From contig JAJGRE010000002.1 of the NCBI GenBank assembly GCA_021083345.1, positions 744,001 to 808,000 on the forward strand: 64,000 bases of DNA, written 5' to 3'. The notes below the pieces were generated by a model. The model had not been told where the DNA came from. It did no database searches and saw only the letters and a program-made list of their open reading frames with translations. The position numbers and the translations under genes are program-made. This document shows, piece by piece, positions 1 to 64,000 of the stretch. Within the stretch, counting starts at the first letter, position 1. The number at the start of each line of letters is the position of its first letter. The DNA is from Calditrichales bacterium MX18-03 (GTDB lineage Bacteria > Bacillota > Clostridia > Lutisporales > Lutisporaceae).

Positions 1-323
1 TGGTCATTATACTTCTTTATCCATCTTCGTACAATCTGAGGATCTGTAATGTCATATTTTCGGCATAGCCCTTCTATAGAAATATCTCCTGCTATATACT
101 CTTTTACTACCATCACTTTCAGTTCAGCAGAGTATTTCCGGTCCTTTGCAGTTGGTACCAGGCCTTCTATACCCCGCGTCTCATACAATCGTACCCATTG
201 TCTTAGTATAGTCTGGCTGATCCCTGTTGTTTCACATATAGAGCTAATTCCTTCCTTCCCGGCCAAGTAGTCTTCAACGATCTTTATTTTCCTTTCTACA
301 GGTAATCGTCCCTTTTGCGGCAT
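1..323 (-). CDS. IS3-family transposase OrfA-like protein (3' end beyond window)
   Basis: Reading the minus strand from an ATG at 323 gives an open frame of 107 codons that runs off the window edge. It starts MPQKGRLPVERKIKIVEDYL and contains two helix-turn-helix-like units (ISQTILRQWVRLYE and YDITDPQIVRRWIKKY), the pattern of the DNA-binding OrfA subunit of IS3/IS150-type elements. An AAGGGAG ribosome binding site lies 7 bases upstream of the ATG. OrfA binds the element ends, and the catalytic OrfB would lie beyond the left edge. The assignment rests on HTH spacing and the neighbouring inverted repeat; family-level identity is likely, the exact IS unknown. Confidence 0.75.
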   Translation of the reverse strand, partial: MPQKGRLPVERKIKIVEDYLAGKEGISSICETTGISQTILRQWVRLYETRGIEGLVPTAKDRKYSAELKVMVVKEYIAGDISIEGLCRKYDITDPQIVRRWIKKYND

Positions 324-330
324 AAAAATA

Positions 331-391
331 CTCCCTTCAAAGTTTTCAGATGTTTTTTATTTCATCTGTCTACTTTGAAGGGAGCATATCA
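331..391. mobile_element. Probable terminal end of the IS3-like element
   Basis: CTCCCTTCAAAGT (331-343) and ACTTTGAAGGGAG (372-384) are perfect inverted copies just upstream of the transposase start. Read on the minus strand, the segment begins TGATATGCTCCC at 391, and TG at the outer edge fits IS3-family ends. The inner copy also supplies the transposase ribosome binding site. The element therefore probably ends about 20 bases from the stop codon of the next gene. The opposite end is outside the window, so the target duplication cannot be checked. Confidence 0.5.
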
Positions 392-412
392 TATCCAAAC
401 AGGCTTTTCATT

Positions 413-889
413 TTAGCTGTTTCCCTTTTCCAATGCTTTCAGTACGATCAGTGCTATTGCACCGCCGGCTACGGCTGTCACCAGCTGCGGCAGGCTAAGA
501 GCTACCTTGATGGGCGGCTTGACGGTGATGAGGAAATTCACCACTGCATAAAGCAGTGCGAATTTCGCCAATGATGCTGCTGCAACACCCAGGTATCTAT
601 TTTTATTTTGAATGAGCCAATACAATACCGCATAAACAATGTTTCCTGCTACGATAAACGGCAGTACCGGCAGCATGGCAGGCGGCTGAACGCCCAGTGC
701 AAGAGCCAGGAAAGGCGTCAGTGTACCGATGGCTGCTGCCCACAGGGGACCGCAAACCGATGCCGCAATGATCAGTACGGTATTAATACCTGCACCGGTG
801 AAGAACTGACCCAGCTTCACAAGCTGAAACACCATGGCAATTGCCAGCAATATCGCTGCTTTAGTCAGTATGTTTAGCTTACCCTTCAT
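413..889 (-). CDS. ECF transporter S component (substrate unknown)
   Basis: A 158-residue, very hydrophobic protein with about five membrane helices and the Ala/Gly-rich N-terminus (LTKAAILLAIAMVFQLVK) typical of the substrate-binding S subunits of energy-coupling-factor vitamin and metal importers. It would use a shared EcfA/EcfA'/EcfT module encoded elsewhere. Its ATG follows the hydA stop by six bases, and its AAGGTG ribosome binding site lies inside the end of hydA, so the two are co-transcribed and probably translationally coupled. The hydrogenase link suggests a cofactor or metal precursor, but the substrate cannot be read from sequence. An IS end sits just after its stop. Confidence 0.75.
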   Translation of the reverse strand: MKGKLNILTKAAILLAIAMVFQLVKLGQFFTGAGINTVLIIAASVCGPLWAAAIGTLTPFLALALGVQPPAMLPVLPFIVAGNIVYAVLYWLIQNKNRYLGVAAASLAKFALLYAVVNFLITVKPPIKVALSLPQLVTAVAGGAIALIVLKALEKGNS

Positions 890-895
890 TTAACA

Positions 896-2632
896 TCACA
901 CCTTGTTTCTTTCTACATAATGGGTATGCAGAAGGTGGTGCGCCTTATGACTGTTGGGCTTTTCAAGATACTCCTCGTAAAGCGCCTTTACTTCTTCGTT
1001 TTCATGGGACTTTCTCAGCTTGCTGCCCTTGTCGATGGCATAAATGCCTTGGGCACGCAGCTTCTTAACTTCTTCGGTCTTTTCCTTGTCCATGATGATG
1101 GGCTGTCCGCCGCCGTTGATGCAGCCGCCGGGGCATGCCATGATCTCAACAAAGTGGTAGTTGGCTTCGCCGCTCTTGATCCTGTCGAGAAGCTTTGCTG
1201 CATTGGCTGTGCCATGCGCAACCGCTACCTTTATTTCCATTCCGTTAACCGTAACGGAAGCTTCCTTTATGCCTTCCATGCCTCTGACCGGCAAGTATTC
1301 GATGTTCTTGAGGTCTTCTCCCGTGAGAATATCCGCAACAGTTCTGAGTGCTGCTTCCATAACGCCGCCGGTTGTGCCGAATATAACTGCTGCACCGGTG
1401 GAGTCGCCCAGAATACTGTCGTAGAATCCGTCCTCAAGTAACGGAAAGTCGATTCTGGCCTGCTTGATCATTCTGGCCAGCTCCCTGGTGGTGAGGACTG
1501 CATCCACATCCTGCAAACCGGCAACATTCATCTCATCACGCTGTGCCTCATACTTCTTGGCTGTACATGGCATGATGGAGACCACGAAGATATTTTTGGG
1601 ATCAATACCCATCTTCTGTGCGTAGTAGGATTTCGCTACTGCACCGAACATCTGCTGCGGGGACTTGCAGGAGGACAGGTTCTCGAGGAATTCATGGTAG
1701 TTGTGCTCGCAGAACTTGATCCAGCCCGGTGAGCAGGAGGTAATGAGCGGAAGTTTGCCGCCGTTCTGTATCCTGTTCAAAAGCTCGGTGCCTTCTTCAA
1801 GAATTGTCAAGTCTGCTGAGAAATTGGTGTCAAAAACCTTATCAAAACCCAACCGTTTGAGAGCGGAGGTCATTTTTGTCTCTACATTGGTTCCGATAGG
1901 CATACCGAATTCTTCACCCAGGGCAACACGTACTGCCGGCGCTGTCTGGACCACCACATGCAGGTCGGGATTGCTGAGTGCTTCCCATACTCTGTCGGTA
2001 TCATCCTTTTCCCTCAAAGCACCTACCGGACAGATCTTGATGCACTGTCCGCAGTTGATGCAGGCTACTTCAGTCAAACCCTTATCATAGGCTGTCGTAA
2101 CTGTCGTATTAACGCCTCTTCTTGCAAAATCGATAACGCCTGTGCCTTGAACCTTCTTGCAGACGCTGATACATCTTCCGCAGAGGACGCACTTGTTCTG
2201 GTCTCTGACAACAGAAGGTGATGCTTCATCTACTGCGTAGATGACTCTCTCTCCCTCGTAGCTTACACCCGTTATGCCCGCTTCTTCGCAGAGCTTCTGA
2301 AGCTCGCAGTTCAGGTTCCTTGAACAGGTGAGACACTCTCGTTCATGTCTTGCCAGGATCAGCTCAAGGATTGTTTTTCTGGCTTCTCTGACAGATTGGG
2401 AATTGGTCTTGACAACCATTCCTTCGGATACCGGAAGCACGCAGGAAGCCTGCAGCGATCTGGCACCTTGCACTTCAACAACGCACATTCTGCATGCGCC
2501 GACTTCATTCAAATCTTTCAAGTAACAAAGTGTCGGAATATTGATATTTAATGATTTTGCTGCCGCCAACACCGTTGAACCCTTTGGTACTTGTGTTTTG
2601 ATTCCGTCAATCGTTACGTTTATCATTTCCAT
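896..2632 (-). CDS. hydA: [FeFe]-hydrogenase catalytic subunit
   Basis: A 578-residue iron hydrogenase that interconverts protons and H2 with ferredoxin or NAD(P)H-linked electrons. Order of domains: N-terminal [2Fe-2S] domain (C36, C47, C50, C64); His-Cys3 [4Fe-4S] site (H96, C100, C103, C109); two ferredoxin-type [4Fe-4S] motifs (C148-C158 and C191-C201); then the H-cluster domain with TSCSPGW at 298-304, IMPCTAKKYE and EIMACPGGCINGGGQP, followed by a small-subunit-like C-terminal tail. The first H-cluster motif is TSCSPGW, not TSCCPGW, a variant I associate with NAD(P)-linked HndD-type subunits. No diaphorase partner genes lie beside it. AGGGGG precedes the start. Confidence 0.97.
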   Translation of the reverse strand: MEMINVTIDGIKTQVPKGSTVLAAAKSLNINIPTLCYLKDLNEVGACRMCVVEVQGARSLQASCVLPVSEGMVVKTNSQSVREARKTILELILARHERECLTCSRNLNCELQKLCEEAGITGVSYEGERVIYAVDEASPSVVRDQNKCVLCGRCISVCKKVQGTGVIDFARRGVNTTVTTAYDKGLTEVACINCGQCIKICPVGALREKDDTDRVWEALSNPDLHVVVQTAPAVRVALGEEFGMPIGTNVETKMTSALKRLGFDKVFDTNFSADLTILEEGTELLNRIQNGGKLPLITSCSPGWIKFCEHNYHEFLENLSSCKSPQQMFGAVAKSYYAQKMGIDPKNIFVVSIMPCTAKKYEAQRDEMNVAGLQDVDAVLTTRELARMIKQARIDFPLLEDGFYDSILGDSTGAAVIFGTTGGVMEAALRTVADILTGEDLKNIEYLPVRGMEGIKEASVTVNGMEIKVAVAHGTANAAKLLDRIKSGEANYHFVEIMACPGGCINGGGQPIIMDKEKTEEVKKLRAQGIYAIDKGSKLRKSHENEEVKALYEEYLEKPNSHKAHHLLHTHYVERNKV

Positions 2633-2726
2633 TTTTGAGTTTCCCCCTAATATAAATTGTACTTTATTGTCAAATAATTAAGCGCATAGAAATATACGAT
2701 AGATCATATGATAAGTCTCCATTAAC

Positions 2727-2755
2727 ATGATACCCAATGAAGCGTTAATTGTCAA
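2727..2755 (-). promoter_or_regulatory. hydA promoter
   Basis: On the minus strand TTGACA (2755-2750) and TATCAT (2732-2727) are separated by exactly 17 bases, a good housekeeping-sigma promoter about 95 bases upstream of the hydA start. It lies in the 333-base divergent region between hydA and hydE. Confidence 0.65.
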
Positions 2756-2766
2756 TAAAATAACAC
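2749..2766. promoter_or_regulatory. Candidate Rex operator over the hydA -35 box
   Basis: TTGTCAATAAAATAACAC matches 11 of the 14 specified positions of the clostridial Rex consensus TTGTTAA-N4-TTAACAA and overlaps the hydA -35 hexamer. A weaker match (10 of 14) lies at 2667-2684, between promoter and start codon. A rex gene occurs at 21.1 kb. Part of the match comes from the -35 box itself, so this is a hypothesis. Confidence 0.35.
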
Positions 2767-2849
2767 ATTAAAAAATATGGGACGACTGCTGTAAAAAATC
2801 CATCAAAATCGTATTATTTACCATTAATAATGATTATTTTCAAAGTGTG

Positions 2850-2879
2850 TTGCAAATCACAGTAAGAATATTATATGAT
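2850..2879 (+). promoter_or_regulatory. Candidate hydEGF promoter
   Basis: TTGCAA (2850-2855) and TATGAT (2874-2879) are 18 bases apart, about 87 bases upstream of hydE. A second TATAAT at 2884-2889 has no well-spaced -35 partner. Confidence 0.45.
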
Positions 2880-2965
2880 AGATTATAATTAAGGTAACAA
2901 GAATTTTTTGCGGCAAATTGTCGTTTTTTTAACGATTATGCAAATTACGTTTATGGGAGAAGATT

Positions 2966-4060
2966 ATGGAAAACCAAGAAAAAAAACTGCTTGACCTCTG
3001 TGAAAAAGTTGTTGCCAACGGTCAGCTGAACAAGGATGAAATCCGTTTCCTTTTTGACTGTCCCGACGAGCTGAGCCAGCTGGTATTTGATGCAGCGGAT
3101 AAGGTGCGGGAAAGGGAGATGGGCAACCAGGTCCATCTGAGGGGATTGATCGAATTCTCCAGCTACTGCTCCAGAAACTGCATGTATTGCGGCCTGAGGC
3201 GGGATATCGAGGGTCTGCAGCGCTACCGGATGGAAATCCCTGAGATCGTCAAATGCGCGGTCAATGCAGAGAAACTGGGTTACCGCAGCGTTGTCCTTCA
3301 AAGCGGAGAAGATCCTTACTACACAGCAGAAAAAATTGCCGAAATGGTCAGTGAGATCAAGAGCGCAACAGACCTGGCAATTACATTGTCGGCCGGCGAG
3401 TTCAGCTATCGCGGTTACAAGCTGATGCGTGATGCCGGCGCAGACCGCTACCTGCTCCGCTTCGAAACGGCAGACCGTGAGCTTTATAAAGCAATCCATC
3501 CTGATTCGGACTATGATGAAAGGATTGAATGCCTGCATATGCTGAGAGAGCTGAATTACCAGGTAGGCAGCGGTTTTATGGTAGGGCTGCCCGGCGAAAC
3601 CACAGAGACCCTTGTACAAAACATTTTACTTTTGAAAACCCTTGATGTGGATATGGCCGGAATCGGCCCCTTCATTCCCAATCCCCAGACCCCGTTGGCA
3701 GATGCCAAGGGCGGTCTGCTGCTGACCACCCTGAAGGCTGTGGCGATGGCAAGATTGGTTCTGAGGAATATACACATCCCGGCCACCACAGCCATGGGAA
3801 GCCTGGACCGCCTGGGGCGGCAAAAAGCACTGAAGGCCGGTGCCAATGTCGTTATGCCCAATGTCACCCCCATGCAGCTTAGGGAAATGTACCAGCTATA
3901 CCCCAACAAGATTTGCCTGACCGATGATCCGGCGCACTGCCGCAACTGCATCACCGGAATCATCACCTCGCTGGGACGCGAAGTATCGCAGGAGCACGGC
4001 CATTCCCTGAAGCTCTATAGCAAGTCCACCCGGAGTAAGGAGAAGGAAAGCCATGAATAA
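2966..4060 (+). CDS. hydE: [FeFe]-hydrogenase H-cluster radical SAM maturase HydE
   Basis: A 364-residue radical SAM protein with the canonical C68-x3-C72-x2-C75 cluster motif (CSRNCMYCGLR), which binds the [4Fe-4S] cluster that cleaves S-adenosylmethionine. HydE acts in assembling the H-cluster diiron subsite, after HydG. A further Cys pair (HCRNC, near residue 320) matches the position of the dispensable second cluster of some HydE proteins. GGGAGAAG precedes the ATG. It is first in a hydE-hydG-hydF operon, overlaps hydG by eight bases, and is divergent from hydA, its eventual target. Confidence 0.95.
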   Translation: MENQEKKLLDLCEKVVANGQLNKDEIRFLFDCPDELSQLVFDAADKVREREMGNQVHLRGLIEFSSYCSRNCMYCGLRRDIEGLQRYRMEIPEIVKCAVNAEKLGYRSVVLQSGEDPYYTAEKIAEMVSEIKSATDLAITLSAGEFSYRGYKLMRDAGADRYLLRFETADRELYKAIHPDSDYDERIECLHMLRELNYQVGSGFMVGLPGETTETLVQNILLLKTLDVDMAGIGPFIPNPQTPLADAKGGLLLTTLKAVAMARLVLRNIHIPATTAMGSLDRLGRQKALKAGANVVMPNVTPMQLREMYQLYPNKICLTDDPAHCRNCITGIITSLGREVSQEHGHSLKLYSKSTRSKEKESHE

Positions 4061-5468
4061 TCAAACCGGCAGACAAAAAGCTGACTTCATTAATGAAGAA
4101 AAAATCCACAGCCTTCTGGAGCAAACAAAAAATACCTCCAACCAACAGTTGGAAGCCATTATCAGCAAGGCAAGAAACGCTGTCGGTTTGACACCGGAAG
4201 AAGTTGCCAGACTCTTGAATACCGATGATGAAGCCGTACTGGCCAAGATATTTGATGCAGCACACGAGATCAAGGAAAAAATATACGGAAAACGCGTCGT
4301 CATTTTTGCACCGCTTTATGTCAGCAACTATTGTGTCAATACGTGCACGTACTGCGGCTATGGCTGCGATAACGCCATCGAAAGGAAACGGCTGACGCCT
4401 GAGGAGATCGCAGAGGAAGTGCGGATCCTGGAGTCCCTGGGCCATAAGCGGATTGCCCTGGAGGCAGGCGAGGATCCGGTAAATTGCAGCTTGGACTATA
4501 TTATCGATGCCATCCGGACCGTGTACGCCATCAAGTTTGATAACGGCAGCATCCGGAGGATCAATGTCAACATCGCAGCCACTACCGTGGAGGAATACCG
4601 GAGGCTCAAGGAAGCCGATATCGGCACCTATATCCTGTTCCAGGAAACCTATCACCGGGAAACTTATAAAAAAATGCATCGGTCGGGACCGAAAAGCAAC
4701 TATGACTATCACACCACCGCTTTTGACAGAGCTATGGAAGCCGGCATCGATGATGTAGGCGCCGGTGTGCTTTTCGGACTTTATGATTATAAATATGAAG
4801 TGATTGCCATGCTGTATCACGCGCTCCACCTGGAGGAAAAGTTCGGCTGCGGCCCTCACACCATTTCAGTACCTCGGTTGAAGCAGGCTGCGGGAATGGA
4901 CCTCAAGGACTTTCCCTACCTGGTCAGCGACAAGGAATTCAAAAAGATCGTTTCCATCCTGCGGCTGGCTGTGCCTTATACGGGCATCATCCTGTCTACC
5001 AGGGAAAATGCGGCGCTGAGGGATGAAGTCATCAACTACGGTGTTTCCCAGATCAGTGCAGGCTCCTGCACCGGTGTGGGCGGCTACCGGGATGAGCATG
5101 AAAATGAATGCGCCAGCAGTACTGCCCAGTTTACTGTAGAGGATAACCGTTCTCCCGATGAAGTCATCCAGAGCCTCTGCCGTTCGGGCTATATTCCAAG
5201 CTACTGCACGGCCTGCTACAGGCAAGGACGGGTGGGCGACCGGTTCATGCAGCTGGCCAAGAACGGAAACATACAGAATGTCTGTCAGCCCAACGCTGTG
5301 CTGACCTTTCAGGAATATCTGCTTGATTATGCTTCTCCCGAGACGCGGGAAATCGGCGAGCAAACCATCAAAAAGCATTTGGAGCAGATCAGGAACGAGA
5401 AGGTTAAAGAATTGACCAAGGAACGCCTTGAAGAAATTAAAAAGGGAAAACGGGATCTCTACCTTTAG
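4053..5468 (+). CDS. hydG: [FeFe]-hydrogenase maturase HydG (tyrosine lyase)
   Basis: A 471-residue radical SAM enzyme that splits tyrosine to supply the CO and cyanide ligands of the H-cluster. The N-terminal motif CVNTCTYC gives C94, C98 and C101. The C-terminal CX2CX22C motif that holds the auxiliary Fe-S cluster is intact at C385, C388 and C411. This C-terminal motif separates HydG from ThiH, which shares the tyrosine lyase core. The ATG overlaps the hydE stop; hydF follows 23 bases later. Confidence 0.96.
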   Translation: MNNQTGRQKADFINEEKIHSLLEQTKNTSNQQLEAIISKARNAVGLTPEEVARLLNTDDEAVLAKIFDAAHEIKEKIYGKRVVIFAPLYVSNYCVNTCTYCGYGCDNAIERKRLTPEEIAEEVRILESLGHKRIALEAGEDPVNCSLDYIIDAIRTVYAIKFDNGSIRRINVNIAATTVEEYRRLKEADIGTYILFQETYHRETYKKMHRSGPKSNYDYHTTAFDRAMEAGIDDVGAGVLFGLYDYKYEVIAMLYHALHLEEKFGCGPHTISVPRLKQAAGMDLKDFPYLVSDKEFKKIVSILRLAVPYTGIILSTRENAALRDEVINYGVSQISAGSCTGVGGYRDEHENECASSTAQFTVEDNRSPDEVIQSLCRSGYIPSYCTACYRQGRVGDRFMQLAKNGNIQNVCQPNAVLTFQEYLLDYASPETREIGEQTIKKHLEQIRNEKVKELTKERLEEIKKGKRDLYL

Positions 5469-5491
5469 GAATACCATAAGGAGGAACTCTT

Positions 5492-6694
5492 ATGCTAGAT
5501 ACACCGAGAAGCGTCCGGCTGCATATTGCCATCTTCGGCAGGAGAAATGCCGGGAAGTCCAGCTTGATCAATGCTATCACCAATCAGGACCTGGCAGTTG
5601 TGTCCCCAGTGCCCGGCACCACTACCGACCCGGTCTTCAAATCCATGGAGATCGCGCCCATAGGCCCCGTGACGCTGATCGATACAGCGGGTATTGATGA
5701 CGAAGGTGTCCTGGGGGAGCTGCGTGTCAAAAAGTCCATGAAGGTGCTGGCAAAAACCGACCTGCTACTGCTGACCGTCGCATCAGACAGCGTGCCGGAC
5801 GAATTTGATTCCAAGATCGTAAATGAAGCGCGGAACCGCTGCATACCCGTGATAGGCATCATCAGCAAGCAGGATATCGGCACCGGCACCGAGGCCGAAA
5901 CATGGTTCAACAGCATGGATGTGCCCTTCTGCCGTGTCAATTCGCTGACACGTGAGGGTATCGACATACTAAAGAAACTGATCGTTGAATACTCGCCTGA
6001 GGATTACCTGCCTGAGACCATTATGGGAGATCTGCTGAAAAAGGATGAAACCGTCATCTTGGTCTGTCCGGTGGATGCCGGGGCTCCCAAGTCAAGGCTG
6101 ATCCTGCCGCAGGTCCAGGTTATGAGAGATGCTCTGGATGCCGGCGTCTGCGTCATAGTGGTCCGGGAGCATGAGCTGGCAACGGCCCTCCAAAATCTCA
6201 AGACGCCTCCGGCCATGGTGGTGACCGACTCCCAGGCTTTTGCCTTTGTGTCAAAGATCGTCCCGCCGGAAGTACCTCTGACTTCTTTCTCCATCCTTTA
6301 TGCACGCTACAAGGGCAACCTGAGGGACTTCCTCAACGGCGTCAAAGCCATCGACACTTTGCAGCCCGGTGATAAGGTGTTGATTGCAGAGGCTTGCACC
6401 CACTATCCCAGTCACGAGGATATCGGCAGGGTCAAAATACCGAAGTGGTTGGAAGGCAAAGTAGGCGGCAAGCTGGAATTCAGCTGGGTCGTAGGAGGGG
6501 ATTTTCCGGAGGATTTGACGGATTACAAGCTGATCGTACACTGCGGCGCCTGCATGATCAATAGGGCTGAGGTGCTGGATCGGCTCAGCCGCTGCCGTGA
6601 GGCCGGGACGCCCATCGTCAACTACGGTATCATCATCGGCTATATCAACGGCATCCTCAACCGCGTCGTCAAACCGGTGGATAAGAGCAAGTAA
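5492..6694 (+). CDS. hydF: [FeFe]-hydrogenase maturation GTPase HydF
   Basis: A 400-residue GTPase and scaffold that carries the diiron precursor and delivers it to HydA. The G1 motif GRRNAGKS spans residues 16-23 and the G3 motif is DTAG. The C-terminal domain holds the cluster-binding signature CTH followed about 50 residues later by HCGAC, matching CxH-x(44-53)-HCxxC. AAGGAGG lies nine bases before the ATG. With hydE and hydG it completes the maturation set, so the hydrogenase here should be assembled without outside genes. Confidence 0.96.
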   Translation: MLDTPRSVRLHIAIFGRRNAGKSSLINAITNQDLAVVSPVPGTTTDPVFKSMEIAPIGPVTLIDTAGIDDEGVLGELRVKKSMKVLAKTDLLLLTVASDSVPDEFDSKIVNEARNRCIPVIGIISKQDIGTGTEAETWFNSMDVPFCRVNSLTREGIDILKKLIVEYSPEDYLPETIMGDLLKKDETVILVCPVDAGAPKSRLILPQVQVMRDALDAGVCVIVVREHELATALQNLKTPPAMVVTDSQAFAFVSKIVPPEVPLTSFSILYARYKGNLRDFLNGVKAIDTLQPGDKVLIAEACTHYPSHEDIGRVKIPKWLEGKVGGKLEFSWVVGGDFPEDLTDYKLIVHCGACMINRAEVLDRLSRCREAGTPIVNYGIIIGYINGILNRVVKPVDKSK

Positions 6695-6696
6695 TA

Positions 6697-6734
6697 AAAA
6701 GCCTTGGATTGCAGTTCAGCAATCCAAGGCTTTT
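6697..6734. terminator. Bidirectional terminator between hydF and moaB
   Basis: AAAAGCCTTGGATTGC and its exact inverted copy (6697-6712, 6719-6734) enclose a 6-base loop. A/T runs on both sides let it end hydF and the convergent moaB, whose stop codon lies at the edge of the stem. Confidence 0.85.
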
Positions 6735-7230
6735 ATGTTCTTGCGCATTCCGAAGCATCTCCGATAAGGATTTCGATGCCGTGCTTCAGTGCCGGCAGGA
6801 TGACCTCCAGATTTTCCTTCACGCTCTTTGGGCTGCCCGGCAGGTTGATGATCAGTGTCTGCTTCCGGATGCCTGCCTGTGCCCGCGAGAGCATCGCTTT
6901 TGGGGTGATCAGCAGGCTTTTGGCCCGCATGGCCTCCGGTATCCCCGGTACCTGCCTTTCCACGACCTCCAGCGTTGCTTCGGGTGTGACATCCCGTTGG
7001 GAAAAACCTGTGCCACCTGTAGTCAGAACCAGGTTCAGTCCCAGACTGTCGCTCATCTCGATGATGGCTTCTTTGATCTGCTCCTTCTCATCCGGCACAA
7101 TGACATACTTCTCTACAACTCCACCGATCTGTCCGATCATTTCGACCATCATCGGCCCTGAAGCATCTACCCGCTCTCCCCTTGAACCTTTATCACTGAC
7201 GGTAATAATCCCTACCGTAATCCGCTCCAT
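6733..7230 (-). CDS. moaB: Molybdenum cofactor biosynthesis protein MoaB/MogA
   Basis: A 165-residue protein of the MoaB/MogA family, which adenylylates molybdopterin before molybdate insertion. Seen are the N-terminal VGIITVSDKGSRGERVDASG, the substrate loop TTGGTGFSQRDVTPEAT and the later NLPGSPKSVKENLE, all family signatures. The length fits the stand-alone enzyme. GAGGAGG precedes the start. It lies downstream of moaC on the same strand after a 351-base gap; no moaA, moaD/E or moeA is in the window. Confidence 0.9.
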   Translation of the reverse strand: MERITVGIITVSDKGSRGERVDASGPMMVEMIGQIGGVVEKYVIVPDEKEQIKEAIIEMSDSLGLNLVLTTGGTGFSQRDVTPEATLEVVERQVPGIPEAMRAKSLLITPKAMLSRAQAGIRKQTLIINLPGSPKSVKENLEVILPALKHGIEILIGDASECART

Positions 7231-7581
7231 TCACCTTTCCTCCTCTAAGCTATCGCTTTATGATACTTCAAATCAAAGACAAACCTAACCTATAATCGAT
7301 GGTATATATAGGGTCGTATCTTTATCCGGTTAGCTCAAAGGTCTTTGTGAAGGCTTATTTAAAAAGCGTATGGATGGCACGGACGCCAGCCAAGCATTAC
7401 CCTGCACGATGCACGGTTTTAATGCGTTAGTTTTTTCAATAAGACAAGCAAATAGTCCTTTCTAATAAGGATAACAATACGAGAATATATTTAGCATTCG
7501 CTACAATTACGGTTTGTCCACGTTTCCAGCTATCGCAAACGTCATTGCGTATGCATGCATACGCTTAGTTATTGAAAATAA
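7231..7581. other. Non-coding moaC-moaB interval with palindromes
   Basis: No credible gene is seen. Directly after moaC lies TTAGTTATT-TTC-AATAACTAA (hairpin overlapping the moaC stop), then a perfect 18-base palindrome GCGTATGCATGCATACGC at 7547-7564. A GC-richer patch at 7376-7418 can form small hairpins (TGGC-GTCCGT-GCCA; TGCA-TCG-TGCA). I could not match it to the molybdenum cofactor riboswitch or another named RNA. Confidence 0.5.
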
Positions 7582-8124
7582 CTAACATTTCGCCGGATTG
7601 CATCCTTCCGGCTTCGCCTGTTCAAAGTTGAAATCTCCCGATTTTCCCCCTGTCTTTCTCACCAGGTGAATATCGCTGATGACCATGAACTTGTCAATGG
7701 CTTTGCACATATCATAAACTGTCAAAGCTGCAATGGAGACAGCCGTCAGGGCTTCCATCTCAACGCCGGTCACGCCGACGGTCTTGACCACAGCTTCAAT
7801 GTCCAGCTTGCAGTTTTCCATGTCTGCTTTGAACTCGATATCAACTCCATACAGGTTGATGTTATGGCACATGGGAATAATATCCGAGGTCATCTTGGCG
7901 CCCATGATGCCCCCAACCTGCGCCACCGCCAGCACATCTCCCTTTTTTATTTTCCCTTCCGCAATAGCCTTCAGCGTATCCTTTTTCATATAGACGGAGC
8001 CTCGTGCAATGGCCTCCCTCAAGCTGTCGGTCTTTTCGGACACATCCACCATCTTGGCGTATCCCTGCTCGTTGATATGGGTAAACCCGCCCACGCCTTG
8101 GGTTTCTTTGTTGTTCTCGCTCAT
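7582..8124 (-). CDS. moaC: Cyclic pyranopterin monophosphate synthase MoaC
   Basis: A 180-residue MoaC, which with MoaA turns GTP into cyclic pyranopterin monophosphate, the first stable molybdopterin precursor. Signatures are the AKMVDVSEK start region, PMCHNI in the middle, [11 protein letters not shown] and the C-terminal KTGGKSG. About 15 extra residues at each end compared with the compact bacterial form are low-complexity or Cys-ended (EGCNPAKC). It precedes moaB, but the long gap suggests separate control of the two. Confidence 0.93.
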
Positions 8125-8228
8125 TTTACCACCTCTACTCTATTCTATCCGCAAAAACGGTCCTTGTCCACAGGAGGAATCCTGTCTGCCGCTCTATTGT
8201 TCCCACAATTACGCTTATATATCCTGAA

Positions 8229-9050
8229 TTATATGAACAATAGCAGGCTGAACGCCATTACCATCATTCCGGCAACCAGGCCGTAAATGGCAAGATGGGC
8301 TTCACCGTACTCTCTTGCAGTGGGCAGCAGCTCATCCAGGGATATGAAAACCATGATGCCGGCTACAGCTGCAAATAGAACACCGTAAACCACGTCATTG
8401 AAAAAGGGCAGCAGGATCAGGTAGCCCACAATGGCACCCACAACCTCGGAAAAGCCTGATAAGAAGGACAGTAGAAAAGCCCTTTTCCGGTCGCCTGTGG
8501 CGTAATACACCGGAATGGATACGGCAATCCCTTCCGGGATATTATGTATCGCAATAGCAACCGCTATGGCAATCCCTAGAGACGGATCCCGCAGCGCCGA
8601 TGTAAAAGTGGCAAGACCCTCGGGAAAATTGTGAATGGCAATGGCCAAAGCAGTAAAGGTCCCCATTTTGAGAAGCTTCCCGTCGTCACTCTTGCTGTCT
8701 TTGACATGCTTCCCATCCAGTTCTTCAATTTTGCGCATCTCATGGGGATTTTCATGGGAGGGAATCAGCTTGTCGATCAGTGCGATGACGAACATGCCCA
8801 TAAAAAATGCGCCTGCGGTAGCCCAAGCCCCACCGGTCTTTCCAAGCGGCCCTGACAAAGCATCCTTCGCCTTGTTGAATATTTCAATCATGGATACATA
8901 GATCATAACCCCGGCAGAAAAACCCAGTGCAATGGATAGGAACCTGGTGTTGGTGCGCTTGGTGAAAAAAGCCAGCGCACTGCCGATACCTGTCGACAAC
9001 CCCGCAAATAAAGTCAACCCGAATGCAATCATCAAATTGTTCATTTCCAT
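8229..9050 (-). CDS. ZIP family divalent metal transporter (ZupT-like)
   Basis: A 273-residue membrane protein with eight predicted helices. Paired metal-binding motifs HNFPEG and HNIPEG in successive helices are diagnostic of the ZIP family, which imports Zn2+ and sometimes Fe2+ or Mn2+. A polar cytoplasmic loop rich in Lys, Asp and Glu (around residues 95-125) separates helices three and four, where ZIP proteins often have a variable loop. AAAGGAGG lies upstream; a second ATG two codons in is an alternative start. The neighbours on one side are the feo iron genes. Confidence 0.9.
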
Positions 9051-9133
9051 AAGGCTTCAGCCTCCTTTAATGTCCTGTTTTGACCAGATGTTTTATCCAT
9101 ATTATCATATAGTGTACCAAAAATATGAAAATA

Positions 9134-9178
9134 AAAAAAGACCTAGCTGCTGAGGCAGGTTGCCTCGCAGTAGGCCTT
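9134..9178 (-). terminator. Terminator of the feo operon
   Basis: On the minus strand a long stem (GGCCTACTGCGAGGCA paired with TGCCTCAGCAGCTAGGTC, three-base loop) is followed by seven T residues. It ends transcription after the DUF2325 gene. Confidence 0.8.
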
Positions 9179-9192
9179 TACCCATCAATATT

Positions 9193-9486
9193 TTATTTCT
9201 GCAAACTGATTCCCAGCTGTTTTATCGCTACCTCCAACGACGCCCCGCTGCTGCTGTGACACCGCATCACCGGTATCTGCTTTCTTTTTGCTTCCTTGAC
9301 AGCCGTATGGATCATCTGATGAGATACCGTGCTGGTAAAAAGCACGATGCCGTCCGGGTTGCCGATAGCCTTGTCAAACCTGGCCGTTCTCTGGGTATAG
9401 ACCTTCACCCGGCAGCCATGCTTATCAGCAATCTCTTTATACTCGGCATGCATTCTGTCATGCCCCCCCACAAGTACGATACTCAT
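9193..9486 (-). CDS. DUF2325 domain protein
   Basis: A 97-residue protein beginning MSIVLVGGHDRMHAEYKEI. The start at 9486 is chosen because AGGAGG lies nine bases upstream; a longer reading frame continues into the preceding gene. The GGHDRM and later FTSTVSHQMIH segments fit the DUF2325 family, small proteins of unknown function often found with metal or redox genes. Conserved His and one Cys (RCHSSS) could bind a metal, but that is inference. It is the last gene of the feo operon. Confidence 0.75.
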   Translation of the reverse strand: MSIVLVGGHDRMHAEYKEIADKHGCRVKVYTQRTARFDKAIGNPDGIVLFTSTVSHQMIHTAVKEAKRKQIPVMRCHSSSGASLEVAIKQLGISLQK

Positions 9487-9499
9487 TTCCAAGCCTCCT

Positions 9500-9640
9500 C
9501 TAGGGTTTCCTGTCGCAATGGCAGCCCTGGCTGCAATCCCCGCAGCAGCCGCCTTCGCCATTCTTCATATTCCTCACTGTCTTATAGATCACATAGGCCG
9601 TAAAGCCCAATATGATACCGCCTAATACAAAATTGATCAT
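9500..9640 (-). CDS. FeoB-associated Cys-rich membrane protein
   Basis: A 46-residue protein. It begins MINFVLGGIILGFTAYVIYK, a single membrane helix, and ends in a Cys-rich tail with GGCCGDCSQGCHC. This is the recognised FeoB-associated small protein found after feoB in many clostridia and other anaerobes, possibly helping ferrous iron transport (a FeoC-like role has been proposed). GGAAGG precedes the ATG. It starts 17 bases after feoB. Confidence 0.88.
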   Translation of the reverse strand: MINFVLGGIILGFTAYVIYKTVRNMKNGEGGCCGDCSQGCHCDRKP

Positions 9641-9657
9641 AAACTCACCTTCCTTTA

Positions 9658-11715
9658 CTAATTCAAGCCCAGGAGTCTGCCGACCTGATAGATGATAAAT
9701 GCTACGATCCAGGCAGTACCCGTCTGGTATGCTACAGCAAACAATGTCCATTTCCATGAATTCATTTCTCTTTTGATGGCAGCGAAAGCCGCTATGCAAG
9801 GTACGTACAGCAAGGTAAATGCCATAAACGCATATGCGCTAAGTGGCGTAAAGTAGTTCTGGAGCGAAACTGCAAGCTCTACGGAATCTTCTGCAACTGC
9901 ACCCAAGCCGTGCAGAATACCCATTGTCGCCACTACTGCTTCCTTTGCTACCAGCCCCGTCAGCAGAGCTACGGCCGATTTCCAATCACCAAAGCCTAAA
10001 GGTGCGAATATTGGTGCGATGGCTCCACCGATAATTCCGAAAATACTCTCAGATGCTTCCTCTACCATCTGGAGCGAGAAGCTGAAGGATTGGCAGAACC
10101 AGATGATGACAGAGGCAGCAAATATAACGGTACCCGCCTTCTTAATGAAGCCTTTGCCCCTATCCCACATATGAATGAGAAGCCCTTTTGCAGTGGGAAT
10201 CCTATAAGGCGGCAGCTCCATGACAAAGGGTGCTGCTTCACCTTTCAGTATCGTATTCTTTAAAATGATGCCGGATAGTATTGCAACAACGATGCCCAAT
10301 ATATAAATGGAGAAAATGACCAAGCTTTGATTCTCAGCAAAGAACGCCGCTGTAAACAATGCGTATACGGGAAGTCTTGCGCCGCAGGACATAAAAGGCG
10401 TCAGGATGATGGTCAGCCTTCTGTCCTTTTCATTTTCCAGCGTTCTGGTCCCCATGACAGCCGGTACGCTGCAGCCGAAGCCCATCAGCATGGGTATAAA
10501 GGACTTCCCGCTGAGACCCAGCTTGCGCAGCAGTCTATCCATGACAAAGGCTGCTCTGGCCATATAGCCGCTGTCCTCCAGGATGGAGATGAAGAAGAAC
10601 ATGATCATGATCTGTGGTACAAAAACCATGATGCTTCCAAGTCCGGCTATGATGCCGTTTACAACCAACTCCTGCAGCCACTCTGCAGCTCCTGCAGCTT
10701 CAAGCCAGCCTGAAGCTGCGCCTGCCAGGGTTTCATTGATCAGGACATCGATATAATCGATCGTAAAGGAGCCTATAGCGCCGAAGGTGATCTGGAATAC
10801 GGCATACATAACAGCCAGGAACAACGGTATTGCAAGAATCCGGTTAGTAACCACTATGTCTATCTTGTCTGACAATGTTAGGCTTCCGCCTGCCGCATTT
10901 TTTCGTACTGCTTTGCCTACCACTCCCGATATGTAGTTATACCTGTTATCGGCCATAATGGTTTCCATATCACTGTCGAAATCCTTCTCCATTTTGCTGC
11001 GATAGGCCTTTACTTCTTCCATCAGGGCATCTGAAAGCTTCAGCTTTTCGATTACCTTTTCATCGTTTTCCAGCAGCTTGATAGCCGCCCACCTTGGATT
11101 GGGCCCTTTTTCCCCAATAAAAGGCGTCATGCAATCCCTTACCGAACTGATGCCAGCCTCTACATTTTTGTCATAAGGACCGTCCGATCTGCCTTCCGTT
11201 TTCGCTGCTGCTCCGGCTGCCGCTGTCTGTGCCACCTGCAATGCCTTTTCCAGCAGTTCCTTGATTCCTCTGTTCTTGTTGGCAGAAGTCGGTATTACCG
11301 GCACACCCAGTGCCTTTTCCAAAAGCTTCAGATCGATCTGGTCACCTTTGCTTTCCACCGTATCCATCATATTCAGCGCTACGACTACCGGCACGCCCAA
11401 TTCGAGCAGCTGCGTGGTCAGATACAGGTTGCGCTCAATATTGGAAGCATCGACGATATTGATGACCACATCCGGCTTTTCGTCAATGATATAATCCCTT
11501 GCAATGATTTCCTCCAGGGAATAGGGTGATAAGGAGTAAATACCCGGTAAATCGATGATCCGGATATCTTCCTTCGTCTTTCTTGCCTTCCCTTCCTTCT
11601 TTTCCACCGTAACGCCCGGCCAGTTTCCTACATACTGGGTGCTTCCGGTCATTTCATTGAACATGGTGGTTTTCCCGCTGTTGGGATTCCCCACCAATGC
11701 AAATCTAAATGCCAT
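9658..11715 (-). CDS. feoB: Ferrous iron transporter FeoB
   Basis: A 685-residue Fe2+ importer. The N-terminal GTPase domain has G1 GNPNSGKTT, the switch segment [15 protein letters not shown]3 DLPG and G4 NMMD. A helical spacer follows, then the membrane domain with two Gate motifs that include the Cys residues in GFGCSVPA and [16 protein letters not shown] lies upstream. A Fur-box-like site just before the gene, separate from the one before feoA, hints at a second regulated start. Confidence 0.96.
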
Positions 11716-11734
11716 TTGTCAGCCTCCTATTATC

Positions 11735-11753
11735 GACTTTGATAATCATTCTC
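11735..11753. promoter_or_regulatory. Fur-box-like site before feoB
   Basis: GACTTTGATAATCATTCTC matches the 19-base Fur consensus GATAATGATAATCATTATC at 15 positions, with an uninterrupted GATAATCATT core. It lies 20 bases upstream of the feoB start. Confidence 0.6.
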
Positions 11754-11793
11754 ATAACGCTGTTTAAAAAATACCGCTTTTATCCCAGCGGCG

Positions 11794-12021
11794 TTATGCT
11801 TCGATGATGATATTCTCTGCATCTGCTTTTCTAAAGGTCAATTCGTAGCCCCGTACATTCACCTCGATGGGATCTCCCAGCGGCGCCACCTTCCGTACCA
11901 ATATCTCGGCTCCTTTAGTTACACCCATATCCAGCAGCCTTCTCCTGACGGCGCCTTCTCCGGTAACTTTGGCTACCACCGCCTTCTCTCCCGGCTTCAA
12001 ATCCTTCAGCGTCTTTTCCAA
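11794..12021 (-). CDS. feoA: FeoA domain protein (second copy)
   Basis: A 75-residue SH3-like FeoA protein, thought to act on the cytoplasmic side of FeoB. Family signs are the N-terminal TLKDLKPGEKAVVAKV, RRRLLDMGVTKGAEI and the closing GYELTFRKADAENIII. I chose a TTG start at 12021 because AAGGAGGAG lies about ten bases upstream; a longer Arg-rich N-terminus from 12066 would overlap the other feoA and lacks such a site. Its ribosome binding site lies at the end of the preceding feoA. Confidence 0.85.
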   Translation of the reverse strand: MEKTLKDLKPGEKAVVAKVTGEGAVRRRLLDMGVTKGAEILVRKVAPLGDPIEVNVRGYELTFRKADAENIIIEA

Positions 12022-12037
12022 AATCCTTCTCCTCCTT

Positions 12038-12253
12038 CTATACTTCCACCAGCAGCTGCTGTGCAAGTCCCTTGCTCAAAGCAACTCTGGCTCCTTTTAC
12101 GTTGACAATCAGGTTTCCGCTCATTTCCGATATGACGGCAATCTGTGCACCGGGAATGATGCCGAGACCCTCCAAGAATTTCCTTGTTGCGTCTTTCGCA
12201 CGACAGGCATTAACGATGGCGTCCTTGCCCGGAGGCAGCATGGTTAAAGGCAT
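12038..12253 (-). CDS. feoA: FeoA domain protein (first copy)
   Basis: A 71-residue FeoA-type protein starting MPLTMLPPGKDAIVNACRAK, with RKFLEGLGIIPGAQIAVIS and a closing GARVALSKGLAQQLLV. TAAGGAGGG precedes the ATG. Tandem feoA-feoA-feoB order is common in Firmicutes. This is the first gene of the operon and lies under a Fur-like site. Confidence 0.87.
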   Translation of the reverse strand: MPLTMLPPGKDAIVNACRAKDATRKFLEGLGIIPGAQIAVISEMSGNLIVNVKGARVALSKGLAQQLLVEV

Positions 12254-12280
12254 CTCAATCCCTCCTTATTTCAAATCTGT

Positions 12281-12299
12281 GATATTGATAATTACTCTC
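12281..12299. promoter_or_regulatory. Fur-box-like site before feoA
   Basis: GATATTGATAATTACTCTC agrees with the Fur consensus at 15 of 19 positions, 28 bases upstream of the first feoA. It implies iron repression of the operon. The stretch from here to 12560 holds no gene I can support. Confidence 0.6.
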
Positions 12300-12560
12300 A
12301 TTCTCATCCTGTTTTCATTTTACCAGCATTTTTCTATGGCGTCAATATCTATAAAGAAGAATTTCTCATGTTTCTTACTGCACTCGTCCTTTATCCAATA
12401 GAATTCTCCAATAAAGTGTTTATAATTGCTTTCTGTTTGTCGCTGCCAGTTTTCAAGCTGATCGATTCCTACTCCCGCCTTATTGTTTCAAGCATTTGGG
12501 TATTCTCTTGAATGACATATCCACAGTCCTGACGCCTTTCGTGCTATTTTGACAACCAGA

Positions 12561-12589
12561 TTGCAGAAAAACAGCATTAATGTTAAAAT
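12561..12589 (+). promoter_or_regulatory. Promoter of the GGDEF-EAL gene
   Basis: TTGCAG (12561-12566) and TAAAAT (12584-12589) are 17 bases apart. Transcription would start near 12596 and leave a leader of about 87 bases. Confidence 0.5.
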
Positions 12590-12682
12590 TCTATTAGTAT
12601 GGAAAAATTATCAATTAACTTAATTCATAAAGTTTTCCCAGCGGCATTTTATATATCCCATAGCGAAAGGGGGAAACCGCCT

Positions 12683-15037
12683 TTGAAAAAACTGTTTCTC
12701 AAAAGCATCACACTCAAAATCCTGGCCTTTATACTCTTCATCAGCCTTTTGGAAAACTTTCTTCTGATCTATATGTCCAATACGCTTTCCCTTCGTACCA
12801 TAGAGGATCAAATCGACGAACGAAGTATGAAAAGTGCCGAGCTTTATTCGGATAATATAGGCAATTGGGTCATGGAGCGGATGAAGGAGATCGAAATATA
12901 TGCAGCATGCACTGATGTTCGTTCTATGGACTGGGATATTGCAGAGCCTTATCTGCAGCATGCAATCAAAAGCAAGCTGGGCATCTATGACCATTTCATG
13001 ATAGTCGACTTGGACGGCAACTATAACACCACCTTGAAAAGAAACCCCGGCAACGCTTCGGACAGAGCCTATTTCCAGGCTGCCAAGAGCGGCAGGACTG
13101 TGATCTCCGAACCGCTTATTTCGAGAACCAACGGCAACGCAGTAGCCGTTGTGGCTGCCCCCATCTGGGATCAGAGCGGCAGAATCGTCGGCGTTATGGC
13201 CGGCACCATCAACCTGATCAAGTTTTCACGAATGATCGAAAATTTCAAGTATGATCATGCGGATTCCTACTCTTATATCGTCAACCGTTACGGCCTGATC
13301 ATCGCACATCCCAATCAGGACTACATCTTGAAAGAGAATATCTCCAAGCAATCTGCCGCCATAAACGAAAGTGTTGTTTCGGCATCCACGCGCATCCTGC
13401 ACAATGTCCAGGGTAAAGTACGGTACACCTTTAATAATACCGAAAGCTTCAGCTATTATCATGAGATTCCCAATACCAACGGCTGGAAAATTATTATCAA
13501 GATTCCGCTGGACTATTGGCTGGATCCCATACGCAAAATCAGAAACAGCATGGCAGCTGCCAGTGTTGCGGCAATGCTGCTCGCAATCATACTGGGCGCC
13601 ACCGTTGCCAAAAGCATTTCACATCCCATCATCCGGCTAAAGGATGTATTTGTCAAAGCCACTACCGGCGATTTATCAGCGCGTGCGGCTGTAGAGTCGG
13701 AAGACGAGGTGGGTCAGGCCTCCTCCAGCTTCAACAGGATGATGGAGCAAGTCAGCCATCTCACATACCATGATACCCTAACCGGACTGCCCAACCGCCT
13801 CATGTTCACCAACCATCTCGGATCGGTACTGAAAGAGGCGGCAGGCGAGAACGGCAAGGTAGCGGTCATGGTCATGGATATCGACCGGTTCGGTAATATC
13901 AACAACACATTGGGACACAGCGTAGGAGACCGCTTGCTGGTGAACCTTTCCTCCAAGATCACAGGCTGCCTCTCACCGGATGAGGTCCTTTCACGCATAG
14001 GCGAAGACAAATTTGTCCTTCTGCTGCGTCATGCAACAGAGCAGAAGGATATCCTGGATAAGGCCCGCACGATCCTGGAGCTTGTCAAGCAGCCTCTCAT
14101 CATCGATGACTACCGTCTGTATGTTACGGCAGGTATCGGTATTGCCTTCTATCCCGAGGACGGCATAAACAGTGCCGAGCTGTTCAAGAATGCCTACTCT
14201 GCCATGCAGCGCGCCAAGAGGATCGGGCGCGACAATATGCAGCTTTATGATGCGACGGCCAGCTACAAGCTGATGGAACAGCTTTACCTTGACAGCAGCA
14301 TGCATCACGCCTTGGGGAACAACGAGCTGCTGCTTCATTACCAGCCGCAGGTGGATGTAGCAAGCGGAAGGATCATCGGATGCGAGGTGCTGCTGCGCTG
14401 GCAGCATCCGGAGCTGGGACTGGTATCACCGGCGAAGTTTATTCCCATTGCGGAAGCAAACGGCTTAATCGTATCAATAGGAGAATGGGTGTTGAAAACA
14501 GCCTGTACCCAAAACAAATACTGGCAGGATACAGGCCATGACCCAATCTATATATCGGTTAACATTTCAGGAATCCAGCTGCTTCAGGAGAATTTTGTCG
14601 AGATGGTCAGCGGGATTCTCCAGGAAACAGGATTGCAGCCGCAATATCTTGAACTGGAAATTACAGAAAGCATCGCTATGGAGAACACGGAGTACATTCC
14701 TGAGATCCTGTCCAGACTGAGCAAATTAGGCGTAAGGATTGCGCTGGATGACTTCGGTACCGGCTATTCCTCACTGAATTACCTCAAGAATTTTGCCATA
14801 ACCACTCTGAAGATCGATCAGAGCTTTATACGTGACCTGACCGTGAGTCCCAAGGATGCGGCTATCGTCTCCACCATCCTGGCCATGGGCAGGCATCTGA
14901 AGCTTAATGTTACCGCTGAAGGGGTAGAAACTTCAGAGCAAATGGAACTCCTGAAAAATGAAAACTGTGATATTCTTCAGGGATATTTGTTCAGCAAGCC
15001 TGTGCCGGTTGATGAATTTGAAAAATTCCTGGCATAA
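12683..15037 (+). CDS. Membrane c-di-GMP protein: dCache-HAMP-GGDEF-EAL
   Basis: Start: TTG at 12683, chosen because GAAAGGGGGA lies nine bases upstream; an ATG at 12599 has no ribosome binding site. The 784-residue product has a membrane helix, an extracellular Cache-type sensor, a second helix, HAMP, GGDEF and EAL domains. The cyclase motif reads GEDKF, so c-di-GMP synthesis is unlikely. The EAL domain keeps EVLLR, ELEITES, DDFGTGYSSL, the KIDQSF lysine and AEGVE, so it should hydrolyse c-di-GMP. It probably links a periplasmic-side ligand to c-di-GMP loss, perhaps of interest for the motility genes further along. Confidence 0.93.
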   Translation: MKKLFLKSITLKILAFILFISLLENFLLIYMSNTLSLRTIEDQIDERSMKSAELYSDNIGNWVMERMKEIEIYAACTDVRSMDWDIAEPYLQHAIKSKLGIYDHFMIVDLDGNYNTTLKRNPGNASDRAYFQAAKSGRTVISEPLISRTNGNAVAVVAAPIWDQSGRIVGVMAGTINLIKFSRMIENFKYDHADSYSYIVNRYGLIIAHPNQDYILKENISKQSAAINESVVSASTRILHNVQGKVRYTFNNTESFSYYHEIPNTNGWKIIIKIPLDYWLDPIRKIRNSMAAASVAAMLLAIILGATVAKSISHPIIRLKDVFVKATTGDLSARAAVESEDEVGQASSSFNRMMEQVSHLTYHDTLTGLPNRLMFTNHLGSVLKEAAGENGKVAVMVMDIDRFGNINNTLGHSVGDRLLVNLSSKITGCLSPDEVLSRIGEDKFVLLLRHATEQKDILDKARTILELVKQPLIIDDYRLYVTAGIGIAFYPEDGINSAELFKNAYSAMQRAKRIGRDNMQLYDATASYKLMEQLYLDSSMHHALGNNELLLHYQPQVDVASGRIIGCEVLLRWQHPELGLVSPAKFIPIAEANGLIVSIGEWVLKTACTQNKYWQDTGHDPIYISVNISGIQLLQENFVEMVSGILQETGLQPQYLELEITESIAMENTEYIPEILSRLSKLGVRIALDDFGTGYSSLNYLKNFAITTLKIDQSFIRDLTVSPKDAAIVSTILAMGRHLKLNVTAEGVETSEQMELLKNENCDILQGYLFSKPVPVDEFEKFLA

Positions 15038-15073
15038 AAAATAGCAACAGGAGCAAACCTGTTGCTATTTTTA
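15037..15073. terminator. Bidirectional terminator (GGDEF-EAL / groEL)
   Basis: TAGCAACAGG and CCTGTTGCTA (15042-15051, 15058-15067) form a stem with a 6-base loop, with A residues before and T residues after, so it works in both directions. Confidence 0.85.
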
Positions 15074-15079
15074 TATTTC

Positions 15080-15102
15080 AATGCCGTTTTAGCGGCATTT
15101 TT

Positions 15103-15104
<2 letters not shown>
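15080..15104 (+). terminator. Second terminator of the GGDEF-EAL gene
   Basis: AATGCCG and CGGCATT (15080-15086, 15093-15099) are followed by a T run on the plus strand. It abuts the groEL stop codon. Confidence 0.65.
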
Positions 15105-16734
<1,630 letters not shown>

Positions 16735-16752
16735 CTATGTTCCCTCCTTATA

Positions 16753-17040
<288 letters not shown>

Positions 17041-17086
17041 TTACCCTCCTTAGAATGTATTGAAAAATCTATGTATTTTCGTTTTA

Positions 17087-17113
17087 TTAGCACTCACTCT
17101 AATTGAGTGCTAA
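17087..17113. promoter_or_regulatory. CIRCE operator (HrcA site)
   Basis: TTAGCACTC (17087-17095), nine bases, then GAGTGCTAA (17105-17113): a perfect CIRCE element between promoter and groES. It is the binding site of the heat-shock repressor HrcA, whose gene is not in this window. Confidence 0.97.
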
Positions 17114-17124
17114 TTACACTTCTA

Positions 17125-17153
17125 ATAATAATTAATGCGCTTACGTTTATCAA
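17125..17153 (-). promoter_or_regulatory. groESL promoter
   Basis: On the minus strand TTGATA (17153-17148) and TATTAT (17130-17125) are 17 bases apart, placing the transcription start at or next to CIRCE. Confidence 0.75.
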
Positions 17154-17289
17154 ATTCGCTAATTAACCAAAATTAGCATTATACCGCTATTAATGTCTAT
17201 GATTCCATATTATATCCACATTACGGTAAATTACGCATATTCTCTTCATATTATTCCTGTTTTCTTCGAATGTCTGTCCTATTTACCTT

Positions 17290-17994
17290 CTATTTCAACC
17301 ATAATGCCAGCATTTCAAAGAGGGGCATCAGCAAAATGGGAAGGAAAATGGCGGGAAGCAGGTTTCCTACTTTGATTTTTCTCAGTTCCAGCATGCTGAT
17401 GGCTATCCCGATCAGCAGTATGCCTCCGGTAGCCGTCATTTCTGTAACCACAGCCGTGCTCAGTAATGGTGATACTACGGATGCCAGCATCGAAATGGAG
17501 CCCTGATAAAAAAACAGTGGAATGGCAGATGCCACAACCCCAATCCCCATAGTAGACGCAAATACCACCGAAATAATGCCGTCCATAATGGCTTTTGTGA
17601 ACAGGATCTCATGCTTGCCTGACAATCCGCTCTGAAGCGACCCCATGATAGCCATGGAACCCACACAGAAAAGCAGACTGGCCGTTACAAAGCCCTGCGA
17701 AAAATTGCCGTGCTGCCCTTTAAGCTTGTTCTGTGCCCAATTGCCCAGGTCATCCATCCGCTTTTCGATATCGATCCGCTCTCCAAGCAACGCGCCCAGC
17801 ACCAGGCTGAAAACCACCACCATCAAGTCATTGGACGCTACTGCAAAACGGATGCCCAAAGCAAATGTGAAAAGGCTCAAGGCCGTTACCAGCAGGCTGC
17901 CGTAGCGTTCAGGCAGACCCTTCTTCAGCAGGCATCCCAAGGTTCCCCCGATGATGACGGCTGCTCCGTTAACGATTGCTCCCAGTAAAATCAT
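17290..17994 (-). CDS. DUF554 family membrane protein (YdfK-like)
   Basis: A 234-residue protein with about seven hydrophobic helices. It opens with MILLGAIVNGAAVIIGGTLG and contains the family segments SLVLGALLGERIDIEKRMD, ASLLFCVGSMAIMGSLQ and KAIMDGIISVVFASTMGIG. DUF554 proteins are conserved inner-membrane proteins of unknown transport or signalling role. AAGGAGG precedes the ATG. The gene is 18 bases after the glycosylase gene in the same direction. Confidence 0.88.
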   Translation of the reverse strand: MILLGAIVNGAAVIIGGTLGCLLKKGLPERYGSLLVTALSLFTFALGIRFAVASNDLMVVVFSLVLGALLGERIDIEKRMDDLGNWAQNKLKGQHGNFSQGFVTASLLFCVGSMAIMGSLQSGLSGKHEILFTKAIMDGIISVVFASTMGIGVVASAIPLFFYQGSISMLASVVSPLLSTAVVTEMTATGGILLIGIAISMLELRKIKVGNLLPAIFLPILLMPLFEMLALWLK

Positions 17995-18012
17995 GTTTCT
18001 CCTCCTTACCCC

Positions 18013-18897
18013 TTACTTGTTGATCTTCTGCTCCCGGGCATAATAAAACAGATACTGCTGTGCAAAGCCGGCGAGTCCGCCGAACTTTTCCAGTGCGAAC
18101 TGCCGGATATCCTTATGGCTTGCACTGCCGTCCATATAAAAAAACTCCGTCACCCTTTTTACCCATACATCCACCGGATAGCTGTCATACTTCTGCATGG
18201 AAAAAAGCAGGATACAATCCGCCACCTTGGGACCGATGCCTTTTACCGTCATCAGCACCGCCTTTGCCGCCTCTGTGTCCAGTGCTTTTATCCGCTCCAG
18301 GTCCAGCTGCCCTGCGGCAGTCAAACCGGCGGCTTCGTGGATATAGCGGCATCGGAACCCTGCCCGGCAGGCTTTCATGGCTTCCACTTCCGTTAGGGCC
18401 AGTGCCTGAGGTGTTGGAAAGGTATCATACCGCTTCCCCTCGTAATAGACCGGCCTTCCGTACATGCTGCTCAGGTCCCGTATATTCTGCGAGATCAGCG
18501 GGATGCTCTTGTTGATGGACAATAAAAAAGACACCAGCAGCTCCCAGGGATCCTGATTGAGGATCCTGATCCCCTGCCCGTGCTGAATGGCCGCAGCCAT
18601 GACCGGATCCTGCGCCAATCTGGACTTGATGGCACCATAATCCCGCCTCAGGTCGAAATAATCCAGCCAGAGCGTCTGAAACTCTTCCTCATTGGTGTTT
18701 CTCAGCACCACTGTCTCTTTCTCTACATCCGACATGACGTTCAATACACGCCCGAAAGCTATGCCGGTGTAGCTGCCGTCCGGCTGTCTTTCCCAGCGGA
18801 AGCATTGACCGCATTCAAAAATGTGCCGCGCCTCAAAATCCCGCACACCCTCCAATAAAACGCCGTTCTCAATTTTTTTCAGTTTCAAAAACACCAC
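18013..18897 (-). CDS. 8-oxoguanine DNA glycosylase / AP lyase (OGG1 type)
   Basis: A 294-residue base-excision repair enzyme with an OGG N-terminal domain (ECGQCFRWERQPDGSYTG) and a helix-hairpin-helix-GPD domain. In the segment KGIGPKVADCILLFS the Lys corresponds to the catalytic Lys of OGG1, and the downstream PVDVWV supplies the catalytic Asp. It removes oxidised guanine from DNA. Small N-terminal differences from eukaryotic OGG1 are normal for the clostridial form. It lies nine bases after the P-loop/Asp23 gene and may be co-transcribed with it. Confidence 0.9.
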   Translation of the reverse strand: MVFLKLKKIENGVLLEGVRDFEARHIFECGQCFRWERQPDGSYTGIAFGRVLNVMSDVEKETVVLRNTNEEEFQTLWLDYFDLRRDYGAIKSRLAQDPVMAAAIQHGQGIRILNQDPWELLVSFLLSINKSIPLISQNIRDLSSMYGRPVYYEGKRYDTFPTPQALALTEVEAMKACRAGFRCRYIHEAAGLTAAGQLDLERIKALDTEAAKAVLMTVKGIGPKVADCILLFSMQKYDSYPVDVWVKRVTEFFYMDGSASHKDIRQFALEKFGGLAGFAQQYLFYYAREQKINK

Positions 18898-18906
18898 TCC
18901 ATTATC

Positions 18907-19713
18907 CTACGTCACGATAGCCTTGATCGTGACATTGATCCCCAGCACATTAAGCCCCGTCATATGCTCCAACTCCCCGGCCAGCTTCTTCTGAAGCTCG
19001 ATCATCAGAAGGTCCATTCTGGATACCAGCTTAACCGAAAGCTCTACATCCACAACAACGCCGCTGGGCTGGTTATCGACCCGTACCTTCAGAACCTTAT
19101 TGACCCGCTCAAAACCGGAAGCGCAAATGCTGACCATCTGCGATATGGCATTCTTGGTCAGCTCGTATTTTCCCAGATAGCTGAAGGTGGGACGGATAAT
19201 CGTCTTTTCCACCACGTCCCCGGCTTTGCCTTTTTTATTGAATATCTTCAAGGTATCTATGAAGTAGCCCGAAAAATCCTTTTTTACTTCCAGGGTCGGC
19301 ACCGGAATGACATGCTTCCCGTCCTCCCGCCTGGACTTTCTTGCCAGCTCGATCTCCTTCTCTGTGGCCACATCCTCAATCTGGATAAATTCCTCTATCT
19401 TGGGCAATCCCAAGACCTCTTGTATTTCCACCACCATTTTATTTGAGGTTCCCAGTATCAAAAGCTTTTCCGGGTTCAGGCGCGCCAAGGCATCCTTAAC
19501 GCTTTGACGGTGGTCGGGCTCACTGAAAAGCGCCCTTCTGACGGAAGCAATCTTGGTTTTTTCCCTTTTGGCCGATTTGCCGGCGATGATCCGGGTGCCG
19601 CCGATTAAGAGACCGTCATCAATGATGTGTTCGATCTCCCTGTCTCTGGCTACCATAAATGCTTTGTAGCTCTTACCGGTACCGCTTTGTCCCACCAATG
19701 CATATACCTTCAT
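18907..19713 (-). CDS. P-loop ATPase fused to an Asp23/Gls24-like domain
   Basis: A 268-residue protein with two parts. Residues 1 to about 130 form a nucleotide-binding domain with Walker A GQSGTGKS at 8-15, then a segment DDGLLIGG and LLILGTSNKM that could be the Walker B region. The last ~85 residues (from about YELTKNAISQMV) resemble the Asp23/Gls24 domain of alkaline shock proteins, including an ELQKKLAGELEHMTGLNV stretch and a closing NVTIKAIV. The fusion is uncommon in my knowledge. Role unknown; a link to envelope stress is only suggested by the domain. No signal peptide. Confidence 0.75.
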   Translation of the reverse strand: MKVYALVGQSGTGKSYKAFMVARDREIEHIIDDGLLIGGTRIIAGKSAKREKTKIASVRRALFSEPDHRQSVKDALARLNPEKLLILGTSNKMVVEIQEVLGLPKIEEFIQIEDVATEKEIELARKSRREDGKHVIPVPTLEVKKDFSGYFIDTLKIFNKKGKAGDVVEKTIIRPTFSYLGKYELTKNAISQMVSICASGFERVNKVLKVRVDNQPSGVVVDVELSVKLVSRMDLLMIELQKKLAGELEHMTGLNVLGINVTIKAIVT

Positions 19714-19745
19714 TTACAAATCTCCCCCTCTGGACCTGCATCCAT

Positions 19746-19880
19746 CTACTTGTGTGCATTTTCCGGGAATATTTTTCCCAATATCACAATGAGTGCATAA
19801 AACACGCCAATGACAACAAAGATTCCTGCCATTCCCATGCCCATCACCCGCAAGCTTTCATAAAAATTCACCATATTCAT
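19746..19880 (-). CDS. OadG-like gamma subunit of a Na+-pumping decarboxylase
   Basis: A 44-residue single-helix protein (starts MNMVNFYESLRVMGMGMAGI). Its length, one membrane span and GMGMAGIFVVI match the small gamma subunit of oxaloacetate or methylmalonyl-CoA decarboxylases, which anchors the biotin-binding and beta subunits. GAAGGAAG lies upstream. It sits 24 bases after the beta-subunit gene, which supports the call. No biotin carrier or carboxyltransferase gene lies nearby. Confidence 0.7.
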   Translation of the reverse strand: MNMVNFYESLRVMGMGMAGIFVVIGVFYALIVILGKIFPENAHK

Positions 19881-19904
19881 CCTTTGATTTCCTTCCTTCG
19901 TGAT

Positions 19905-21005
19905 TTATTTTACAAGGGCAAGTATAAGGCCCCCGGCGATAATGGAGCCGATTTGGCCGGCTACATTGGCACTGACAGCCTGCATCAGTATGAAGTTTCC
20001 CGGGTCGGCCTTCTGTGCTTCCTTCTGAATCACCCGGGCAGACATGGGAAATGCAGAGATGCCTGCAGCGCCCACCATGGGGTTGATCTTATTCGTAGAA
20101 AACAGGTTGAGAAACTTGGCAAAAAGCACACCCCCAGCGGTATCAAATATGAAGGCTACCAAGCCCATCGCGATGATGGCGAGGGTCTGGAGGTTCAGGA
20201 ACTTTTCTGCGCTCATGGTTGAGCCGATGGTTATTCCCAGAAGGAGGGTCACCAGGTTAGCCAGCTCGTTCTGGGCCGACTTCGAAAGTCTTTCCGTCAC
20301 GCCGCACTCCCTGACCAGATTGCCGAACATCAGAAAGCCCACCAAAGAAATGCTGGCAGGTGCAATGAGGCCTGCAATCATGGTTACGGCAATGGGGAAA
20401 ATGATCTTGACTTTTTTTGAAACCGAATGCTCCGAATAAGGCATCCGGATTTTTCTTTCTTCCTCTGTGGTCAGTGCACGGATAACGGGGGGCTGTATGA
20501 TCGGTACCAGCGACATATAGGAGTAGGCTGCCACCGATATCGGCCCCAAAAGGTTCGCTGCGAAACGTTCCGCAACATAAATGGAAGTAGGTCCGTCCGC
20601 CGCACCGATGATCCCGATGGCTGCAGATTCCTTGAGGCTGAAGCCCAGCAAGGTGGCCGCCGCCATAGTAAAGAAGATGCCGAACTGGGCAGCCCCGCCA
20701 AAGAGCAGCATCTTCGGGTTCTTGAGCAGCGGACCAAAATCAATCATGGCACCTACCGCAACAAATATCAAAAGCGGAAAAAGCTCCGTCTTGATGCCCA
20801 TTTCATACAGCCTGTGCAGCGGTTCAATCCCTTTGGATTCCACCACAAGAGGTATATTGGCCATGATGGCCCCGAAGCCGATGGGCAATAGCAGCATCGG
20901 TTCATATTCCTTGGCAATGGCCAGATAAATCAGAAGCCCTCCGAAAATATACATGATGATGTTTCCCGGTTCAATTGAAATCAGACCCTTTAGCAAATCC
21001 TGCAT
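19905..21005 (-). CDS. Na+-translocating decarboxylase beta subunit (OadB/GcdB type)
   Basis: A 366-residue membrane protein with about ten helices. Family marks are GFGAIMANIPL, VGAMIDFGPLL, the re-entrant-loop segment GIIGAADGPTSIYVAERF, and NPMVGAAGISAFPMSARV near the C-terminus. The family drives Na+ export using the free energy of decarboxylation of oxaloacetate, glutaconyl-CoA or methylmalonyl-CoA. Which substrate applies cannot be told without the alpha subunit, which is absent here. Confidence 0.92.
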   Translation of the reverse strand: MQDLLKGLISIEPGNIIMYIFGGLLIYLAIAKEYEPMLLLPIGFGAIMANIPLVVESKGIEPLHRLYEMGIKTELFPLLIFVAVGAMIDFGPLLKNPKMLLFGGAAQFGIFFTMAAATLLGFSLKESAAIGIIGAADGPTSIYVAERFAANLLGPISVAAYSYMSLVPIIQPPVIRALTTEEERKIRMPYSEHSVSKKVKIIFPIAVTMIAGLIAPASISLVGFLMFGNLVRECGVTERLSKSAQNELANLVTLLLGITIGSTMSAEKFLNLQTLAIIAMGLVAFIFDTAGGVLFAKFLNLFSTNKINPMVGAAGISAFPMSARVIQKEAQKADPGNFILMQAVSANVAGQIGSIIAGGLILALVK

Positions 21006-21068
21006 CGTTTCAACCCCTTATCCTATTTTATCATTGGTTTCTAAATCGATTCCGTATCTAGTTTAACC

Positions 21069-21110
21069 AAAAAACACGCTAATGTAAAATACCACATCAG
21101 CGTGTTTTTT
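21069..21110. terminator. Terminator of rex
   Basis: AAAAACACGCT and AGCGTGTTTTTT pair around an inner stem, with T runs on both strands. It separates rex from the downstream decarboxylase pair. Confidence 0.8.
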
Positions 21111-21130
21111 GACAAATATTTAAGTTGCCC

Positions 21131-21784
21131 TTATTTTTTCTTCTTTTCCAACTCTTCATGCTCTTTCAACAGGTAGGAGATGGTAAACAAGCTCTCGCTC
21201 AGGTGAACGTTCTCGACGATGACGGAGTCCGGTACCTTGAGGTCGGTCGGAGCAAAATTCCAAATCGCCTTGACCCCGCATCTCACCAGCGCTTCAGCAA
21301 CGGACTGGCTTTGCTCTCTTGGTGTGCAAATGACACCGATATCCACCGGGTTCTCCTGTACAAAGCTCTCAACGCTGCTGAACGGCATCACCGTCATATC
21401 CTTGATGCTATTTCCCACCACTTGGGGATTGCTGTCGAATATGCCAATCACCTTGAAACCGCTCTTATCGAAGAACGTGTAGTTGGCTATTGCACGGCCT
21501 ACGTTGCCGGCGCCCATGATAATGGTCCTGTACAACCGGTCCAGACCCAGTATCTTTCCGATTTCGTTGTATAGCTCATCTACATTATATCCATACCCCT
21601 GCTGGCCGAATCCGCCGAAGCAGTTCAAATCCTGTCTGATCTGAGAGGCCGTAAATCCGGTAATTTTGCTGAGTTCCTGGGATGAAACCCTTCTCACGTC
21701 ATTGTTAAGCAGATCCCCTAGATAACGATGATATTTTGGCAGTCTTCTTACAACAGCCATTGATATACTGCTGAATCTCTCCAT
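21131..21784 (-). CDS. rex: Redox-sensing transcriptional repressor Rex
   Basis: A 217-residue repressor that leaves DNA when NADH rises relative to NAD+. The N-terminal winged-helix DNA-binding domain contains SSQELSKITGFTASQIRQDL and is followed by GGFGQQGYGYNV. The Rossmann fold has GAGNVGRAIANY and a KVIGIFDSNP strand; a C-terminal domain-swapped helix (LFTISYLLKEHEELEKKKK) closes it. Start at 21784: GAGGAG is 8 bases upstream, whereas an ATG at 21805 has no such site. Rex commonly represses fermentation and hydrogenase genes, and candidate operators appear upstream of hydA. Confidence 0.95.
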   Translation of the reverse strand: MERFSSISMAVVRRLPKYHRYLGDLLNNDVRRVSSQELSKITGFTASQIRQDLNCFGGFGQQGYGYNVDELYNEIGKILGLDRLYRTIIMGAGNVGRAIANYTFFDKSGFKVIGIFDSNPQVVGNSIKDMTVMPFSSVESFVQENPVDIGVICTPREQSQSVAEALVRCGVKAIWNFAPTDLKVPDSVIVENVHLSESLFTISYLLKEHEELEKKKK

Positions 21785-22016
21785 AGCATCTACTCCTCGT
21801 TTCATATTTTTTCAATGTGCTTCGAAGCTTAGAGTCTCTTGGTCCGCACTCTGTTACATTATTAACCAGATTCAATTTTAAATTCATTTTATTATATACG
21901 CTTAACAATGTCAAGAAATAGATAGTATGCGGCATCTGCCGCTACTTAATCGCTATGTACAAACAGCTGCTTTTTTTGTTAAAATAGATGCAGATGTAAG
22001 CGATGGAGGTTCTAGC

Positions 22017-23930
22017 ATGATCATTGCAGCAGGCAAAGGCATTAAAAAAAGCTATGGCATCGATGTGATCCTTGAGGATGCGACATTTGCCGTTCAGGAA
22101 GAAGATAAAGTGGGAATCGTAGGTGTCAACGGCGCCGGAAAATCCACACTATTTAGAATTATTACAGGCAGCCTGGAGCAGGACCAGGGAGACTTGTTCA
22201 TCAGTAAAAATGTACGGCTGGGCTATATGTCCCAGGACTTTGACTTTGACTCGGATAACTCGATCTGGGATGAGCTGGTCAGCGTATTCCGGCCTGTGAT
22301 GGAGATGGAGCACGCCCTCAGGGAACTGGAGGGGGACATAAGCCGCCTTGGCAGCTCCGGCGATATGGAAGCTCTGAACCTCTGCATGAAAAACTATGCG
22401 GACCTGCAGGAGCGGTATAAAAGCAGCAACGGCTTCGGTTATCAAAGCCAGGTCAAAGGCGTGATCAAAGGATTGGGCTTCACATTGGAGGAATACGACA
22501 AAAAGGTCAGCACCCTGAGCGGCGGCCAGAAAACCAGAATCGCGCTGGGCAAGGTCCTGCTGCAAAGCTTTGATGTTTTGCTGCTGGATGAGCCCACCAA
22601 CTACCTGGATATCCCATCGGTAGAGTGGCTGGAAGGCTTCCTGAAAAACCTCCGCTGTGCGGTTCTTATTATTTCCCATGACCGGTATTTTCTCGACGTC
22701 GTCACCAACAGGACCTTTGAAATCGAAAATGGGGTCCTGACAGAATTTGAGGGAAATTATTCGAAGTTTATTGAAAAGAAGCAGCAGCTTAGGGCGCTTC
22801 AGATGAAAAGCTATCAGGAGCAGCAAAAGGAAATCGCCAGACAGGAAGCCATCATTGCGCGGTACCGTCAGTTCAACCGTGAAAAGAGCATCATTCAAGC
22901 GGAAAGCAGGGAAAAAGCGCTGGAGAAAATGGAGCGGATCGAAAAGCCGGATGCGCTGCCGCAAAGCACGCACTTCAAGTTCGAGCCCCGCATCAAAAGC
23001 GGAAATGATGTACTAAAAATTGAGAACCTGTCAAAGGCCTTCGACAGACTGCTTTTCAGAAATGCCAGCATGGAGGTTTCCCGGGGTGAGAAGGTTGCGC
23101 TCCTCGGTCCCAACGGAATAGGGAAAACGACGCTGCTCAAGATGGTGACCGGCGCGGAGAATCCCGATACCGGCAGCATCCGTCTCGGCACTAATGTCTT
23201 TGTGGGTTACTACGAGCAGGAGCAGCAGCACCTGAATCCTGATAAAACCGTCATAGATGAAATCTGGGACGACTACCCCTTCCTGAATCAGACAGAGCTT
23301 CGGAACAAGCTGGCCGCTTTCCTGTTTCAGGGTGAGGACGTTTTTAAAGAGGTTTACAAGCTTTCCGGCGGAGAAAAAAGCAGGATCTCCCTCCTGAAGC
23401 TGATGCTGTCAAAGTCCAATTTCCTGCTGATGGATGAGCCCACCAACCATCTGGACATTCTCTCAAAGGAAGTGCTGGAGGACGCTCTGGTCAACTACGA
23501 CGGCACCGTTCTGCTGGTTTCCCATGACCGGTACTTTCTAAACAAGGTGGCAACAAAAATCATTGATCTGGCGCAAGACGGCTGCACCATGTACCCCGGT
23601 AATTATACCTATTATATCAACAAAAAAAGCACCTTGCCGGCTGCTCAGGATACCCAGGTCAAAGCGGATGCGGAAGAAGCTACGCTCTTAAAGGCCGATT
23701 GGCTGAAGCAAAAGGAAGAACGCGCCAGTCAGCGGAAGCAGCAGAAAAGACTGGAGTTCCTGGAACAGGAAATACCGCTGTGTGAGGAAAGAATCAGGGA
23801 AATCGAGAGACTGCAGGAAACGCCTGAGGTTTTTTCCGATCATATCCGATGCCAGGAGCTGCACGATGAATGTGAGCGGCAAAAAGCCTGCCTGGATGCG
23901 CTATATCAGGAATGGAGCGAGATAAGTTAA
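22017..23930 (+). CDS. ABC-F family ATPase (ribosome-associated type)
   Basis: A 637-residue soluble protein with two ABC domains and no membrane segment. Walker A motifs are GVNGAGKST and GPNGIGKTT, signature motifs LSGGQKTR and LSGGEKSR, and both Walker B regions are followed by DEPTN. The linker between them is long and charged, and the C-terminus is a coiled coil. ABC-F proteins act on translating ribosomes. The subfamily (Uup-, YdiF- or YfmR-like) cannot be fixed by eye. Start: ATG at 22017 with GGAGG nine bases upstream. Confidence 0.93.
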   Translation: MIIAAGKGIKKSYGIDVILEDATFAVQEEDKVGIVGVNGAGKSTLFRIITGSLEQDQGDLFISKNVRLGYMSQDFDFDSDNSIWDELVSVFRPVMEMEHALRELEGDISRLGSSGDMEALNLCMKNYADLQERYKSSNGFGYQSQVKGVIKGLGFTLEEYDKKVSTLSGGQKTRIALGKVLLQSFDVLLLDEPTNYLDIPSVEWLEGFLKNLRCAVLIISHDRYFLDVVTNRTFEIENGVLTEFEGNYSKFIEKKQQLRALQMKSYQEQQKEIARQEAIIARYRQFNREKSIIQAESREKALEKMERIEKPDALPQSTHFKFEPRIKSGNDVLKIENLSKAFDRLLFRNASMEVSRGEKVALLGPNGIGKTTLLKMVTGAENPDTGSIRLGTNVFVGYYEQEQQHLNPDKTVIDEIWDDYPFLNQTELRNKLAAFLFQGEDVFKEVYKLSGGEKSRISLLKLMLSKSNFLLMDEPTNHLDILSKEVLEDALVNYDGTVLLVSHDRYFLNKVATKIIDLAQDGCTMYPGNYTYYINKKSTLPAAQDTQVKADAEEATLLKADWLKQKEERASQRKQQKRLEFLEQEIPLCEERIREIERLQETPEVFSDHIRCQELHDECERQKACLDALYQEWSEIS

Positions 23931-23931
23931 A

Positions 23932-23955
23932 AAAGAGACCCTTGCGGGTCTCTTT
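23932..23955. terminator. Bidirectional terminator (ABC-F / isocitrate dehydrogenase)
   Basis: AAAGAGACCC, TTGC loop, GGGTCTCTTT: a perfect 10-bp stem between two convergent genes. Confidence 0.85.
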
Positions 23956-23957
23956 CA

Positions 23958-24953
23958 TTATAGGTATGCGATTATGGCATCTACCATTTCGTCCGTTGTG
24001 GCGGTGCCGCCCAAGTCCGGCGTAACCGCTTTGGCTTCCCGGATAACGCGGGTGATGGCACTGTAGATCCGTTCTGCTGCCTGCTTCTCTCCCAGATGCT
24101 TCAGAAGCATGACGCCGCAAAGGATGCACGCCATGGGATTGGCAATACCCTTTCCGGTAAGGTCCGGCGCCGTCCCGTGGGTTGCCTCAAAGACTGCACA
24201 TTCAACACCGATGTTCACACCGGGCACAACCCCCAGACCGCCTACCAGCCCCGCGCAAAGCTCTGATACGATATCGCCGTAAAGGTTGGGCAGTACCAAC
24301 ACATCAAAGGCTTCAGGATTTTGGACCAGCTTCATGCAAAGGTAGTCCGCCGTCACTTCCTCATATTCTATATCGGGATACTTCCCGGCTATGTTCCTGA
24401 CACTGGACAGGAACAATCCGTCTGTCAGCTGCATGATATTGGCCTTATGTACACAGGTCACCTTTCTTCTTTTCTCCCGGACCGCATAGTTGAATGCAAA
24501 AGATGCGATTCTTTCGGAGGCTTCCCTGGTGATGATCTTGATGCCTTCCGCAGCATCCTTGCCAACCATGTGCTCGTAGCCTACATAGACATCTTCCGTA
24601 TTTTCACGGAACACGATGATATCCACGTCTTTAAAGCGGGACTTGACTCCCTCGATGGATTTGATAGGCCTGATGTTGGCATACAAGTTAAGCTGCTGTC
24701 TCACGCCTACATTCACGCTTCTGAAGCCCTTGCCCATTTGCGTCATAACGGGTCCTTTCAGCGCTACCTTGTTATTCTCTATTGATAGGACAGTGTCTTC
24801 CGGCAGAGGCGTCCCAAACATATCCAATGCAGTTTGCCCCATGTGCTTGGTCTCCCACAGCATATCGACACCAGCTGCCTCAATGACCTTTATGGCTGCA
24901 GCTGTAACTTCCGGTCCGATGCCGTCCCCGGGAATCAGAGTCGCTCTATACAT
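23958..24953 (-). CDS. Isocitrate dehydrogenase, NAD-type short form
   Basis: A 331-residue member of the isocitrate/isopropylmalate dehydrogenase family. Seen are the LIPGDGIGPEV start, SVNVGVRQQLNLYANIRP (Ser, Asn and Arg spacing that fits isocitrate binding), the FRENTEDVYVG loop, NLYGDIVSELCAGLVGGLG metal site and FEATHGTAPDLTGKGIANP cofactor region. The short length matches the NAD-linked enzymes of anaerobes, where it supplies 2-oxoglutarate for glutamate. Homoisocitrate or related substrates cannot be excluded. AGGAGG precedes the ATG; no other TCA genes are adjacent. Confidence 0.87.
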   Translation of the reverse strand: MYRATLIPGDGIGPEVTAAAIKVIEAAGVDMLWETKHMGQTALDMFGTPLPEDTVLSIENNKVALKGPVMTQMGKGFRSVNVGVRQQLNLYANIRPIKSIEGVKSRFKDVDIIVFRENTEDVYVGYEHMVGKDAAEGIKIITREASERIASFAFNYAVREKRRKVTCVHKANIMQLTDGLFLSSVRNIAGKYPDIEYEEVTADYLCMKLVQNPEAFDVLVLPNLYGDIVSELCAGLVGGLGVVPGVNIGVECAVFEATHGTAPDLTGKGIANPMACILCGVMLLKHLGEKQAAERIYSAITRVIREAKAVTPDLGGTATTDEMVDAIIAYL

Positions 24954-25053
24954 AATGCTCCCTCCTATTGCCTGATTCTTATATCCCTATTTTATCCTAC
25001 TTTATCAATTTTTTATAGCTTTTTTCAAAAACTTAATGGAAGTATTGGCGTCC

Positions 25054-26373
25054 TTACACAATTTCTGTCAAAATACCGAAGCGCTCCCGGATCAGCGAAC
25101 AGTGCTGCCCCAAGATATCCCGCCCAGACGGATCGAATAGGATAGCGGGAAGCAGCAATACCTGCGGCTTCGGCTCAACCGTTTCCAGATGGGACAGGAT
25201 GTCGCTTACCGTCAATAATCCCGCGCAGGCGATATTGCCCCCAAAGTAACCGTTTGTGACTGCTTCGATGCTCAGATTCTCCGGCAGACTGCCGCATGCC
25301 GCCAGAACCGGATAGGCCATCCGGGAGGTAAGTAACAGACAGCTCTTGCCGCTGTTTCGCCTGGCAGTCCTACTTATTGCCTCAACCACATCCGGATGAA
25401 TGTCGTAGTTGAATACCAGCCCCGAGGCTGTATTTTTCTTTTTCTCGATTTGCAGCTTATGCACTGCTTCGTTACGCAGAAGCACCACAACCGGGTTCTC
25501 GCTGCGTAAAAGACTATAATAGGCGGCCACCCTGGAGAACACGTTGCTGCCGTTTACCGATAAGACAACATCCCCGCATCGCATCCCTGCAAGCTGCGCC
25601 GGCGAAGCTTTTATGACGCCTTCCACCACTGCCGTCAGGTCATTTATGAAAGGCGGTTCCACAAGAACCGGCACATCGGTTTTCAGTCTGACTGCCGCCG
25701 CAAAATCCGCCAGGGCTTGCCGGATGTCCTCGGTCGGCGGCGGCTGCTTGGAAAACCGGGTGTAGCCCGGCATGAAAAGCCGTACGGTTTCCGCACCTTT
25801 TTCCGCGAGAAAAAGGACGGCAGCCTCCACATCGTGCCAGCCCACCACATGGGGCATGGCTACGATGCTGCCGTGAAAGGGGATGCGGAAGCCGGAAAGC
25901 ATGCCGGCAGCTTCGACAGCGGCCATGTGGGCCTGTCCGTTGTAAAGCAGCCTGCGGCCTTCTTCGCTGCAGCTATTCAGCGAAAGGTTCAGCTCCAGAG
26001 GGCTCAGCGCCTGCAGAAGCTCGAGCTTGGACCGGTCCAGCGGTACGCCGCTGGTGGTAATCTGGATCAGCGTATGCTTGTGCCGGCTCCGGATACGCTG
26101 CAGAACCGGAAAAATACCGTCAAAAAGGAAAGGCTCCCCCTCGCAGATGCGGGTAGCCGATTCGCCGATAACGATTTTTCTGCTGCCATCCAAAAAATCG
26201 ATCAGCACATCCGTTTCTTCTTCTGTCAGCCGGTTAACAAAAAACGCCTCCACTTCGGAGGAGTTTTGATGATGGCTGCAGAAGCAGCAGGCTGTGCTGC
26301 AAGCTGTGGTCAGCGTCAGAACATTGTCTCTGCTGGCACTTTGCAGAAGCAGGTTAAAGGGAGCCGGTTTCAT
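25054..26373 (-). CDS. Radical SAM / PDZ / DUF512-like protein
   Basis: A 439-residue protein. The N-terminal region has CSTACCFC (C25-x3-C29-x2-C32), the radical SAM cluster motif, and TTSGVPLDRSKLELLQ in the barrel. The middle contains a PDZ-like unit (VVEGVIKASPAQLAGMRCGD then VVLSVNG, about residues 245-305). The C-terminal part has LLTSRMAYPVL, VTNGYFGGNIACAGLLT and LLLPAILFDPSGRDILG, which resemble the DUF512 family C-terminus. DUF512 proteins I know have the PDZ domain first, so this order is unusual. Its substrate is unknown. AAGGGGGAA precedes the start, 14 bases after tsaD. Confidence 0.75.
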   Translation of the reverse strand: MKPAPFNLLLQSASRDNVLTLTTACSTACCFCSHHQNSSEVEAFFVNRLTEEETDVLIDFLDGSRKIVIGESATRICEGEPFLFDGIFPVLQRIRSRHKHTLIQITTSGVPLDRSKLELLQALSPLELNLSLNSCSEEGRRLLYNGQAHMAAVEAAGMLSGFRIPFHGSIVAMPHVVGWHDVEAAVLFLAEKGAETVRLFMPGYTRFSKQPPPTEDIRQALADFAAAVRLKTDVPVLVEPPFINDLTAVVEGVIKASPAQLAGMRCGDVVLSVNGSNVFSRVAAYYSLLRSENPVVVLLRNEAVHKLQIEKKKNTASGLVFNYDIHPDVVEAISRTARRNSGKSCLLLTSRMAYPVLAACGSLPENLSIEAVTNGYFGGNIACAGLLTVSDILSHLETVEPKPQVLLLPAILFDPSGRDILGQHCSLIRERFGILTEIV

Positions 26374-26386
26374 TCTTTATTCCCCC

Positions 26387-27406
26387 TTACTGTCCTATGG
26401 ATAAATTGGGTACGGCATTCAGAGTGAAGTCAGCCGTTTTGCCTGTAAGCAGGCGGTAGTAAGCCGCACAGCCTATCATGGCTGCATTGTCGGTGCATAG
26501 GATGGGTGAGGGATACAGTACCTCAATACCCTCTCTTTGCCCTTTTTCCATCAGGACCGCCCTCAGTCTGCTATTGGACGCCACGCCTCCCGCCAGTACG
26601 GCATAGGGAGATTTTTTGTCCTTGGCGGCTTTGATCAGCTTTGCTGCCAATACTTCTACCACAGCTTCCTGAAAACTGGCTGCCACATCCGCCGTATTAA
26701 CCGTTTCATTCTTCATATTCTTTGAGTTCAGGTAATTCAGTACGGCCGATTTAAGCCCGCTGAAGCTGAAATCATAGCTGCCTTCCTCAAGGTAGGCTCT
26801 CGGAAAATCCACCGCCATAGGGTTTCCCTCCGTTGATAGTTTATCTATCAACGGCCCTCCCGGATATCCCAGCCCCAGTGACCTTGCTATTTTGTCAAAG
26901 GCTTCGCCTGCCGCGTCGTCCCTTGTCCGCCCCATGATCTCATAGCGGTCGTAGTCCAGCACATGAACGATATGGCTGTGTCCTCCCGAAGCCACCAGAC
27001 AGACAAAGGTTGGCTCCAGCTGCTTATGCTGTATATAATTGGCTGCAATATGGCCCTCAATATGATTGACTCCGATGAAGGGCAGCCCTTTGCTGTAAGC
27101 GATGGCTTTGGCCGTGGAAAGACCGATCAGCAGTGCGCCCACCAGCCCAGGTCCATGAGTAACCGCAACGGCTGTAATCTCATCCAGCGTCACACCTGCC
27201 GAAAGCAAGGCTTCGTCAATCACGGGACTGATATTCTCCATATGCTTTCTGGAGGCTACCTCCGGTACGACACCACCGAACTTCTTATGAATGTCAATTT
27301 GGCTGGAAATAATGTTGGACAACACCTCCCGGCCGTTCTTGACCACTGCTGCCGCGGTTTCGTCACAGGAGGTCTCTAAAGCCAGTATGACAGATTCCTG
27401 ATTCAT
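26387..27406 (-). CDS. tsaD: tRNA N6-adenosine threonylcarbamoyltransferase TsaD
   Basis: A 339-residue ASKHA-fold protein that, with TsaB and TsaE, transfers threonylcarbamoyl to A37 of ANN-decoding tRNAs. It begins [15 protein letters not shown] and has metal-binding HIEGH (residues near 110), the GGHSHIV loop, [21 protein letters not shown] and the CTDNAAMIG segment. Its partners TsaE and the TsaB-RimI fusion are encoded at 30.9-32.5 kb, so all three proteins are made from this region. Confidence 0.96.
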
Positions 27407-27442
27407 CGTATCACTCCATTACAACCTAAAATAGCGAAAACT

Positions 27443-27465
27443 AAAGGCAGGGTTTCCCTGCCTTT
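27443..27465 (-). terminator. Hairpin terminator upstream of tsaD
   Basis: AAAGGCAGGG, 3-base loop, CCCTGCCTTT. It follows the small gene at 27469 on the minus strand. Confidence 0.7.
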
Positions 27466-27468
27466 CTT

Positions 27469-27696
27469 TTATAATGTACTGCGCTCCAGAATATGGATCA
27501 CCTTATCGATGCTGATCCCTTCAGCCCCGATGGCCTGGATAATCTCATCAAAGCAGCCTTTTATTTTCTCATAATCCTTGTACTCATGGTAGTAGAGCTT
27601 TTCCCCTTTACCGTTCACAACCGTTGTCACATAGATATCATCATTCTGAATGAGGCTGATTATATGATTATCTATCGCAAATTCTCGAAGCAGCAT
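27469..27696 (-). CDS. Conserved small protein of unknown function
   Basis: A 75-residue soluble, acidic protein starting MLLREFAIDNHIISLIQNDD. An AGGAGGAATAGG ribosome binding site supports ATG at 27696; a 13-residue longer reading lacks one. It has no Cys motif, signal peptide or membrane helix. I do not recognise the family. It stands alone with its own terminator between the lipoprotein gene and tsaD. Confidence 0.6.
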   Translation of the reverse strand: MLLREFAIDNHIISLIQNDDIYVTTVVNGKGEKLYYHEYKDYEKIKGCFDEIIQAIGAEGISIDKVIHILERSTL

Positions 27697-27808
27697 CCTA
27701 TTCCTCCTGTAAAAAACTAAATAAAAGCATAACAAAGGTTATTATATCACATACCTGTTTGAATGAGAAGAATGCATTGTATATATTATTGCCGCTTTTA
27801 TAAAGTTT

Positions 27809-28681
27809 TTATTCCAAGGTCACCGTAGTCATCTTTGCATCAATGATGATCCTGACATGGGTTTTGGCGCTGCCGTAATTTCTTGAGATGTATTCCTTTT
27901 CATTGCGGCTCAGCAGCTGATCGTTCTCCACCCGTACAGTGGAAATGTCAAATCGGTCAATGATGATGCTGACGCCTGCATTTTCAGGAAGCTTCAGTTT
28001 TATGGCCGAAGCATTGGCACCAATCTTAAGGGTACTGTCGGTTTCGTTCTGTCCGGAAAGGTCGATGTAGAGCTTAGAAGCATCGGCATCGATATCCAAC
28101 CTTTTGCTCCTGCTGTTCCCCATCCCGTACAGGTCGGCACTGCCCGCTTTGATATCCAGTTTCAGCCGCTCCATTTCCATCCGGTTGGGACGGTCAAAGT
28201 CCAGGCGGAAGGCGGATGCCTTCAAGGCTGCATCCATTTCAGGGATGCTCATATCCCCCAATTTCATATTCACATCCGATGCCTCTGCAGTCAGATTCAT
28301 TTCCAGCGGGATCTGATCCGACAGCTTCACGTTCCAGCGGTTCACCGGCTTGCCGGCGCCCAGCTGCAGCCTGCCGTTCTGAATCTGCAGCTTATCCCGC
28401 TTCATTGTCACTTCCGGCTTAAGGCTTTCGGTATTAAATTGGAATGCTGCATCCAGCAGTTTATCCTCTGACTTGACGACGATAGCTTTCGCAGCCTTCA
28501 TTTCCAGGTCAGCCTTGACCGGCTTCCCGTCAAAGGTGTATGCATCCAGCTCCATGACTTCCTTGTGCTCTTTGATGATTCCGGAAATCATGCCCGCAGC
28601 CCCGTCAAACTCTATAACGCATCCGGCAGCGGCAATCGTGATTGCCGTCAGCAGACACAGTATCATAATATACCTACGCAT
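27809..28681 (-). CDS. Lipoprotein with a toastrack-like (DUF4097) repeat fold
   Basis: A 290-residue secreted lipoprotein. Its signal peptide ends in the lipobox AAAGC (Cys about 21). The rest is short alternating segments such as LKLDIKAGSADLYG and IDADASKLYIDLSG, resembling the putative-adhesin/toastrack beta-strand repeats of DUF4097 proteins. Its start overlaps the end of the preceding bactofilin-like gene by eight bases, so it belongs to the sigma/anti-sigma operon. Likely an envelope-located product of the stress response; function unknown. Confidence 0.7.
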   Translation of the reverse strand: MRRYIMILCLLTAITIAAAGCVIEFDGAAGMISGIIKEHKEVMELDAYTFDGKPVKADLEMKAAKAIVVKSEDKLLDAAFQFNTESLKPEVTMKRDKLQIQNGRLQLGAGKPVNRWNVKLSDQIPLEMNLTAEASDVNMKLGDMSIPEMDAALKASAFRLDFDRPNRMEMERLKLDIKAGSADLYGMGNSRSKRLDIDADASKLYIDLSGQNETDSTLKIGANASAIKLKLPENAGVSIIIDRFDISTVRVENDQLLSRNEKEYISRNYGSAKTHVRIIIDAKMTTVTLE

Positions 28682-29588
28682 TTTGAGCCTGCTTTCTTAC
28701 CGGCGCACCCAACCTTGTATCAATAGCAGCACCCAATGCATAAGCTGCCAGGGCAAGGTAGGTCAGCGCACCCAGGATTGGAACCAGCTTGATGACGTAA
28801 AGGACCGTTCCCCCCACCAGGAGGTGGATATAGACAGAATGCCGGCCTTCCAGATTGCCTGTGATCCTGTGGCCTAAAGCGATGGACATTGCAATGAAGC
28901 CCATAAAAACTGCCACAAAGAAGGCGATGGGTGCGGCCACGGCAACAAAAGGTATCAGCAGGATTCCCACGATGGTAATGGCCAAAAGGACACAGGCCAC
29001 TGCGAATGCCGGGAAATACAGCAGAAGTACTGCCGTGCCTATGGCCAGCTTCTTGCCGGTTTTCTCCCTGACGGCTGCTGTCATGAGTCTCACTCTATCA
29101 GGCGCAATCAATACCACCAGACAGGCAAAAGCATATATGACAAACAGTCCCAGCATGTCACCAAAACCAACCCTGGGGATCAGTTCGTGCCTTCCGAAGG
29201 AGAAAGGCGTGCTGACATCCGCAATTTCACCTCGGATGATTGCATTGGGCCCTTTTTCCACACCGCCTCCGACACCTACCGTGTCGCCGCTGATGACACC
29301 TCTGTCTTTAACCCGAACCGTTCCCAGAACGGCTACAACATCACCATCAATGGCGCCCCTGACGGTCACACTTCCGAAGACTGCAACCGCATCTCCCCGC
29401 AGTGTTCCGTCCACAGTCACGTTGCCGAAAATGGCAACTGCATCTCCATTATTTGTTACATCGCCCGGTACAACAACATCCTTGAAAAATGCAACCTTAT
29501 CCCGGTTATCCGTCGTCCATGCGAAAGCACACAGCATTGCTGCCAGCATAAGCAGGCATAGCACTGCTGCCATTCTCTTAAAATTCAT
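28674..29588 (-). CDS. Membrane protein with an exported polymer-forming (bactofilin-like) domain
   Basis: A 304-residue protein. An N-terminal signal or anchor (MNFKRMAAVLCLLMLAAMLC) is followed by about five tandem beta-strand repeats of the form GDAVAVFGSVTV (residues about 40-125). This right-handed-helix pattern resembles bactofilin and related polymer-forming cytoskeletal repeats, but outside the membrane. The C-terminal half has about five membrane helices. It lies second after the anti-sigma factor and overlaps the lipoprotein gene. I take it for an envelope-remodelling protein. Confidence 0.7.
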   Translation of the reverse strand: MNFKRMAAVLCLLMLAAMLCAFAWTTDNRDKVAFFKDVVVPGDVTNNGDAVAIFGNVTVDGTLRGDAVAVFGSVTVRGAIDGDVVAVLGTVRVKDRGVISGDTVGVGGGVEKGPNAIIRGEIADVSTPFSFGRHELIPRVGFGDMLGLFVIYAFACLVVLIAPDRVRLMTAAVREKTGKKLAIGTAVLLLYFPAFAVACVLLAITIVGILLIPFVAVAAPIAFFVAVFMGFIAMSIALGHRITGNLEGRHSVYIHLLVGGTVLYVIKLVPILGALTYLALAAYALGAAIDTRLGAPVRKQAQNA

Positions 29589-30168
29589 TTCTAAGACCCT
29601 CCCAATCTTCCTGAAGCTTCAGCTTGCTGATTAATAAAAGATTCATACCGACAAAAGCGAACACAACCATCATGACTGCATCCATATAGTCCCTCAGCAG
29701 GACATTTCTGAGTATCAACAATTTCCCCACCGAAAGCGACAGTGTCACCAAGGCTTCCCGCAGCAGCTCCAGAACACCTGTTACGGCATAAATGATGACG
29801 TTTTGGGCGATGAGCAGTATGCCGCTGTCCCGGATATACGGTATGATAACAAAGGACATCATGTTGCAAGCAAAGATGATCAGCCCCAAGATTCCGATCA
29901 GCCAGAAGACAAGCGACTGTGCATGATTGACTGCTGCATCCCGCATCCTGATGCTCTCCAACACTTTGGCTTCAAAGCCTTCCGGAACTTCCAGCAGAGG
30001 CAATTCTTCCAGTGCCGACAAGGCTTCCTTCATGGCATCAAATTCCAGCGCGCAGCCGGGGCATTTTTCATTGTGCTTCAAAAGCATTTCTATTTCCAGT
30101 TCACTGATGTCATGGTCAAAATATTTCATGATCAGGTCATTTGTTTCCCTGCACTGCATATGCGTCAT
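29578..30168 (-). CDS. Zinc-finger anti-sigma factor, membrane-bound
   Basis: A 196-residue protein starting MTHMQCRETNDLIMKYFDHD. Its N-terminus carries the HxxxCxxC element (HNEKCPGC) of the zf-HC2 anti-sigma domain, with an upstream Cys as the further zinc ligand. The remainder has about four hydrophobic segments. It overlaps the sigma gene by 32 bases and should hold that sigma factor inactive at the membrane until an envelope signal arrives. A second ATG at 30159 is possible. Confidence 0.82.
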   Translation of the reverse strand: MTHMQCRETNDLIMKYFDHDISELEIEMLLKHNEKCPGCALEFDAMKEALSALEELPLLEVPEGFEAKVLESIRMRDAAVNHAQSLVFWLIGILGLIIFACNMMSFVIIPYIRDSGILLIAQNVIIYAVTGVLELLREALVTLSLSVGKLLILRNVLLRDYMDAVMMVVFAFVGMNLLLISKLKLQEDWEGLRNEF

Positions 30169-30712
30169 CCTCCTTTTCAGAATGCATAAGGGTCTCCTTC
30201 AACATTTGTCGCGCCCTGTACAGCCTGTTTTTTACGATGGTCAGCGATTCTCCCGTTATATCCATAATCTCCTGATACGAAAGGTTCTGATGATGGAAAA
30301 GTATCAGGAACTCCTTGTATTTGTCCGGAAGCTGGTTAATGGCTTTTTGAACCCTCAGCTGGTTCTCTTTGCGTATGTATTCTTCCTCCGGTGTGTCCTT
30401 ACCGTCCTTCAGCTCAAAGCCGTCATCGATGGGAACGGTTTCCGCCTTTCTTTTCCTCAGGTTATCCAGGCACAGATTGGTGGTAATCTTAAGAGCCCAT
30501 GTCATAAACTTATATTCGGGATTATATCTGGACAATGAGTTATAAATCCGAATAAAGGCCTCCTGGGAGATGTCTTCTGCCTCTTCCCTGTTTCCCATCA
30601 TCCTGAAAGCCGTATTGAAAATTGCTCTTTTGTACCTCTCGATCAGCGTGCCGAAAGCGTCTACTTCCCCGCCCAAGCACCGGTTAATGATCTCTATGTC
30701 AGAGGCATTCAA
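30137..30712 (-). CDS. ECF-type RNA polymerase sigma factor
   Basis: A ~191-residue group IV sigma factor. Region 2 contains AFRMMGNREEAEDISQEAFIRIY and the DNA-melting segment KFMTWALKITTNLCLDNLRK; region 4 contains INQLPDKYKEFLILFHHQ and the helix-turn-helix LSYQEIMDITGESLTIVKN. It fits SigW/SigV-type envelope regulators. I prefer a TTG start at 30712 because AAGGTGG lies eight bases upstream; a GTG at 30724 sits on that site itself. Its anti-sigma factor and two envelope proteins follow in one operon, a common self-regulated unit. Confidence 0.88.
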   Translation of the reverse strand: MNASDIEIINRCLGGEVDAFGTLIERYKRAIFNTAFRMMGNREEAEDISQEAFIRIYNSLSRYNPEYKFMTWALKITTNLCLDNLRKRKAETVPIDDGFELKDGKDTPEEEYIRKENQLRVQKAINQLPDKYKEFLILFHHQNLSYQEIMDITGESLTIVKNRLYRARQMLKETLMHSEKEDDAYAVQGNK

Positions 30713-30834
30713 ATAGATCGCCACCTTATTCTACCGCTTTGTTGCGTGTTTTACGTTTTGTATCCCGTACTTTATTGCGTTATCCTTTTGTACTTATATA
30801 CGCACTTATAAAAAATTTGTCTGATATAAACATT

Positions 30835-30873
30835 AAATAGAATAACTGTCTGATTCAAACAGCCATTCTATTT
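30835..30873 (-). terminator. Hairpin after the tsaE-tsaB/rimI operon
   Basis: AAATAGAATnnCTGT and ACAGnnATTCTATTT form a stem between the TsaB-RimI stop and the sigma gene. The trailing T run is interrupted, so termination may be leaky. Confidence 0.55.
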
Positions 30874-30890
30874 AATGGCAATGCTCAAGT

Positions 30891-32024
30891 TTATATATGG
30901 CTCCACATGATGACAGCATCCTCTCCGTTGTCCGCATAATAGCCTTTTCTTATGCCGGCGTCAGCAAAGCCGAATTTTTTATATAGGTTTCTTGCAGCCA
31001 GGTTGGAGGTGCGCACTTCCAAGGTCACGTTTTCGACTTTGTTCTTTTTGGCGGTATCCATCATGGCTTCCAGGATCTTCTCACCGATCCGGCGTCCCCT
31101 GTAATCAGGATGCACCGCAATATTGGTGATATGCCCCTCGTCAAATATGACCCACATTCCGCCATACCCGATGACCTTGCCGTCCACCCTGGCAACGACG
31201 TATTTGGCCAGCTTGTTGTCATACAGCTCCTTTTCGAAGGATTCCCTTGACCAAGGCGATTCAAAGCAGAGCTGCTCAATCTCGCAAATGGCATCGATAT
31301 CTTCCGCCGACATCTCCCCGATAACTGCTTTTTGCTTTTTTTCATACTCGACTTCAGCCTGGGATTTCCGTATATAGGTCAGCTTGAAGGCATCGTAGCT
31401 TTCCACCTGACCTTTTGCATGCAGCTGCAAGGCCAGTGCTGCTACAGAGGATGCCCTTGGCAGCAGCAGTGAAGGCGGCGCAAAGAAGCTGTGCGGAATC
31501 GCTTCCCTGATTTCATCCGCATGCAGGCTTACTGCGTCTCCCAGAAAGGTAATACTCAGCCCCTCATCATTTATGTATTGCAGAAGATCCTTCAGAAGAA
31601 TGGCGCGGAAGTCCTGCCGTTTGACCAGTTCGCCTTTTTCCCAGGCATACAGCGCGCTGTATACCATTCCCCGCTGTGCATCCAGAATGGGGCATACTGC
31701 TCCGCTGCAATTGAACAGGTTAAATGCCAATGCGTCCAGTGTGGGGACCGCAGCAATGGGCTTTTTCAGCACCTGCGCCATTGCTTTGGTGATGGAAGCG
31801 CCTATCCTCAGGCCAGTGAATGAGCCGGGGCCTGCTGAGCAGGCAAAAAAGTCCATATCGGCAGGGGTCAGTCCGGCACGCATGAACAACTCGTCGATCA
31901 GGCCCATCAACTTCTGGGAATGTGCCCTGTTACTGTTCAATACGGACTCGCACAACAACTTGTCCTCTTCGATGATTGCCGCCGTTGCCACGGCAGTAGA
32001 GGTATCAACGGCCAGAACCTTCAT
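30891..32024 (-). CDS. TsaB-RimI fusion (tRNA t6A protein plus N-acetyltransferase)
   Basis: A 377-residue fusion. Residues 1 to about 215 are TsaB, the inactive ASKHA partner of TsaD (LAVDTSTAVATAAIIE, SNRAHSQKLM, ACSAGPGSFTGLRIG). Residues about 230-377 are a GNAT acetyltransferase of RimI type (EIEQLCFESPWSRESFE, then the acetyl-CoA loop NIAVHPDYRGRRIGEKIL and RTSNLAARNLYKKFGF), which acetylates the N-terminus of ribosomal protein S18 in known bacteria. The two are usually neighbouring genes; here they form one polypeptide. It overlaps tsaE by 20 bases. Confidence 0.92.
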   Translation of the reverse strand: MKVLAVDTSTAVATAAIIEEDKLLCESVLNSNRAHSQKLMGLIDELFMRAGLTPADMDFFACSAGPGSFTGLRIGASITKAMAQVLKKPIAAVPTLDALAFNLFNCSGAVCPILDAQRGMVYSALYAWEKGELVKRQDFRAILLKDLLQYINDEGLSITFLGDAVSLHADEIREAIPHSFFAPPSLLLPRASSVAALALQLHAKGQVESYDAFKLTYIRKSQAEVEYEKKQKAVIGEMSAEDIDAICEIEQLCFESPWSRESFEKELYDNKLAKYVVARVDGKVIGYGGMWVIFDEGHITNIAVHPDYRGRRIGEKILEAMMDTAKKNKVENVTLEVRTSNLAARNLYKKFGFADAGIRKGYYADNGEDAVIMWSHI

Positions 32025-32481
32025 GCCCTTCCATCCCTTCCGTTATCCTAATGTATTCTTCTCCTGTGGGCTCCAGAAGAATTTCTCTTCCTTCCCCATC
32101 CTTGGTTTTCAAAATCGTAATCCAGAGCCTTGCGACCGGTATAATATCCTTGACGCTATCCGCCCACTCGATGACAGTAACCCCATCACCGAAAAAATAC
32201 TCTTCATAACCCAGCTCGTACATCTCATCCACATGGTCAAGCCTGTAGACATCGAAATGGTAAAGCGGCAGTCTGCCCTGATATTCATTGATGATGGTAT
32301 AGGTCGGGCTGGTAACATAGTCCGAAACGCCAAGCCCCCTGCCTATGCCTTGTGTCATTGCCGTCTTGCCTGCTCCCAGATCCCCGGACAGGCACAGGAT
32401 ATTGCCTTTCTCAAGCAGCTTTCCGAGCCGTTCGCCAATGTCAAAGGTATCCTGCACGCTTCTTGAAATAAGCTTCAGCAT
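32005..32481 (-). CDS. tsaE: tRNA threonylcarbamoyladenosine ATPase TsaE
   Basis: A 158-residue P-loop ATPase that cycles the TsaB/TsaD complex in t6A synthesis. The Walker A motif is GDLGAGKTAMTQGIG (about residues 35-49), followed by SPTYTIINEYQG and HFDVYRLD, as in all TsaE. GGGGGG precedes the ATG. It is first in the operon and its end overlaps the fusion gene. Confidence 0.94.
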   Translation of the reverse strand: MLKLISRSVQDTFDIGERLGKLLEKGNILCLSGDLGAGKTAMTQGIGRGLGVSDYVTSPTYTIINEYQGRLPLYHFDVYRLDHVDEMYELGYEEYFFGDGVTVIEWADSVKDIIPVARLWITILKTKDGEGREILLEPTGEEYIRITEGMEGHEGSGR

Positions 32482-32585
32482 GTTTTCCCCCCATTGTTAT
32501 TAGCAGTTTTGCAATTGCCACAATATATATTGTTATTATAGTCTATAAAAGGACAAATGTATACATGACATAAGTGAGAACAAAG

Positions 32586-32750
32586 GCGACGCCTCCGTCG
32601 CATTTGAAGCCCATGCACCATTTCCGAGTTTATGAGGAAATATTGGTGCGGGCAGTTAAATCAAAATTTTATATAGTATCGGAAAGTTTTGCTTTCCGAT
32701 ACTATATAAAAGCCCGACAAGCTATCACCCTTGATATCCTGTCGAGCTTT
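32586..32750. repeat. String of hairpins between ribU and tsaE
   Basis: Inside this 283-base gap four stem-loops follow one another: GCGACG-CCTC-CGTCGC (32586-32601); GCACCATTTCC with GGAAA-TAT-TGGTGC (32615-32649); a perfect 19-bp stem of TTTATATAGTATCGGAAAG with a 5-base loop (32668-32710); and AAGCTCGACA with TGTCGGGCTT on the minus strand, 18-base loop (32711-32750). The last is the likely ribU terminator and the third could be a second one. No open frame is credible here. Confidence 0.6.
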
Positions 32751-32764
32751 ACCCCATTATTGTC

Positions 32765-33304
32765 TTACTTGTGCAGAATGGGCGAAAGGCTTTTGTAAAT
32801 CAGCAGCGTGATGGCTGACACAACCACACCCTTAAACAGATTGAAGGGGAATATGGCCGTATAGATCATCTTCATGACCTCCGGCTTGGGCATAGCGGGT
32901 GCATAAACAGGTATCAGAATGAAATAGTTGGCAAAGCACATCACCAGAGACATGGTGACGGTACCGGCAAGCAACGCCATCAATGCGTAGGTCTTTGACT
33001 TTTTTCTGAAATAGATCAGTCCGGCTACCAATACGAAGGAACCGCCGGTCAGGAAATTTGCCAGTTCACCGATGCCGCCGGTTTCATTCCGGAAAATCAG
33101 GTGCAGCAAGTTCTTGATCAGCTCAATGGTTACACCGGCTACAGGACCAAAGGCAAATGCGCCGATAATGGCGGGTATGTCACTGAGGTCGATTTTAAGG
33201 AAGGGCGGAAAAAAGGGTACCGGGAACTCGAAAAACATTACAATAAATGCGATAGCGGATAGAATCCCGATTTTGGTCATCAATTGAAGCTTGGAATTTC
33301 TCAT
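32765..33304 (-). CDS. ribU: Riboflavin transporter RibU (ECF S component)
   Basis: A 179-residue membrane protein with five to six helices. The FFPPFLKIDLSDIPAIIGAF segment is a RibU signature, and GPVAGVTIELIKNLLHLI follows. It is the substrate-binding subunit for riboflavin of the energy-coupling-factor importers. The start at 33304 is set by AAAGGAGG. The FMN riboswitch directly upstream confirms the substrate. Confidence 0.94.
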   Translation of the reverse strand: MRNSKLQLMTKIGILSAIAFIVMFFEFPVPFFPPFLKIDLSDIPAIIGAFAFGPVAGVTIELIKNLLHLIFRNETGGIGELANFLTGGSFVLVAGLIYFRKKSKTYALMALLAGTVTMSLVMCFANYFILIPVYAPAMPKPEVMKMIYTAIFPFNLFKGVVVSAITLLIYKSLSPILHK

Positions 33305-33361
33305 GTTTCTTCCTCCTTTAATGTACATGGTTTTGTTTTCCAGGGGACATTAAAATAAAAA

Positions 33362-33383
33362 GGTCCCTGGAATTCCAGGGACC
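33362..33383 (-). terminator. Riboswitch-controlled terminator upstream of ribU
   Basis: GGTCCCTGGAA and its exact inverted copy form a 22-base palindrome followed on the minus strand by a T-rich run. It stands between the FMN aptamer and ribU and is the probable expression platform. Confidence 0.8.
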
Positions 33384-33401
33384 GAACATGCATAATACAA
33401 G

Positions 33402-33602
33402 CATCTTCTTCCATCCAGACTTTACTGTCGGCTCCGGAAATTCTCCGGATCTGTGTTGCGAAACCTTTTTCTCACCAGCAGAACCATTGATTCTGCAAGC
33501 CGAGCATTCCACAAGCAGAGCTGAAGCTCTGCCAGCGGAACAACTGTTCCGCCCCACTCGCGGGCTATACCGCCGGTAGGGAATTGCACCCGTCCCTGAA
33601 GA
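33402..33602 (-). promoter_or_regulatory. FMN riboswitch (RFN element)
   Basis: On the minus strand the conserved RFN blocks appear in order: CAGGGACGGGTG, AATTCCCTACCGGCGGT, AGCCCGCGAG, then after variable hairpins CCGGAGAATTTCCGGAGCCG, ACAGTAAAGTCTGGATGG and AAGAAGATG. FMN binding should favour the terminator at 33362 and turn ribU off. Confidence 0.95.
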
Positions 33603-33639
33603 TTATTATCTAATAATCATTATAACATCAAATGCCTTC

Positions 33640-35790
33640 CTAATTCAAGCCTTTCATGCTGAGGCTGATCCGGTTTCTGTCCAGATCCACATCCAGCACC
33701 TTCACCTTGACGATATCGCCGACCTGGACCACATCCATCGGTCTTCTGATAAAACGGTCGGCCAGCTCGGAAATATGCACCAGCCCGTCCTGATGAACGC
33801 CGATATCGACAAAAGCACCGAAGTCGATCACATTGCGGACCGTGCCCGTCAAAAGCATGCCGGGCTTCAAATCCTTGATATCCATTACATCCGTCATCAG
33901 AATAGGCTTGGGCATTTCGTCCCTTGGGTCCCGTCCAGGCTTCTGCAGCTCTTTGATGATGTCCTTCAACGTCGGTATTCCGACGCTTAATTCCTTAGAA
34001 AGCGCCTCAATATCCATTTGCATGATTTCATGGATCGCAGCCGTAACCCCTTTTTGCTTCAGCGCTTTGAGGCTCTGTCCCGACCGCTCGATCAGACGGG
34101 CGGCAGCATCATAGGACTCCGGGTGTACCGAAGTATTATCCAGTATGTTGTCGCTCTCCGGAATCCTTAAAAAGCCGGCAGCCTGTTCAAAGGCCTTTTC
34201 TCCCAGCTTCTTAACCTTCAGCAGCTCTTTCCGGCTCTTGAACTTGCCGTTTTCCTCCCGGTATGCCACGATGTTTTTCGCGATGGCTGAATTGATACCG
34301 GAAATATGCTGCAGCAGCGAAGGCGAAGCTGTATTCAAGTCCACGCCGACACTATTGACACAGTCCTCTACGACCCCAGAAAGGGTTTCTGTCAACCGCT
34401 TCTGCGTCACATCATGCTGGTACTGGCCTACGCCGATGGATTTGGGGTCTATTTTGACCAGCTCGGCTAGTGGGTCCTGCAGTCTTCTTGCTATGGAAAT
34501 CGCACCTCTCAGCGATACGTTGATATCCGGATATTCTTTCGCTGCCAGCTCTGAAGCGGAATAAACCGAAGCGCCGGCTTCGTTGACGATAATATAATGC
34601 AGCCCCTTGTCCAGCTCTTTAATGATCTCCGCACAGAAAAGCTCGGATTCTCTTGAGGCTGTGCCATTACCGATGGAAATAACCTCAACATGATACTTCC
34701 TGATCAGTTCCTTCATTGTTTTTTTACTTTGCTCCAATTGACTCTGAGGCGGTGTGGGATACACCGTCACTGTCTCCAGAAGCTTTCCCGTCTCATCGAC
34801 CACGGCAATCTTGCATCCCGTCCTGTAAGCCGGGTCAAAGCCCATTACCACCTTACCCTTTATCGGAGGCTGCAAAAGCAAATTCCTCAGGTTGGTGCCA
34901 AACACTTTGATTGCCTGCTCTTCTGCTTTATCCGTCAGTTCATTGCGGATCTCCCTTTCTATGGATGGTGCAATCAGCCGGTTATAGGCATCCTTGACCG
35001 TCTCCTCCAAAACATTTCTATAGGGAGATCCCACTGCGACCACGTTTTTATTTATGTAATCCAATATCCGGCTAACCGGTGCCTCAATCTTGATAGTCAG
35101 GAACTTTTCCTTTTCTCCCCGGTTAACGGCCAGTACCCGATGAGGTACGATCCGGAATACCGGCTCGCAGTAGTCATAGTACATCTGATACTCCGACTTT
35201 TCTTCGGTATTGCCCTTGGAGATGATATTCCCATTCTTAAAGGTCAGCTCACGGATTTCCTTCCTGAAATCCGCGTTATCCGAAATCTGTTCGGCAATAA
35301 TGTCCAATGCGCCGTTGATGGCATCCTGTACCGTTTCCACCTTCAGCTCGGCATTGACAAACGGTGCCGCCAGCTCCTCCAGCGTCTGTGCCGTCCTTTC
35401 CTGCCTCCAAATGATTTCTGCAAGCGGCTCCAAGCCTTTTTCCTTGGCTATCGTGGCTCTGGTCCTCTTTTTCTGCTTGTATGGTCGGTATAGATCCTCT
35501 ACCTCCTGCAGCACCTCAGCTTTATCGATAGCTGCCTTCAGCTCTTCCGTCAGCTTACCCTGCTCGTCAATCAGCCTCTTTACTTCTTCCTTGCGGCCTT
35601 CCAGGTTCCTCAGATAGCTCAGCCGTTCATTCAAGTCCCGCAGTACGGTATCGGAAAGCTCTCCTGTCAGTTCCTTCCGGTATCTGGCAATAAAAGGAAT
35701 GGTGTTCCCTTCATCGATCATTTTTACAGTGTTTTCTACCTGCCAGGGCTTGACGGACAGCTCCTTCGCCAATTTGCCGATTATATCCAT
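33640..35790 (-). CDS. tex: Tex family transcription accessory protein
   Basis: A 716-residue nucleic-acid-binding protein. The N-terminal helical domain has NTIPFIARYRKELTG; a YqgF/RNase H-like domain has MGFDPAYRTGCKIAVVD; helix-hairpin-helix units cover SPSLLQHISGINSAIAKNIV; and the C-terminal S1 domain is LLTGTVRNVIDFGAFVDIGV followed by DGLVHISEL. Tex is highly conserved and is linked to transcription and RNA metabolism, without a defined enzyme activity. AAAGGAGG lies before the ATG. Confidence 0.96.
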   Translation of the reverse strand: MDIIGKLAKELSVKPWQVENTVKMIDEGNTIPFIARYRKELTGELSDTVLRDLNERLSYLRNLEGRKEEVKRLIDEQGKLTEELKAAIDKAEVLQEVEDLYRPYKQKKRTRATIAKEKGLEPLAEIIWRQERTAQTLEELAAPFVNAELKVETVQDAINGALDIIAEQISDNADFRKEIRELTFKNGNIISKGNTEEKSEYQMYYDYCEPVFRIVPHRVLAVNRGEKEKFLTIKIEAPVSRILDYINKNVVAVGSPYRNVLEETVKDAYNRLIAPSIEREIRNELTDKAEEQAIKVFGTNLRNLLLQPPIKGKVVMGFDPAYRTGCKIAVVDETGKLLETVTVYPTPPQSQLEQSKKTMKELIRKYHVEVISIGNGTASRESELFCAEIIKELDKGLHYIIVNEAGASVYSASELAAKEYPDINVSLRGAISIARRLQDPLAELVKIDPKSIGVGQYQHDVTQKRLTETLSGVVEDCVNSVGVDLNTASPSLLQHISGINSAIAKNIVAYREENGKFKSRKELLKVKKLGEKAFEQAAGFLRIPESDNILDNTSVHPESYDAAARLIERSGQSLKALKQKGVTAAIHEIMQMDIEALSKELSVGIPTLKDIIKELQKPGRDPRDEMPKPILMTDVMDIKDLKPGMLLTGTVRNVIDFGAFVDIGVHQDGLVHISELADRFIRRPMDVVQVGDIVKVKVLDVDLDRNRISLSMKGLN

Positions 35791-35880
35791 GGGCTTCCTC
35801 CTTTAAGTATGATACGTTTCAATGCAATATTAATATACTACGAATTACCTGAAGTGACAATCTTTATCCTTATTCTATCC

Positions 35881-35928
35881 AAAAAAAAGAAGGAAATGAG
35901 ACAGCTGCCAAGCTGGCCTTCATTTCCG
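35881..35928 (-). terminator. Terminator after the SPOCS gene
   Basis: On the minus strand GGAAATGAAGGCCAGCT and AGCTGTCTCATTTCC pair imperfectly around TGGC, followed by TTCTTTTTTTT. Confidence 0.75.
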
Positions 35929-35977
35929 GGAAGGTGAACAGATTTATGGAATGGGCTGATATATAAACTTCATTCTT

Positions 35978-36000
35978 CTTGTCCCTACTTCAAATTATGC
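35978..36000. repeat. Flanking repeat of the SPOCS gene (copy 1)
   Basis: A 23-base stretch beginning CTTGTCCCTACTT and ending ATGC recurs at 37071-37093 in the same orientation with 20 of 23 bases identical. The two copies lie on either side of the SPOCS gene. Confidence 0.6.
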
Positions 36001-36043
36001 GTTCCAGAGCATTTTGATACAAGTAGCTGAAAATTATTCTATA

Positions 36044-37015
36044 CTAATACTCCCAAGTCCCGCTCTTGCCGTTTTTTGCCATCTTCTTCTTCCCGAAGTT
36101 CTTATGCGGCTTGCAGCAGCTTTTGGTTTTCTTGTAGTCATAGTCCTTACCGCACCAATCGTCATCCCAATCGTCTTCTTTTTCCTCGTCTTTTTCCTCG
36201 TCTTTTTCGTCATGCTCTTTCCAGTAGTCTTTCTTGTCATGATCCTTCTTGTCATTATCCTTCTTGTCGTCTTTTTTGTCTTCCTTTTTACCGTCATCGT
36301 ATTTCTTGAACTTCGGCAGTTCGATCTGTTGGTTCTGTAGGACCTTCAACTTGATGTCCACAACAATTTTCTCAGTCAGCGTATCAAATACAGTCTCATT
36401 CAGACCGACATACTTGGGATCGTCCTTAATGTCGATTTCACGGAATTTGGCTTCCACCAACTCACAGAAGAAACCTTCGTTGAAGCTGACATGCTGGTTG
36501 AACCGCTTCTCGTTTGGATCCTTCCCCATATCATGCTTATTGAGAACCTCTACTTCAACCGGTACGAAGTTTTCTTTAAGCTCCGGCTTGGAGAGGAAGT
36601 AAGCAACTGCCACACAGGTAAACGGAACCTTGGCAGTCGTGTGCCGGATGTCGCCGCTGATTGCGCAGTCACCTACATATTGTGCTGTTGCATACTCAAT
36701 GTTCTTTCTGATGAAACCGCTCAGGAACAGTTTGCCATACTTGCCGCACTCGTCAGGAATTAGCTCGCATTGTGTCAGGAAAAGGTTTTTGTAGATACGT
36801 TTGATTTCCAGCGCCTTGTTTTCCAGCCGGATGGTGGATTCCACATTGACTTGAATCTTGGGCTCGGCAATAACCACCGGTACCTTGACCAATACCCCCT
36901 TCTTGTCCCAGTCCTTCCATTCCCTATCGGTACAGCAAACCGGCAAGGTTTCAGCATCCAAGACAGCTGCATGTTCTTTTGATGACTCATAATCTCTTTC
37001 GTCATCCTGTGCCAT
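36044..37015 (-). CDS. SPOCS/DUF3794-type spore-coat-like protein
   Basis: A 323-residue protein. Its first ~240 residues carry a SPOCS-like domain (VKVPVVIAEPKIQVNVESTI, ALEIKRIYKNLFLTQCELIP, KLFLSGFIRKNIEYAT, GDIRHTTAKVPFTCVAV), the pattern of spore coat and exosporium proteins in clostridia. The C-terminal ~80 residues are extremely Lys/Asp/Glu-rich with KKD-type repeats and end in a Cys pair (SCCKPHKNFGKKK). Cys are also near the start (LPVCCTDRE). AAAGGAGGTTG precedes the ATG. No signal peptide, as expected for mother-cell coat proteins. Monocistronic with its own terminator. Confidence 0.8.
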   Translation of the reverse strand: MAQDDERDYESSKEHAAVLDAETLPVCCTDREWKDWDKKGVLVKVPVVIAEPKIQVNVESTIRLENKALEIKRIYKNLFLTQCELIPDECGKYGKLFLSGFIRKNIEYATAQYVGDCAISGDIRHTTAKVPFTCVAVAYFLSKPELKENFVPVEVEVLNKHDMGKDPNEKRFNQHVSFNEGFFCELVEAKFREIDIKDDPKYVGLNETVFDTLTEKIVVDIKLKVLQNQQIELPKFKKYDDGKKEDKKDDKKDNDKKDHDKKDYWKEHDEKDEEKDEEKEDDWDDDWCGKDYDYKKTKSCCKPHKNFGKKKMAKNGKSGTWEY

Positions 37016-37070
37016 AAAACAACCTCCTTTATTTTTGGGGCCAATACTTGGTTAGAATCACCCAATCTCT

Positions 37071-37093
37071 CTTGTCCCTACTTTAAGCTATGC
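37071..37093. repeat. Flanking repeat of the SPOCS gene (copy 2)
   Basis: Near-copy of the 35978 repeat (20 of 23 bases), 56 bases upstream of the SPOCS start. It could mark an upstream regulatory motif, part of a duplicated unit, or a mobile-element trace. Confidence 0.55.
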
Positions 37094-37142
37094 ACAAGCT
37101 TCCTGGCTTGACACAAACCGTCCCAAAAATAAAGGTGTACTT

Positions 37143-38150
37143 TTATTCTGTTTTAAGCTTTAGAACCGGCCTGATCTCTCCCACCTTATCGCCTAAGGTG
37201 TTCTGATTCTGCTTGATATGGAAAGGCTTCAGCCGGTCCAGCTCCTGCTCTCGAAGCAGTCCCAGCTGCCACAAAGCTTCCACGACTGCGCAGGACAGAA
37301 CCCTGAGATTGCCGTCTTCTATTTTTAATGCCAGCCCCAGGCCTTTCTCCATATCACTGACGCAATAGACGGCATCGGCACCCAGCTTTGCAACCAGTCT
37401 GCCTCCCGTATGCCGCATCAGCTCGGTACAAAACCCGTCCGTGCCCGCTACCATTTCCGGATAGGCCGTCATGGACTTGATAACCCGTTTCACTGCCTGC
37501 TGTCTTTCAAGGCTTAACCCCTCAGGGCAGCTCAGCTTTGCAAAGGCAAGCGCCATATTATAGAGCGGCAGCTCATAAACCGGTACACCGCAACCGTCGA
37601 TGCCGAGACCGATCTCCGACAGTGCCACCTCGGCGAAATCGGACATTGTCTGCAGCATCCTCAACTGTACCGGGTTTTCCGCCGCCTCATAGTTTTCGAC
37701 TGCATAACCCTCCTTCAACGCCATGGCCAGCATACCCGCATGCTTGCCCGAGCAGTTGTTGAAGACCTTTCGACTGTCAAAGCCCTTCCGGATATGCTCC
37801 GCTGTTACCTTCTCATTGATTGAATAGGTGGCGCCGCACCGCAGATGGCTTTCTTCCAATCCCAGCTTATGCAATATCGACAGAACAGCCTCAACATGAA
37901 AGCTCTCTGAATAATGGGACGCGCACATGACGGCAATTTCCCTGTCGCTCAGGCCGTAATATTCTGCCGCACCGGTTTCCAATACTGCAATTGCCTGAAT
38001 AGGCTTCGAGCATGACCGCATAAAACACCGCTTATAAGGCTCACCTACCCATGCAGCCAATTTCTTCCGAAGGTTCACAACCGCAATATTGCCCCTGTGG
38101 ATGTTCTCTACAGAACTTCCTCTGCTTACCTCCACCAATATCTCTGACAT
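37143..38150 (-). CDS. Asparaginase II family protein
   Basis: A 335-residue protein of the Rhizobium-etli-type asparaginase family (PF06089), unrelated to E. coli AnsA/AnsB. Seen are VEVSRGSSVENIHRGNIAVV at the start, RSCSKPIQAIAVLETGAAEY, ASHYSESFH, NNCSGKHAGMLAMAL and GIDGCGVPVYELPL. Conserved Ser, Lys and Cys in these segments form the catalytic and metal-binding set. It likely deaminates L-asparagine in the cytoplasm. No signal peptide. Single gene with no partner nearby. Confidence 0.88.
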   Translation of the reverse strand: MSEILVEVSRGSSVENIHRGNIAVVNLRKKLAAWVGEPYKRCFMRSCSKPIQAIAVLETGAAEYYGLSDREIAVMCASHYSESFHVEAVLSILHKLGLEESHLRCGATYSINEKVTAEHIRKGFDSRKVFNNCSGKHAGMLAMALKEGYAVENYEAAENPVQLRMLQTMSDFAEVALSEIGLGIDGCGVPVYELPLYNMALAFAKLSCPEGLSLERQQAVKRVIKSMTAYPEMVAGTDGFCTELMRHTGGRLVAKLGADAVYCVSDMEKGLGLALKIEDGNLRVLSCAVVEALWQLGLLREQELDRLKPFHIKQNQNTLGDKVGEIRPVLKLKTE

Positions 38151-38261
38151 GTTTTCTCCCCCTTTTTGATTTTGCTCGCTCTGCTATTCCTAATACTACT
38201 ATAACGCCCTGCTGAAAGCAATAATTGCCCTTACTGCTGCACGACAGCCCTTTCAAAACTG

Positions 38262-38290
38262 TTGCATCCGTCAATAAACTGTGGTAGTAT
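38262..38290 (+). promoter_or_regulatory. Promoter of the ACT-protein gene
   Basis: TTGCAT (38262-38267), 17 bases, TAGTAT (38285-38290). The start site would fall near 38297, just ahead of the structured leader. The minus-strand asparaginase diverges from here. Confidence 0.6.
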
Positions 38291-38311
38291 ACCCATTATA
38301 AACATGATCAA

Positions 38312-38370
38312 AAAGGGACATTCCTTAACGAAAGAGGAATACCTCCTGCTCGAGCAAGGTGTGTCCCTTT
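38312..38370 (+). promoter_or_regulatory. Three-way-junction leader RNA candidate
   Basis: AAAGGGACA (38312-38320) and TGTCCCTTT (38362-38370) form a perfect 9-bp closing stem. Between them lie two hairpins with almost no spacer: TTCCT with AGGAA (38321-38339) and ACCT-CC-TGC-TCGA-GCA-AGGT (38341-38360). The ribosome binding site GGAGG follows at 38380. The layout suggests translational control of the ACT-domain gene; no matching named riboswitch comes to mind. Confidence 0.6.
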
Positions 38371-38391
38371 ACATTAATTGGAGGCGCTATC

Positions 38392-38832
38392 ATGGATGAT
38401 ACAAAAATGTTTATCGTGGATTCCTGCATTCTACCCAAGGTTTTTGAGAAAGTCATTGCTGCCAAGGTTATGCTGCGGAACGGCGATGCCACGACGATAC
38501 AGGAGGCTTGCGAAAGGGTCAGCCTGAGCAGAAGCGCCTTCTACAAATACAAGGATTTTGTCTTTGACTATGCCAACCAGGATCGTGGCAGGATTGTCAC
38601 CATCTTCATGATATTGAAGCATACACCGGGTGTGCTGTCGGATATCATCAACAAGGTAGCCTCCGTCAAAGGCAATATCATCACCATCAACCAGACTATC
38701 CCCATCATGGATGCCGCTTCTCTGACAGCCACCATCGACACCAAGATCATGGATATTTCCCCTGATGAGCTGGTTGAACTGCTGATGGGCTGCAAAGGCT
38801 GCAAAAGAGCAGAAATTATCGCCATGGAGTAA
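38392..38832 (+). CDS. ACT domain protein, PheB/UPF0735 family
   Basis: A 146-residue protein starting MDDTKMFIVDSCILPKVFEK. An N-terminal DNA-binding-like helical part (CERVSLSRSAFYKYKDFVFD) is followed by an ACT domain (IFMILKHTPGVLSDIINKVA, GNIITINQTIPI). The family includes B. subtilis PheB near pheA; ACT domains bind amino acids. It probably senses an aromatic or other amino acid, but its target is unknown. The ATG is set by GGAGG; a GTG at 38359 would lie inside the leader stem. Confidence 0.85.
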   Translation: MDDTKMFIVDSCILPKVFEKVIAAKVMLRNGDATTIQEACERVSLSRSAFYKYKDFVFDYANQDRGRIVTIFMILKHTPGVLSDIINKVASVKGNIITINQTIPIMDAASLTATIDTKIMDISPDELVELLMGCKGCKRAEIIAME

Positions 38833-38833
38833 T

Positions 38834-38871
38834 AAAAAACGATGGACCCAAGGTAAGGTTCATCGTTTTTT
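38834..38871 (+). terminator. Terminator of the ACT-protein gene
   Basis: AAAAAACGATGGACC and GGTTCATCGTTTTTT pair with one mismatch, ending in a T run. Confidence 0.85.
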
Positions 38872-38912
38872 ATTATAGAGTTTTCTACGCAAACGCTTGA
38901 ATTCATAAATCC

Positions 38913-41114
38913 CTACAGTTGAAAGCGGGTTAAAATATCCCTCAGGCTTGTGGCCATTTCGCTCAGCCTTGCTGCCGATGCATTGATCTCCTGCATGGCG
39001 GAGGATTGTTCCTCCGTGCTGGCCAATACGTTCTGGGTTCCCTTGGAAGTCGCATCGGCAATGGTATTGACTTCTTCCACTGCATTGATAACCTTGACGG
39101 TTTCCGACCGCAACCCGAAAACAGCGTCGGATACCGTTCTGACATCTTCTGCTACCAGCCGGATATCCCCTATGATCTTTTCAAAGGTTCCGGAAGTAGC
39201 TGTAATGGCTTCCGTACCCTTCTCCACTTCGACCAGACCCTGGTTCATGGCTTTTACTGTCTGGTCTGTCTCTGTCCTTATTTCCAGAAGCAATGTCTCT
39301 ATATCCTTGGATGCGTCCCTGGTCTGCTCTGCCAGGCTTCTTATCTCATTTGCCACCACGGCAAAGCCTTTTCCTGCATCTCCCGCCCTTGCCGCTTCAA
39401 TGGCTGCATTTAACGCCAGCATATTGGTCTTCCCTGCTATGTCCCGTATGACTTTGACCATGCCTGTGACCTCGGCAGATTTATTGCCGAGCTTTTCAAC
39501 CAACGCGGCCGAACTGACGACATTTTCCTTGATAATGCCGATCTTCTCATTGATTGTACCGATATTGACAGAACCCTCCATTGCAATTTTTGCGGCGTCT
39601 TCCGCCGTATCAGCAACTGCCTGGGTCTTGCGGGCCGTCTCCTCAACACTTTGCGAAATTTCAGCCGTAATTTCAGATGTAATCTTTACGGAATGTATCT
39701 GCGACTGCGAACCCATGGCAACATCCTCAACGATGGCAGATATTTCATCCGTTGCAGCCGTACTGATATGTGCGCTTTGGCTTAAGAGTGCCGCTGCATC
39801 CGTTATCTCCGTTACGGCTGTGCCCACTTCTGCCAGAATGCTGCTCAGTGCGTCCGTCATCTGATTGAAGGACATCTGCAGATCGCCTATTTCATCCTTT
39901 GAGGTTACCTGCAGCCGCTTGTTCAGGTTGCCGTCCTTTATTTCACCGGCTACTCTGGCCATATTGACCAGCGGCTTGGTGATAATATAGGCCAGCAGCA
40001 AGCTTCCAATCATTGCAATGATTATGGCACCCAGCATCAGGACCACAGAGTCTTTAGCTGCTTTCCTGACCGGTTGCATCGCTTCTTCAACCCCAATTTC
40101 GGTAATCATGCCCCAGCCTGTCAAAGGTATCCGGAAGTACGTCCCGTTGACCTTTTGTCCCTTGTCGTTATCGTATAAAGAGGTGCCTTCCTCTCCCTTG
40201 ATGACTTTTATCGGTCCTTCAATCATATTGGTCACGGTATTGTATCCGTCCATGACCTTAGCTTTAAACTCCGGATGAGCCAGAACCACACCGTTCTTGT
40301 CAATAATATAGGCGATGCCGTTCTGCCCGATCTTGGTCTTGCTGACCATGGCCTGGATGTCATCCAGACCGATTTTGGCGCTTAGGACGCCGATTGCCTG
40401 GTTGTTCTGATCCATTACCGGAACGGCTATGTCAAAGACCGGTGTCCTTTTGCTGTCCACATAGGAGTCGGATATGAAGCTTTTTCCCTTCATTGCTTCC
40501 GTGAACCACCTTGATCCGGCTATATTGGTATCATTCAGCTTGGGATTCATGGAGAAGGCTACGATACCTTGCCCATCAGCCAGCGTGATCTCCCTGTAGG
40601 TTGCCCCATGACCGGATGCTATCTTGCGGATGATCCTTTCCTGTTGATACCTGTCCAGTGTCAGGATGTCTATGGTTTTCGGCATCTGCTCCAGTGTGTT
40701 GAGGCTTTGTACGATAAAAGCGTTGATCCTTTCGATCATACCCTGATTGACAGCTTTGTTCAAATCCTGCATGCTCATCTCGATTGAATGGGTCTGTGTA
40801 TTGATGTTGAAATAGGTCAGCATACCTAAGGGAATCAGCGTGATAATAATGACCAGAATAATGATCCTGCCTCTGATACCACCGGTCATCTTCTGAAAGG
40901 CATTGTTCCTGCCGTTTTTCGGGGAATCCGCCTTCAATGGCTGAGGTACTTTAGACCCCGCTTTTTTCAGATCAAAAACCGGCAATTTTATATTCGGCAG
41001 CTTCAGTTTAGGTATCTTGATCCCTTTCAAAGAACCGAAAAGGTTCCTTTTCTGTTTACCTGCTCCGCTTTTGATAGCGGCCGGTATTCTGATAAAGCTA
41101 TCCCTCTTTTTCAT
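38913..41114 (-). CDS. Methyl-accepting chemotaxis protein with dCache sensor
   Basis: A 733-residue chemoreceptor. After an unusual ~75-residue cytoplasmic N-terminus rich in Lys, Pro and Leu ([20 protein letters not shown]), a membrane helix ([19 protein letters not shown]) leads to an extracellular dCache sensor of ~260 residues, a second helix, HAMP ([20 protein letters not shown]) and the signalling domain, whose hairpin tip contains [15 protein letters not shown] after [20 protein letters not shown]. It should pass ligand signals to CheA. Ligand unknown. GGGGGAG precedes the ATG. Confidence 0.95.
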
Positions 41115-41344
41115 ATTGCTCCCCCAATTTCAACGTACTTGTAAGCACACAATTCTTGGTATTGTCCTGAATATTATCATTATTTTAATACATGTGCCCC
41201 GAATATACAATAGCTTTGTCATTTAATCTCCGGCTGCTGCGCCATTATTCGACAATCTTTGCTTCATATATTGCGTATTGTACAAAAAAGTATGCTATTA
41301 TTATCATCGGCAGTTCTTAGGGGAAGCTTAATACACCTTTACAG

Positions 41345-41381
41345 AAAAAAAGACATATGTCTGCGTACAGCACATATGCCT
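41345..41381 (-). terminator. Terminator of prfB
   Basis: On the minus strand GGCATATGT and ACATATGTC form a stem around an 11-base loop, followed by seven T residues. Confidence 0.8.
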
Positions 41382-41394
41382 CGTCAAAATCTCT

Positions 41395-42502
41395 TTATGC
41401 TTCTATCAGATGCTTCAGATAAGCATTGATAAAGGCGTCGATATCGCCGTCCATAACGGCGCTGACATTGCCTGTTTCTTCACTGGTCCTGTGGTCCTTG
41501 ACCATACTATAGGGATGGAATACATAAGAGCGTATCTGGCTTCCCCAAGCAATCTCCCTGTACTCACCTTTCAAATCGTCTATCCTGTCCTTGTGTTCCT
41601 GCTCCTTCAGCTCTAAAAGCTTGGCCGTCAGCATCTTCATGGCCATTTCTCTGTTGCTGTGCTGCGACCTTTCATTCTGGCACTGCACGATGAGCCCGGT
41701 GGGGACATGGGTGATCCTGACTGCCGATTCGGTTTTGTTGACGTGCTGTCCGCCGGCACCGCCTGCGCGGAAAGTATCCACCTTCAGGTCTTCTTCGCTG
41801 ATTTCAATTTTTATATTGTCATCCAGCTCCGGCATGACATCAACCGATGCAAAGGAAGTATGGCGCTTTCCTGCCGCGTCGAAGGGCGACAGGCGAACCA
41901 GCCGGTGAACACCCTTTTCCGACTTGAGGTATCCATACGCATTCTCACCTTCAATATGCAGGGTAGCGCTTTTTATCCCTGCTTCATAATCCTTCAGGAT
42001 ATCCAGCAGTGTAACGGTATAACCCTTCTTCTCCGCCCATCGGGTATACATCCGCAGCAGCATTTCAGCCCAGTCCTGCGCATCTATGCCGCCGGCACCG
42101 GAATGTATGTCAAAAATGGCATTGTTCCTGTCGTAAGGTCCCCGGAGAAGCGTCTCAATACGCATGTTATCCAGGTCTTCCTTCAGCTTTTTATAGGCTG
42201 CCGACACTTCAGGTATCAGCGTTTCATCTCCGGCCTCCAGACCCAGCTCGATCAATACGCCCAGGTCTTCATATTCCTGCTTCAGGCTCTTGAAACGCTC
42301 CACCTTGTCCTTCAGGGCCTTTGTCCTTTTCAGGATGCTGCCGGCCTTTTCCGCATTGCTCCAGAAGCCCTCCTGCTGCATCTCCTGCTCCAGCTCATCT
42401 ACCTGTTCCTCAATCCTGCCGATGTCAAAGAGACACCTCGATCTCTTTTATGGTTTCATTCGTCTGAACCAGCTCATACTGGTACTGTTCCAGTTCCAAC
42501 AT
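41395..42502 (-). CDS. prfB: Peptide chain release factor 2, with programmed +1 frameshift
   Basis: Translation starts at ATG 42502 after GAGAGGAG and reads 25 codons to an in-frame TGA at 42427-42425. A +1 shift at CTT-TGA-C puts the ribosome in the frame that runs to 41395, giving a 368-residue RF2. The main part has the stop-codon-reading LSPFDAAGK and the GGQ motif in AGGAGGQHVNK that triggers peptide release at UAA and UGA. It is next to secA as in many Firmicutes. Confidence 0.96.
42421..42440 (-). promoter_or_regulatory. prfB programmed frameshift site
   Basis: The minus strand reads GAGGTG-TCT-CTT-TGA-C. An internal Shine-Dalgarno-like GAGGTG three bases before the slippery CTT and the in-frame TGA followed by C match the classic RF2 autoregulatory site, so low RF2 favours the shift. 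Confidence 0.93.
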
Positions 42503-42526
42503 ATTGTTTTCTCCTCTCACTTATGG

Positions 42527-45028
42527 CTATTTATCTGTTCCGCAGCATTTCTTGTACTTCTTGCCGCTGCCGCACGGGCATGGATCGTTCCTGCCTATTT
42601 TGTCCTCTTTGACCACCGGCTTCCGCACACCCTCTTCATGGTTAGTGGTAACCGGCTCGGCAACCTGCTCACGCTTAGGCATGTTGGCCGTATTGACATT
42701 AAAGATGAACCGGGTTGTGTCTTCCTTTATATTCCGGATCAGCTCATTGAACATATCATAGCCTTCAACCGTATAAGCCTGGACGGGATCCTGCTGACCG
42801 TACGCCCTCAGGGAAATACCGTCTCTCAGCTGATCCATGGCGTCAATATGGTCGATCCACTTGGTATCCACTGTCCGCAGTAAAGCTACTCTTTCAAGCT
42901 CGCGCATCAGCTCCGGCTCTATGTGGGATTCCTTGATTCCATATATCTCCTTAGCCTTATCCAGCAGAAGCTCATTGAGCTCCGGCCTCGTCAGCTTCAG
43001 AAGCTCCTCCATGCTGAAAGCATTCTTGGGCAGATAGATCGGATGGAGATACTCCAAGAGCCCTTTCAGATCCCATTCCTCTGCATATTCACTGCCAACC
43101 GTATAGGTGGAAACTGCGTTATCCACCACTTCTTCAATCATGGCTATGATGTATTCGCGTATGTCCTCTCCAAGCAGTACCTGCCTGCGCTGCTTGTAGA
43201 TAACCTCTCTCTGCTTGTTCATGACATTGTCGTACTGCAGTACATGCTTTCTGATGTCAAAGTTCCGGCCCTCCACTTTCTTCTGGGCATTTTCGATGGA
43301 CTTTGACAGCAGCCCGTGCTCAATGGTCATTTCATCATCCATGCCGAGGGTTTCAACCAGCTTCATGATCTTTTCGGAACCGAAAAGCCGCATCAGATCA
43401 TCCTCCAGCGATACAAAGAAGCGGCTGGAGCCTGGGTCTCCCTGACGGCCGGAACGACCGCGCAGCTGGTTATCGATACGCCTGGATTCATGCCTTTCCG
43501 TGCCGATGATATGAAGTCCGCCCAGATCCTTGACCCCTTCCCCCAATACGATGTCGGTACCTCTGCCCGCCATATTGGTTGAAATGGTCACCGCGCCCCT
43601 CTGACCGGCGCGGGCTACGATCTCAGCTTCCTTTTCATGGTACTTGGCATTCAATACCTCATGGGTCACCCCTCTGCGCTTCAGCATGTCACTGAGCATT
43701 TCCGAGGTTTCGATGGATATAGTGCCCACAAGCACCGGCTGTCCCGTTGCGTGCAGCTGGATGATTTCCTCTATGACGGCATTGAATTTGCCTTTCTTGC
43801 TTTTATACACAGCATCCGGATAGTCTTTACGAACCATGGGCTTATTGGTGGGTACCTCGACAACATCCAGGTTGTAAATGGCCCTGAACTCGTCTTCCTC
43901 GGTTTTTGCCGTACCGGTCATACCGGCCAGCTTCCTGTACATCCTGAAATAGTTCTGGAAGGTGATGGTTGCCAGGGTCTGGGACTCCCGCTCCACCTTG
44001 ACGCCTTCCTTGGCCTCGATGGCCTGGTGCAAGCCGTCACTGTACCTTCTCCCAAACATCAAGCGGCCTGTGAACTCATCAACGATGATGATCTGTCCGT
44101 CCTTGACCACGTAGTCAATATCCTTGTGCATCATATTCCTTGCTTTAAGGGCCTGGTTGATATGGTGCTGTATTTCCATGTTATTGGCATCCGCCAGATT
44201 GTCAATGCTGAAGAACCGCTCCGCCTTCTCTACCCCTTCTTCCGTCAGGACGACGGTGTTGGCCTTCTCGTCAATGGTATAGTCTGCTTCCTTCTTAAGT
44301 CCTTTTACAAAGGTATCGGCTATGAAATACAGCTGGGTGGACTTTTCACCTACGCCTGATATGATCAGCGGTGTCCTTGCTTCGTCCACTAAAATGCTGT
44401 CCACTTCGTCCACAATGGCAAAATTCAGCTCCCGCTGCACCATTTGTTCCTTATAGATGACCATATTGTCCCTCAGGTAGTCAAAGCCATACTCATTGTT
44501 GGTCCCGTAGGTGATATCGGCATTGTAGGACTTCTGCCTGTCTTCCGGTTCCAGTCCGTGTACGATCAAACCCACCGACATCCCCAGGAAATTGTACAGC
44601 CTGCCCATCCATTCACTGTCACGCCTTGCCAGATAATCGTTGACCGTTACCACATGAACGCCCTTGCCTTCCAGGGCATTAAGGTAAACCGGCAGGGTCG
44701 CCACCAGGGTCTTGCCTTCACCGGTCTTCATCTCGGCTATCCGTCCCTGATGCAGCGTGATGCCGCCCAGAAGCTGCACATCAAAATGCCGCATCCCCAA
44801 CACCCTTACAGAGGCTTCCCGCACAACGGCGAATGCCTCCGGCAATAGCTCATCCAGGGTTTCCCCTTTGCTCAGCCTTTCCTTGAAGGCATCTGTCTTG
44901 CCGCGCAGTTCTTCATCGCTCAACCTTTTTATGGCCGGCTCCAGCTCATTGATCTTTTCAACTGTCTTGCTCAGTTTTTTAACTTCTCTTTCATTCTGGT
45001 TTCCAAAAATTTTATCCAAAATAGACAT
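42527..45028 (-). CDS. secA: Preprotein translocase ATPase SecA
   Basis: An 833-residue motor that drives proteins through SecYEG. Walker A is [14 protein letters not shown], the DEAD-like box is [20 protein letters not shown], and the second nucleotide domain has [16 protein letters not shown] and [17 protein letters not shown]. The C-terminal zinc motif [18 protein letters not shown] is intact. AAGGAGAGAG precedes the ATG. prfB follows 24 bases downstream. Confidence 0.98.
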
Positions 45029-45091
45029 CTATTCTCTCTCCTTATATCTTGATTAATATTGTTATCCGCTTCATGCCCTATCAAGAGGAGA

Positions 45092-45457
45092 TCAGAATAC
45101 CATCCTTCTCCAAATATTGTTTCTGGTCATCCAATTGTTGCGTGTTATAAGCAATATACCGGCGGCATAAATGACTGCAGGTCCGAAAACCACTGCTGCG
45201 GCGTCATAGTCCTCGCCGACAGCGTCATTCATCCGGTTGAAATTGAAGTGAGCGTGTTCGCTGCTATTCTCCGCCTTCATGCTCATTATGCTTTGAGCCA
45301 GCATACCATGCAGCTTATGCGTATATACGGCGGCGCTGCGCAGACTCTTTAAGGCTCTTGGCGCGTCCACCTGCTCCTGAGAGCCGGCATACACGGTAAA
45401 AAGCATGAAAAGGAAAGCTGCATACCGTTTTATATTTTTATATTTCATCGTATCCAT
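45092..45457 (-). CDS. Small membrane-associated protein, unknown
   Basis: A 121-residue protein with an N-terminal hydrophobic segment (AAFLFMLFTVYAGSQEQV) that may be a signal peptide and a C-terminal helix (AAAVVFGPAVIYAAGILLI) followed by basic residues. GAGGT lies six bases before the ATG. I do not recognise the family. It is separated from secA by 63 bases and from the DUF5317 gene by a terminator. Could be a real but poorly conserved gene. Confidence 0.5.
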   Translation of the reverse strand: MDTMKYKNIKRYAAFLFMLFTVYAGSQEQVDAPRALKSLRSAAVYTHKLHGMLAQSIMSMKAENSSEHAHFNFNRMNDAVGEDYDAAAVVFGPAVIYAAGILLITRNNWMTRNNIWRRMVF

Positions 45458-45588
45458 GATTTACCTCGCTGTACTTTGTGTCCAACTATATATTTTACCA
45501 CATAAATCGCTTTTAGTCTTCTGGATAGCAGAAAAACTTTTTCTAGATAATTCCATCCAGGCACATGCTCCTTCATATAAATAGAAAA

Positions 45589-45612
45589 CAGTATAATCCA
45601 AAGACTATACTG
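45589..45612 (-). terminator. Terminator of the HD-GYP/DUF5317 operon
   Basis: CAGTATAATC and GACTATACTG (one G-T pair) around a 4-base loop, followed on the minus strand by TTTTCTATTT. Confidence 0.7.
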
Positions 45613-45620
45613 CAGTATTT

Positions 45621-46178
45621 CTATTGTGTTTTTCTTTTTTTAACCATTATTTCCTGAATATACACAAATACGCCGATTGCCAGGAAAATATCACCGATGC
45701 TGATAACCTTCGGTCTGGGATTAGGCCACCCAAGCATGAATACATCTCCCAGGAAACCAAGCTTGGTCGAGCCGGTCAAAAGTGTGTGGGTGATGGCTTT
45801 ACCGTTCTGGACGGCTTGCAAATCATCAAAGAGCCCGAGCTTTACCAACGCATCCGTTGAAACAGGCATATGACCGCCATTGGCCATTATGACGATAAAG
45901 TTCAAAAGGACTCCGACCAATATGATTCTGAAGGCAATGCTTTTCCAATTGAAAAAAACACCGATAAAAATCAGGATATAGGACAGAAAATGCAAAAGCA
46001 GGATGTAATCAATAAAAAATCGGCTTCCCTTTGCTGCCATATGGACAGTAAAAAATTCCAGTAAAAAGGCACTGACAAAAACATACCATTTATTAATCTC
46101 AGCATCCTTCATATTATTGAAGCTGCCTCCACGTATTTTCCCCGCAACCAAGGACGTTCCGACACTCTCAATCAGCAA
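45621..46178 (-). CDS. DUF5317 family membrane protein
   Basis: A 185-residue protein with about five membrane helices. ANGGHMPVS and, near the end, IGDIFLAIGVFVYIQE are features I associate with DUF5317 proteins, which have no assigned function. Start: TTG at 46178, seven bases after the HD-GYP stop, with an AAGGAG site 13 bases before and CAGGG close by. It is the last gene of the unit 48304-45621. Confidence 0.7.
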   Translation of the reverse strand: MLIESVGTSLVAGKIRGGSFNNMKDAEINKWYVFVSAFLLEFFTVHMAAKGSRFFIDYILLLHFLSYILIFIGVFFNWKSIAFRIILVGVLLNFIVIMANGGHMPVSTDALVKLGLFDDLQAVQNGKAITHTLLTGSTKLGFLGDVFMLGWPNPRPKVISIGDIFLAIGVFVYIQEIMVKKRKTQ

Positions 46179-46185
46179 CCCTGAT

Positions 46186-47436
46186 TCAACTCCTTGTTTC
46201 CTCTATCATTTTGATGAAGGCCTCTGCTACTTTAGAATCAAACTGTTTTCCTTTTTCCTGCTCAATAATGTTCAAGGCTTCCTGCATGGTCATGGCACCG
46301 CGGTAAGGCCGCTCGGAAGTCAGCGCATCATACACGTCGGCTATACTCAGTATATAGGCCTCTTGGTTAATTTCTTGTCCTTTTTTTCCTTCCGGATAAC
46401 CTGTCCCATCACAGCGCTCATGGTGCCCATATATTATGTCGGAAGCATCCTTGAGAAAATCGACCTTGTTTATGATCTTCATTCCGATGACCGGATGCTG
46501 CTTGATTTTTTCGAATTCTTCCGGTGTCAGCTTGCCCGGCTTATTCAATATGGTTTCTTCTATTCCTATTTTTCCTACATCGTGCAGGATAGCCGCCATT
46601 TTCAGATCATCGATCCTCTTGGGTTTAAGGCCCATCCTTTTTGCCAGATCACAGGCATATTCGCTGACCCGCATGGAATGACCCTGAGTGTAGGTATCTT
46701 TTGCTTCTATTGCCTGGGATAAGGACTCAACCGTCTCAATATAGATACGGCGCATGTCTACATATAGCTTATATGAATACCGCGCCAACAGAAGTGGGCC
46801 TAGGAATAAAAATATGCCTAAAATGCCATATTGTACGTATGCAAGCGACATAAGAATGCCTAAAGGGGCTAAGAATATGCAATCCTTTAACGCCCAACTG
46901 ATATCACTTAACCACGTACTGGCAAAAGATTCGTTTGTAAGGATTGCTATATAACCGGATATAATCGTCTCATTAATAATGACATAGACGAAAATACTTG
47001 CCATTAGTGGAATGAATAAGGTACTAAGATTAATTGTTCCTGGTACTCCGCCCAAGTATTGATAGCATAACCCCGCCATACCTGTCGATAGAAGAATATT
47101 GGCTCCATTAATCAATGTTTTATATATTGGGTAATTAAAGACATGGACATAGCTGCCTTTGTGTTTCACAATTCGCAACATGATTCCTATACTGGTCACC
47201 CATGCAGCCTCAGGCATGCCTAATACAAGAATCGCTGCAAGGTTAACAGCTAACCCTACCGACATTGCACTCTCTCTGGATGTCACAATTAAAAGAGATT
47301 CTGCAATTATAGATAAAAGTATAAAGACAATGACACCCTTAATATCTATTACAGCATCTATCATTATTGTGCTAAGCAAATGCAGGGTCCCAAGTAGTAT
47401 AACGAATGTTATAAAGAGCTTTAGCTTTTTTGTCAT
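46186..47436 (-). CDS. Membrane-anchored HD-GYP protein (putative c-di-GMP phosphodiesterase)
   Basis: A 416-residue protein. About seven hydrophobic helices fill the first ~210 residues. The C-terminal HD-GYP domain has the HD pair in AAILHDVGKIG, the second metal motif HHERCDGTGYPEG with intact GYP, and SIADVYDALTSERPYR. HD-GYP enzymes break c-di-GMP to pGpG or GMP. The ATG at 47436 is preferred over a GTG at 47445 because AAAGGTG then spaces correctly. It lies between a tiny hydrophobic peptide gene and DUF5317. Confidence 0.88.
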   Translation of the reverse strand: MTKKLKLFITFVILLGTLHLLSTIMIDAVIDIKGVIVFILLSIIAESLLIVTSRESAMSVGLAVNLAAILVLGMPEAAWVTSIGIMLRIVKHKGSYVHVFNYPIYKTLINGANILLSTGMAGLCYQYLGGVPGTINLSTLFIPLMASIFVYVIINETIISGYIAILTNESFASTWLSDISWALKDCIFLAPLGILMSLAYVQYGILGIFLFLGPLLLARYSYKLYVDMRRIYIETVESLSQAIEAKDTYTQGHSMRVSEYACDLAKRMGLKPKRIDDLKMAAILHDVGKIGIEETILNKPGKLTPEEFEKIKQHPVIGMKIINKVDFLKDASDIIYGHHERCDGTGYPEGKKGQEINQEAYILSIADVYDALTSERPYRGAMTMQEALNIIEQEKGKQFDSKVAEAFIKMIEETRS

Positions 47437-47459
47437 CTTCTTCACCTTTTTTTAAAAAC

Positions 47460-47668
47460 TTGACCGGCAAACATCATTTAAAACTTAAACCGGAATTGAC
47501 TTACCAGACTGAACGACTTGCACCTGCTGCCAATACTAATGACATAATGGTAGTCAGTATCGCTATTATTCTGCCCATGGTTTGCCTCCTTGTGATCAAG
47601 GCTCTGTTCCTCCGCTAACGGAACAGGCAAACACTCCGCTAAGATGTTTGAAAAGATTTGCCGGTCAA
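47460..47668. repeat. Long-range inverted repeat enclosing the micropeptide gene
   Basis: TTGACCGGCAAA (47460-47471) and TTTGCCGGTCAA (47657-47668) are perfect inverted copies 185 bases apart. CAAACATC (47468-47475) and GATGTTTG (47643-47650) are also complementary, so the arms could pair over 16 bases with a bulge. A second hairpin CTGTTCC/GGAACAG lies within, just before the micropeptide ribosome binding site. Confidence 0.7.
47501..47578 (-). CDS. 25-residue hydrophobic micropeptide
   Basis: A 25-codon frame with ATG at 47578 seven bases after a perfect AAGGAGG. The product begins MGRIIAILTTIMSLVLAAG, a single membrane-length hydrophobic helix, and ends SRSVW with one Arg. It has no Cys, so it does not look like a thiolactone AgrD precursor, though size and location are compatible with a small signalling or regulatory membrane peptide. 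It lies between the 210-residue protein and HD-GYP genes in the same direction, inside an inverted repeat. No homologue is known to me. Confidence 0.55.
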   Translation of the reverse strand: MGRIIAILTTIMSLVLAAGASRSVW

Positions 47669-47671
47669 AAA

Positions 47672-48304
47672 TTAACTCAACATATTCACTTTTCGGTTAA
47701 CCGCTGAAAGCACTGCTTTAACGGCTGATTCGTTTTCATCCTGGCTGATAATACTGCTGCCCGAAAGCGACTCCTCAGCATTCTCATAGGAAAATCCTAT
47801 GACCGTGATAAAAACCTCCTTGTCGGATATCCTGCAAAGTTCCAAGCCTTCAAGATAGAACATGCCTTTTATACCAAGATAATTCTCCAAAGCATTCAGA
47901 GTAGCTTCTGCTATAGCCTTCCCCCTGTTCGACTTGGATTTAACCTTGATGCTTGTCCCCTCAAACACTTTCTCTTCATATACCAAGGAAACAGTAGCCT
48001 CAATATAGTTCTCAACGTTTTTCACGATGATGCCGTCAATTTTGACCCGAGCTTCCTTATAATCCGCTTCATCTATTTGTGCAATGCTGATCTTTTTGTA
48101 ATCGACATTAATATTAAACTTGGCATTGACTGCAGATTGGATATCCCGTACCAGCTGTTTGATGTTGCGGCCGACTGCAGCCAGTACATGTATTTCCTCA
48201 ATATTATCGCTATTGTCGCATACAACACTGCAGTTTTTAATATCCGGCATTTTGCAGATCAACTGCTCCATCTCGCCCTTCAAGCTGCCTTTAGTGATTG
48301 ACAA
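47672..48304 (-). CDS. Unrecognised 210-residue protein upstream of HD-GYP
   Basis: A soluble mixed alpha/beta protein. Start: TTG at 48304 with AAGGAGGAG about eight bases upstream. Two halves look alike in composition; the second has KVKSKSNRGKAIAEATLNALE and ENYLGIKGMFYLEGLELCRI. The first half contains CSVVCDNSDNIEEIHVLAAV. No membrane segment or catalytic motif is evident. It lies immediately 5' of the micropeptide and HD-GYP genes and may share their transcript. Confidence 0.6.
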   Translation of the reverse strand: MSITKGSLKGEMEQLICKMPDIKNCSVVCDNSDNIEEIHVLAAVGRNIKQLVRDIQSAVNAKFNINVDYKKISIAQIDEADYKEARVKIDGIIVKNVENYIEATVSLVYEEKVFEGTSIKVKSKSNRGKAIAEATLNALENYLGIKGMFYLEGLELCRISDKEVFITVIGFSYENAEESLSGSSIISQDENESAVKAVLSAVNRKVNMLS

Positions 48305-48399
48305 AGGATTCTCCTCCTTCTGATTACTGGATTGCAGTAATACTTATTCGACCAAATCGTCCAAATCCCTCCATGAATCATACAAATTGCGCGTAATAC

Positions 48400-48433
48400 A
48401 TAGTAAAATAGTACCGCGGCACTATTTTACTAT
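48400..48433. repeat. Perfect 13-bp hairpin upstream of the 210-residue protein gene
   Basis: ATAGTAAAATAGT and ACTATTTTACTAT (48400-48412, 48421-48433) enclose an 8-base loop containing CCGCGG. It lies 96 bases upstream of the TTG start in the same interval as the hpf terminator; role unknown. Confidence 0.6.
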
Positions 48434-48511
48434 GAAAACACGCTAATCACACGAAAACACTTGCAATGCGCAATACTACACAGTAGTACATCCTTCTACA
48501 AAAAATAAAAA

Positions 48512-48531
48512 GCAGCCGGGATACCGGCTGC
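48512..48531 (-). terminator. Terminator of hpf
   Basis: GCAGCCGG-GATA-CCGGCTGC with a T run on the minus strand, eight bases after the hpf stop. Confidence 0.9.
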
Positions 48532-48538
48532 ACCTTTC

Positions 48539-49072
48539 CTAGAATTCGGGTTCAATTAAACCGTAATTGCCATCCTTACGCTTATAAACCACATTAACCT
48601 CTTCCGATTCGGCATTGGAAAACACGAAGAAGTTATGTCCCAGAAGCTCCATCTGCATGACAGCCTCTTCTGTCTGCATCGGCTTCATGGCAAATTTCTT
48701 GGTCTTGACGATCTGCTGCTCGCCGTCGTCTTCATCATCCTCTACCGGCATCGCCCAGTTCTCAAACCGGACATTTCCGTCCTTCATCCTTCTTTCCAGT
48801 TTGGTTTTGTGGCGCCTCATCTGCCTTTCCAACTTCTCGATTACGTTATCTATAGAAGTGTACATATCACCGGTAGCTTCTTCTCCTCTTAAGATAACTC
48901 CATTAAAAGGGATTGTCACCTCAATGATGTGACGGTTTCTTTCCACACTTAAAGTTGCGTGTGCCTCTGTTCCCGGGCCGAAGTACCGCTCAAATTTTGC
49001 CAGCTTTTTCTCGACCCTGTCCCTGAGCGCATCAGTGATATCCATATTCTTTCCGCTTACGATTATACGCAT
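48539..49072 (-). CDS. hpf: Ribosome hibernation promoting factor, long form
   Basis: A 177-residue HPF that drives ribosome dimerisation (100S) in stationary phase. The N-terminal domain reads MRIIVSGKNMDITDALRDRV and has RNRHIIEVTIPFNGVILRGE; a linker then leads to the C-terminal dimerisation domain with VKTKKFAMKPMQTEEAVMQM and NAESEEVNVVYKRKDGNYGL. GAAAGGGGA precedes the ATG. Its 5' region is the 494-base gap holding DnaA-box-like sites. Confidence 0.95.
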   Translation of the reverse strand: MRIIVSGKNMDITDALRDRVEKKLAKFERYFGPGTEAHATLSVERNRHIIEVTIPFNGVILRGEEATGDMYTSIDNVIEKLERQMRRHKTKLERRMKDGNVRFENWAMPVEDDEDDGEQQIVKTKKFAMKPMQTEEAVMQMELLGHNFFVFSNAESEEVNVVYKRKDGNYGLIEPEF

Positions 49073-49289
49073 AACTACATCCCCTTTCGCAACTATTATG
49101 CTACCGTATGTATATATTTTATTCTACATTTGCACAAATAATCCTTCTGATTTTTTTCAATTTTCTAATAATAATCGCAAAATTCGGTATCAAAACCCCC
49201 GTTTCCGCCCTGCATCATTATGTAAAGCGAACATGGCTTTACCGTCTAGCAATCCGGCTGCAACCGCATGGCAAAATGGGATAATCACA

Positions 49290-49356
49290 TTTTCCACAGG
49301 CTTATCCACAGGCTTTTTCTATTTTATGTGCACAATGTGGGTAACTCTGTTGATAA
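49290..49356. promoter_or_regulatory. Cluster of DnaA-box-like sites
   Basis: TTATCCACA (49302-49310) is a perfect consensus box. TTTTCCACA (49290-49298), and on the other strand TTACCCACA (49344-49336) and TTATCAACA (49356-49348), differ from it by one base each. Four such sites in 67 bases, two per strand, exceed chance expectation. The rest of the gap 49073-49535 shows no gene. Confidence 0.5.
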
Positions 49357-49535
49357 CTTGAGATTCTAAGGCTCTCCCTGTTGAAAATCTGTGTATGGAG
49401 CTGGGATAATAATTTGTCGAGCGAACATACTGTAAAATAATTTTGGACATTTATGTCGATGTTTGTCTTAACTATTTAACTTTATGTTACTTTTTGTATA
49501 TTTGTGCGATTGTGGCATGTGCACAAGTGTATAAA

Positions 49536-49560
49536 AAAACCGCCTATAAAAGGCGGTTCA
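49536..49560 (-). terminator. Terminator of the zinc-ribbon gene
   Basis: AACCGCCT-ATAAAA-AGGCGGTT (stem arms 49538-49545 and 49551-49558) with a run of T residues on the minus strand. Confidence 0.88.
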
Positions 49561-49566
49561 TTCATC

Positions 49567-49860
49567 TTATGCTCTTCTTGCGTCGAAGCACTCTTTGCAA
49601 TATACAGGTCTGGTGTTTGTGGGCTTGAAGGGAATCTGAGTCTCTCTGCCGCACTCTGCACATACTGCTTCATGCATAACAACTTCTCTCTTCATTCCTG
49701 TTCTGCCGTTGCCGCCTGCGTTCTTTCTGCTGTTTCTGCAGTCCTTGCATCTTGCAGGCTCATTCTGGAAGCCCTTCTCTGCATAGAACTCCTGCTCGCC
49801 TACTGTGAAAATAAAATCATTACCACAGTCCTTGCACACTAACGTTTTGTCTTGAAACAT
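49567..49860 (-). CDS. Zinc-ribbon domain protein
   Basis: A 97-residue protein beginning MFQDKTLVCKDCGNDF. CKDC near the start, CKDC in the middle (PARCKDCRNSRKN) and CAEC/CKEC near the end form two four-Cys zinc ribbons. The first half resembles the clostridial zinc-ribbon family found in small nucleic-acid-binding proteins. GAGAGGGA is upstream of the ATG. Function unknown, perhaps RNA- or ribosome-related given hpf as neighbour and the RNA candidate before it. Confidence 0.8.
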   Translation of the reverse strand: MFQDKTLVCKDCGNDFIFTVGEQEFYAEKGFQNEPARCKDCRNSRKNAGGNGRTGMKREVVMHEAVCAECGRETQIPFKPTNTRPVYCKECFDARRA

Positions 49861-49984
49861 GTAAAAATCCCTCTCTTTTCTTAGGTCGGCGTTGGGCATA
49901 AAGAACTGCTCTGGGATTTTTACTGCCAGGATAAACGTTCTTGCACCACGCACTCACACCTTAATTTTGATGGCTATTATACTA

Positions 49985-50193
49985 GCTGACCTGGTCTTTT
50001 CCCCCACACCCGCCGTCTGGCGCTTTTGCTAATAGCGTTCTGCCCCTCACTACTCACGCTCTCAGAATGATCTGGACGGACTTACATCTAAACCGCACCA
50101 TGCTCACAGGAGCATTTCTCCTGCTTACGTGGATCGTTTTGCCTGCGACTGGCTTCGATTTTCAACCACAGACCTAGATAACATACCACAGGT
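49985..50193 (-). ncRNA. Structured RNA candidate (raiA-like location), ~205 nt
   Basis: A GC-richer block in AT-rich surroundings, directly downstream of a good promoter. Minus-strand pairings seen: GGTCT at the 5' end with AGACC at the 3' end; CAGGAG-AAATG-CTCCTG; CAGA-TCAT-TCTG; CCGTC with GACGG; CGCT-ATTAGCAAA-AGCG. It contains no ORF. It could be a free small RNA or a long leader of the zinc-ribbon gene. The raiA RNA motif is found near hpf/raiA in Firmicutes, which makes it the first hypothesis; I cannot confirm the consensus. Confidence 0.5.
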
Positions 50194-50196
50194 TCT

Positions 50197-50225
50197 ATTA
50201 TATAATTTTCTTTGGCAATACACAA
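50197..50225 (-). promoter_or_regulatory. Promoter of the structured RNA
   Basis: On the minus strand TTGTGT (50225-50220) and TATAAT (50202-50197) are 17 bases apart; initiation is expected near 50190, at the edge of the structured block. Confidence 0.65.
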
Positions 50226-50294
50226 GTATTTTCGCTTGCTAAAGTCTCAATTTTAAAAAATTATTCAATAACAGGTAAAAAATAGCGATACTTT

Positions 50295-50591
50295 TTACAC
50301 GATTTTTTTCTTCAGCAGCCGGATGTCCATATCATGCTCCAAATACATTTCCTTGATGACGCCCAATTTCAGAACGATGTCCTGCTGTCCGTCGTTCAGC
50401 TTTATGATGTCGGCTTTAACCTGTTTCATGTCCGCTTTCAGCTCCACTACATCAGTCTTTAACTCCGTTATATCAGCCTTTACTTCCACCACATCAGCCT
50501 TCAGCTCCCCGAATTCCGTCTTCATGGATCGCTCCATCCTATCCAGAGCATCAAATACCTTAATAAACATTTCCCGCGTCTCGCTATCCAT
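50295..50591 (-). CDS. Coiled-coil protein with heptad-like repeats
   Basis: A 98-residue soluble protein. Its centre has repeated 7-residue units such as ELKADVV, EVKADIT, ELKTDVV and ELKADMK, typical of a long coiled coil. ATG at 50591 follows GAGAGGTG. No catalytic motif. Such repeat proteins are widespread in clostridia, and sometimes phage- or plasmid-linked; function unknown. Confidence 0.65.
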   Translation of the reverse strand: MDSETREMFIKVFDALDRMERSMKTEFGELKADVVEVKADITELKTDVVELKADMKQVKADIIKLNDGQQDIVLKLGVIKEMYLEHDMDIRLLKKKIV

Positions 50592-50703
50592 GATTACACC
50601 TCTCAACCGTTATTTGTCCCAATTAGATTGTAACAAATTTCCACCAGACAGTCAATCTCATATATGAACATTATAATTTCTTTTTTGAACATTTCCATGT
50701 TTC

Positions 50704-51186
50704 CTATTTTTTTCTGTCGATAAAAATGCCGTCATTGCTGATCGCAGGCGCATCATAGGCCTTCAGGGACTTTTTTCCGGCATTCACCTGCTTGATCTCC
50801 TTCTTCAGGCCGTTGTAGATGATCAGTAGATTGGACTTATTCTCTTCCTCCAGCTTCATGATCTGCTGTGCCAAGGACAGCACTTCCTGCACCTTCAGCC
50901 TTGTATCCTTAAAATACGGGTATCTGACGGTATCCGCATCGGCGAAGCTTTCAATTCCCAATTGCTTCTTCAGCACCTCTGACTTTTCTGCAAAAGCTTT
51001 GTCGATTGCATCAACCTTATCAATAAAAATCTGCTTTTTGGCAATGAGCTCTTCAATGTTCTGCGCCTCATTAGACTCGATATCCTTTTTCTGCTCCGCC
51101 GTAATGGTATAAATACCTTTAAACAGCATGATCTTGCTGTCCAGAAGCCCATTCAGCACCTTGATCGCTTCAAAAGGGTTTTCCAT
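50704..51186 (-). CDS. FlgN-like flagellar chaperone
   Basis: A 160-residue, almost wholly helical, charged protein. Its pattern (LNGLLDSKIMLFKGIYTITA, then IEELIAKKQIFIDKVDAID, and LAQQIMKLEEENKSNLLIIY) matches FlgN-type chaperones, which hold hook-associated proteins FlgK and FlgL before export. Position downstream of fliS, fliD and flaG agrees. Identity is by helical pattern and context, not by a catalytic motif. Confidence 0.65.
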   Translation of the reverse strand: MENPFEAIKVLNGLLDSKIMLFKGIYTITAEQKKDIESNEAQNIEELIAKKQIFIDKVDAIDKAFAEKSEVLKKQLGIESFADADTVRYPYFKDTRLKVQEVLSLAQQIMKLEEENKSNLLIIYNGLKKEIKQVNAGKKSLKAYDAPAISNDGIFIDRKK

Positions 51187-51258
51187 TCAAATACCCCCTA
51201 TTGATTCTATTGGTTCTATTATATCTCTGATTGCGGTAGTTTGTCATCCTCCGGAAGT

Positions 51259-51290
51259 TGTCATTCTGAGCCTGCGAAGAATCTCAGCCC
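51259..51290. repeat. Dispersed-repeat-like segment
   Basis: TGTCATTCTGAG followed by CCTGCGAAGAATCTCAG resembles a short repeat I have met in other bacterial genomes (TGTCATTCTGAG ... CGAAGAATCTC). Only one copy is here, so a repeat call depends on the rest of the genome. Confidence 0.35.
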
Positions 51291-51311
51291 CTAAAGCAAG
51301 CTCAAGCAAAA

Positions 51312-51350
51312 GGATATGCTCCAATCACCAAGCGGCTCTTAAGCATATCC
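51312..51350 (-). terminator. Terminator of fliS
   Basis: On the minus strand GGATATGCT ... AGCATATCC then TTTT, a 9-bp stem with a long loop, downstream of fliS. Confidence 0.6.
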
Positions 51351-51376
51351 AAAGTGTATCGTATTAATTCAACTTC

Positions 51377-51886
51377 CTATTTGTTTACAGCCTGCTGCTG
51401 TTTTGCAATTTTCATAGCCTGCACCCATGTATCACGCAGTTCTTCGGCATAGCCGAGGACTTCCTCAATAATAGCTTTATCTTTCTTGATATTGGCTTCA
51501 ATAAGCCTTCTCTTCATATAATCATAAAGCGACATAAGACTATTGGAAATCTCATACTGCATATTCAAGGTACACATAAACTCGGATATGATGTCTTGAG
51601 ACCTGATTATACTGCTGCCGGCTTTCTCATTATCCTTCATATCAATGAACTGCAACGCACTTCTTAAAAATCTGATCAGTCCATTGTAAAGCATCAACGT
51701 CAATTCTTGCGGTGAAGCCGTATTGACCATATTCTGCTGATATTGCTGGTATTGCTGCTGTGAATTGCTGCTGCCGCTTGGTGCAGTCCTTTCCTTGCTT
51801 TGCGCTTCCACCCCTTTGGCAGGCTCTGTATTACCGATTACCCTTGGCTGCGGAAATTTCTGATAGAGTCCGTTCATCATTGCCAT
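51377..51886 (-). CDS. fliS: Flagellar export chaperone FliS, with Gln-rich N-terminal extension
   Basis: A ~169-residue FliS that binds the C-terminus of flagellin until export. The core (QNMVNTASPQELTLMLYNGL, FLRSALQFIDMKD, MQYEISNSLMSLYDYMKRRL) is complete and helical. About 45 residues precede it, ending in a Gln/Ser/Tyr-rich run (SSNSQQQYQQYQQ) not present in compact FliS. The start at 51886 is set by GGGGTG seven bases before ATG; a GTG at 51895 is the alternative. Confidence 0.9.
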   Translation of the reverse strand: MAMMNGLYQKFPQPRVIGNTEPAKGVEAQSKERTAPSGSSNSQQQYQQYQQNMVNTASPQELTLMLYNGLIRFLRSALQFIDMKDNEKAGSSIIRSQDIISEFMCTLNMQYEISNSLMSLYDYMKRRLIEANIKKDKAIIEEVLGYAEELRDTWVQAMKIAKQQQAVNK

Positions 51887-51911
51887 ATTGTTCACCCCAT
51901 TCTAAATATTG

Positions 51912-54155
51912 TTAACTGCTTCCTCCGCCAAACTGCTGCGAAATCCAGGACGATTGGCTGTTCATGCGTCCAAGAGCTGTTTCCATCGCCTGAAATTTTT
52001 TGTAAAGCCGCTCTTGCTTATCATACATTTTCTGTGTCAAGTTATCGATCAGCTTGTCCTTACCACCGATCTCATCGGAAATGATGTTCTTGTATTCCGA
52101 AATATCATCAGTAATCCCCGCTTTCTCCAGTAAAGCGCCCTTATGCCCTTTATTATTTCTTGTTGTCCTGATGCTGTCTTGTATAATGTCATACAGCCTA
52201 TTGACAATACCGGTTTCTTGATTCCGGGTGCTCTTATCATGCTCGTTAAGATCAGGGGAGTAGCTAATATTCGATTCTTTGGCAAAAACATTCATGACGA
52301 CAGTCGGGGTGTTTTTTATGGCATTCCTAAGCTTCGTTTCATCAATAACAAGCTTTCCCTTTTCTTTGAAGCTGCCCGTCGTGATGCCAATGGTCGTAAG
52401 ATTACCTCCACTGCCTGATATTGTCGTGTATAGTGCAGATCTCATCTTTTGATAAATGTCGTTTAAGACACTGTCATTCTTGAGAATCCCTGTCTTTGCC
52501 TTCGCTTCCCATTTCTTGATGTCTTCTTCAGTCATCGCCTCTTTCTGTTCGTCAGTGAGAGGCAAATAGTCCCTGTCTCTGGCCTCAGAAATTTTTGTAG
52601 TGATTGTACCGATAATTTCATTATACTTTTCTACGAAGGATTTAATTGCGTTGAAGGTACTATCCACATCCTGCGTCAATGTAATATCAATCGTCTTATC
52701 TGGATCAGCCTTGAGGAGCGTATATTGAACGCCGTCTGCCGAAAAGCTGTTGGTGGATCTTGATCCGAATTTCCCATCTATCAGAAATTCAGCATCCACC
52801 CCATCTACCACTGTCCCTGCCAACAAGGTGCTGGAAAAAAAATTGCTTCCGTTGTCGTTGAGCACTAGCGTTCCCTTGCCGGTATCAATGTCGGTTAAGG
52901 TGAACTTGTTGGAATAGGCACTATAAGTAATATTGACGCCTGCAGTGCTGCTGTTGACTTTGTTTATGAAACTGTTAAATGTGTCATTCCGGCCTACCTT
53001 GATCGTGCTTCCATTAATCGTAAGGTCGAAGGTGTCATCGGCGTTGAAGATTATTCCGCCGCCTCCCAACATGGAGGCGACCTTTCCCATGGTCATAGAT
53101 CCGTTGAGTTTATTGCTGTCTCCGGAATCAAAACCCAAATACCCAACAATATTGTCATTCTTTAGCGTGTCCCCCAATGAAAACTCTGCAACTGAAACAT
53201 CCTTCTTGAAGACAAGCTTCCCCTCTTCGATGTCTGCAGATATTTTCCCATCCAGACCGGCCAGCTGCAGCTTTGCATTCAGAGTATTCTTCAAGTCTGT
53301 GATATTGTTGAATGTATTGTCATTCTCCCAGCTAATGGTTTTTACACTGCTTACCCTGTTTTCAACCGTATAGATGTTGAAAGCTCTTCCTTTATTTATC
53401 GTCAGTGGAAAAGTAATGGCATCAGTGCTTTTACCCTCATCATCGACCCCTAGCTTTGACAGTAAATCATCCTGTGCTCTGTCATAGGTCGATATTGTCA
53501 CAGTGTCAGTCGCATTCGCAGGTGATAACTTGATGCCTCCGCCAGCGCTGACTGAAGCCGTAACATTGCCGTTGAAGGCTTGATTGACTAATTGAGCCAG
53601 TTTCCCATCCGAACCGTTCCCTACAATAGCCGAAGCATCCGCATAGTTGCCGCTGGGCAGTGTAATCAATCTGCTAACTCCATTGTAATTGATGTTAAAG
53701 GTATTCTCGGTACTATTAACCGATACATTGGAAATTGCTGCACCCGTAACATCTTTACTTGTAATTTCACCGCTGCTCGTAGCTTCTGAAGCTGTTGCAA
53801 GCTTAGTGACCTTAATGGAATGTTTCAGGCTGGTTACCCCTTCCCCCCCGACTGCAGTGGCGATAGAAGAGTCTGAGTAAGCCGATGTATACTTCTGATA
53901 GATCGTTTTGGAACGCATATTGGATGTGGGTTTCAAATAATCAAAGAAGTTGTCCCTGAATCCTCTAATGGCATTTGTAATGGATCTGTAGTCATCTCTT
54001 TTCCACTCAAGCAGCGTCCTGTCCTGCTTGACTTTGTCAATCTTTAAATTATCCACTTTGAGCATATCGCTGATAATCGAATCGGTATCAAGGCCTGAAC
54101 CCAAACCGGACAATCTAATCCTGTTGTTTATGGTATTCGTGATACTGCTAGCCAT
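51912..54155 (-). CDS. fliD: Flagellar hook-associated protein 2 (filament cap)
   Basis: A 747-residue FliD, which caps the growing filament and helps flagellin assemble. The start (INNRIRLSGLGSGLDTDSII) and the C-terminal domain (YDIIQDSIRTTRNNKGHKGA, LYKKFQAMETALGRMNSQSS) are conserved. Typical FliD is 450-500 residues; here the middle is expanded with IN-motif-like beta segments. GAGGAGGTAAGG precedes the ATG. It is followed by fliS and preceded by flaG. Confidence 0.94.
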   Translation of the reverse strand: MASSITNTINNRIRLSGLGSGLDTDSIISDMLKVDNLKIDKVKQDRTLLEWKRDDYRSITNAIRGFRDNFFDYLKPTSNMRSKTIYQKYTSAYSDSSIATAVGGEGVTSLKHSIKVTKLATASEATSSGEITSKDVTGAAISNVSVNSTENTFNINYNGVSRLITLPSGNYADASAIVGNGSDGKLAQLVNQAFNGNVTASVSAGGGIKLSPANATDTVTISTYDRAQDDLLSKLGVDDEGKSTDAITFPLTINKGRAFNIYTVENRVSSVKTISWENDNTFNNITDLKNTLNAKLQLAGLDGKISADIEEGKLVFKKDVSVAEFSLGDTLKNDNIVGYLGFDSGDSNKLNGSMTMGKVASMLGGGGIIFNADDTFDLTINGSTIKVGRNDTFNSFINKVNSSTAGVNITYSAYSNKFTLTDIDTGKGTLVLNDNGSNFFSSTLLAGTVVDGVDAEFLIDGKFGSRSTNSFSADGVQYTLLKADPDKTIDITLTQDVDSTFNAIKSFVEKYNEIIGTITTKISEARDRDYLPLTDEQKEAMTEEDIKKWEAKAKTGILKNDSVLNDIYQKMRSALYTTISGSGGNLTTIGITTGSFKEKGKLVIDETKLRNAIKNTPTVVMNVFAKESNISYSPDLNEHDKSTRNQETGIVNRLYDIIQDSIRTTRNNKGHKGALLEKAGITDDISEYKNIISDEIGGKDKLIDNLTQKMYDKQERLYKKFQAMETALGRMNSQSSWISQQFGGGSS

Positions 54156-54160
54156 CGGCC

Positions 54161-54577
54161 TTACCTCCTCTCGTCAACAATAATGCCTGCCAGCTCCCAC
54201 ATTTTTGCAACTAAATCGAGAATTTTCTCAGGCGGTATCTCCCTGATAAGCTCCTTTGTCTCCTTGTTTATAACCTTGACCATTATGGCATTGGTCTTTT
54301 CATGTATTGAAAACTCAAAGCTGCAGGTGTTGCCCACGAAAGCACGGTTTGCTTTTTCTATCACGTCGATAATCGTCTTCTCATCCAATGTAAGCTCATA
54401 TTTGGGCTTATTCGCCAAATCCCTGCGGCTGTCGGTTTCCTGTCCGGATGACTTTTCCGGTGTTGATACTTCCTTAACTGCTTCAGGTCTGCTGTTTGTA
54501 TCGGGGGTCTTGGTGACCACTTGCTGCGCATTGCTTTGGCTGTTATACCCGAAATTCGTATTACTCTCAATCCTCAT
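54161..54577 (-). CDS. flaG: FlaG family flagellar protein
   Basis: A 138-residue protein. The last ~80 residues form the FlaG domain (IIDVIEKANRAFVGNTCSFE, HEKTNAIMVKVINKETKELI, REIPPEKILDLVAKMWELAG), which influences filament length in other genera. The N-terminal half is Ser/Thr/Glu-rich and probably disordered. AAGGAGGGAATCGT precedes the ATG; fliD follows five bases later. Confidence 0.92.
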   Translation of the reverse strand: MRIESNTNFGYNSQSNAQQVVTKTPDTNSRPEAVKEVSTPEKSSGQETDSRRDLANKPKYELTLDEKTIIDVIEKANRAFVGNTCSFEFSIHEKTNAIMVKVINKETKELIREIPPEKILDLVAKMWELAGIIVDERR

Positions 54578-54695
54578 ACGATTCCCTCCTTGGAATTCAA
54601 AAAAATCCGTTCGTTTATATCATATATCGGTAATTTCAGATTTTTTCTTTATTATCCTATAGAGAAAATTTACAAATTTAACAGCGACCTCTGCT

Positions 54696-55061
54696 TCAGC
54701 ATAATATATGGGGGTTTACCAGCTTTCCGATCTCCTCCCGCCACTGCAGGTAGACTGGTTCAATCCTGTATAAAAGCAGCAGGATATCATCCTTGCAGCC
54801 GTTTTCACATGCTCTCACCAGTAAGAGGAAGTCTCTCACCAGGATTCTTCGTGTTGTTTCCGGCGCCATGATTCCCAAACCGTCCGCCAATTTCGCTATA
54901 TGACGGCTGCTGCAATTAAATGCTTCTAGGATATCTGAAATCAGGTAGTAGTCCTCTTCCCAGTAACCCGCTTCCATTCGCAGCGTAATGTGCCGGATAG
55001 CCTCATAACCGGTGTCAACCAGTTGAATGATACGCCGCATACTGTCCAGGTGCTCATCCAT
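54696..55061 (-). CDS. Conserved small helical protein in the flagellar cluster, unknown
   Basis: A 121-residue protein starting MDEHLDSMRRIIQLVDTGYE. It is helical and acidic, with a Cys-ended tail (VNPHILC). The ATG at 55061 follows AAAGGGG at 11 bases; a GTG at 55073 overlaps that site. Placement between fliB and flaG suggests a flagellar or FliB-linked task, but I do not recognise the family. Confidence 0.6.
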   Translation of the reverse strand: MDEHLDSMRRIIQLVDTGYEAIRHITLRMEAGYWEEDYYLISDILEAFNCSSRHIAKLADGLGIMAPETTRRILVRDFLLLVRACENGCKDDILLLLYRIEPVYLQWREEIGKLVNPHILC

Positions 55062-55096
55062 CTGGCCGCACACCCCTTTACATCTTCTTTACAGCT

Positions 55097-56335
55097 TTAG
55101 TTCTTTATTATAATGGACATGTAGGCCATAGCCGTATAATTATTATCCTTAAGCAGCTGACTCACAGCCTTGAAGTATACGGTATTATGCTCAACTGTTC
55201 TGGAAAAACCTTGAATGACGGCGACAACGGTGTCCAGATCAAGACCCTTTCTAAAACCTGCAATGCCGATCAGCTGCAGCTTGATTAAGGCATAATGAAG
55301 GGTAAGCATGATAAAACTGTCATACAGGCTGCTTTGATTGATTGGGAATAAATTTTTGAAAACATAGTTCACAAGGAAATTCTCCAGAATATACTCATGC
55401 TTTTCCATAAAAGGACTATAATAATTCTCAAAAGCTGCCTTATACCTTTCACCAATTTCCTCTACGGTAGAATTCTCCAGATACTGTATGCCATTTAAGA
55501 ATTGCCCATAATAGTTCAGATAATTTTTATTGCTGACATCCATCACAAAGCGGTTGTCGGCAATTTCCTTCATAAGCTCCATCTGTATCGTGTATTGAGC
55601 GGGTATTGCGGATAGACTTTCTGCCAGTGAGCCGTCTTCAATAATGCTGGTATATGATGCAATCAAAGCCGGTATATCGTCAAGTCTTCCCCCATCAACA
55701 TACTCTTGTGCTTTTTGGCAGAACATGCCCAGAATGATCAATCTTTCCCACAGCTTGTATCTTCTGTTCTGCAAAACGCTGATGCTGAATATCCGCAGCT
55801 CCCATAAGTACTTAGCCGGCTTTTTGGAATTGGCCTTGTCCTTTGCATTTATATTGCTCTTAATGATATTCCTTATATCGAATGCCTCTTCAGTTTCATC
55901 AAACTCGATGCCTTCGGGATTCAAAAGTACTTTCCGGGCTGCCTCCGGACACGAGAGTGTAAGGGACTTTTCAATTACTCCGTTTATGCAGTTCGAATTG
56001 CGGGGATAGGTCAGGCATACCTTCGATAGATACTCCTCTCCCTTTTTCTGCTGTATCCTGCAAAGTCCTTCCGAACTCAATAATGGACATCTTCCATGAG
56101 AATCCATCAAAATTTTCGCGTAGCTGTCTTTTACTTTTGCGGTGCGGTTTCGTTTAACACATTTATCAAGAACCGGCTTAAGCTCATTGTCTGTTATTTT
56201 GTTATATTTTACATAAGTTTCATAATCCACCTCAACCCGCCAGCCCCCGCAGCAAGTATCCTCGCACGCCGGTCCTATGCACATGAAATCCTTCAGATAG
56301 CTTGGAATCAATAGTTTCCTTTTTCTCTCACTCAA
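55097..56335 (-). CDS. fliB: Flagellin lysine-N-methylase FliB
   Basis: A 412-residue enzyme that methylates surface Lys residues of flagellin. The N-terminal Cys set CIGPACEDTCCGGW, then CPLLSSEGLCRIQQKKGEEY, CLTYPR and SCPEAAR form the conserved Cys-rich head of FliB, which probably binds an Fe-S cluster. Start: TTG at 56335 after GAGGTGAT. It lies directly downstream of the flagellin gene on the same strand, its expected substrate. Confidence 0.9.
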   Translation of the reverse strand: MSERKRKLLIPSYLKDFMCIGPACEDTCCGGWRVEVDYETYVKYNKITDNELKPVLDKCVKRNRTAKVKDSYAKILMDSHGRCPLLSSEGLCRIQQKKGEEYLSKVCLTYPRNSNCINGVIEKSLTLSCPEAARKVLLNPEGIEFDETEEAFDIRNIIKSNINAKDKANSKKPAKYLWELRIFSISVLQNRRYKLWERLIILGMFCQKAQEYVDGGRLDDIPALIASYTSIIEDGSLAESLSAIPAQYTIQMELMKEIADNRFVMDVSNKNYLNYYGQFLNGIQYLENSTVEEIGERYKAAFENYYSPFMEKHEYILENFLVNYVFKNLFPINQSSLYDSFIMLTLHYALIKLQLIGIAGFRKGLDLDTVVAVIQGFSRTVEHNTVYFKAVSQLLKDNNYTAMAYMSIIIKN

Positions 56336-56452
56336 TCAAATCACCTCGTTTTAATTTATCTTGCATCATTCTTCATACTGTCTCTATATAATATATCGAT
56401 GCTTTTTGCTGTTTTCTTAACCTTCCTCTGATTATTTGTTTAATATAAAAAA

Positions 56453-56474
56453 GAGACCCCATAACCGGGGTCTC
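56453..56474 (-). terminator. Terminator of fliC
   Basis: GAGACCCC, 6-base loop, GGGGTCTC, then T residues on the minus strand, just after the flagellin stop. fliB must have its own start or depend on read-through. Confidence 0.88.
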
Positions 56475-56489
56475 CTTGTACGATACGAA

Positions 56490-59009
56490 TTATCTGAGCA
56501 ACTGCAGAACACCCTGCGGCTGCTGGTTGGCCTGTGCCAACATAGCCTGTGCTGCCTGGGTCAGGATGTTGTTCTTTGTGAACTCCATCATTTCCTTGGC
56601 CATGTCGACGTCTCTGATTCTTGATTCGGCAGCTGTAAGGTTCTCAGCAGCTGCTCCCAGGTTGTTTATGGTGTGCTCCAGACGGTTCTGGAAAGCACCA
56701 AGCTTGGATCTTTCACCGGATACTGAAACTATAGCGTTGTCAATAACTTCTATTGCAGCAGACGCTCTTGTAGAGGTGGATACATCCAGTGCATACTCTG
56801 CACCTGTGTTGTTTGTTCCGTCAGTTACGTCTTTTGCTGTAGTATATACTGCACCGGAGACAGCGGCATTTCCGCCTGAAGCTGTACCGCTGATGCCAAG
56901 GCTCTCTGCGCCCATATCCTCAACGTCGATTGAGAAGCTCTGGCCTTTGTTTGCACCAATCTGCATGGCAAGGGAGTTATCCACTGTACCTGCTGCCAGC
57001 TTGTAAGTGACTGTTTCGTTGTGTGCCATATTGACAGCTGTGTTGACTGATACGCCGTTGCCCAGATCCACTTCATCGTTCGGATCAACCGCAACTGCAT
57101 TCATGAGGACTGTACCGTCAGCAGCGCCAGCAGCGTTATGTGTTCTAGTCAGCGTCAACCGGAAGTCATCGGCTGTCGTGTTGGCATCAACAGTAAATAC
57201 ATAGCTGCCTGCAGCGACAGTGTTACCAGTGTAATCGAAGGATGCGCCTGTTGCGCCTAAAGCCAATGTCTTTGCGCCTGCTGTGGTATCAAGAGCTGTC
57301 TTTGCTGTCTGGTCGACACCGGCTGCATTCTGGAGAACAGCTGTCTTGGTCACTGCCTCATTAATATCGAACTCAGTAGTCCATGAACCGTCAGCGGATG
57401 CGATCAAAGCTGCTGCATCCAGATTAACCATTACACCGTTTCCGAGGTTAACGTTGTTGTATGAAACAGGATCCGCCATCTGAGCTGCGGTTAATGTCTG
57501 CTGGGCAGAACCGGCAATAGCCAAGCCGCCGTTGTCTTTCAACTGTGCGGTATAGTTTGTAGCAGTTGAAACTGTTACAAAGATTTCCTGGCCGGGAGTT
57601 ACACCATTAGCTGCCACTGCGTCCAATGTGAACTGTCCGCCACCGTTTGCCAAGGTGACATTTCCATCTACCAAACCGGCTGATGCGTCTACTGTGGCTG
57701 TCTTGGAAGTATCAGCAACGCTGGTGATAGTAACGCTTCTGCCGACTGTAAAGTCAATATCGTCGTTGTGGAAGGTTGACAGTGAACTGTCTGCATGTGT
57801 ACCTTCTGATGCATACAAAGCTGCGAAATCTACGTCCATTGTGAAGTCGCCAATCTGAACAGCTGTAACACCATCCGTTGCTCCGACTGTAAATGTTGTA
57901 GATCCTACTAAAGTAGCGGCACCACCTACATCGTTACGAATCTCAATTTTGTACTCATCTGCATTACCAGTACCAACGATGCTAATCTGAGCAACGCCGG
58001 TTCCAGTCTCTGCAAATGTAGAATCAGCTGTCAGCTTAATGTTGCTCAATGCACTTAAAGCTGTACCACCACCGGCATTGGCGATGCCTGACAAAGTAGC
58101 CGCTGTGGAAATCTTGTAGCTTCCGTCAGCCGGTTCGCTGCCGCCGACAAGCTTAAGGTCGGAAAGGCCTGCAGTTGCTACTGAAGTAACGGAATGAGTC
58201 GTTGTCTTGCCAACAACGATCTTGTAATCAGCTGCATTTCCAAGGGTTGAGGTCGATGAAACGATAATGTCTGAATTTGATTCAACACCTTTTGCCAAGC
58301 TCTGGTTCTCAGCAAACTTCGAGTTTTCGGAAGTAACGACCACCTTGTAGGAGCCTGCTGCAAGCGCCGTATCGGTTCCTGTAACAGTACCGTTTGCTGC
58401 GCCGCCAATCAATTGTACGGCACCAACGTCATTGGAAGCCTGTCCGCCAACATTGGTAATCTTAGCCTGATAGGTACCTGCTACAGCTGTAGAACTAGCT
58501 GCAACTTCAACACTGCCGCTCACAAAGCTTGTGCCAGCGTATACAGGTGCGTCGCCACCTGTCTTCAAGGTCGTTCCGGTTCCAACCTGGATGCTGCCGT
58601 TCAAAAGCTTCTTTGTATTGAACTCAGTCGTATTTGCGATTCTGTTAACCTCAGAAGTCAACTGATTGATTTCCTTCTGAATCTCATCTCTGTCTCCGGC
58701 AGTATTGGTGTCGTTAGATGCCTGAGTCGCAAGCTCCTTCATTCTCTGAAGGATGCTGTGGGTCTCATTCAATGCACCTTCTGCAGTCTGTATCAGGGAA
58801 ATGGAGTCTTGTGCATTCCTGGAAGCCTGATCCAAGCCTCTGATCTGCCCTCTCATTTTTTCACTGATTGCAAGACCTGCAGCATCGTCACCGGCTTTGT
58901 TGATCCTCAGACCGGATGACAGCTTTTCCAGTGACTTCTGTCCGTTGACGCTGTTGCTGGACAGCTGTCTGTAGGTGTTAAGAGACGCGATATTGTGGTT
59001 AATTCTCAT
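56490..59009 (-). CDS. fliC: Flagellin, very large form
   Basis: An 839-residue flagellin, about twice to three times the usual 270-500. D0/D1 ends are conventional: [20 protein letters not shown] and [20 protein letters not shown] then [20 protein letters not shown]. The central ~600 residues are Ala/Thr/Gly/Val-rich with Asp and very few Lys, Cys or aromatic residues, as in exposed glycosylated domains. AAGGAGGG precedes ATG. A sigma-D promoter and CsrA sites lie upstream. Lysine methylation by FliB is expected mainly in the ends, because the middle has few Lys. Confidence 0.95.
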
Positions 59010-59016
59010 GGTTTTT

Positions 59017-59053
59017 CCCTCCTTGAATTTTTCTCTCCCGGAATCCTTTCCGG
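59017..59053 (-). promoter_or_regulatory. CsrA target sites in the fliC leader
   Basis: On the minus strand CCGGAA-AGGA-TTCCGG (59053-59038) is a 6-bp hairpin with the CsrA core AGGA in its loop. The flagellin ribosome binding site AAGGAGGG (59024-59017) supplies a second GGA core. This two-site layout matches the CsrA-repressed hag leader of B. subtilis. Confidence 0.75.
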
Positions 59054-59128
59054 AATATATAGCTTGTCTTGTCCGACTGCTTCATGGGCCCTATGCTGCA
59101 GGCTGGACAATCCATGCTTTCATTTATT

Positions 59129-59155
59129 ATATCGGATGCTTGTACGATAACTTTA
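59129..59155 (-). promoter_or_regulatory. Sigma-D (sigma-28) flagellin promoter
   Basis: TAAAGTTA (59155-59148), 11 bases, TCCGATAT (59136-59129) on the minus strand. It agrees with TAAAGTTT-N11-GCCGATAA at all but three positions. Transcription would start near 59121, giving a 110-base leader. Confidence 0.85.
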
Positions 59156-59182
59156 TAGCCGTTTCACAAATATTTATGAATT

Positions 59183-59641
59183 TTATTCCTTCGTTACCGT
59201 TGCTTCTTCAACTTCACTTATGATCTTGTGCCTGATGCTGTACCGGGTATTGCTCAGCACGCCTTGTACACCCCTCCGGTTCTTGAAATTAACAAGGATA
59301 GGGGCTTTGAGGTTGGCCGTCAGCTCTGTTAACGCTTCTGGGATAGTAAGGATGGTATATATGTAAACATCGGTGGGATCCTCAATACCCAGCTCTTGCA
59401 CCAGCTCGTCATTAATATCGATATCATAGCTGCCCACCAGCGCGGCGGGTGGTGTTACAACAAAGCAGACCGACTCTTCCTCTGCCGACTGCAGGTAATG
59501 GAGGTCCGGCTCATCTGCATCCGATATAAGCGCAAACAGGTGCAGGTTCTCAAAACCGGGAATACCGTTTTCAAAACGGATCATACTGCTGTCCGGCAAG
59601 TCTGCTTCTCCGAAAAATTTAGTTTTGATCTTCAATAGCAT
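59183..59641 (-). CDS. fliW: Flagellar assembly factor FliW (first of two)
   Basis: A 152-residue FliW, which binds CsrA or flagellin. It starts MLLKIKTKFFGEADLPDSSM, has FENGIPGFENLHLFALISDA, CFVVTPPAALVGSYDIDI and the closing RYSIRHKIISE. A TATAAT-like -10 (59692-59687) upstream and AAGGAGTGAG at its start suggest its own promoter. It lies directly upstream of fliC, unlike the fliW2-csrA pair. Confidence 0.92.
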   Translation of the reverse strand: MLLKIKTKFFGEADLPDSSMIRFENGIPGFENLHLFALISDADEPDLHYLQSAEEESVCFVVTPPAALVGSYDIDINDELVQELGIEDPTDVYIYTILTIPEALTELTANLKAPILVNFKNRRGVQGVLSNTRYSIRHKIISEVEEATVTKE

Positions 59642-59741
59642 CTCACTCCTTCTGTGAAGTATAGCACATGATAAAACTCTAAAACCATTATACACGATAT
59701 TTTCGAAATTTTCACTATTTTGTCGAAAGAATGATAAAGCA

Positions 59742-59768
59742 AAAGCTATAGTTGAATTCTATAGCTTT
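59742..59768 (-). terminator. Terminator after csrA
   Basis: AAAGCTATAG-TTGAATT-CTATAGCTTT, overlapping the csrA stop and followed on the minus strand by T residues. It separates csrA from the downstream fliW. Confidence 0.75.
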
Positions 59769-59994
59769 ATTTCTTAATCATTTCCGTCAGCTTGGATATA
59801 TCAATCCCGGTAGAGCTTGCGGATTTGATATTTTCATCCTCTACTTGCTTAATTAATTCTTTTCGGAATATTTTCATGCTTTTGGGGGCTTGAATGCCTA
59901 TCTTTACCCTGTCTTCGCTGATTTCCGTGATAATGATCTCGATGTCGTCACCTATCAGAATTGCCTCGTCTTTTTTTCGCGTCAGTACTAGCAA
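59767..59994 (-). CDS. csrA: Carbon storage regulator CsrA
   Basis: A 75-residue RNA-binding protein starting MLVLTRKKDEAILIGDDIEI, with VKIGIQAPKSMKIFRKEL, the conserved RNA-contact region. It represses translation by binding GGA in leaders, here probably that of fliC. The TTG start at 59994 overlaps the fliW2 stop by seven bases, so translation is coupled. The C-terminal tail is longer than in E. coli CsrA, as in other Firmicutes. Confidence 0.94.
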   Translation of the reverse strand: MLVLTRKKDEAILIGDDIEIIITEISEDRVKIGIQAPKSMKIFRKELIKQVEDENIKSASSTGIDISKLTEMIKK

Positions 59995-60428
59995 GAGGCA
60001 TCCGCCTCCTTTACGATTTTATGCCGGATGTCATACCTGTCATCCCCCAGGATAACCTGCATGGCTTCTTGATTATGAATATTGATGACAACAGGTGCCT
60101 TAAGGTTCGCTGTCATATCCCGGATATTTTCAGGAATGGTTAATATGGCATAGAGAAGTACATCGCTCTCGTTTTCTATACCCAGCTTTTTTACGGCATC
60201 TTCACTGATATCGATGCTGTAATCTCCAACCAATGCAGAAGGCGGAACCACAACAAAGCAGACGCCGGCATCCTCCACAGACTGCATATAATTGAAAACC
60301 GGGGCTTCCTCCTGATGAATCATTGCAAAGCGGTGCAGGGTCGTAAATCCCGGTAAACCGTCCTCGAAATTTATTATTTCCTTCTCATCCATTTCTATTT
60401 CTCCGAAAAACTTGGTTTTTACAAGCAT
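59988..60428 (-). CDS. fliW: Flagellar assembly factor FliW (second of two)
   Basis: A 146-residue FliW starting MLVKTKFFGEIEMDEKEIIN with FEDGLPGFTTLHRFAMI, CFVVVPPSALVGDYSIDI and RYDIRHKIVKE. It shares the same motifs as the first copy but is clearly divergent. The ATG at 60428 is chosen as family-typical, with ATG 60434 as alternative (AGGAGAGG close by). It precedes and overlaps csrA, the usual fliW-csrA arrangement. Confidence 0.92.
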   Translation of the reverse strand: MLVKTKFFGEIEMDEKEIINFEDGLPGFTTLHRFAMIHQEEAPVFNYMQSVEDAGVCFVVVPPSALVGDYSIDISEDAVKKLGIENESDVLLYAILTIPENIRDMTANLKAPVVINIHNQEAMQVILGDDRYDIRHKIVKEADASC

Positions 60429-60442
60429 TTCCATACCTCTCC

Positions 60443-61000
60443 TCATACTTTTTTGTCAACTGAATTGCCAATGTATTCAATATCAAGCTGAGGCCTCTGC
60501 CTTAGCGAGATCTTCACTTCCCCCGGTTCTGCTTCAATGACCGGCTTGTTGGGTTTTGACAGAACCTCTACAAGACCTTCCTCCACACGGATATCCACGT
60601 TTCCCCCGACAAAATCCAGCTTGGGTCTGCTGGCAGGCATTATAGCTGCCTCATAGACTGCTTGTGTGGAAGTATTCTGTAAGGCAGCATCTGCTATTGC
60701 CTCGCTTCCCCCGGATATATCCGCCAAGAGGTTTCCTTCTTGCGTTATCCGATCTATAGCTTGCATCGCAGCCTGTTTTCCCAGTTCTGCCGCCTCTCTG
60801 CTGAAAGTTGTGTTATCCTTCAATCCTGACTCGTTGAAGCATTCTCTTTGATCAATCCGTACCTGTATCTGTTCGGATTGTATCTCTACCTTGCTCTGCT
60901 TCTGCTTCAGCTCAAAATCCACTTTAGGCTGCTTGATTGAAAGCCTGGCTGGAATTGTCTCGATCCCAATCAAGGCATCCGTCCTATTGATCCGCAGCAT
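60443..61000 (-). CDS. DUF6470 family protein
   Basis: A 185-residue protein starting MLRINRTDALIGIETIPARL. Repeated short segments (SIKQPKVDFELKQKQSKVEI; EGLVEVLSKPNKPVIEAEPG) are the DUF6470 pattern, a protein found between flgL and fliW in Firmicutes flagellar clusters. The ATG at 61000 is supported by AGGGTGA. Function unknown, presumably linked to flagellar assembly. Confidence 0.82.
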   Translation of the reverse strand: MLRINRTDALIGIETIPARLSIKQPKVDFELKQKQSKVEIQSEQIQVRIDQRECFNESGLKDNTTFSREAAELGKQAAMQAIDRITQEGNLLADISGGSEAIADAALQNTSTQAVYEAAIMPASRPKLDFVGGNVDIRVEEGLVEVLSKPNKPVIEAEPGEVKISLRQRPQLDIEYIGNSVDKKV

Positions 61001-61010
61001 AACCATCACC

Positions 61011-63347
61011 CTATCTTAAAAAATCTACCAAAGACGGCTGGATAATCCTGGCTCCGCCTGACAAGGATGCCCTGTATACATTTTCCTCCATCTTCAGGTT
61101 CATGATCACTTCGGACATATCCGCATCCTCATTCTTGGACAGCAGCCCTTTCAGATTGATCATATCGTCCTCAATCCGGTTTGCAGTCAGCTCAATCCGG
61201 TTATATTTCACTCCCAGCTCTGCTCGCACCGCATTTATGTTTCCGATATGAATATCGATTCTATCCAGGAATCCGGATATCCCAAGCACATTGTCAGCCC
61301 GCAGGTCTGCAACCATTTCATCGAAAATACCGATAAGCTGTGTCGCATCACCTGACCGGACACCTCTGCCTACCGATACTGAGCTCCTTTGACTGGCAAT
61401 GCCGATGGCCGACATGTCCATTGCCTCTGGACTTCCTTCACTTTTGACCGTTATGGGCGAGTCGGAATAGAACACCAGCCTCCCATTATCGTTGACTACG
61501 GTAATGTGCCCTTCCAGGGCAGTGTTGGCATTTATCTTATTCTGGACGTCCATTACCAGATCATCCAGCCCGTGGCCGGGAATCCCGTTATAGGTATTGG
61601 ATTCCAATGCAAGCTCATAATCCGAACCCATATAGCTTATAACAAACTGATTGTTCTTCACTGCTTCTGCTTCCTGCTGATCACTCATGCCCATACCTGC
61701 AACATCGAATGAAACAGGTGCTGTCGTGTTCCCTGCGGTAAGTGGCTGGTCCGAATAAAATGCAAGCTTCCCGCCGTCATTGACAACCGTTATATGACCC
61801 ATCAGGGACGGATCCAAATCAATTTGTGCCTGCATGTCCCGGGCAAAATCATCCAAGCCCAGAGCTGTCCCATCATAAGTGTTCGGGCTTAGGGTCAGTA
61901 CCGCAGGCGTCCCGTTATAGTTCAGCACAAAACGGTCATTGACACCGGCTGCAATGGAAATGTTACTCGAACTCAGATCTAGGACGCTCCCCTCCAACGT
62001 ATACGCATGCTTCACGCTGCTTGCCGACGTTATACCCATTGCGCCGGTCAGCGCCGCGGAAGATGCAATCATATCGATGTTAATAGGTTTATCCGATTTC
62101 ACATATAGCATACCGTCTTCATTGGTGACATTGACATGCCCGCCAAGCGCGGGGACAAGCATCAGCTGATTATTGATCTCGCCGATCATATCATCTACCG
62201 TTGCATAAGCTCCGTCATTCAAAGCAATTGTATATGGATTACCGTCATAAGTAAAGCTTAAGCTATTGTTTGGAATCGTACCGTCTGCAGTAAATCCGCC
62301 GCCCGGGTAGGTATTGCCTGCCTTTATCAGGTTATCGTAGGCACCGCCCCGGACTGTAAAGCTGTCAGTGCCAAGGTCGATGTAGGAAGTACCAAGGCTG
62401 TTCAGCGCCTTAACCGCATTGGGAGTCTGTATCCCCATGGCTGCAGTCAATGATGCGGAAGATGCTGTCAAATCTATACTGAAGGTGTCATCTGCAATAA
62501 AGCTAATGACCCCATCGTCCACGCTTGTCTTGATATGTCCCTCCAATGCAGGTACCTCCGCAAGCCTGTTTCGTATCTCAGTAATAAGCGCTTCGGAGTT
62601 TTCATAATTGCCATTTCTTAATGTGATGCTAAATGCTGTCCCTCCGTAACTGAAGCTTAAGTTATTGTTTGGGATGCTTGCGTTGACTGCAAGGCCGGAA
62701 ACCGGATATTTGGACTGGGCCTTCAGCCGGTGCTCATACAAGCCTGACGAAATCTCCTTGTCGAGATCGGTAAGACTGCTGGCAAAACCATATATCCTCT
62801 GTCCCACCATGTTGATGCCGATCTTGTCTCCGATTCCGACGTTAATATTCATTGACTCATTGGAGTCAAGCATTGTTCCGCCCAGGTCATAGGTTCCATC
62901 GGCCTTCAAAAGCGGCTTGTCTGTTTTGTAGCCGCTAAAGATATAACTGCCGGCATAGGTCGTATTGCCGATATTGACCAGCTGTTCCCTGAGCTGCTGA
63001 ATCTCATCTGCAATTTTCTTCTTGTCCTCTGGACCATAGGTCCCGCTGGAACCCTGTACAGCAAGCTCTCTTGCCCTCTGGAGGACTGAAATGATATTAT
63101 CAGTGGCCAGCTCCGTGGTTTCCATCCAGGACTGGGCATCGTCCGCATTCCGCCTGAACTGCTCCATAACCGAAACATCGGTGTTGAGGCGCAAGCTTCT
63201 CGCTACGCCAATGGGGTCATCGGATGGATTGACAAACCGCTTGCCGGTTGCAAGGTTCTGCTGGATCTTATCCATTCTGACCAGGTTTTTATTCAGGTTC
63301 CGCATCATATTATTAACCATCATTCCGTTGGTTACACGCATTTTCAA
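61011..63347 (-). CDS. flgL: Hook-filament junction protein FlgL, with four internal repeats
   Basis: A 778-residue FlgL, normally about 300 residues. The first ~210 residues (MKMRVTNGMMVNNMMRNLNK, ANNT-type D1 core with LRLNTDV) and the last ~120 (RIEDDMINLKGLLSKNEDAD, SLSGGARIIQPSLVDFL) are the standard ends. Between them lie four tandem repeats of ~87 residues at about 225-310, 356-442, 466-553 and 564-651. Each has an NNxLSFxY-type or related strand, a central DLxxxxxxxINxxL-like helix and a GHITVVNDxGxLxFYSD-like strand, resembling the flagellin-hook IN motif. Confidence 0.93.
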   Translation of the reverse strand: MKMRVTNGMMVNNMMRNLNKNLVRMDKIQQNLATGKRFVNPSDDPIGVARSLRLNTDVSVMEQFRRNADDAQSWMETTELATDNIISVLQRARELAVQGSSGTYGPEDKKKIADEIQQLREQLVNIGNTTYAGSYIFSGYKTDKPLLKADGTYDLGGTMLDSNESMNINVGIGDKIGINMVGQRIYGFASSLTDLDKEISSGLYEHRLKAQSKYPVSGLAVNASIPNNNLSFSYGGTAFSITLRNGNYENSEALITEIRNRLAEVPALEGHIKTSVDDGVISFIADDTFSIDLTASSASLTAAMGIQTPNAVKALNSLGTSYIDLGTDSFTVRGGAYDNLIKAGNTYPGGGFTADGTIPNNSLSFTYDGNPYTIALNDGAYATVDDMIGEINNQLMLVPALGGHVNVTNEDGMLYVKSDKPINIDMIASSAALTGAMGITSASSVKHAYTLEGSVLDLSSSNISIAAGVNDRFVLNYNGTPAVLTLSPNTYDGTALGLDDFARDMQAQIDLDPSLMGHITVVNDGGKLAFYSDQPLTAGNTTAPVSFDVAGMGMSDQQEAEAVKNNQFVISYMGSDYELALESNTYNGIPGHGLDDLVMDVQNKINANTALEGHITVVNDNGRLVFYSDSPITVKSEGSPEAMDMSAIGIASQRSSVSVGRGVRSGDATQLIGIFDEMVADLRADNVLGISGFLDRIDIHIGNINAVRAELGVKYNRIELTANRIEDDMINLKGLLSKNEDADMSEVIMNLKMEENVYRASLSGGARIIQPSLVDFLR

Positions 63348-63356
63348 TCACCCCCG

Positions 63357-64000
63357 CTATCTTCCCACTAAACCGAGTCTGTTTATGGTTGTATCCAATA
63401 CACTTTCCAAAGTTGTTATCAGCCTGGCAGATGCTTTATACGCCTGCTCGTATTTAACGAGGTTGGACATTTCTTCATCCAGCGACACCCCGGATTCAGA
63501 AGTTCTTCTTACTAAGGTCTGGTTCACCATGGTTTCGTAATTCTGGGTCATGCGCTTGGCCTGGCTGGAATCCACCGCCAATGACGAAAGCATCGCCTTG
63601 ATAAAGTCATCGGGCGTTCCCTTGGCTGAGGTGAAGACTGCCGAATTGCTCCTGAATTCAATCAGCTTGCGGACATTTTCATTATTGCTCTCACCATTTC
63701 CTGCCGAAGAAGCTGCAATCAAATTCGGGTTTGCGACCAAGTCCTTGCTGACTGAAAAATTAAGGCAGTTTATGGCTGCCGGACTGTCGGGAAGGTTGAA
63801 AAATGCTTTTCCGTAGTTTCCGGACAAATCTGTTCCGGCAGCATGCTGCTCATTAAACTTTGATGCAAAATCCGCTGCGAATTCATTCAGTTTATTCAGG
63901 TAATATGGCAGTCCCCGGTAATTGGTCCCGACACCGTCCCCATCGCGTATATCCAGCAAGCCCTTAAGCTCTCCGCCTTCTATCCTGACCGGCTGGTTGC
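63357..64000 (-). CDS. flgK: Hook-associated protein 1 FlgK (5' end beyond window)
   Basis: The C-terminal ~214 residues of FlgK, which joins hook to filament. Reading from the window edge gives QPVRIEGGELKGLLDIRDGD, the conserved mid-protein segment, then YYLNKLNEFAADFASKFNEQ and the closing VSLDEEMSNLVKYEQAYKAS with LDTTINRLGLVG. It is followed ten bases later by flgL. The N-terminal part is cut off by the window edge. Confidence 0.93.
   Translation of the reverse strand, partial: NQPVRIEGGELKGLLDIRDGDGVGTNYRGLPYYLNKLNEFAADFASKFNEQHAAGTDLSGNYGKAFFNLPDSPAAINCLNFSVSKDLVANPNLIAASSAGNGESNNENVRKLIEFRSNSAVFTSAKGTPDDFIKAMLSSLAVDSSQAKRMTQNYETMVNQTLVRRTSESGVSLDEEMSNLVKYEQAYKASARLITTLESVLDTTINRLGLVGR

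Follow-up and report, generated by a model that had tools for sequence, protein, structure and literature searches.

Gene order at the locus

The window, that is, the whole stretch of 64,000 nucleotides that was analysed, carries on its minus strand a gene series reading, in order, hpf, a gene for a protein of 210 residues (P210), an open reading frame (ORF) of 25 codons, a gene for a membrane HD-GYP protein, a DUF5317 gene, a gene for a small protein, secA and prfB, the last two being recognised by eye. The original prediction had missed that hpf and secA flank the P210-peptide-HD-GYP-DUF5317 unit. P210 (47672..48304, minus strand; 210 residues) consists of an alpha-beta N-terminal domain and a C-terminal domain like the regulatory domain of LeuA. 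The HD-GYP gene (46186..47436, minus strand) combines a membrane domain with an HD-GYP domain (Pfam HD_5, 1e-42); the former matches MASE9 at 4.4e-5, with a score of 23.9 bits against a gathering cut-off of 24.3, and is called MASE9-like only. Its ORF had been listed as 46186-47445, with relatives indicating the ATG at 47436 as the start. As a rule, the gene that comes next encodes the DUF5317 membrane protein (45621..46178, minus strand; PF17248, 3.5e-41, and gene order). The interval between DUF5317 and secA holds a membrane-type ORF of 121 residues (45092-45457, minus strand) that matches no family above threshold.

Since a terminator-like hairpin follows hpf (48531-48512), the peptide gene and the RNA element around it probably lie inside an operon that begins with P210, and not in a 5' leader. 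The gap between hpf and P210 contains a second perfect inverted repeat (48400-48433; ATAGTAAAATAGT-accgcggc-ACTATTTTACTAT), which could be an operator or an RNA hairpin ahead of P210. Upstream of a gene for a treble-clef zinc-finger protein and of hpf lies a raiA RNA (49976-50182, minus strand; Rfam RF03072, 175.9 bits). PMC11706538 reports this RNA from Bacillota and another phylum group, a distribution that may be similar to that of the P210/peptide/HD-GYP module.

The 25-codon peptide gene

The ATG followed by 25 codons and preceded by a perfect AAGGAGG, which the original prediction had placed in the gap between P210 and HD-GYP, was confirmed at 47501..47578 of the minus strand (MGRIIAILTTIMSLVLAAGASRSVW). 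Alignment of the family gives the consensus MKRIxxxLxSLxALVLAGGAxxxW, that is, a K/R start, about 17 hydrophobic residues, a GGA motif and an aromatic tail. The length is mostly 24-26 residues (total range 24-34), some families having an extra helical turn, and the tail varies from 4 to 14 residues. Hydrophobicity and alignment show a single short hydrophobic segment, presumably a helix, and the basic start followed by a conserved hydrophobic stretch suggests that the peptide is inserted in the membrane. No Pfam or NCBIfam family matches it. An AgrD autoinducer was considered and set aside, the conserved cysteine and the charged C-terminal part both being absent.

Codon changes free of coding selection, which would have counted against a peptide gene, were not what the alignments contained: the ORF has a pN/pS of 0.40 in the window's family, which indicates purifying selection. 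The Coriobacteriia peptides are constrained in the helix (pN/pS 0.24) and drift in the four-residue tail (0.99), while in Bacillota the tail retains its aromatic pattern. Judged from these substitution patterns, the 25-residue ORF is a real, previously unannotated gene under selection.

The arrangement KR-hydrophobic-A/G-G-A resembles a signal peptidase site and, together with a conserved helix and a fast-diverging tail that evolves at the neutral rate in Coriobacteriia, would suit a signal-peptide-like precursor releasing a tail of 4-5 residues (e.g., NQTWF) to be sensed by the HD-GYP membrane domain. We consider such a precursor unlikely, given that conservation of the GG before A far exceeds what is usual for signal peptides, that the aromatic tail pattern is kept in Bacillota, and that the peptide gene has no exporter or processing gene linked to it.

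Distribution of the module

The HD-GYP protein was searched for in 60 relatives and in the window's own genome, and its neighbours were then traced by tblastn. The order hpf-P210-gap-HD-GYP-DUF5317-secA is kept throughout the window's family and recurs, somewhat varied, in further families of the class, and the gap ORF of the relatives has 25 codons (28 in one locus, L022) and its own Shine-Dalgarno sequence. The four-gene order P210-peptide-HD-GYP-DUF5317, for which the original prediction had proposed a search, thus exists in relatives. The peptide was present in 30/30 loci of a class sample and in 32/32 of a second batch, two of the latter ending at a contig edge after the ORF start.

When 84,980 species genomes were scanned with the P210 alignment, 555 relatives were obtained, and the best 80 of the 555 were kept. 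These 80 loci come from Clostridia and other Bacillota, from Coriobacteriia and other Actinobacteria-labelled records, and from one Armatimonadota-labelled record. The conserved peptide frame that had been called for is found after P210 in 72 of them, usually at +85 to +180 nt and with 24-34 codons. Seven of the 80 end at a contig edge inside or before the peptide, the AGCG element of the RNA being already visible in six of these seven, and the one true exception (L092) is without both peptide and HD-GYP. Among 293 genomes of the class, P210 occurs in 38; all 33 peptide matches (E<1e-3) and 34 of the 35 RNA matches fall in these 38, one copy each. Certain of the later samples reuse genomes of the earlier ones, which makes the counts overlap.

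The element is single copy and was found at the P210/HD-GYP locus alone. A mobile repeat or MITE is ruled out by this one copy per genome, always at the same locus. On the strength of these alignments, the P210-RNA/peptide-HD-GYP module is conserved across two phyla, Bacillota and Actinomycetota.

A structured RNA around the peptide gene

The 12-bp perfect inverted repeat that had been described around the peptide ORF was recovered as an outer stem, P1, supported by both the repeat and covariation. Its RNA 5' arm (TTGACCGGCAAA, 47657..47668, minus strand, with a few more pairs beyond) and 3' arm (TTTGCCGGTCAA, 47460..47471, minus strand) are 12 nt long, 100% complementary and 185 nt apart, and they enclose the whole ORF. 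The original prediction had missed a second conserved stem, P2, in which the Shine-Dalgarno sequence is paired, as well as a P3 hairpin and a repeated AGCGRA motif. All of these are on the minus strand. A first AGCGGAG motif lies between P1 and P2 (47634..47640), AGCG.AG being invariant in alignments A4/A5. The P2 5' arm (GTTTGCCT, 47625..47632), whose pairing and covariation hold across loci, is the partner of the region that contains the AAGGAGG and the P2 3' arm (AGGCAAAC, 47580..47591), where occlusion of the Shine-Dalgarno sequence is predicted. P3, indicated by covariation and folding, is the hairpin CTGTTCC-GTTAGCGGA-GGAACAG (47604..47626) with a second AGCGGA in its loop.

In the window, the predicted RNA fold is 3.3 sd better than dinucleotide shuffles. 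AGCGDA motifs number 2.4 per element on average (0.12 in shuffles) and are unpaired to an only slightly greater degree than the sequence around them (0.48 vs 0.40). Tandem AGCGRA-like units were observed in three loci (L103, L078 and L077, from Desulfosporosinus, Symbiobacterium and the Armatimonadota-labelled record), as expected for a repeated protein-binding site. The GGA within AGCGGA led to CsrA binding being considered, and a csrA-like gene is indeed present at 59767-59994; this candidate was dropped, since AGCGAA is frequent too. The csrA-like gene lies between two fliW-like genes (59183-59695 and 59988-60446, minus strand), all identified by eye, and two FliW paralogues around one CsrA look unusual (59183-60446).

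A search of 4227 Rfam families at permissive thresholds, c-di-GMP classes included, gave no match to the element. The window's sole Rfam match is raiA, outside the element, and seven relatives gave two matches below the gathering threshold, also outside it.

Covariation was assessed in 77 loci by comparing the pairing of each locus with pairings swapped between loci. Self-pairing reached 33.3 against 20.0 for P1 (z = 23.9) and 19.0 against 13.5 for P2 (z = 13.4), these controls not being probabilities because the sequences are related. The P1 arms are wholly different among clades (TTGACCGGCA/TGCCGGTCAA, TTGGCCGACA/TGTCGGCCAA, AAAGCCAAAACATC/GATGTTTTGGCTTT and TGGGCCAACGCCGTG/CGCGGCGTTGGCCCA), and those of P2 differ as well (GTTTGCC/GGCAAAC, GATATAGCC/GGCTATATC and GAGAAGACC/GGTCTTCTC). 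An alignment of 15 sequences from the window's (Lutispora) family, made without reference to structure, has 97.9% of cells paired and two-sided changes in 8 of 22 pairs, pairing dropping to 25-47% when one arm is slid. The two-sided changes of this family fall in P1 and P3, P2 varying solely between clades. P1 of Coriobacteriia is 98.7% paired, with four two-sided pairs, and a 71-sequence model alignment, itself fitted to the structure, has 156 two-sided cells against 34 when shuffled. The compensatory changes in the repeat arms that the original prediction had proposed to look for are therefore present in P1, clade by clade; P2 was not demonstrated in Caldicoprobacter, Symbiobacterium-like and Thermincola-like loci.

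Predicted accessibility of the Shine-Dalgarno sequence is 0.19, compared with 0.36 when the upstream sequence is shuffled, and is lower in 70 of the 77 loci. The element thus has a covarying fold in which the Shine-Dalgarno sequence is paired, the mark of a structured leader gating translation. Taken at the level of sequence, it is nearly certain that a conserved peptide gene and a conserved RNA coincide at this locus, and it is likely that P2 gates translation of the peptide by way of the Shine-Dalgarno sequence. In Coriobacteriia (e.g., L086:4685-4770), inspection by eye showed that the strand pairing with the Shine-Dalgarno sequence, GAGAAGACC, is also able to pair with the P3 5' arm TTCTTCC, so that two mutually exclusive, switch-like folds are possible there.

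Two other roles for the fold have to be weighed. P1 and P2 could act as long-range transcription attenuators, and a T run does follow P1 in 7 of the 77 loci; the other 70, the window included, have none, for which reason P1 was rejected as a terminator and attenuation is regarded as very improbable. The other role is that of a leader peptide, in which translation or stalling would alter the RNA fold and control HD-GYP in cis, the peptide being jobless after its synthesis. The ORF is always directly upstream of HD-GYP and sits in an elaborate RNA fold, and, with a median of 13 nt between its stop codon and the P1 3' arm, a ribosome that has reached the stop would in many cases be able to disturb P1. 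Nevertheless, a chain of 24-34 codons would roughly fill the ribosome tunnel, which makes the K/R start and the conserved helix ill-suited to stall. Conservation is lowest in the last residues, those located at the peptidyl-transferase centre (Coriobacteriia tail 0.99, helix 0.24), and their neutral drift disfavours a ribosome-stalling C-terminus. Tail length (4 to 14 residues) and stop-to-P1 distance (2 to 79 nt) are also variable, and a leader peptide seems on balance rather unlikely. P1 leaves the HD-GYP ribosome site uncovered, which does not support the earlier idea that the large loop might control HD-GYP translation. Gating of the peptide itself is the preferred reading.

Two natural exceptions

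Two genomes depart from the common arrangement. G009 has no detectable P210 and retains the peptide, P1 (ATCGGCCGGTCA/ACTGGCCGAT, by inspection) and HD-GYP; it has lost P2 and the AGCG motifs, which leaves the Shine-Dalgarno sequence GAGGAGGTGG free. The assembly has a completeness of 80%, but hpf, the gap and HD-GYP share one contig, so that P210 is truly absent from the locus. In G315, secA comes after P210; the sequence next to them lacks HD-GYP, and a peptide was found nowhere in the genome. With one event each, the two cases are only suggestive that the peptide goes with HD-GYP. The joint loss of P210 and P2/AGCGRA in G009, again a single event, suggests that the RNA gate may go with P210. 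The link between peptide and HD-GYP drawn in the original prediction gains support from co-location and from these exceptions. Because hpf and secA are conserved neighbours too, co-location alone is weak evidence of a physical partnership.

The exceptions also bear on a type I toxin-like mRNA, in which pairing of the 5' and 3' ends, together with burial of the Shine-Dalgarno sequence, would silence a membrane-damaging peptide. The anatomy is that of AapA1-type mRNAs, namely a short hydrophobic peptide, a long-range closing stem and an occluded Shine-Dalgarno sequence. A toxin is nonetheless improbable for an element that is single copy per genome and keeps to the same core operon position in both phyla, and whose peptide is under strong purifying selection and vanishes together with HD-GYP. 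A scan for consensus promoters gave no more antisense candidates than shuffles did.

P210 and the HD-GYP protein

The AlphaFold2 model of P210 (40 sequences) has a pLDDT of 89. Residues 85-209 superpose on the regulatory domain of citramalate synthase (3f6h; Z 9.9, rmsd 3.3, 117 residues), and PF08502 (LeuA_dimer) matches 9 of 40 family members, at best with 6.5e-6, the window's P210 itself having no Pfam match. Weak matches to the P210 profile come from ORFs of about 510-570 aa, taken to be LeuA-type synthases. Residues 1-78 resemble the MamM C-terminus, the PrgK ring domain and the acetyl-CoA synthetase C-terminus, with no clear winner, and the most conserved stretch of the protein is KQ.VRDIQSA...DHKKISIAQ. 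Foldseek matches of dsRBD type had TM values below 0.3 and were not relied on, the LeuA-type fold being preferred, and a PDB profile search gave nothing usable. The fold of P210 suggests a small-molecule regulatory domain of the LeuA type rather than c-di-GMP sensing.

In the HD-GYP protein, H285 D286 ... H338 H339 D343 G344 G346 Y347 P348 are invariant in 14 sequences. With these metal and GYP motifs intact, and with GGDEF proteins in 18/18 genomes tested, the c-di-GMP signalling of the original prediction is plausible. PADLOC matches were dismissed as generic HD matches.

Proposed mechanism

The interpretation that we favour, at about even chances, is that a conserved small membrane protein has its translation gated by a structured RNA within its own mRNA and acts as a partner of the HD-GYP enzyme. 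P2 would hold peptide translation low until opened. Once made, the peptide would insert in the membrane, join the multi-helix domain of the HD-GYP protein and adjust c-di-GMP breakdown; from the sequence comparisons, this partnership could equally well hold or fail. The signal that opens P2 would be read by P210, which may bind RNA and carry a small-molecule sensor of the LeuA type and which, perhaps with a bound metabolite, would relieve P2 by binding the AGCGRA repeats. That P210 is the RNA reader is less likely than not. In short, the RNA probably decides when the cell makes a tiny partner of the HD-GYP enzyme. The fullest version, an undescribed Bacillota/Coriobacteriia module in which P210 senses a small molecule, binds AGCGRA and releases translation of a micropeptide that is an obligatory subunit or regulator of HD-GYP, is more doubtful still.

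One gene, one RNA fold and one protein family of this module, all conserved in two phyla, appear to be absent from Rfam, Pfam and NCBIfam. The open-access literature searched contained nothing on DUF5317, on MASE9 with HD-GYP or on the element, an absence that is weak evidence of novelty. If the proposed steps are true, a c-di-GMP phosphodiesterase would here have a micropeptide partner under the control of an RNA, an arrangement undescribed in that literature, and the alignments already identify base pairs and residues for mutation.

Relation to known systems

In type I toxin mRNAs of the AapA1 kind, translation is hidden by folding of the mRNA (PMC6733600). The present element shares with AapA1 and Hok the short hydrophobic peptide, the long-distance closure of the mRNA and the structured Shine-Dalgarno sequence. 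It differs in being core, single copy, fixed in operon position and tied to HD-GYP and P210, and no antitoxin RNA is known for it. In its broad kind, the element belongs with the structured RNAs that hide the Shine-Dalgarno sequence, as an undescribed family. Riboswitches and protein-binding leaders of this type, those for c-di-GMP included, likewise have a conserved fold, an upstream arm on the Shine-Dalgarno sequence and conserved motifs, whereas here the element is probably inside an operon and not at its 5' end, the closing stem encloses a whole ORF, and the gated product is a micropeptide.

Concerning the proteins, P210 has in residues 85-209 the fold of the LeuA/citramalate synthase regulatory domain, with weak PF08502 similarity, but a conserved alpha-beta domain takes the place of the synthase domain. 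The enzyme agrees with MASE9/HD-GYP phosphodiesterases in its HD_5 domain with intact catalytic residues and its MASE9-like membrane domain, while for those enzymes a small subunit or RNA partner is undescribed in the literature searched. AcrZ, KdpF and MgrB are small regulatory membrane proteins in which one short helix acts on a larger membrane partner. The peptide would resemble this class as a single short helix from a small gene with a larger membrane partner, and would depart from it in that the partner would be a c-di-GMP phosphodiesterase and its translation would be under a conserved RNA.
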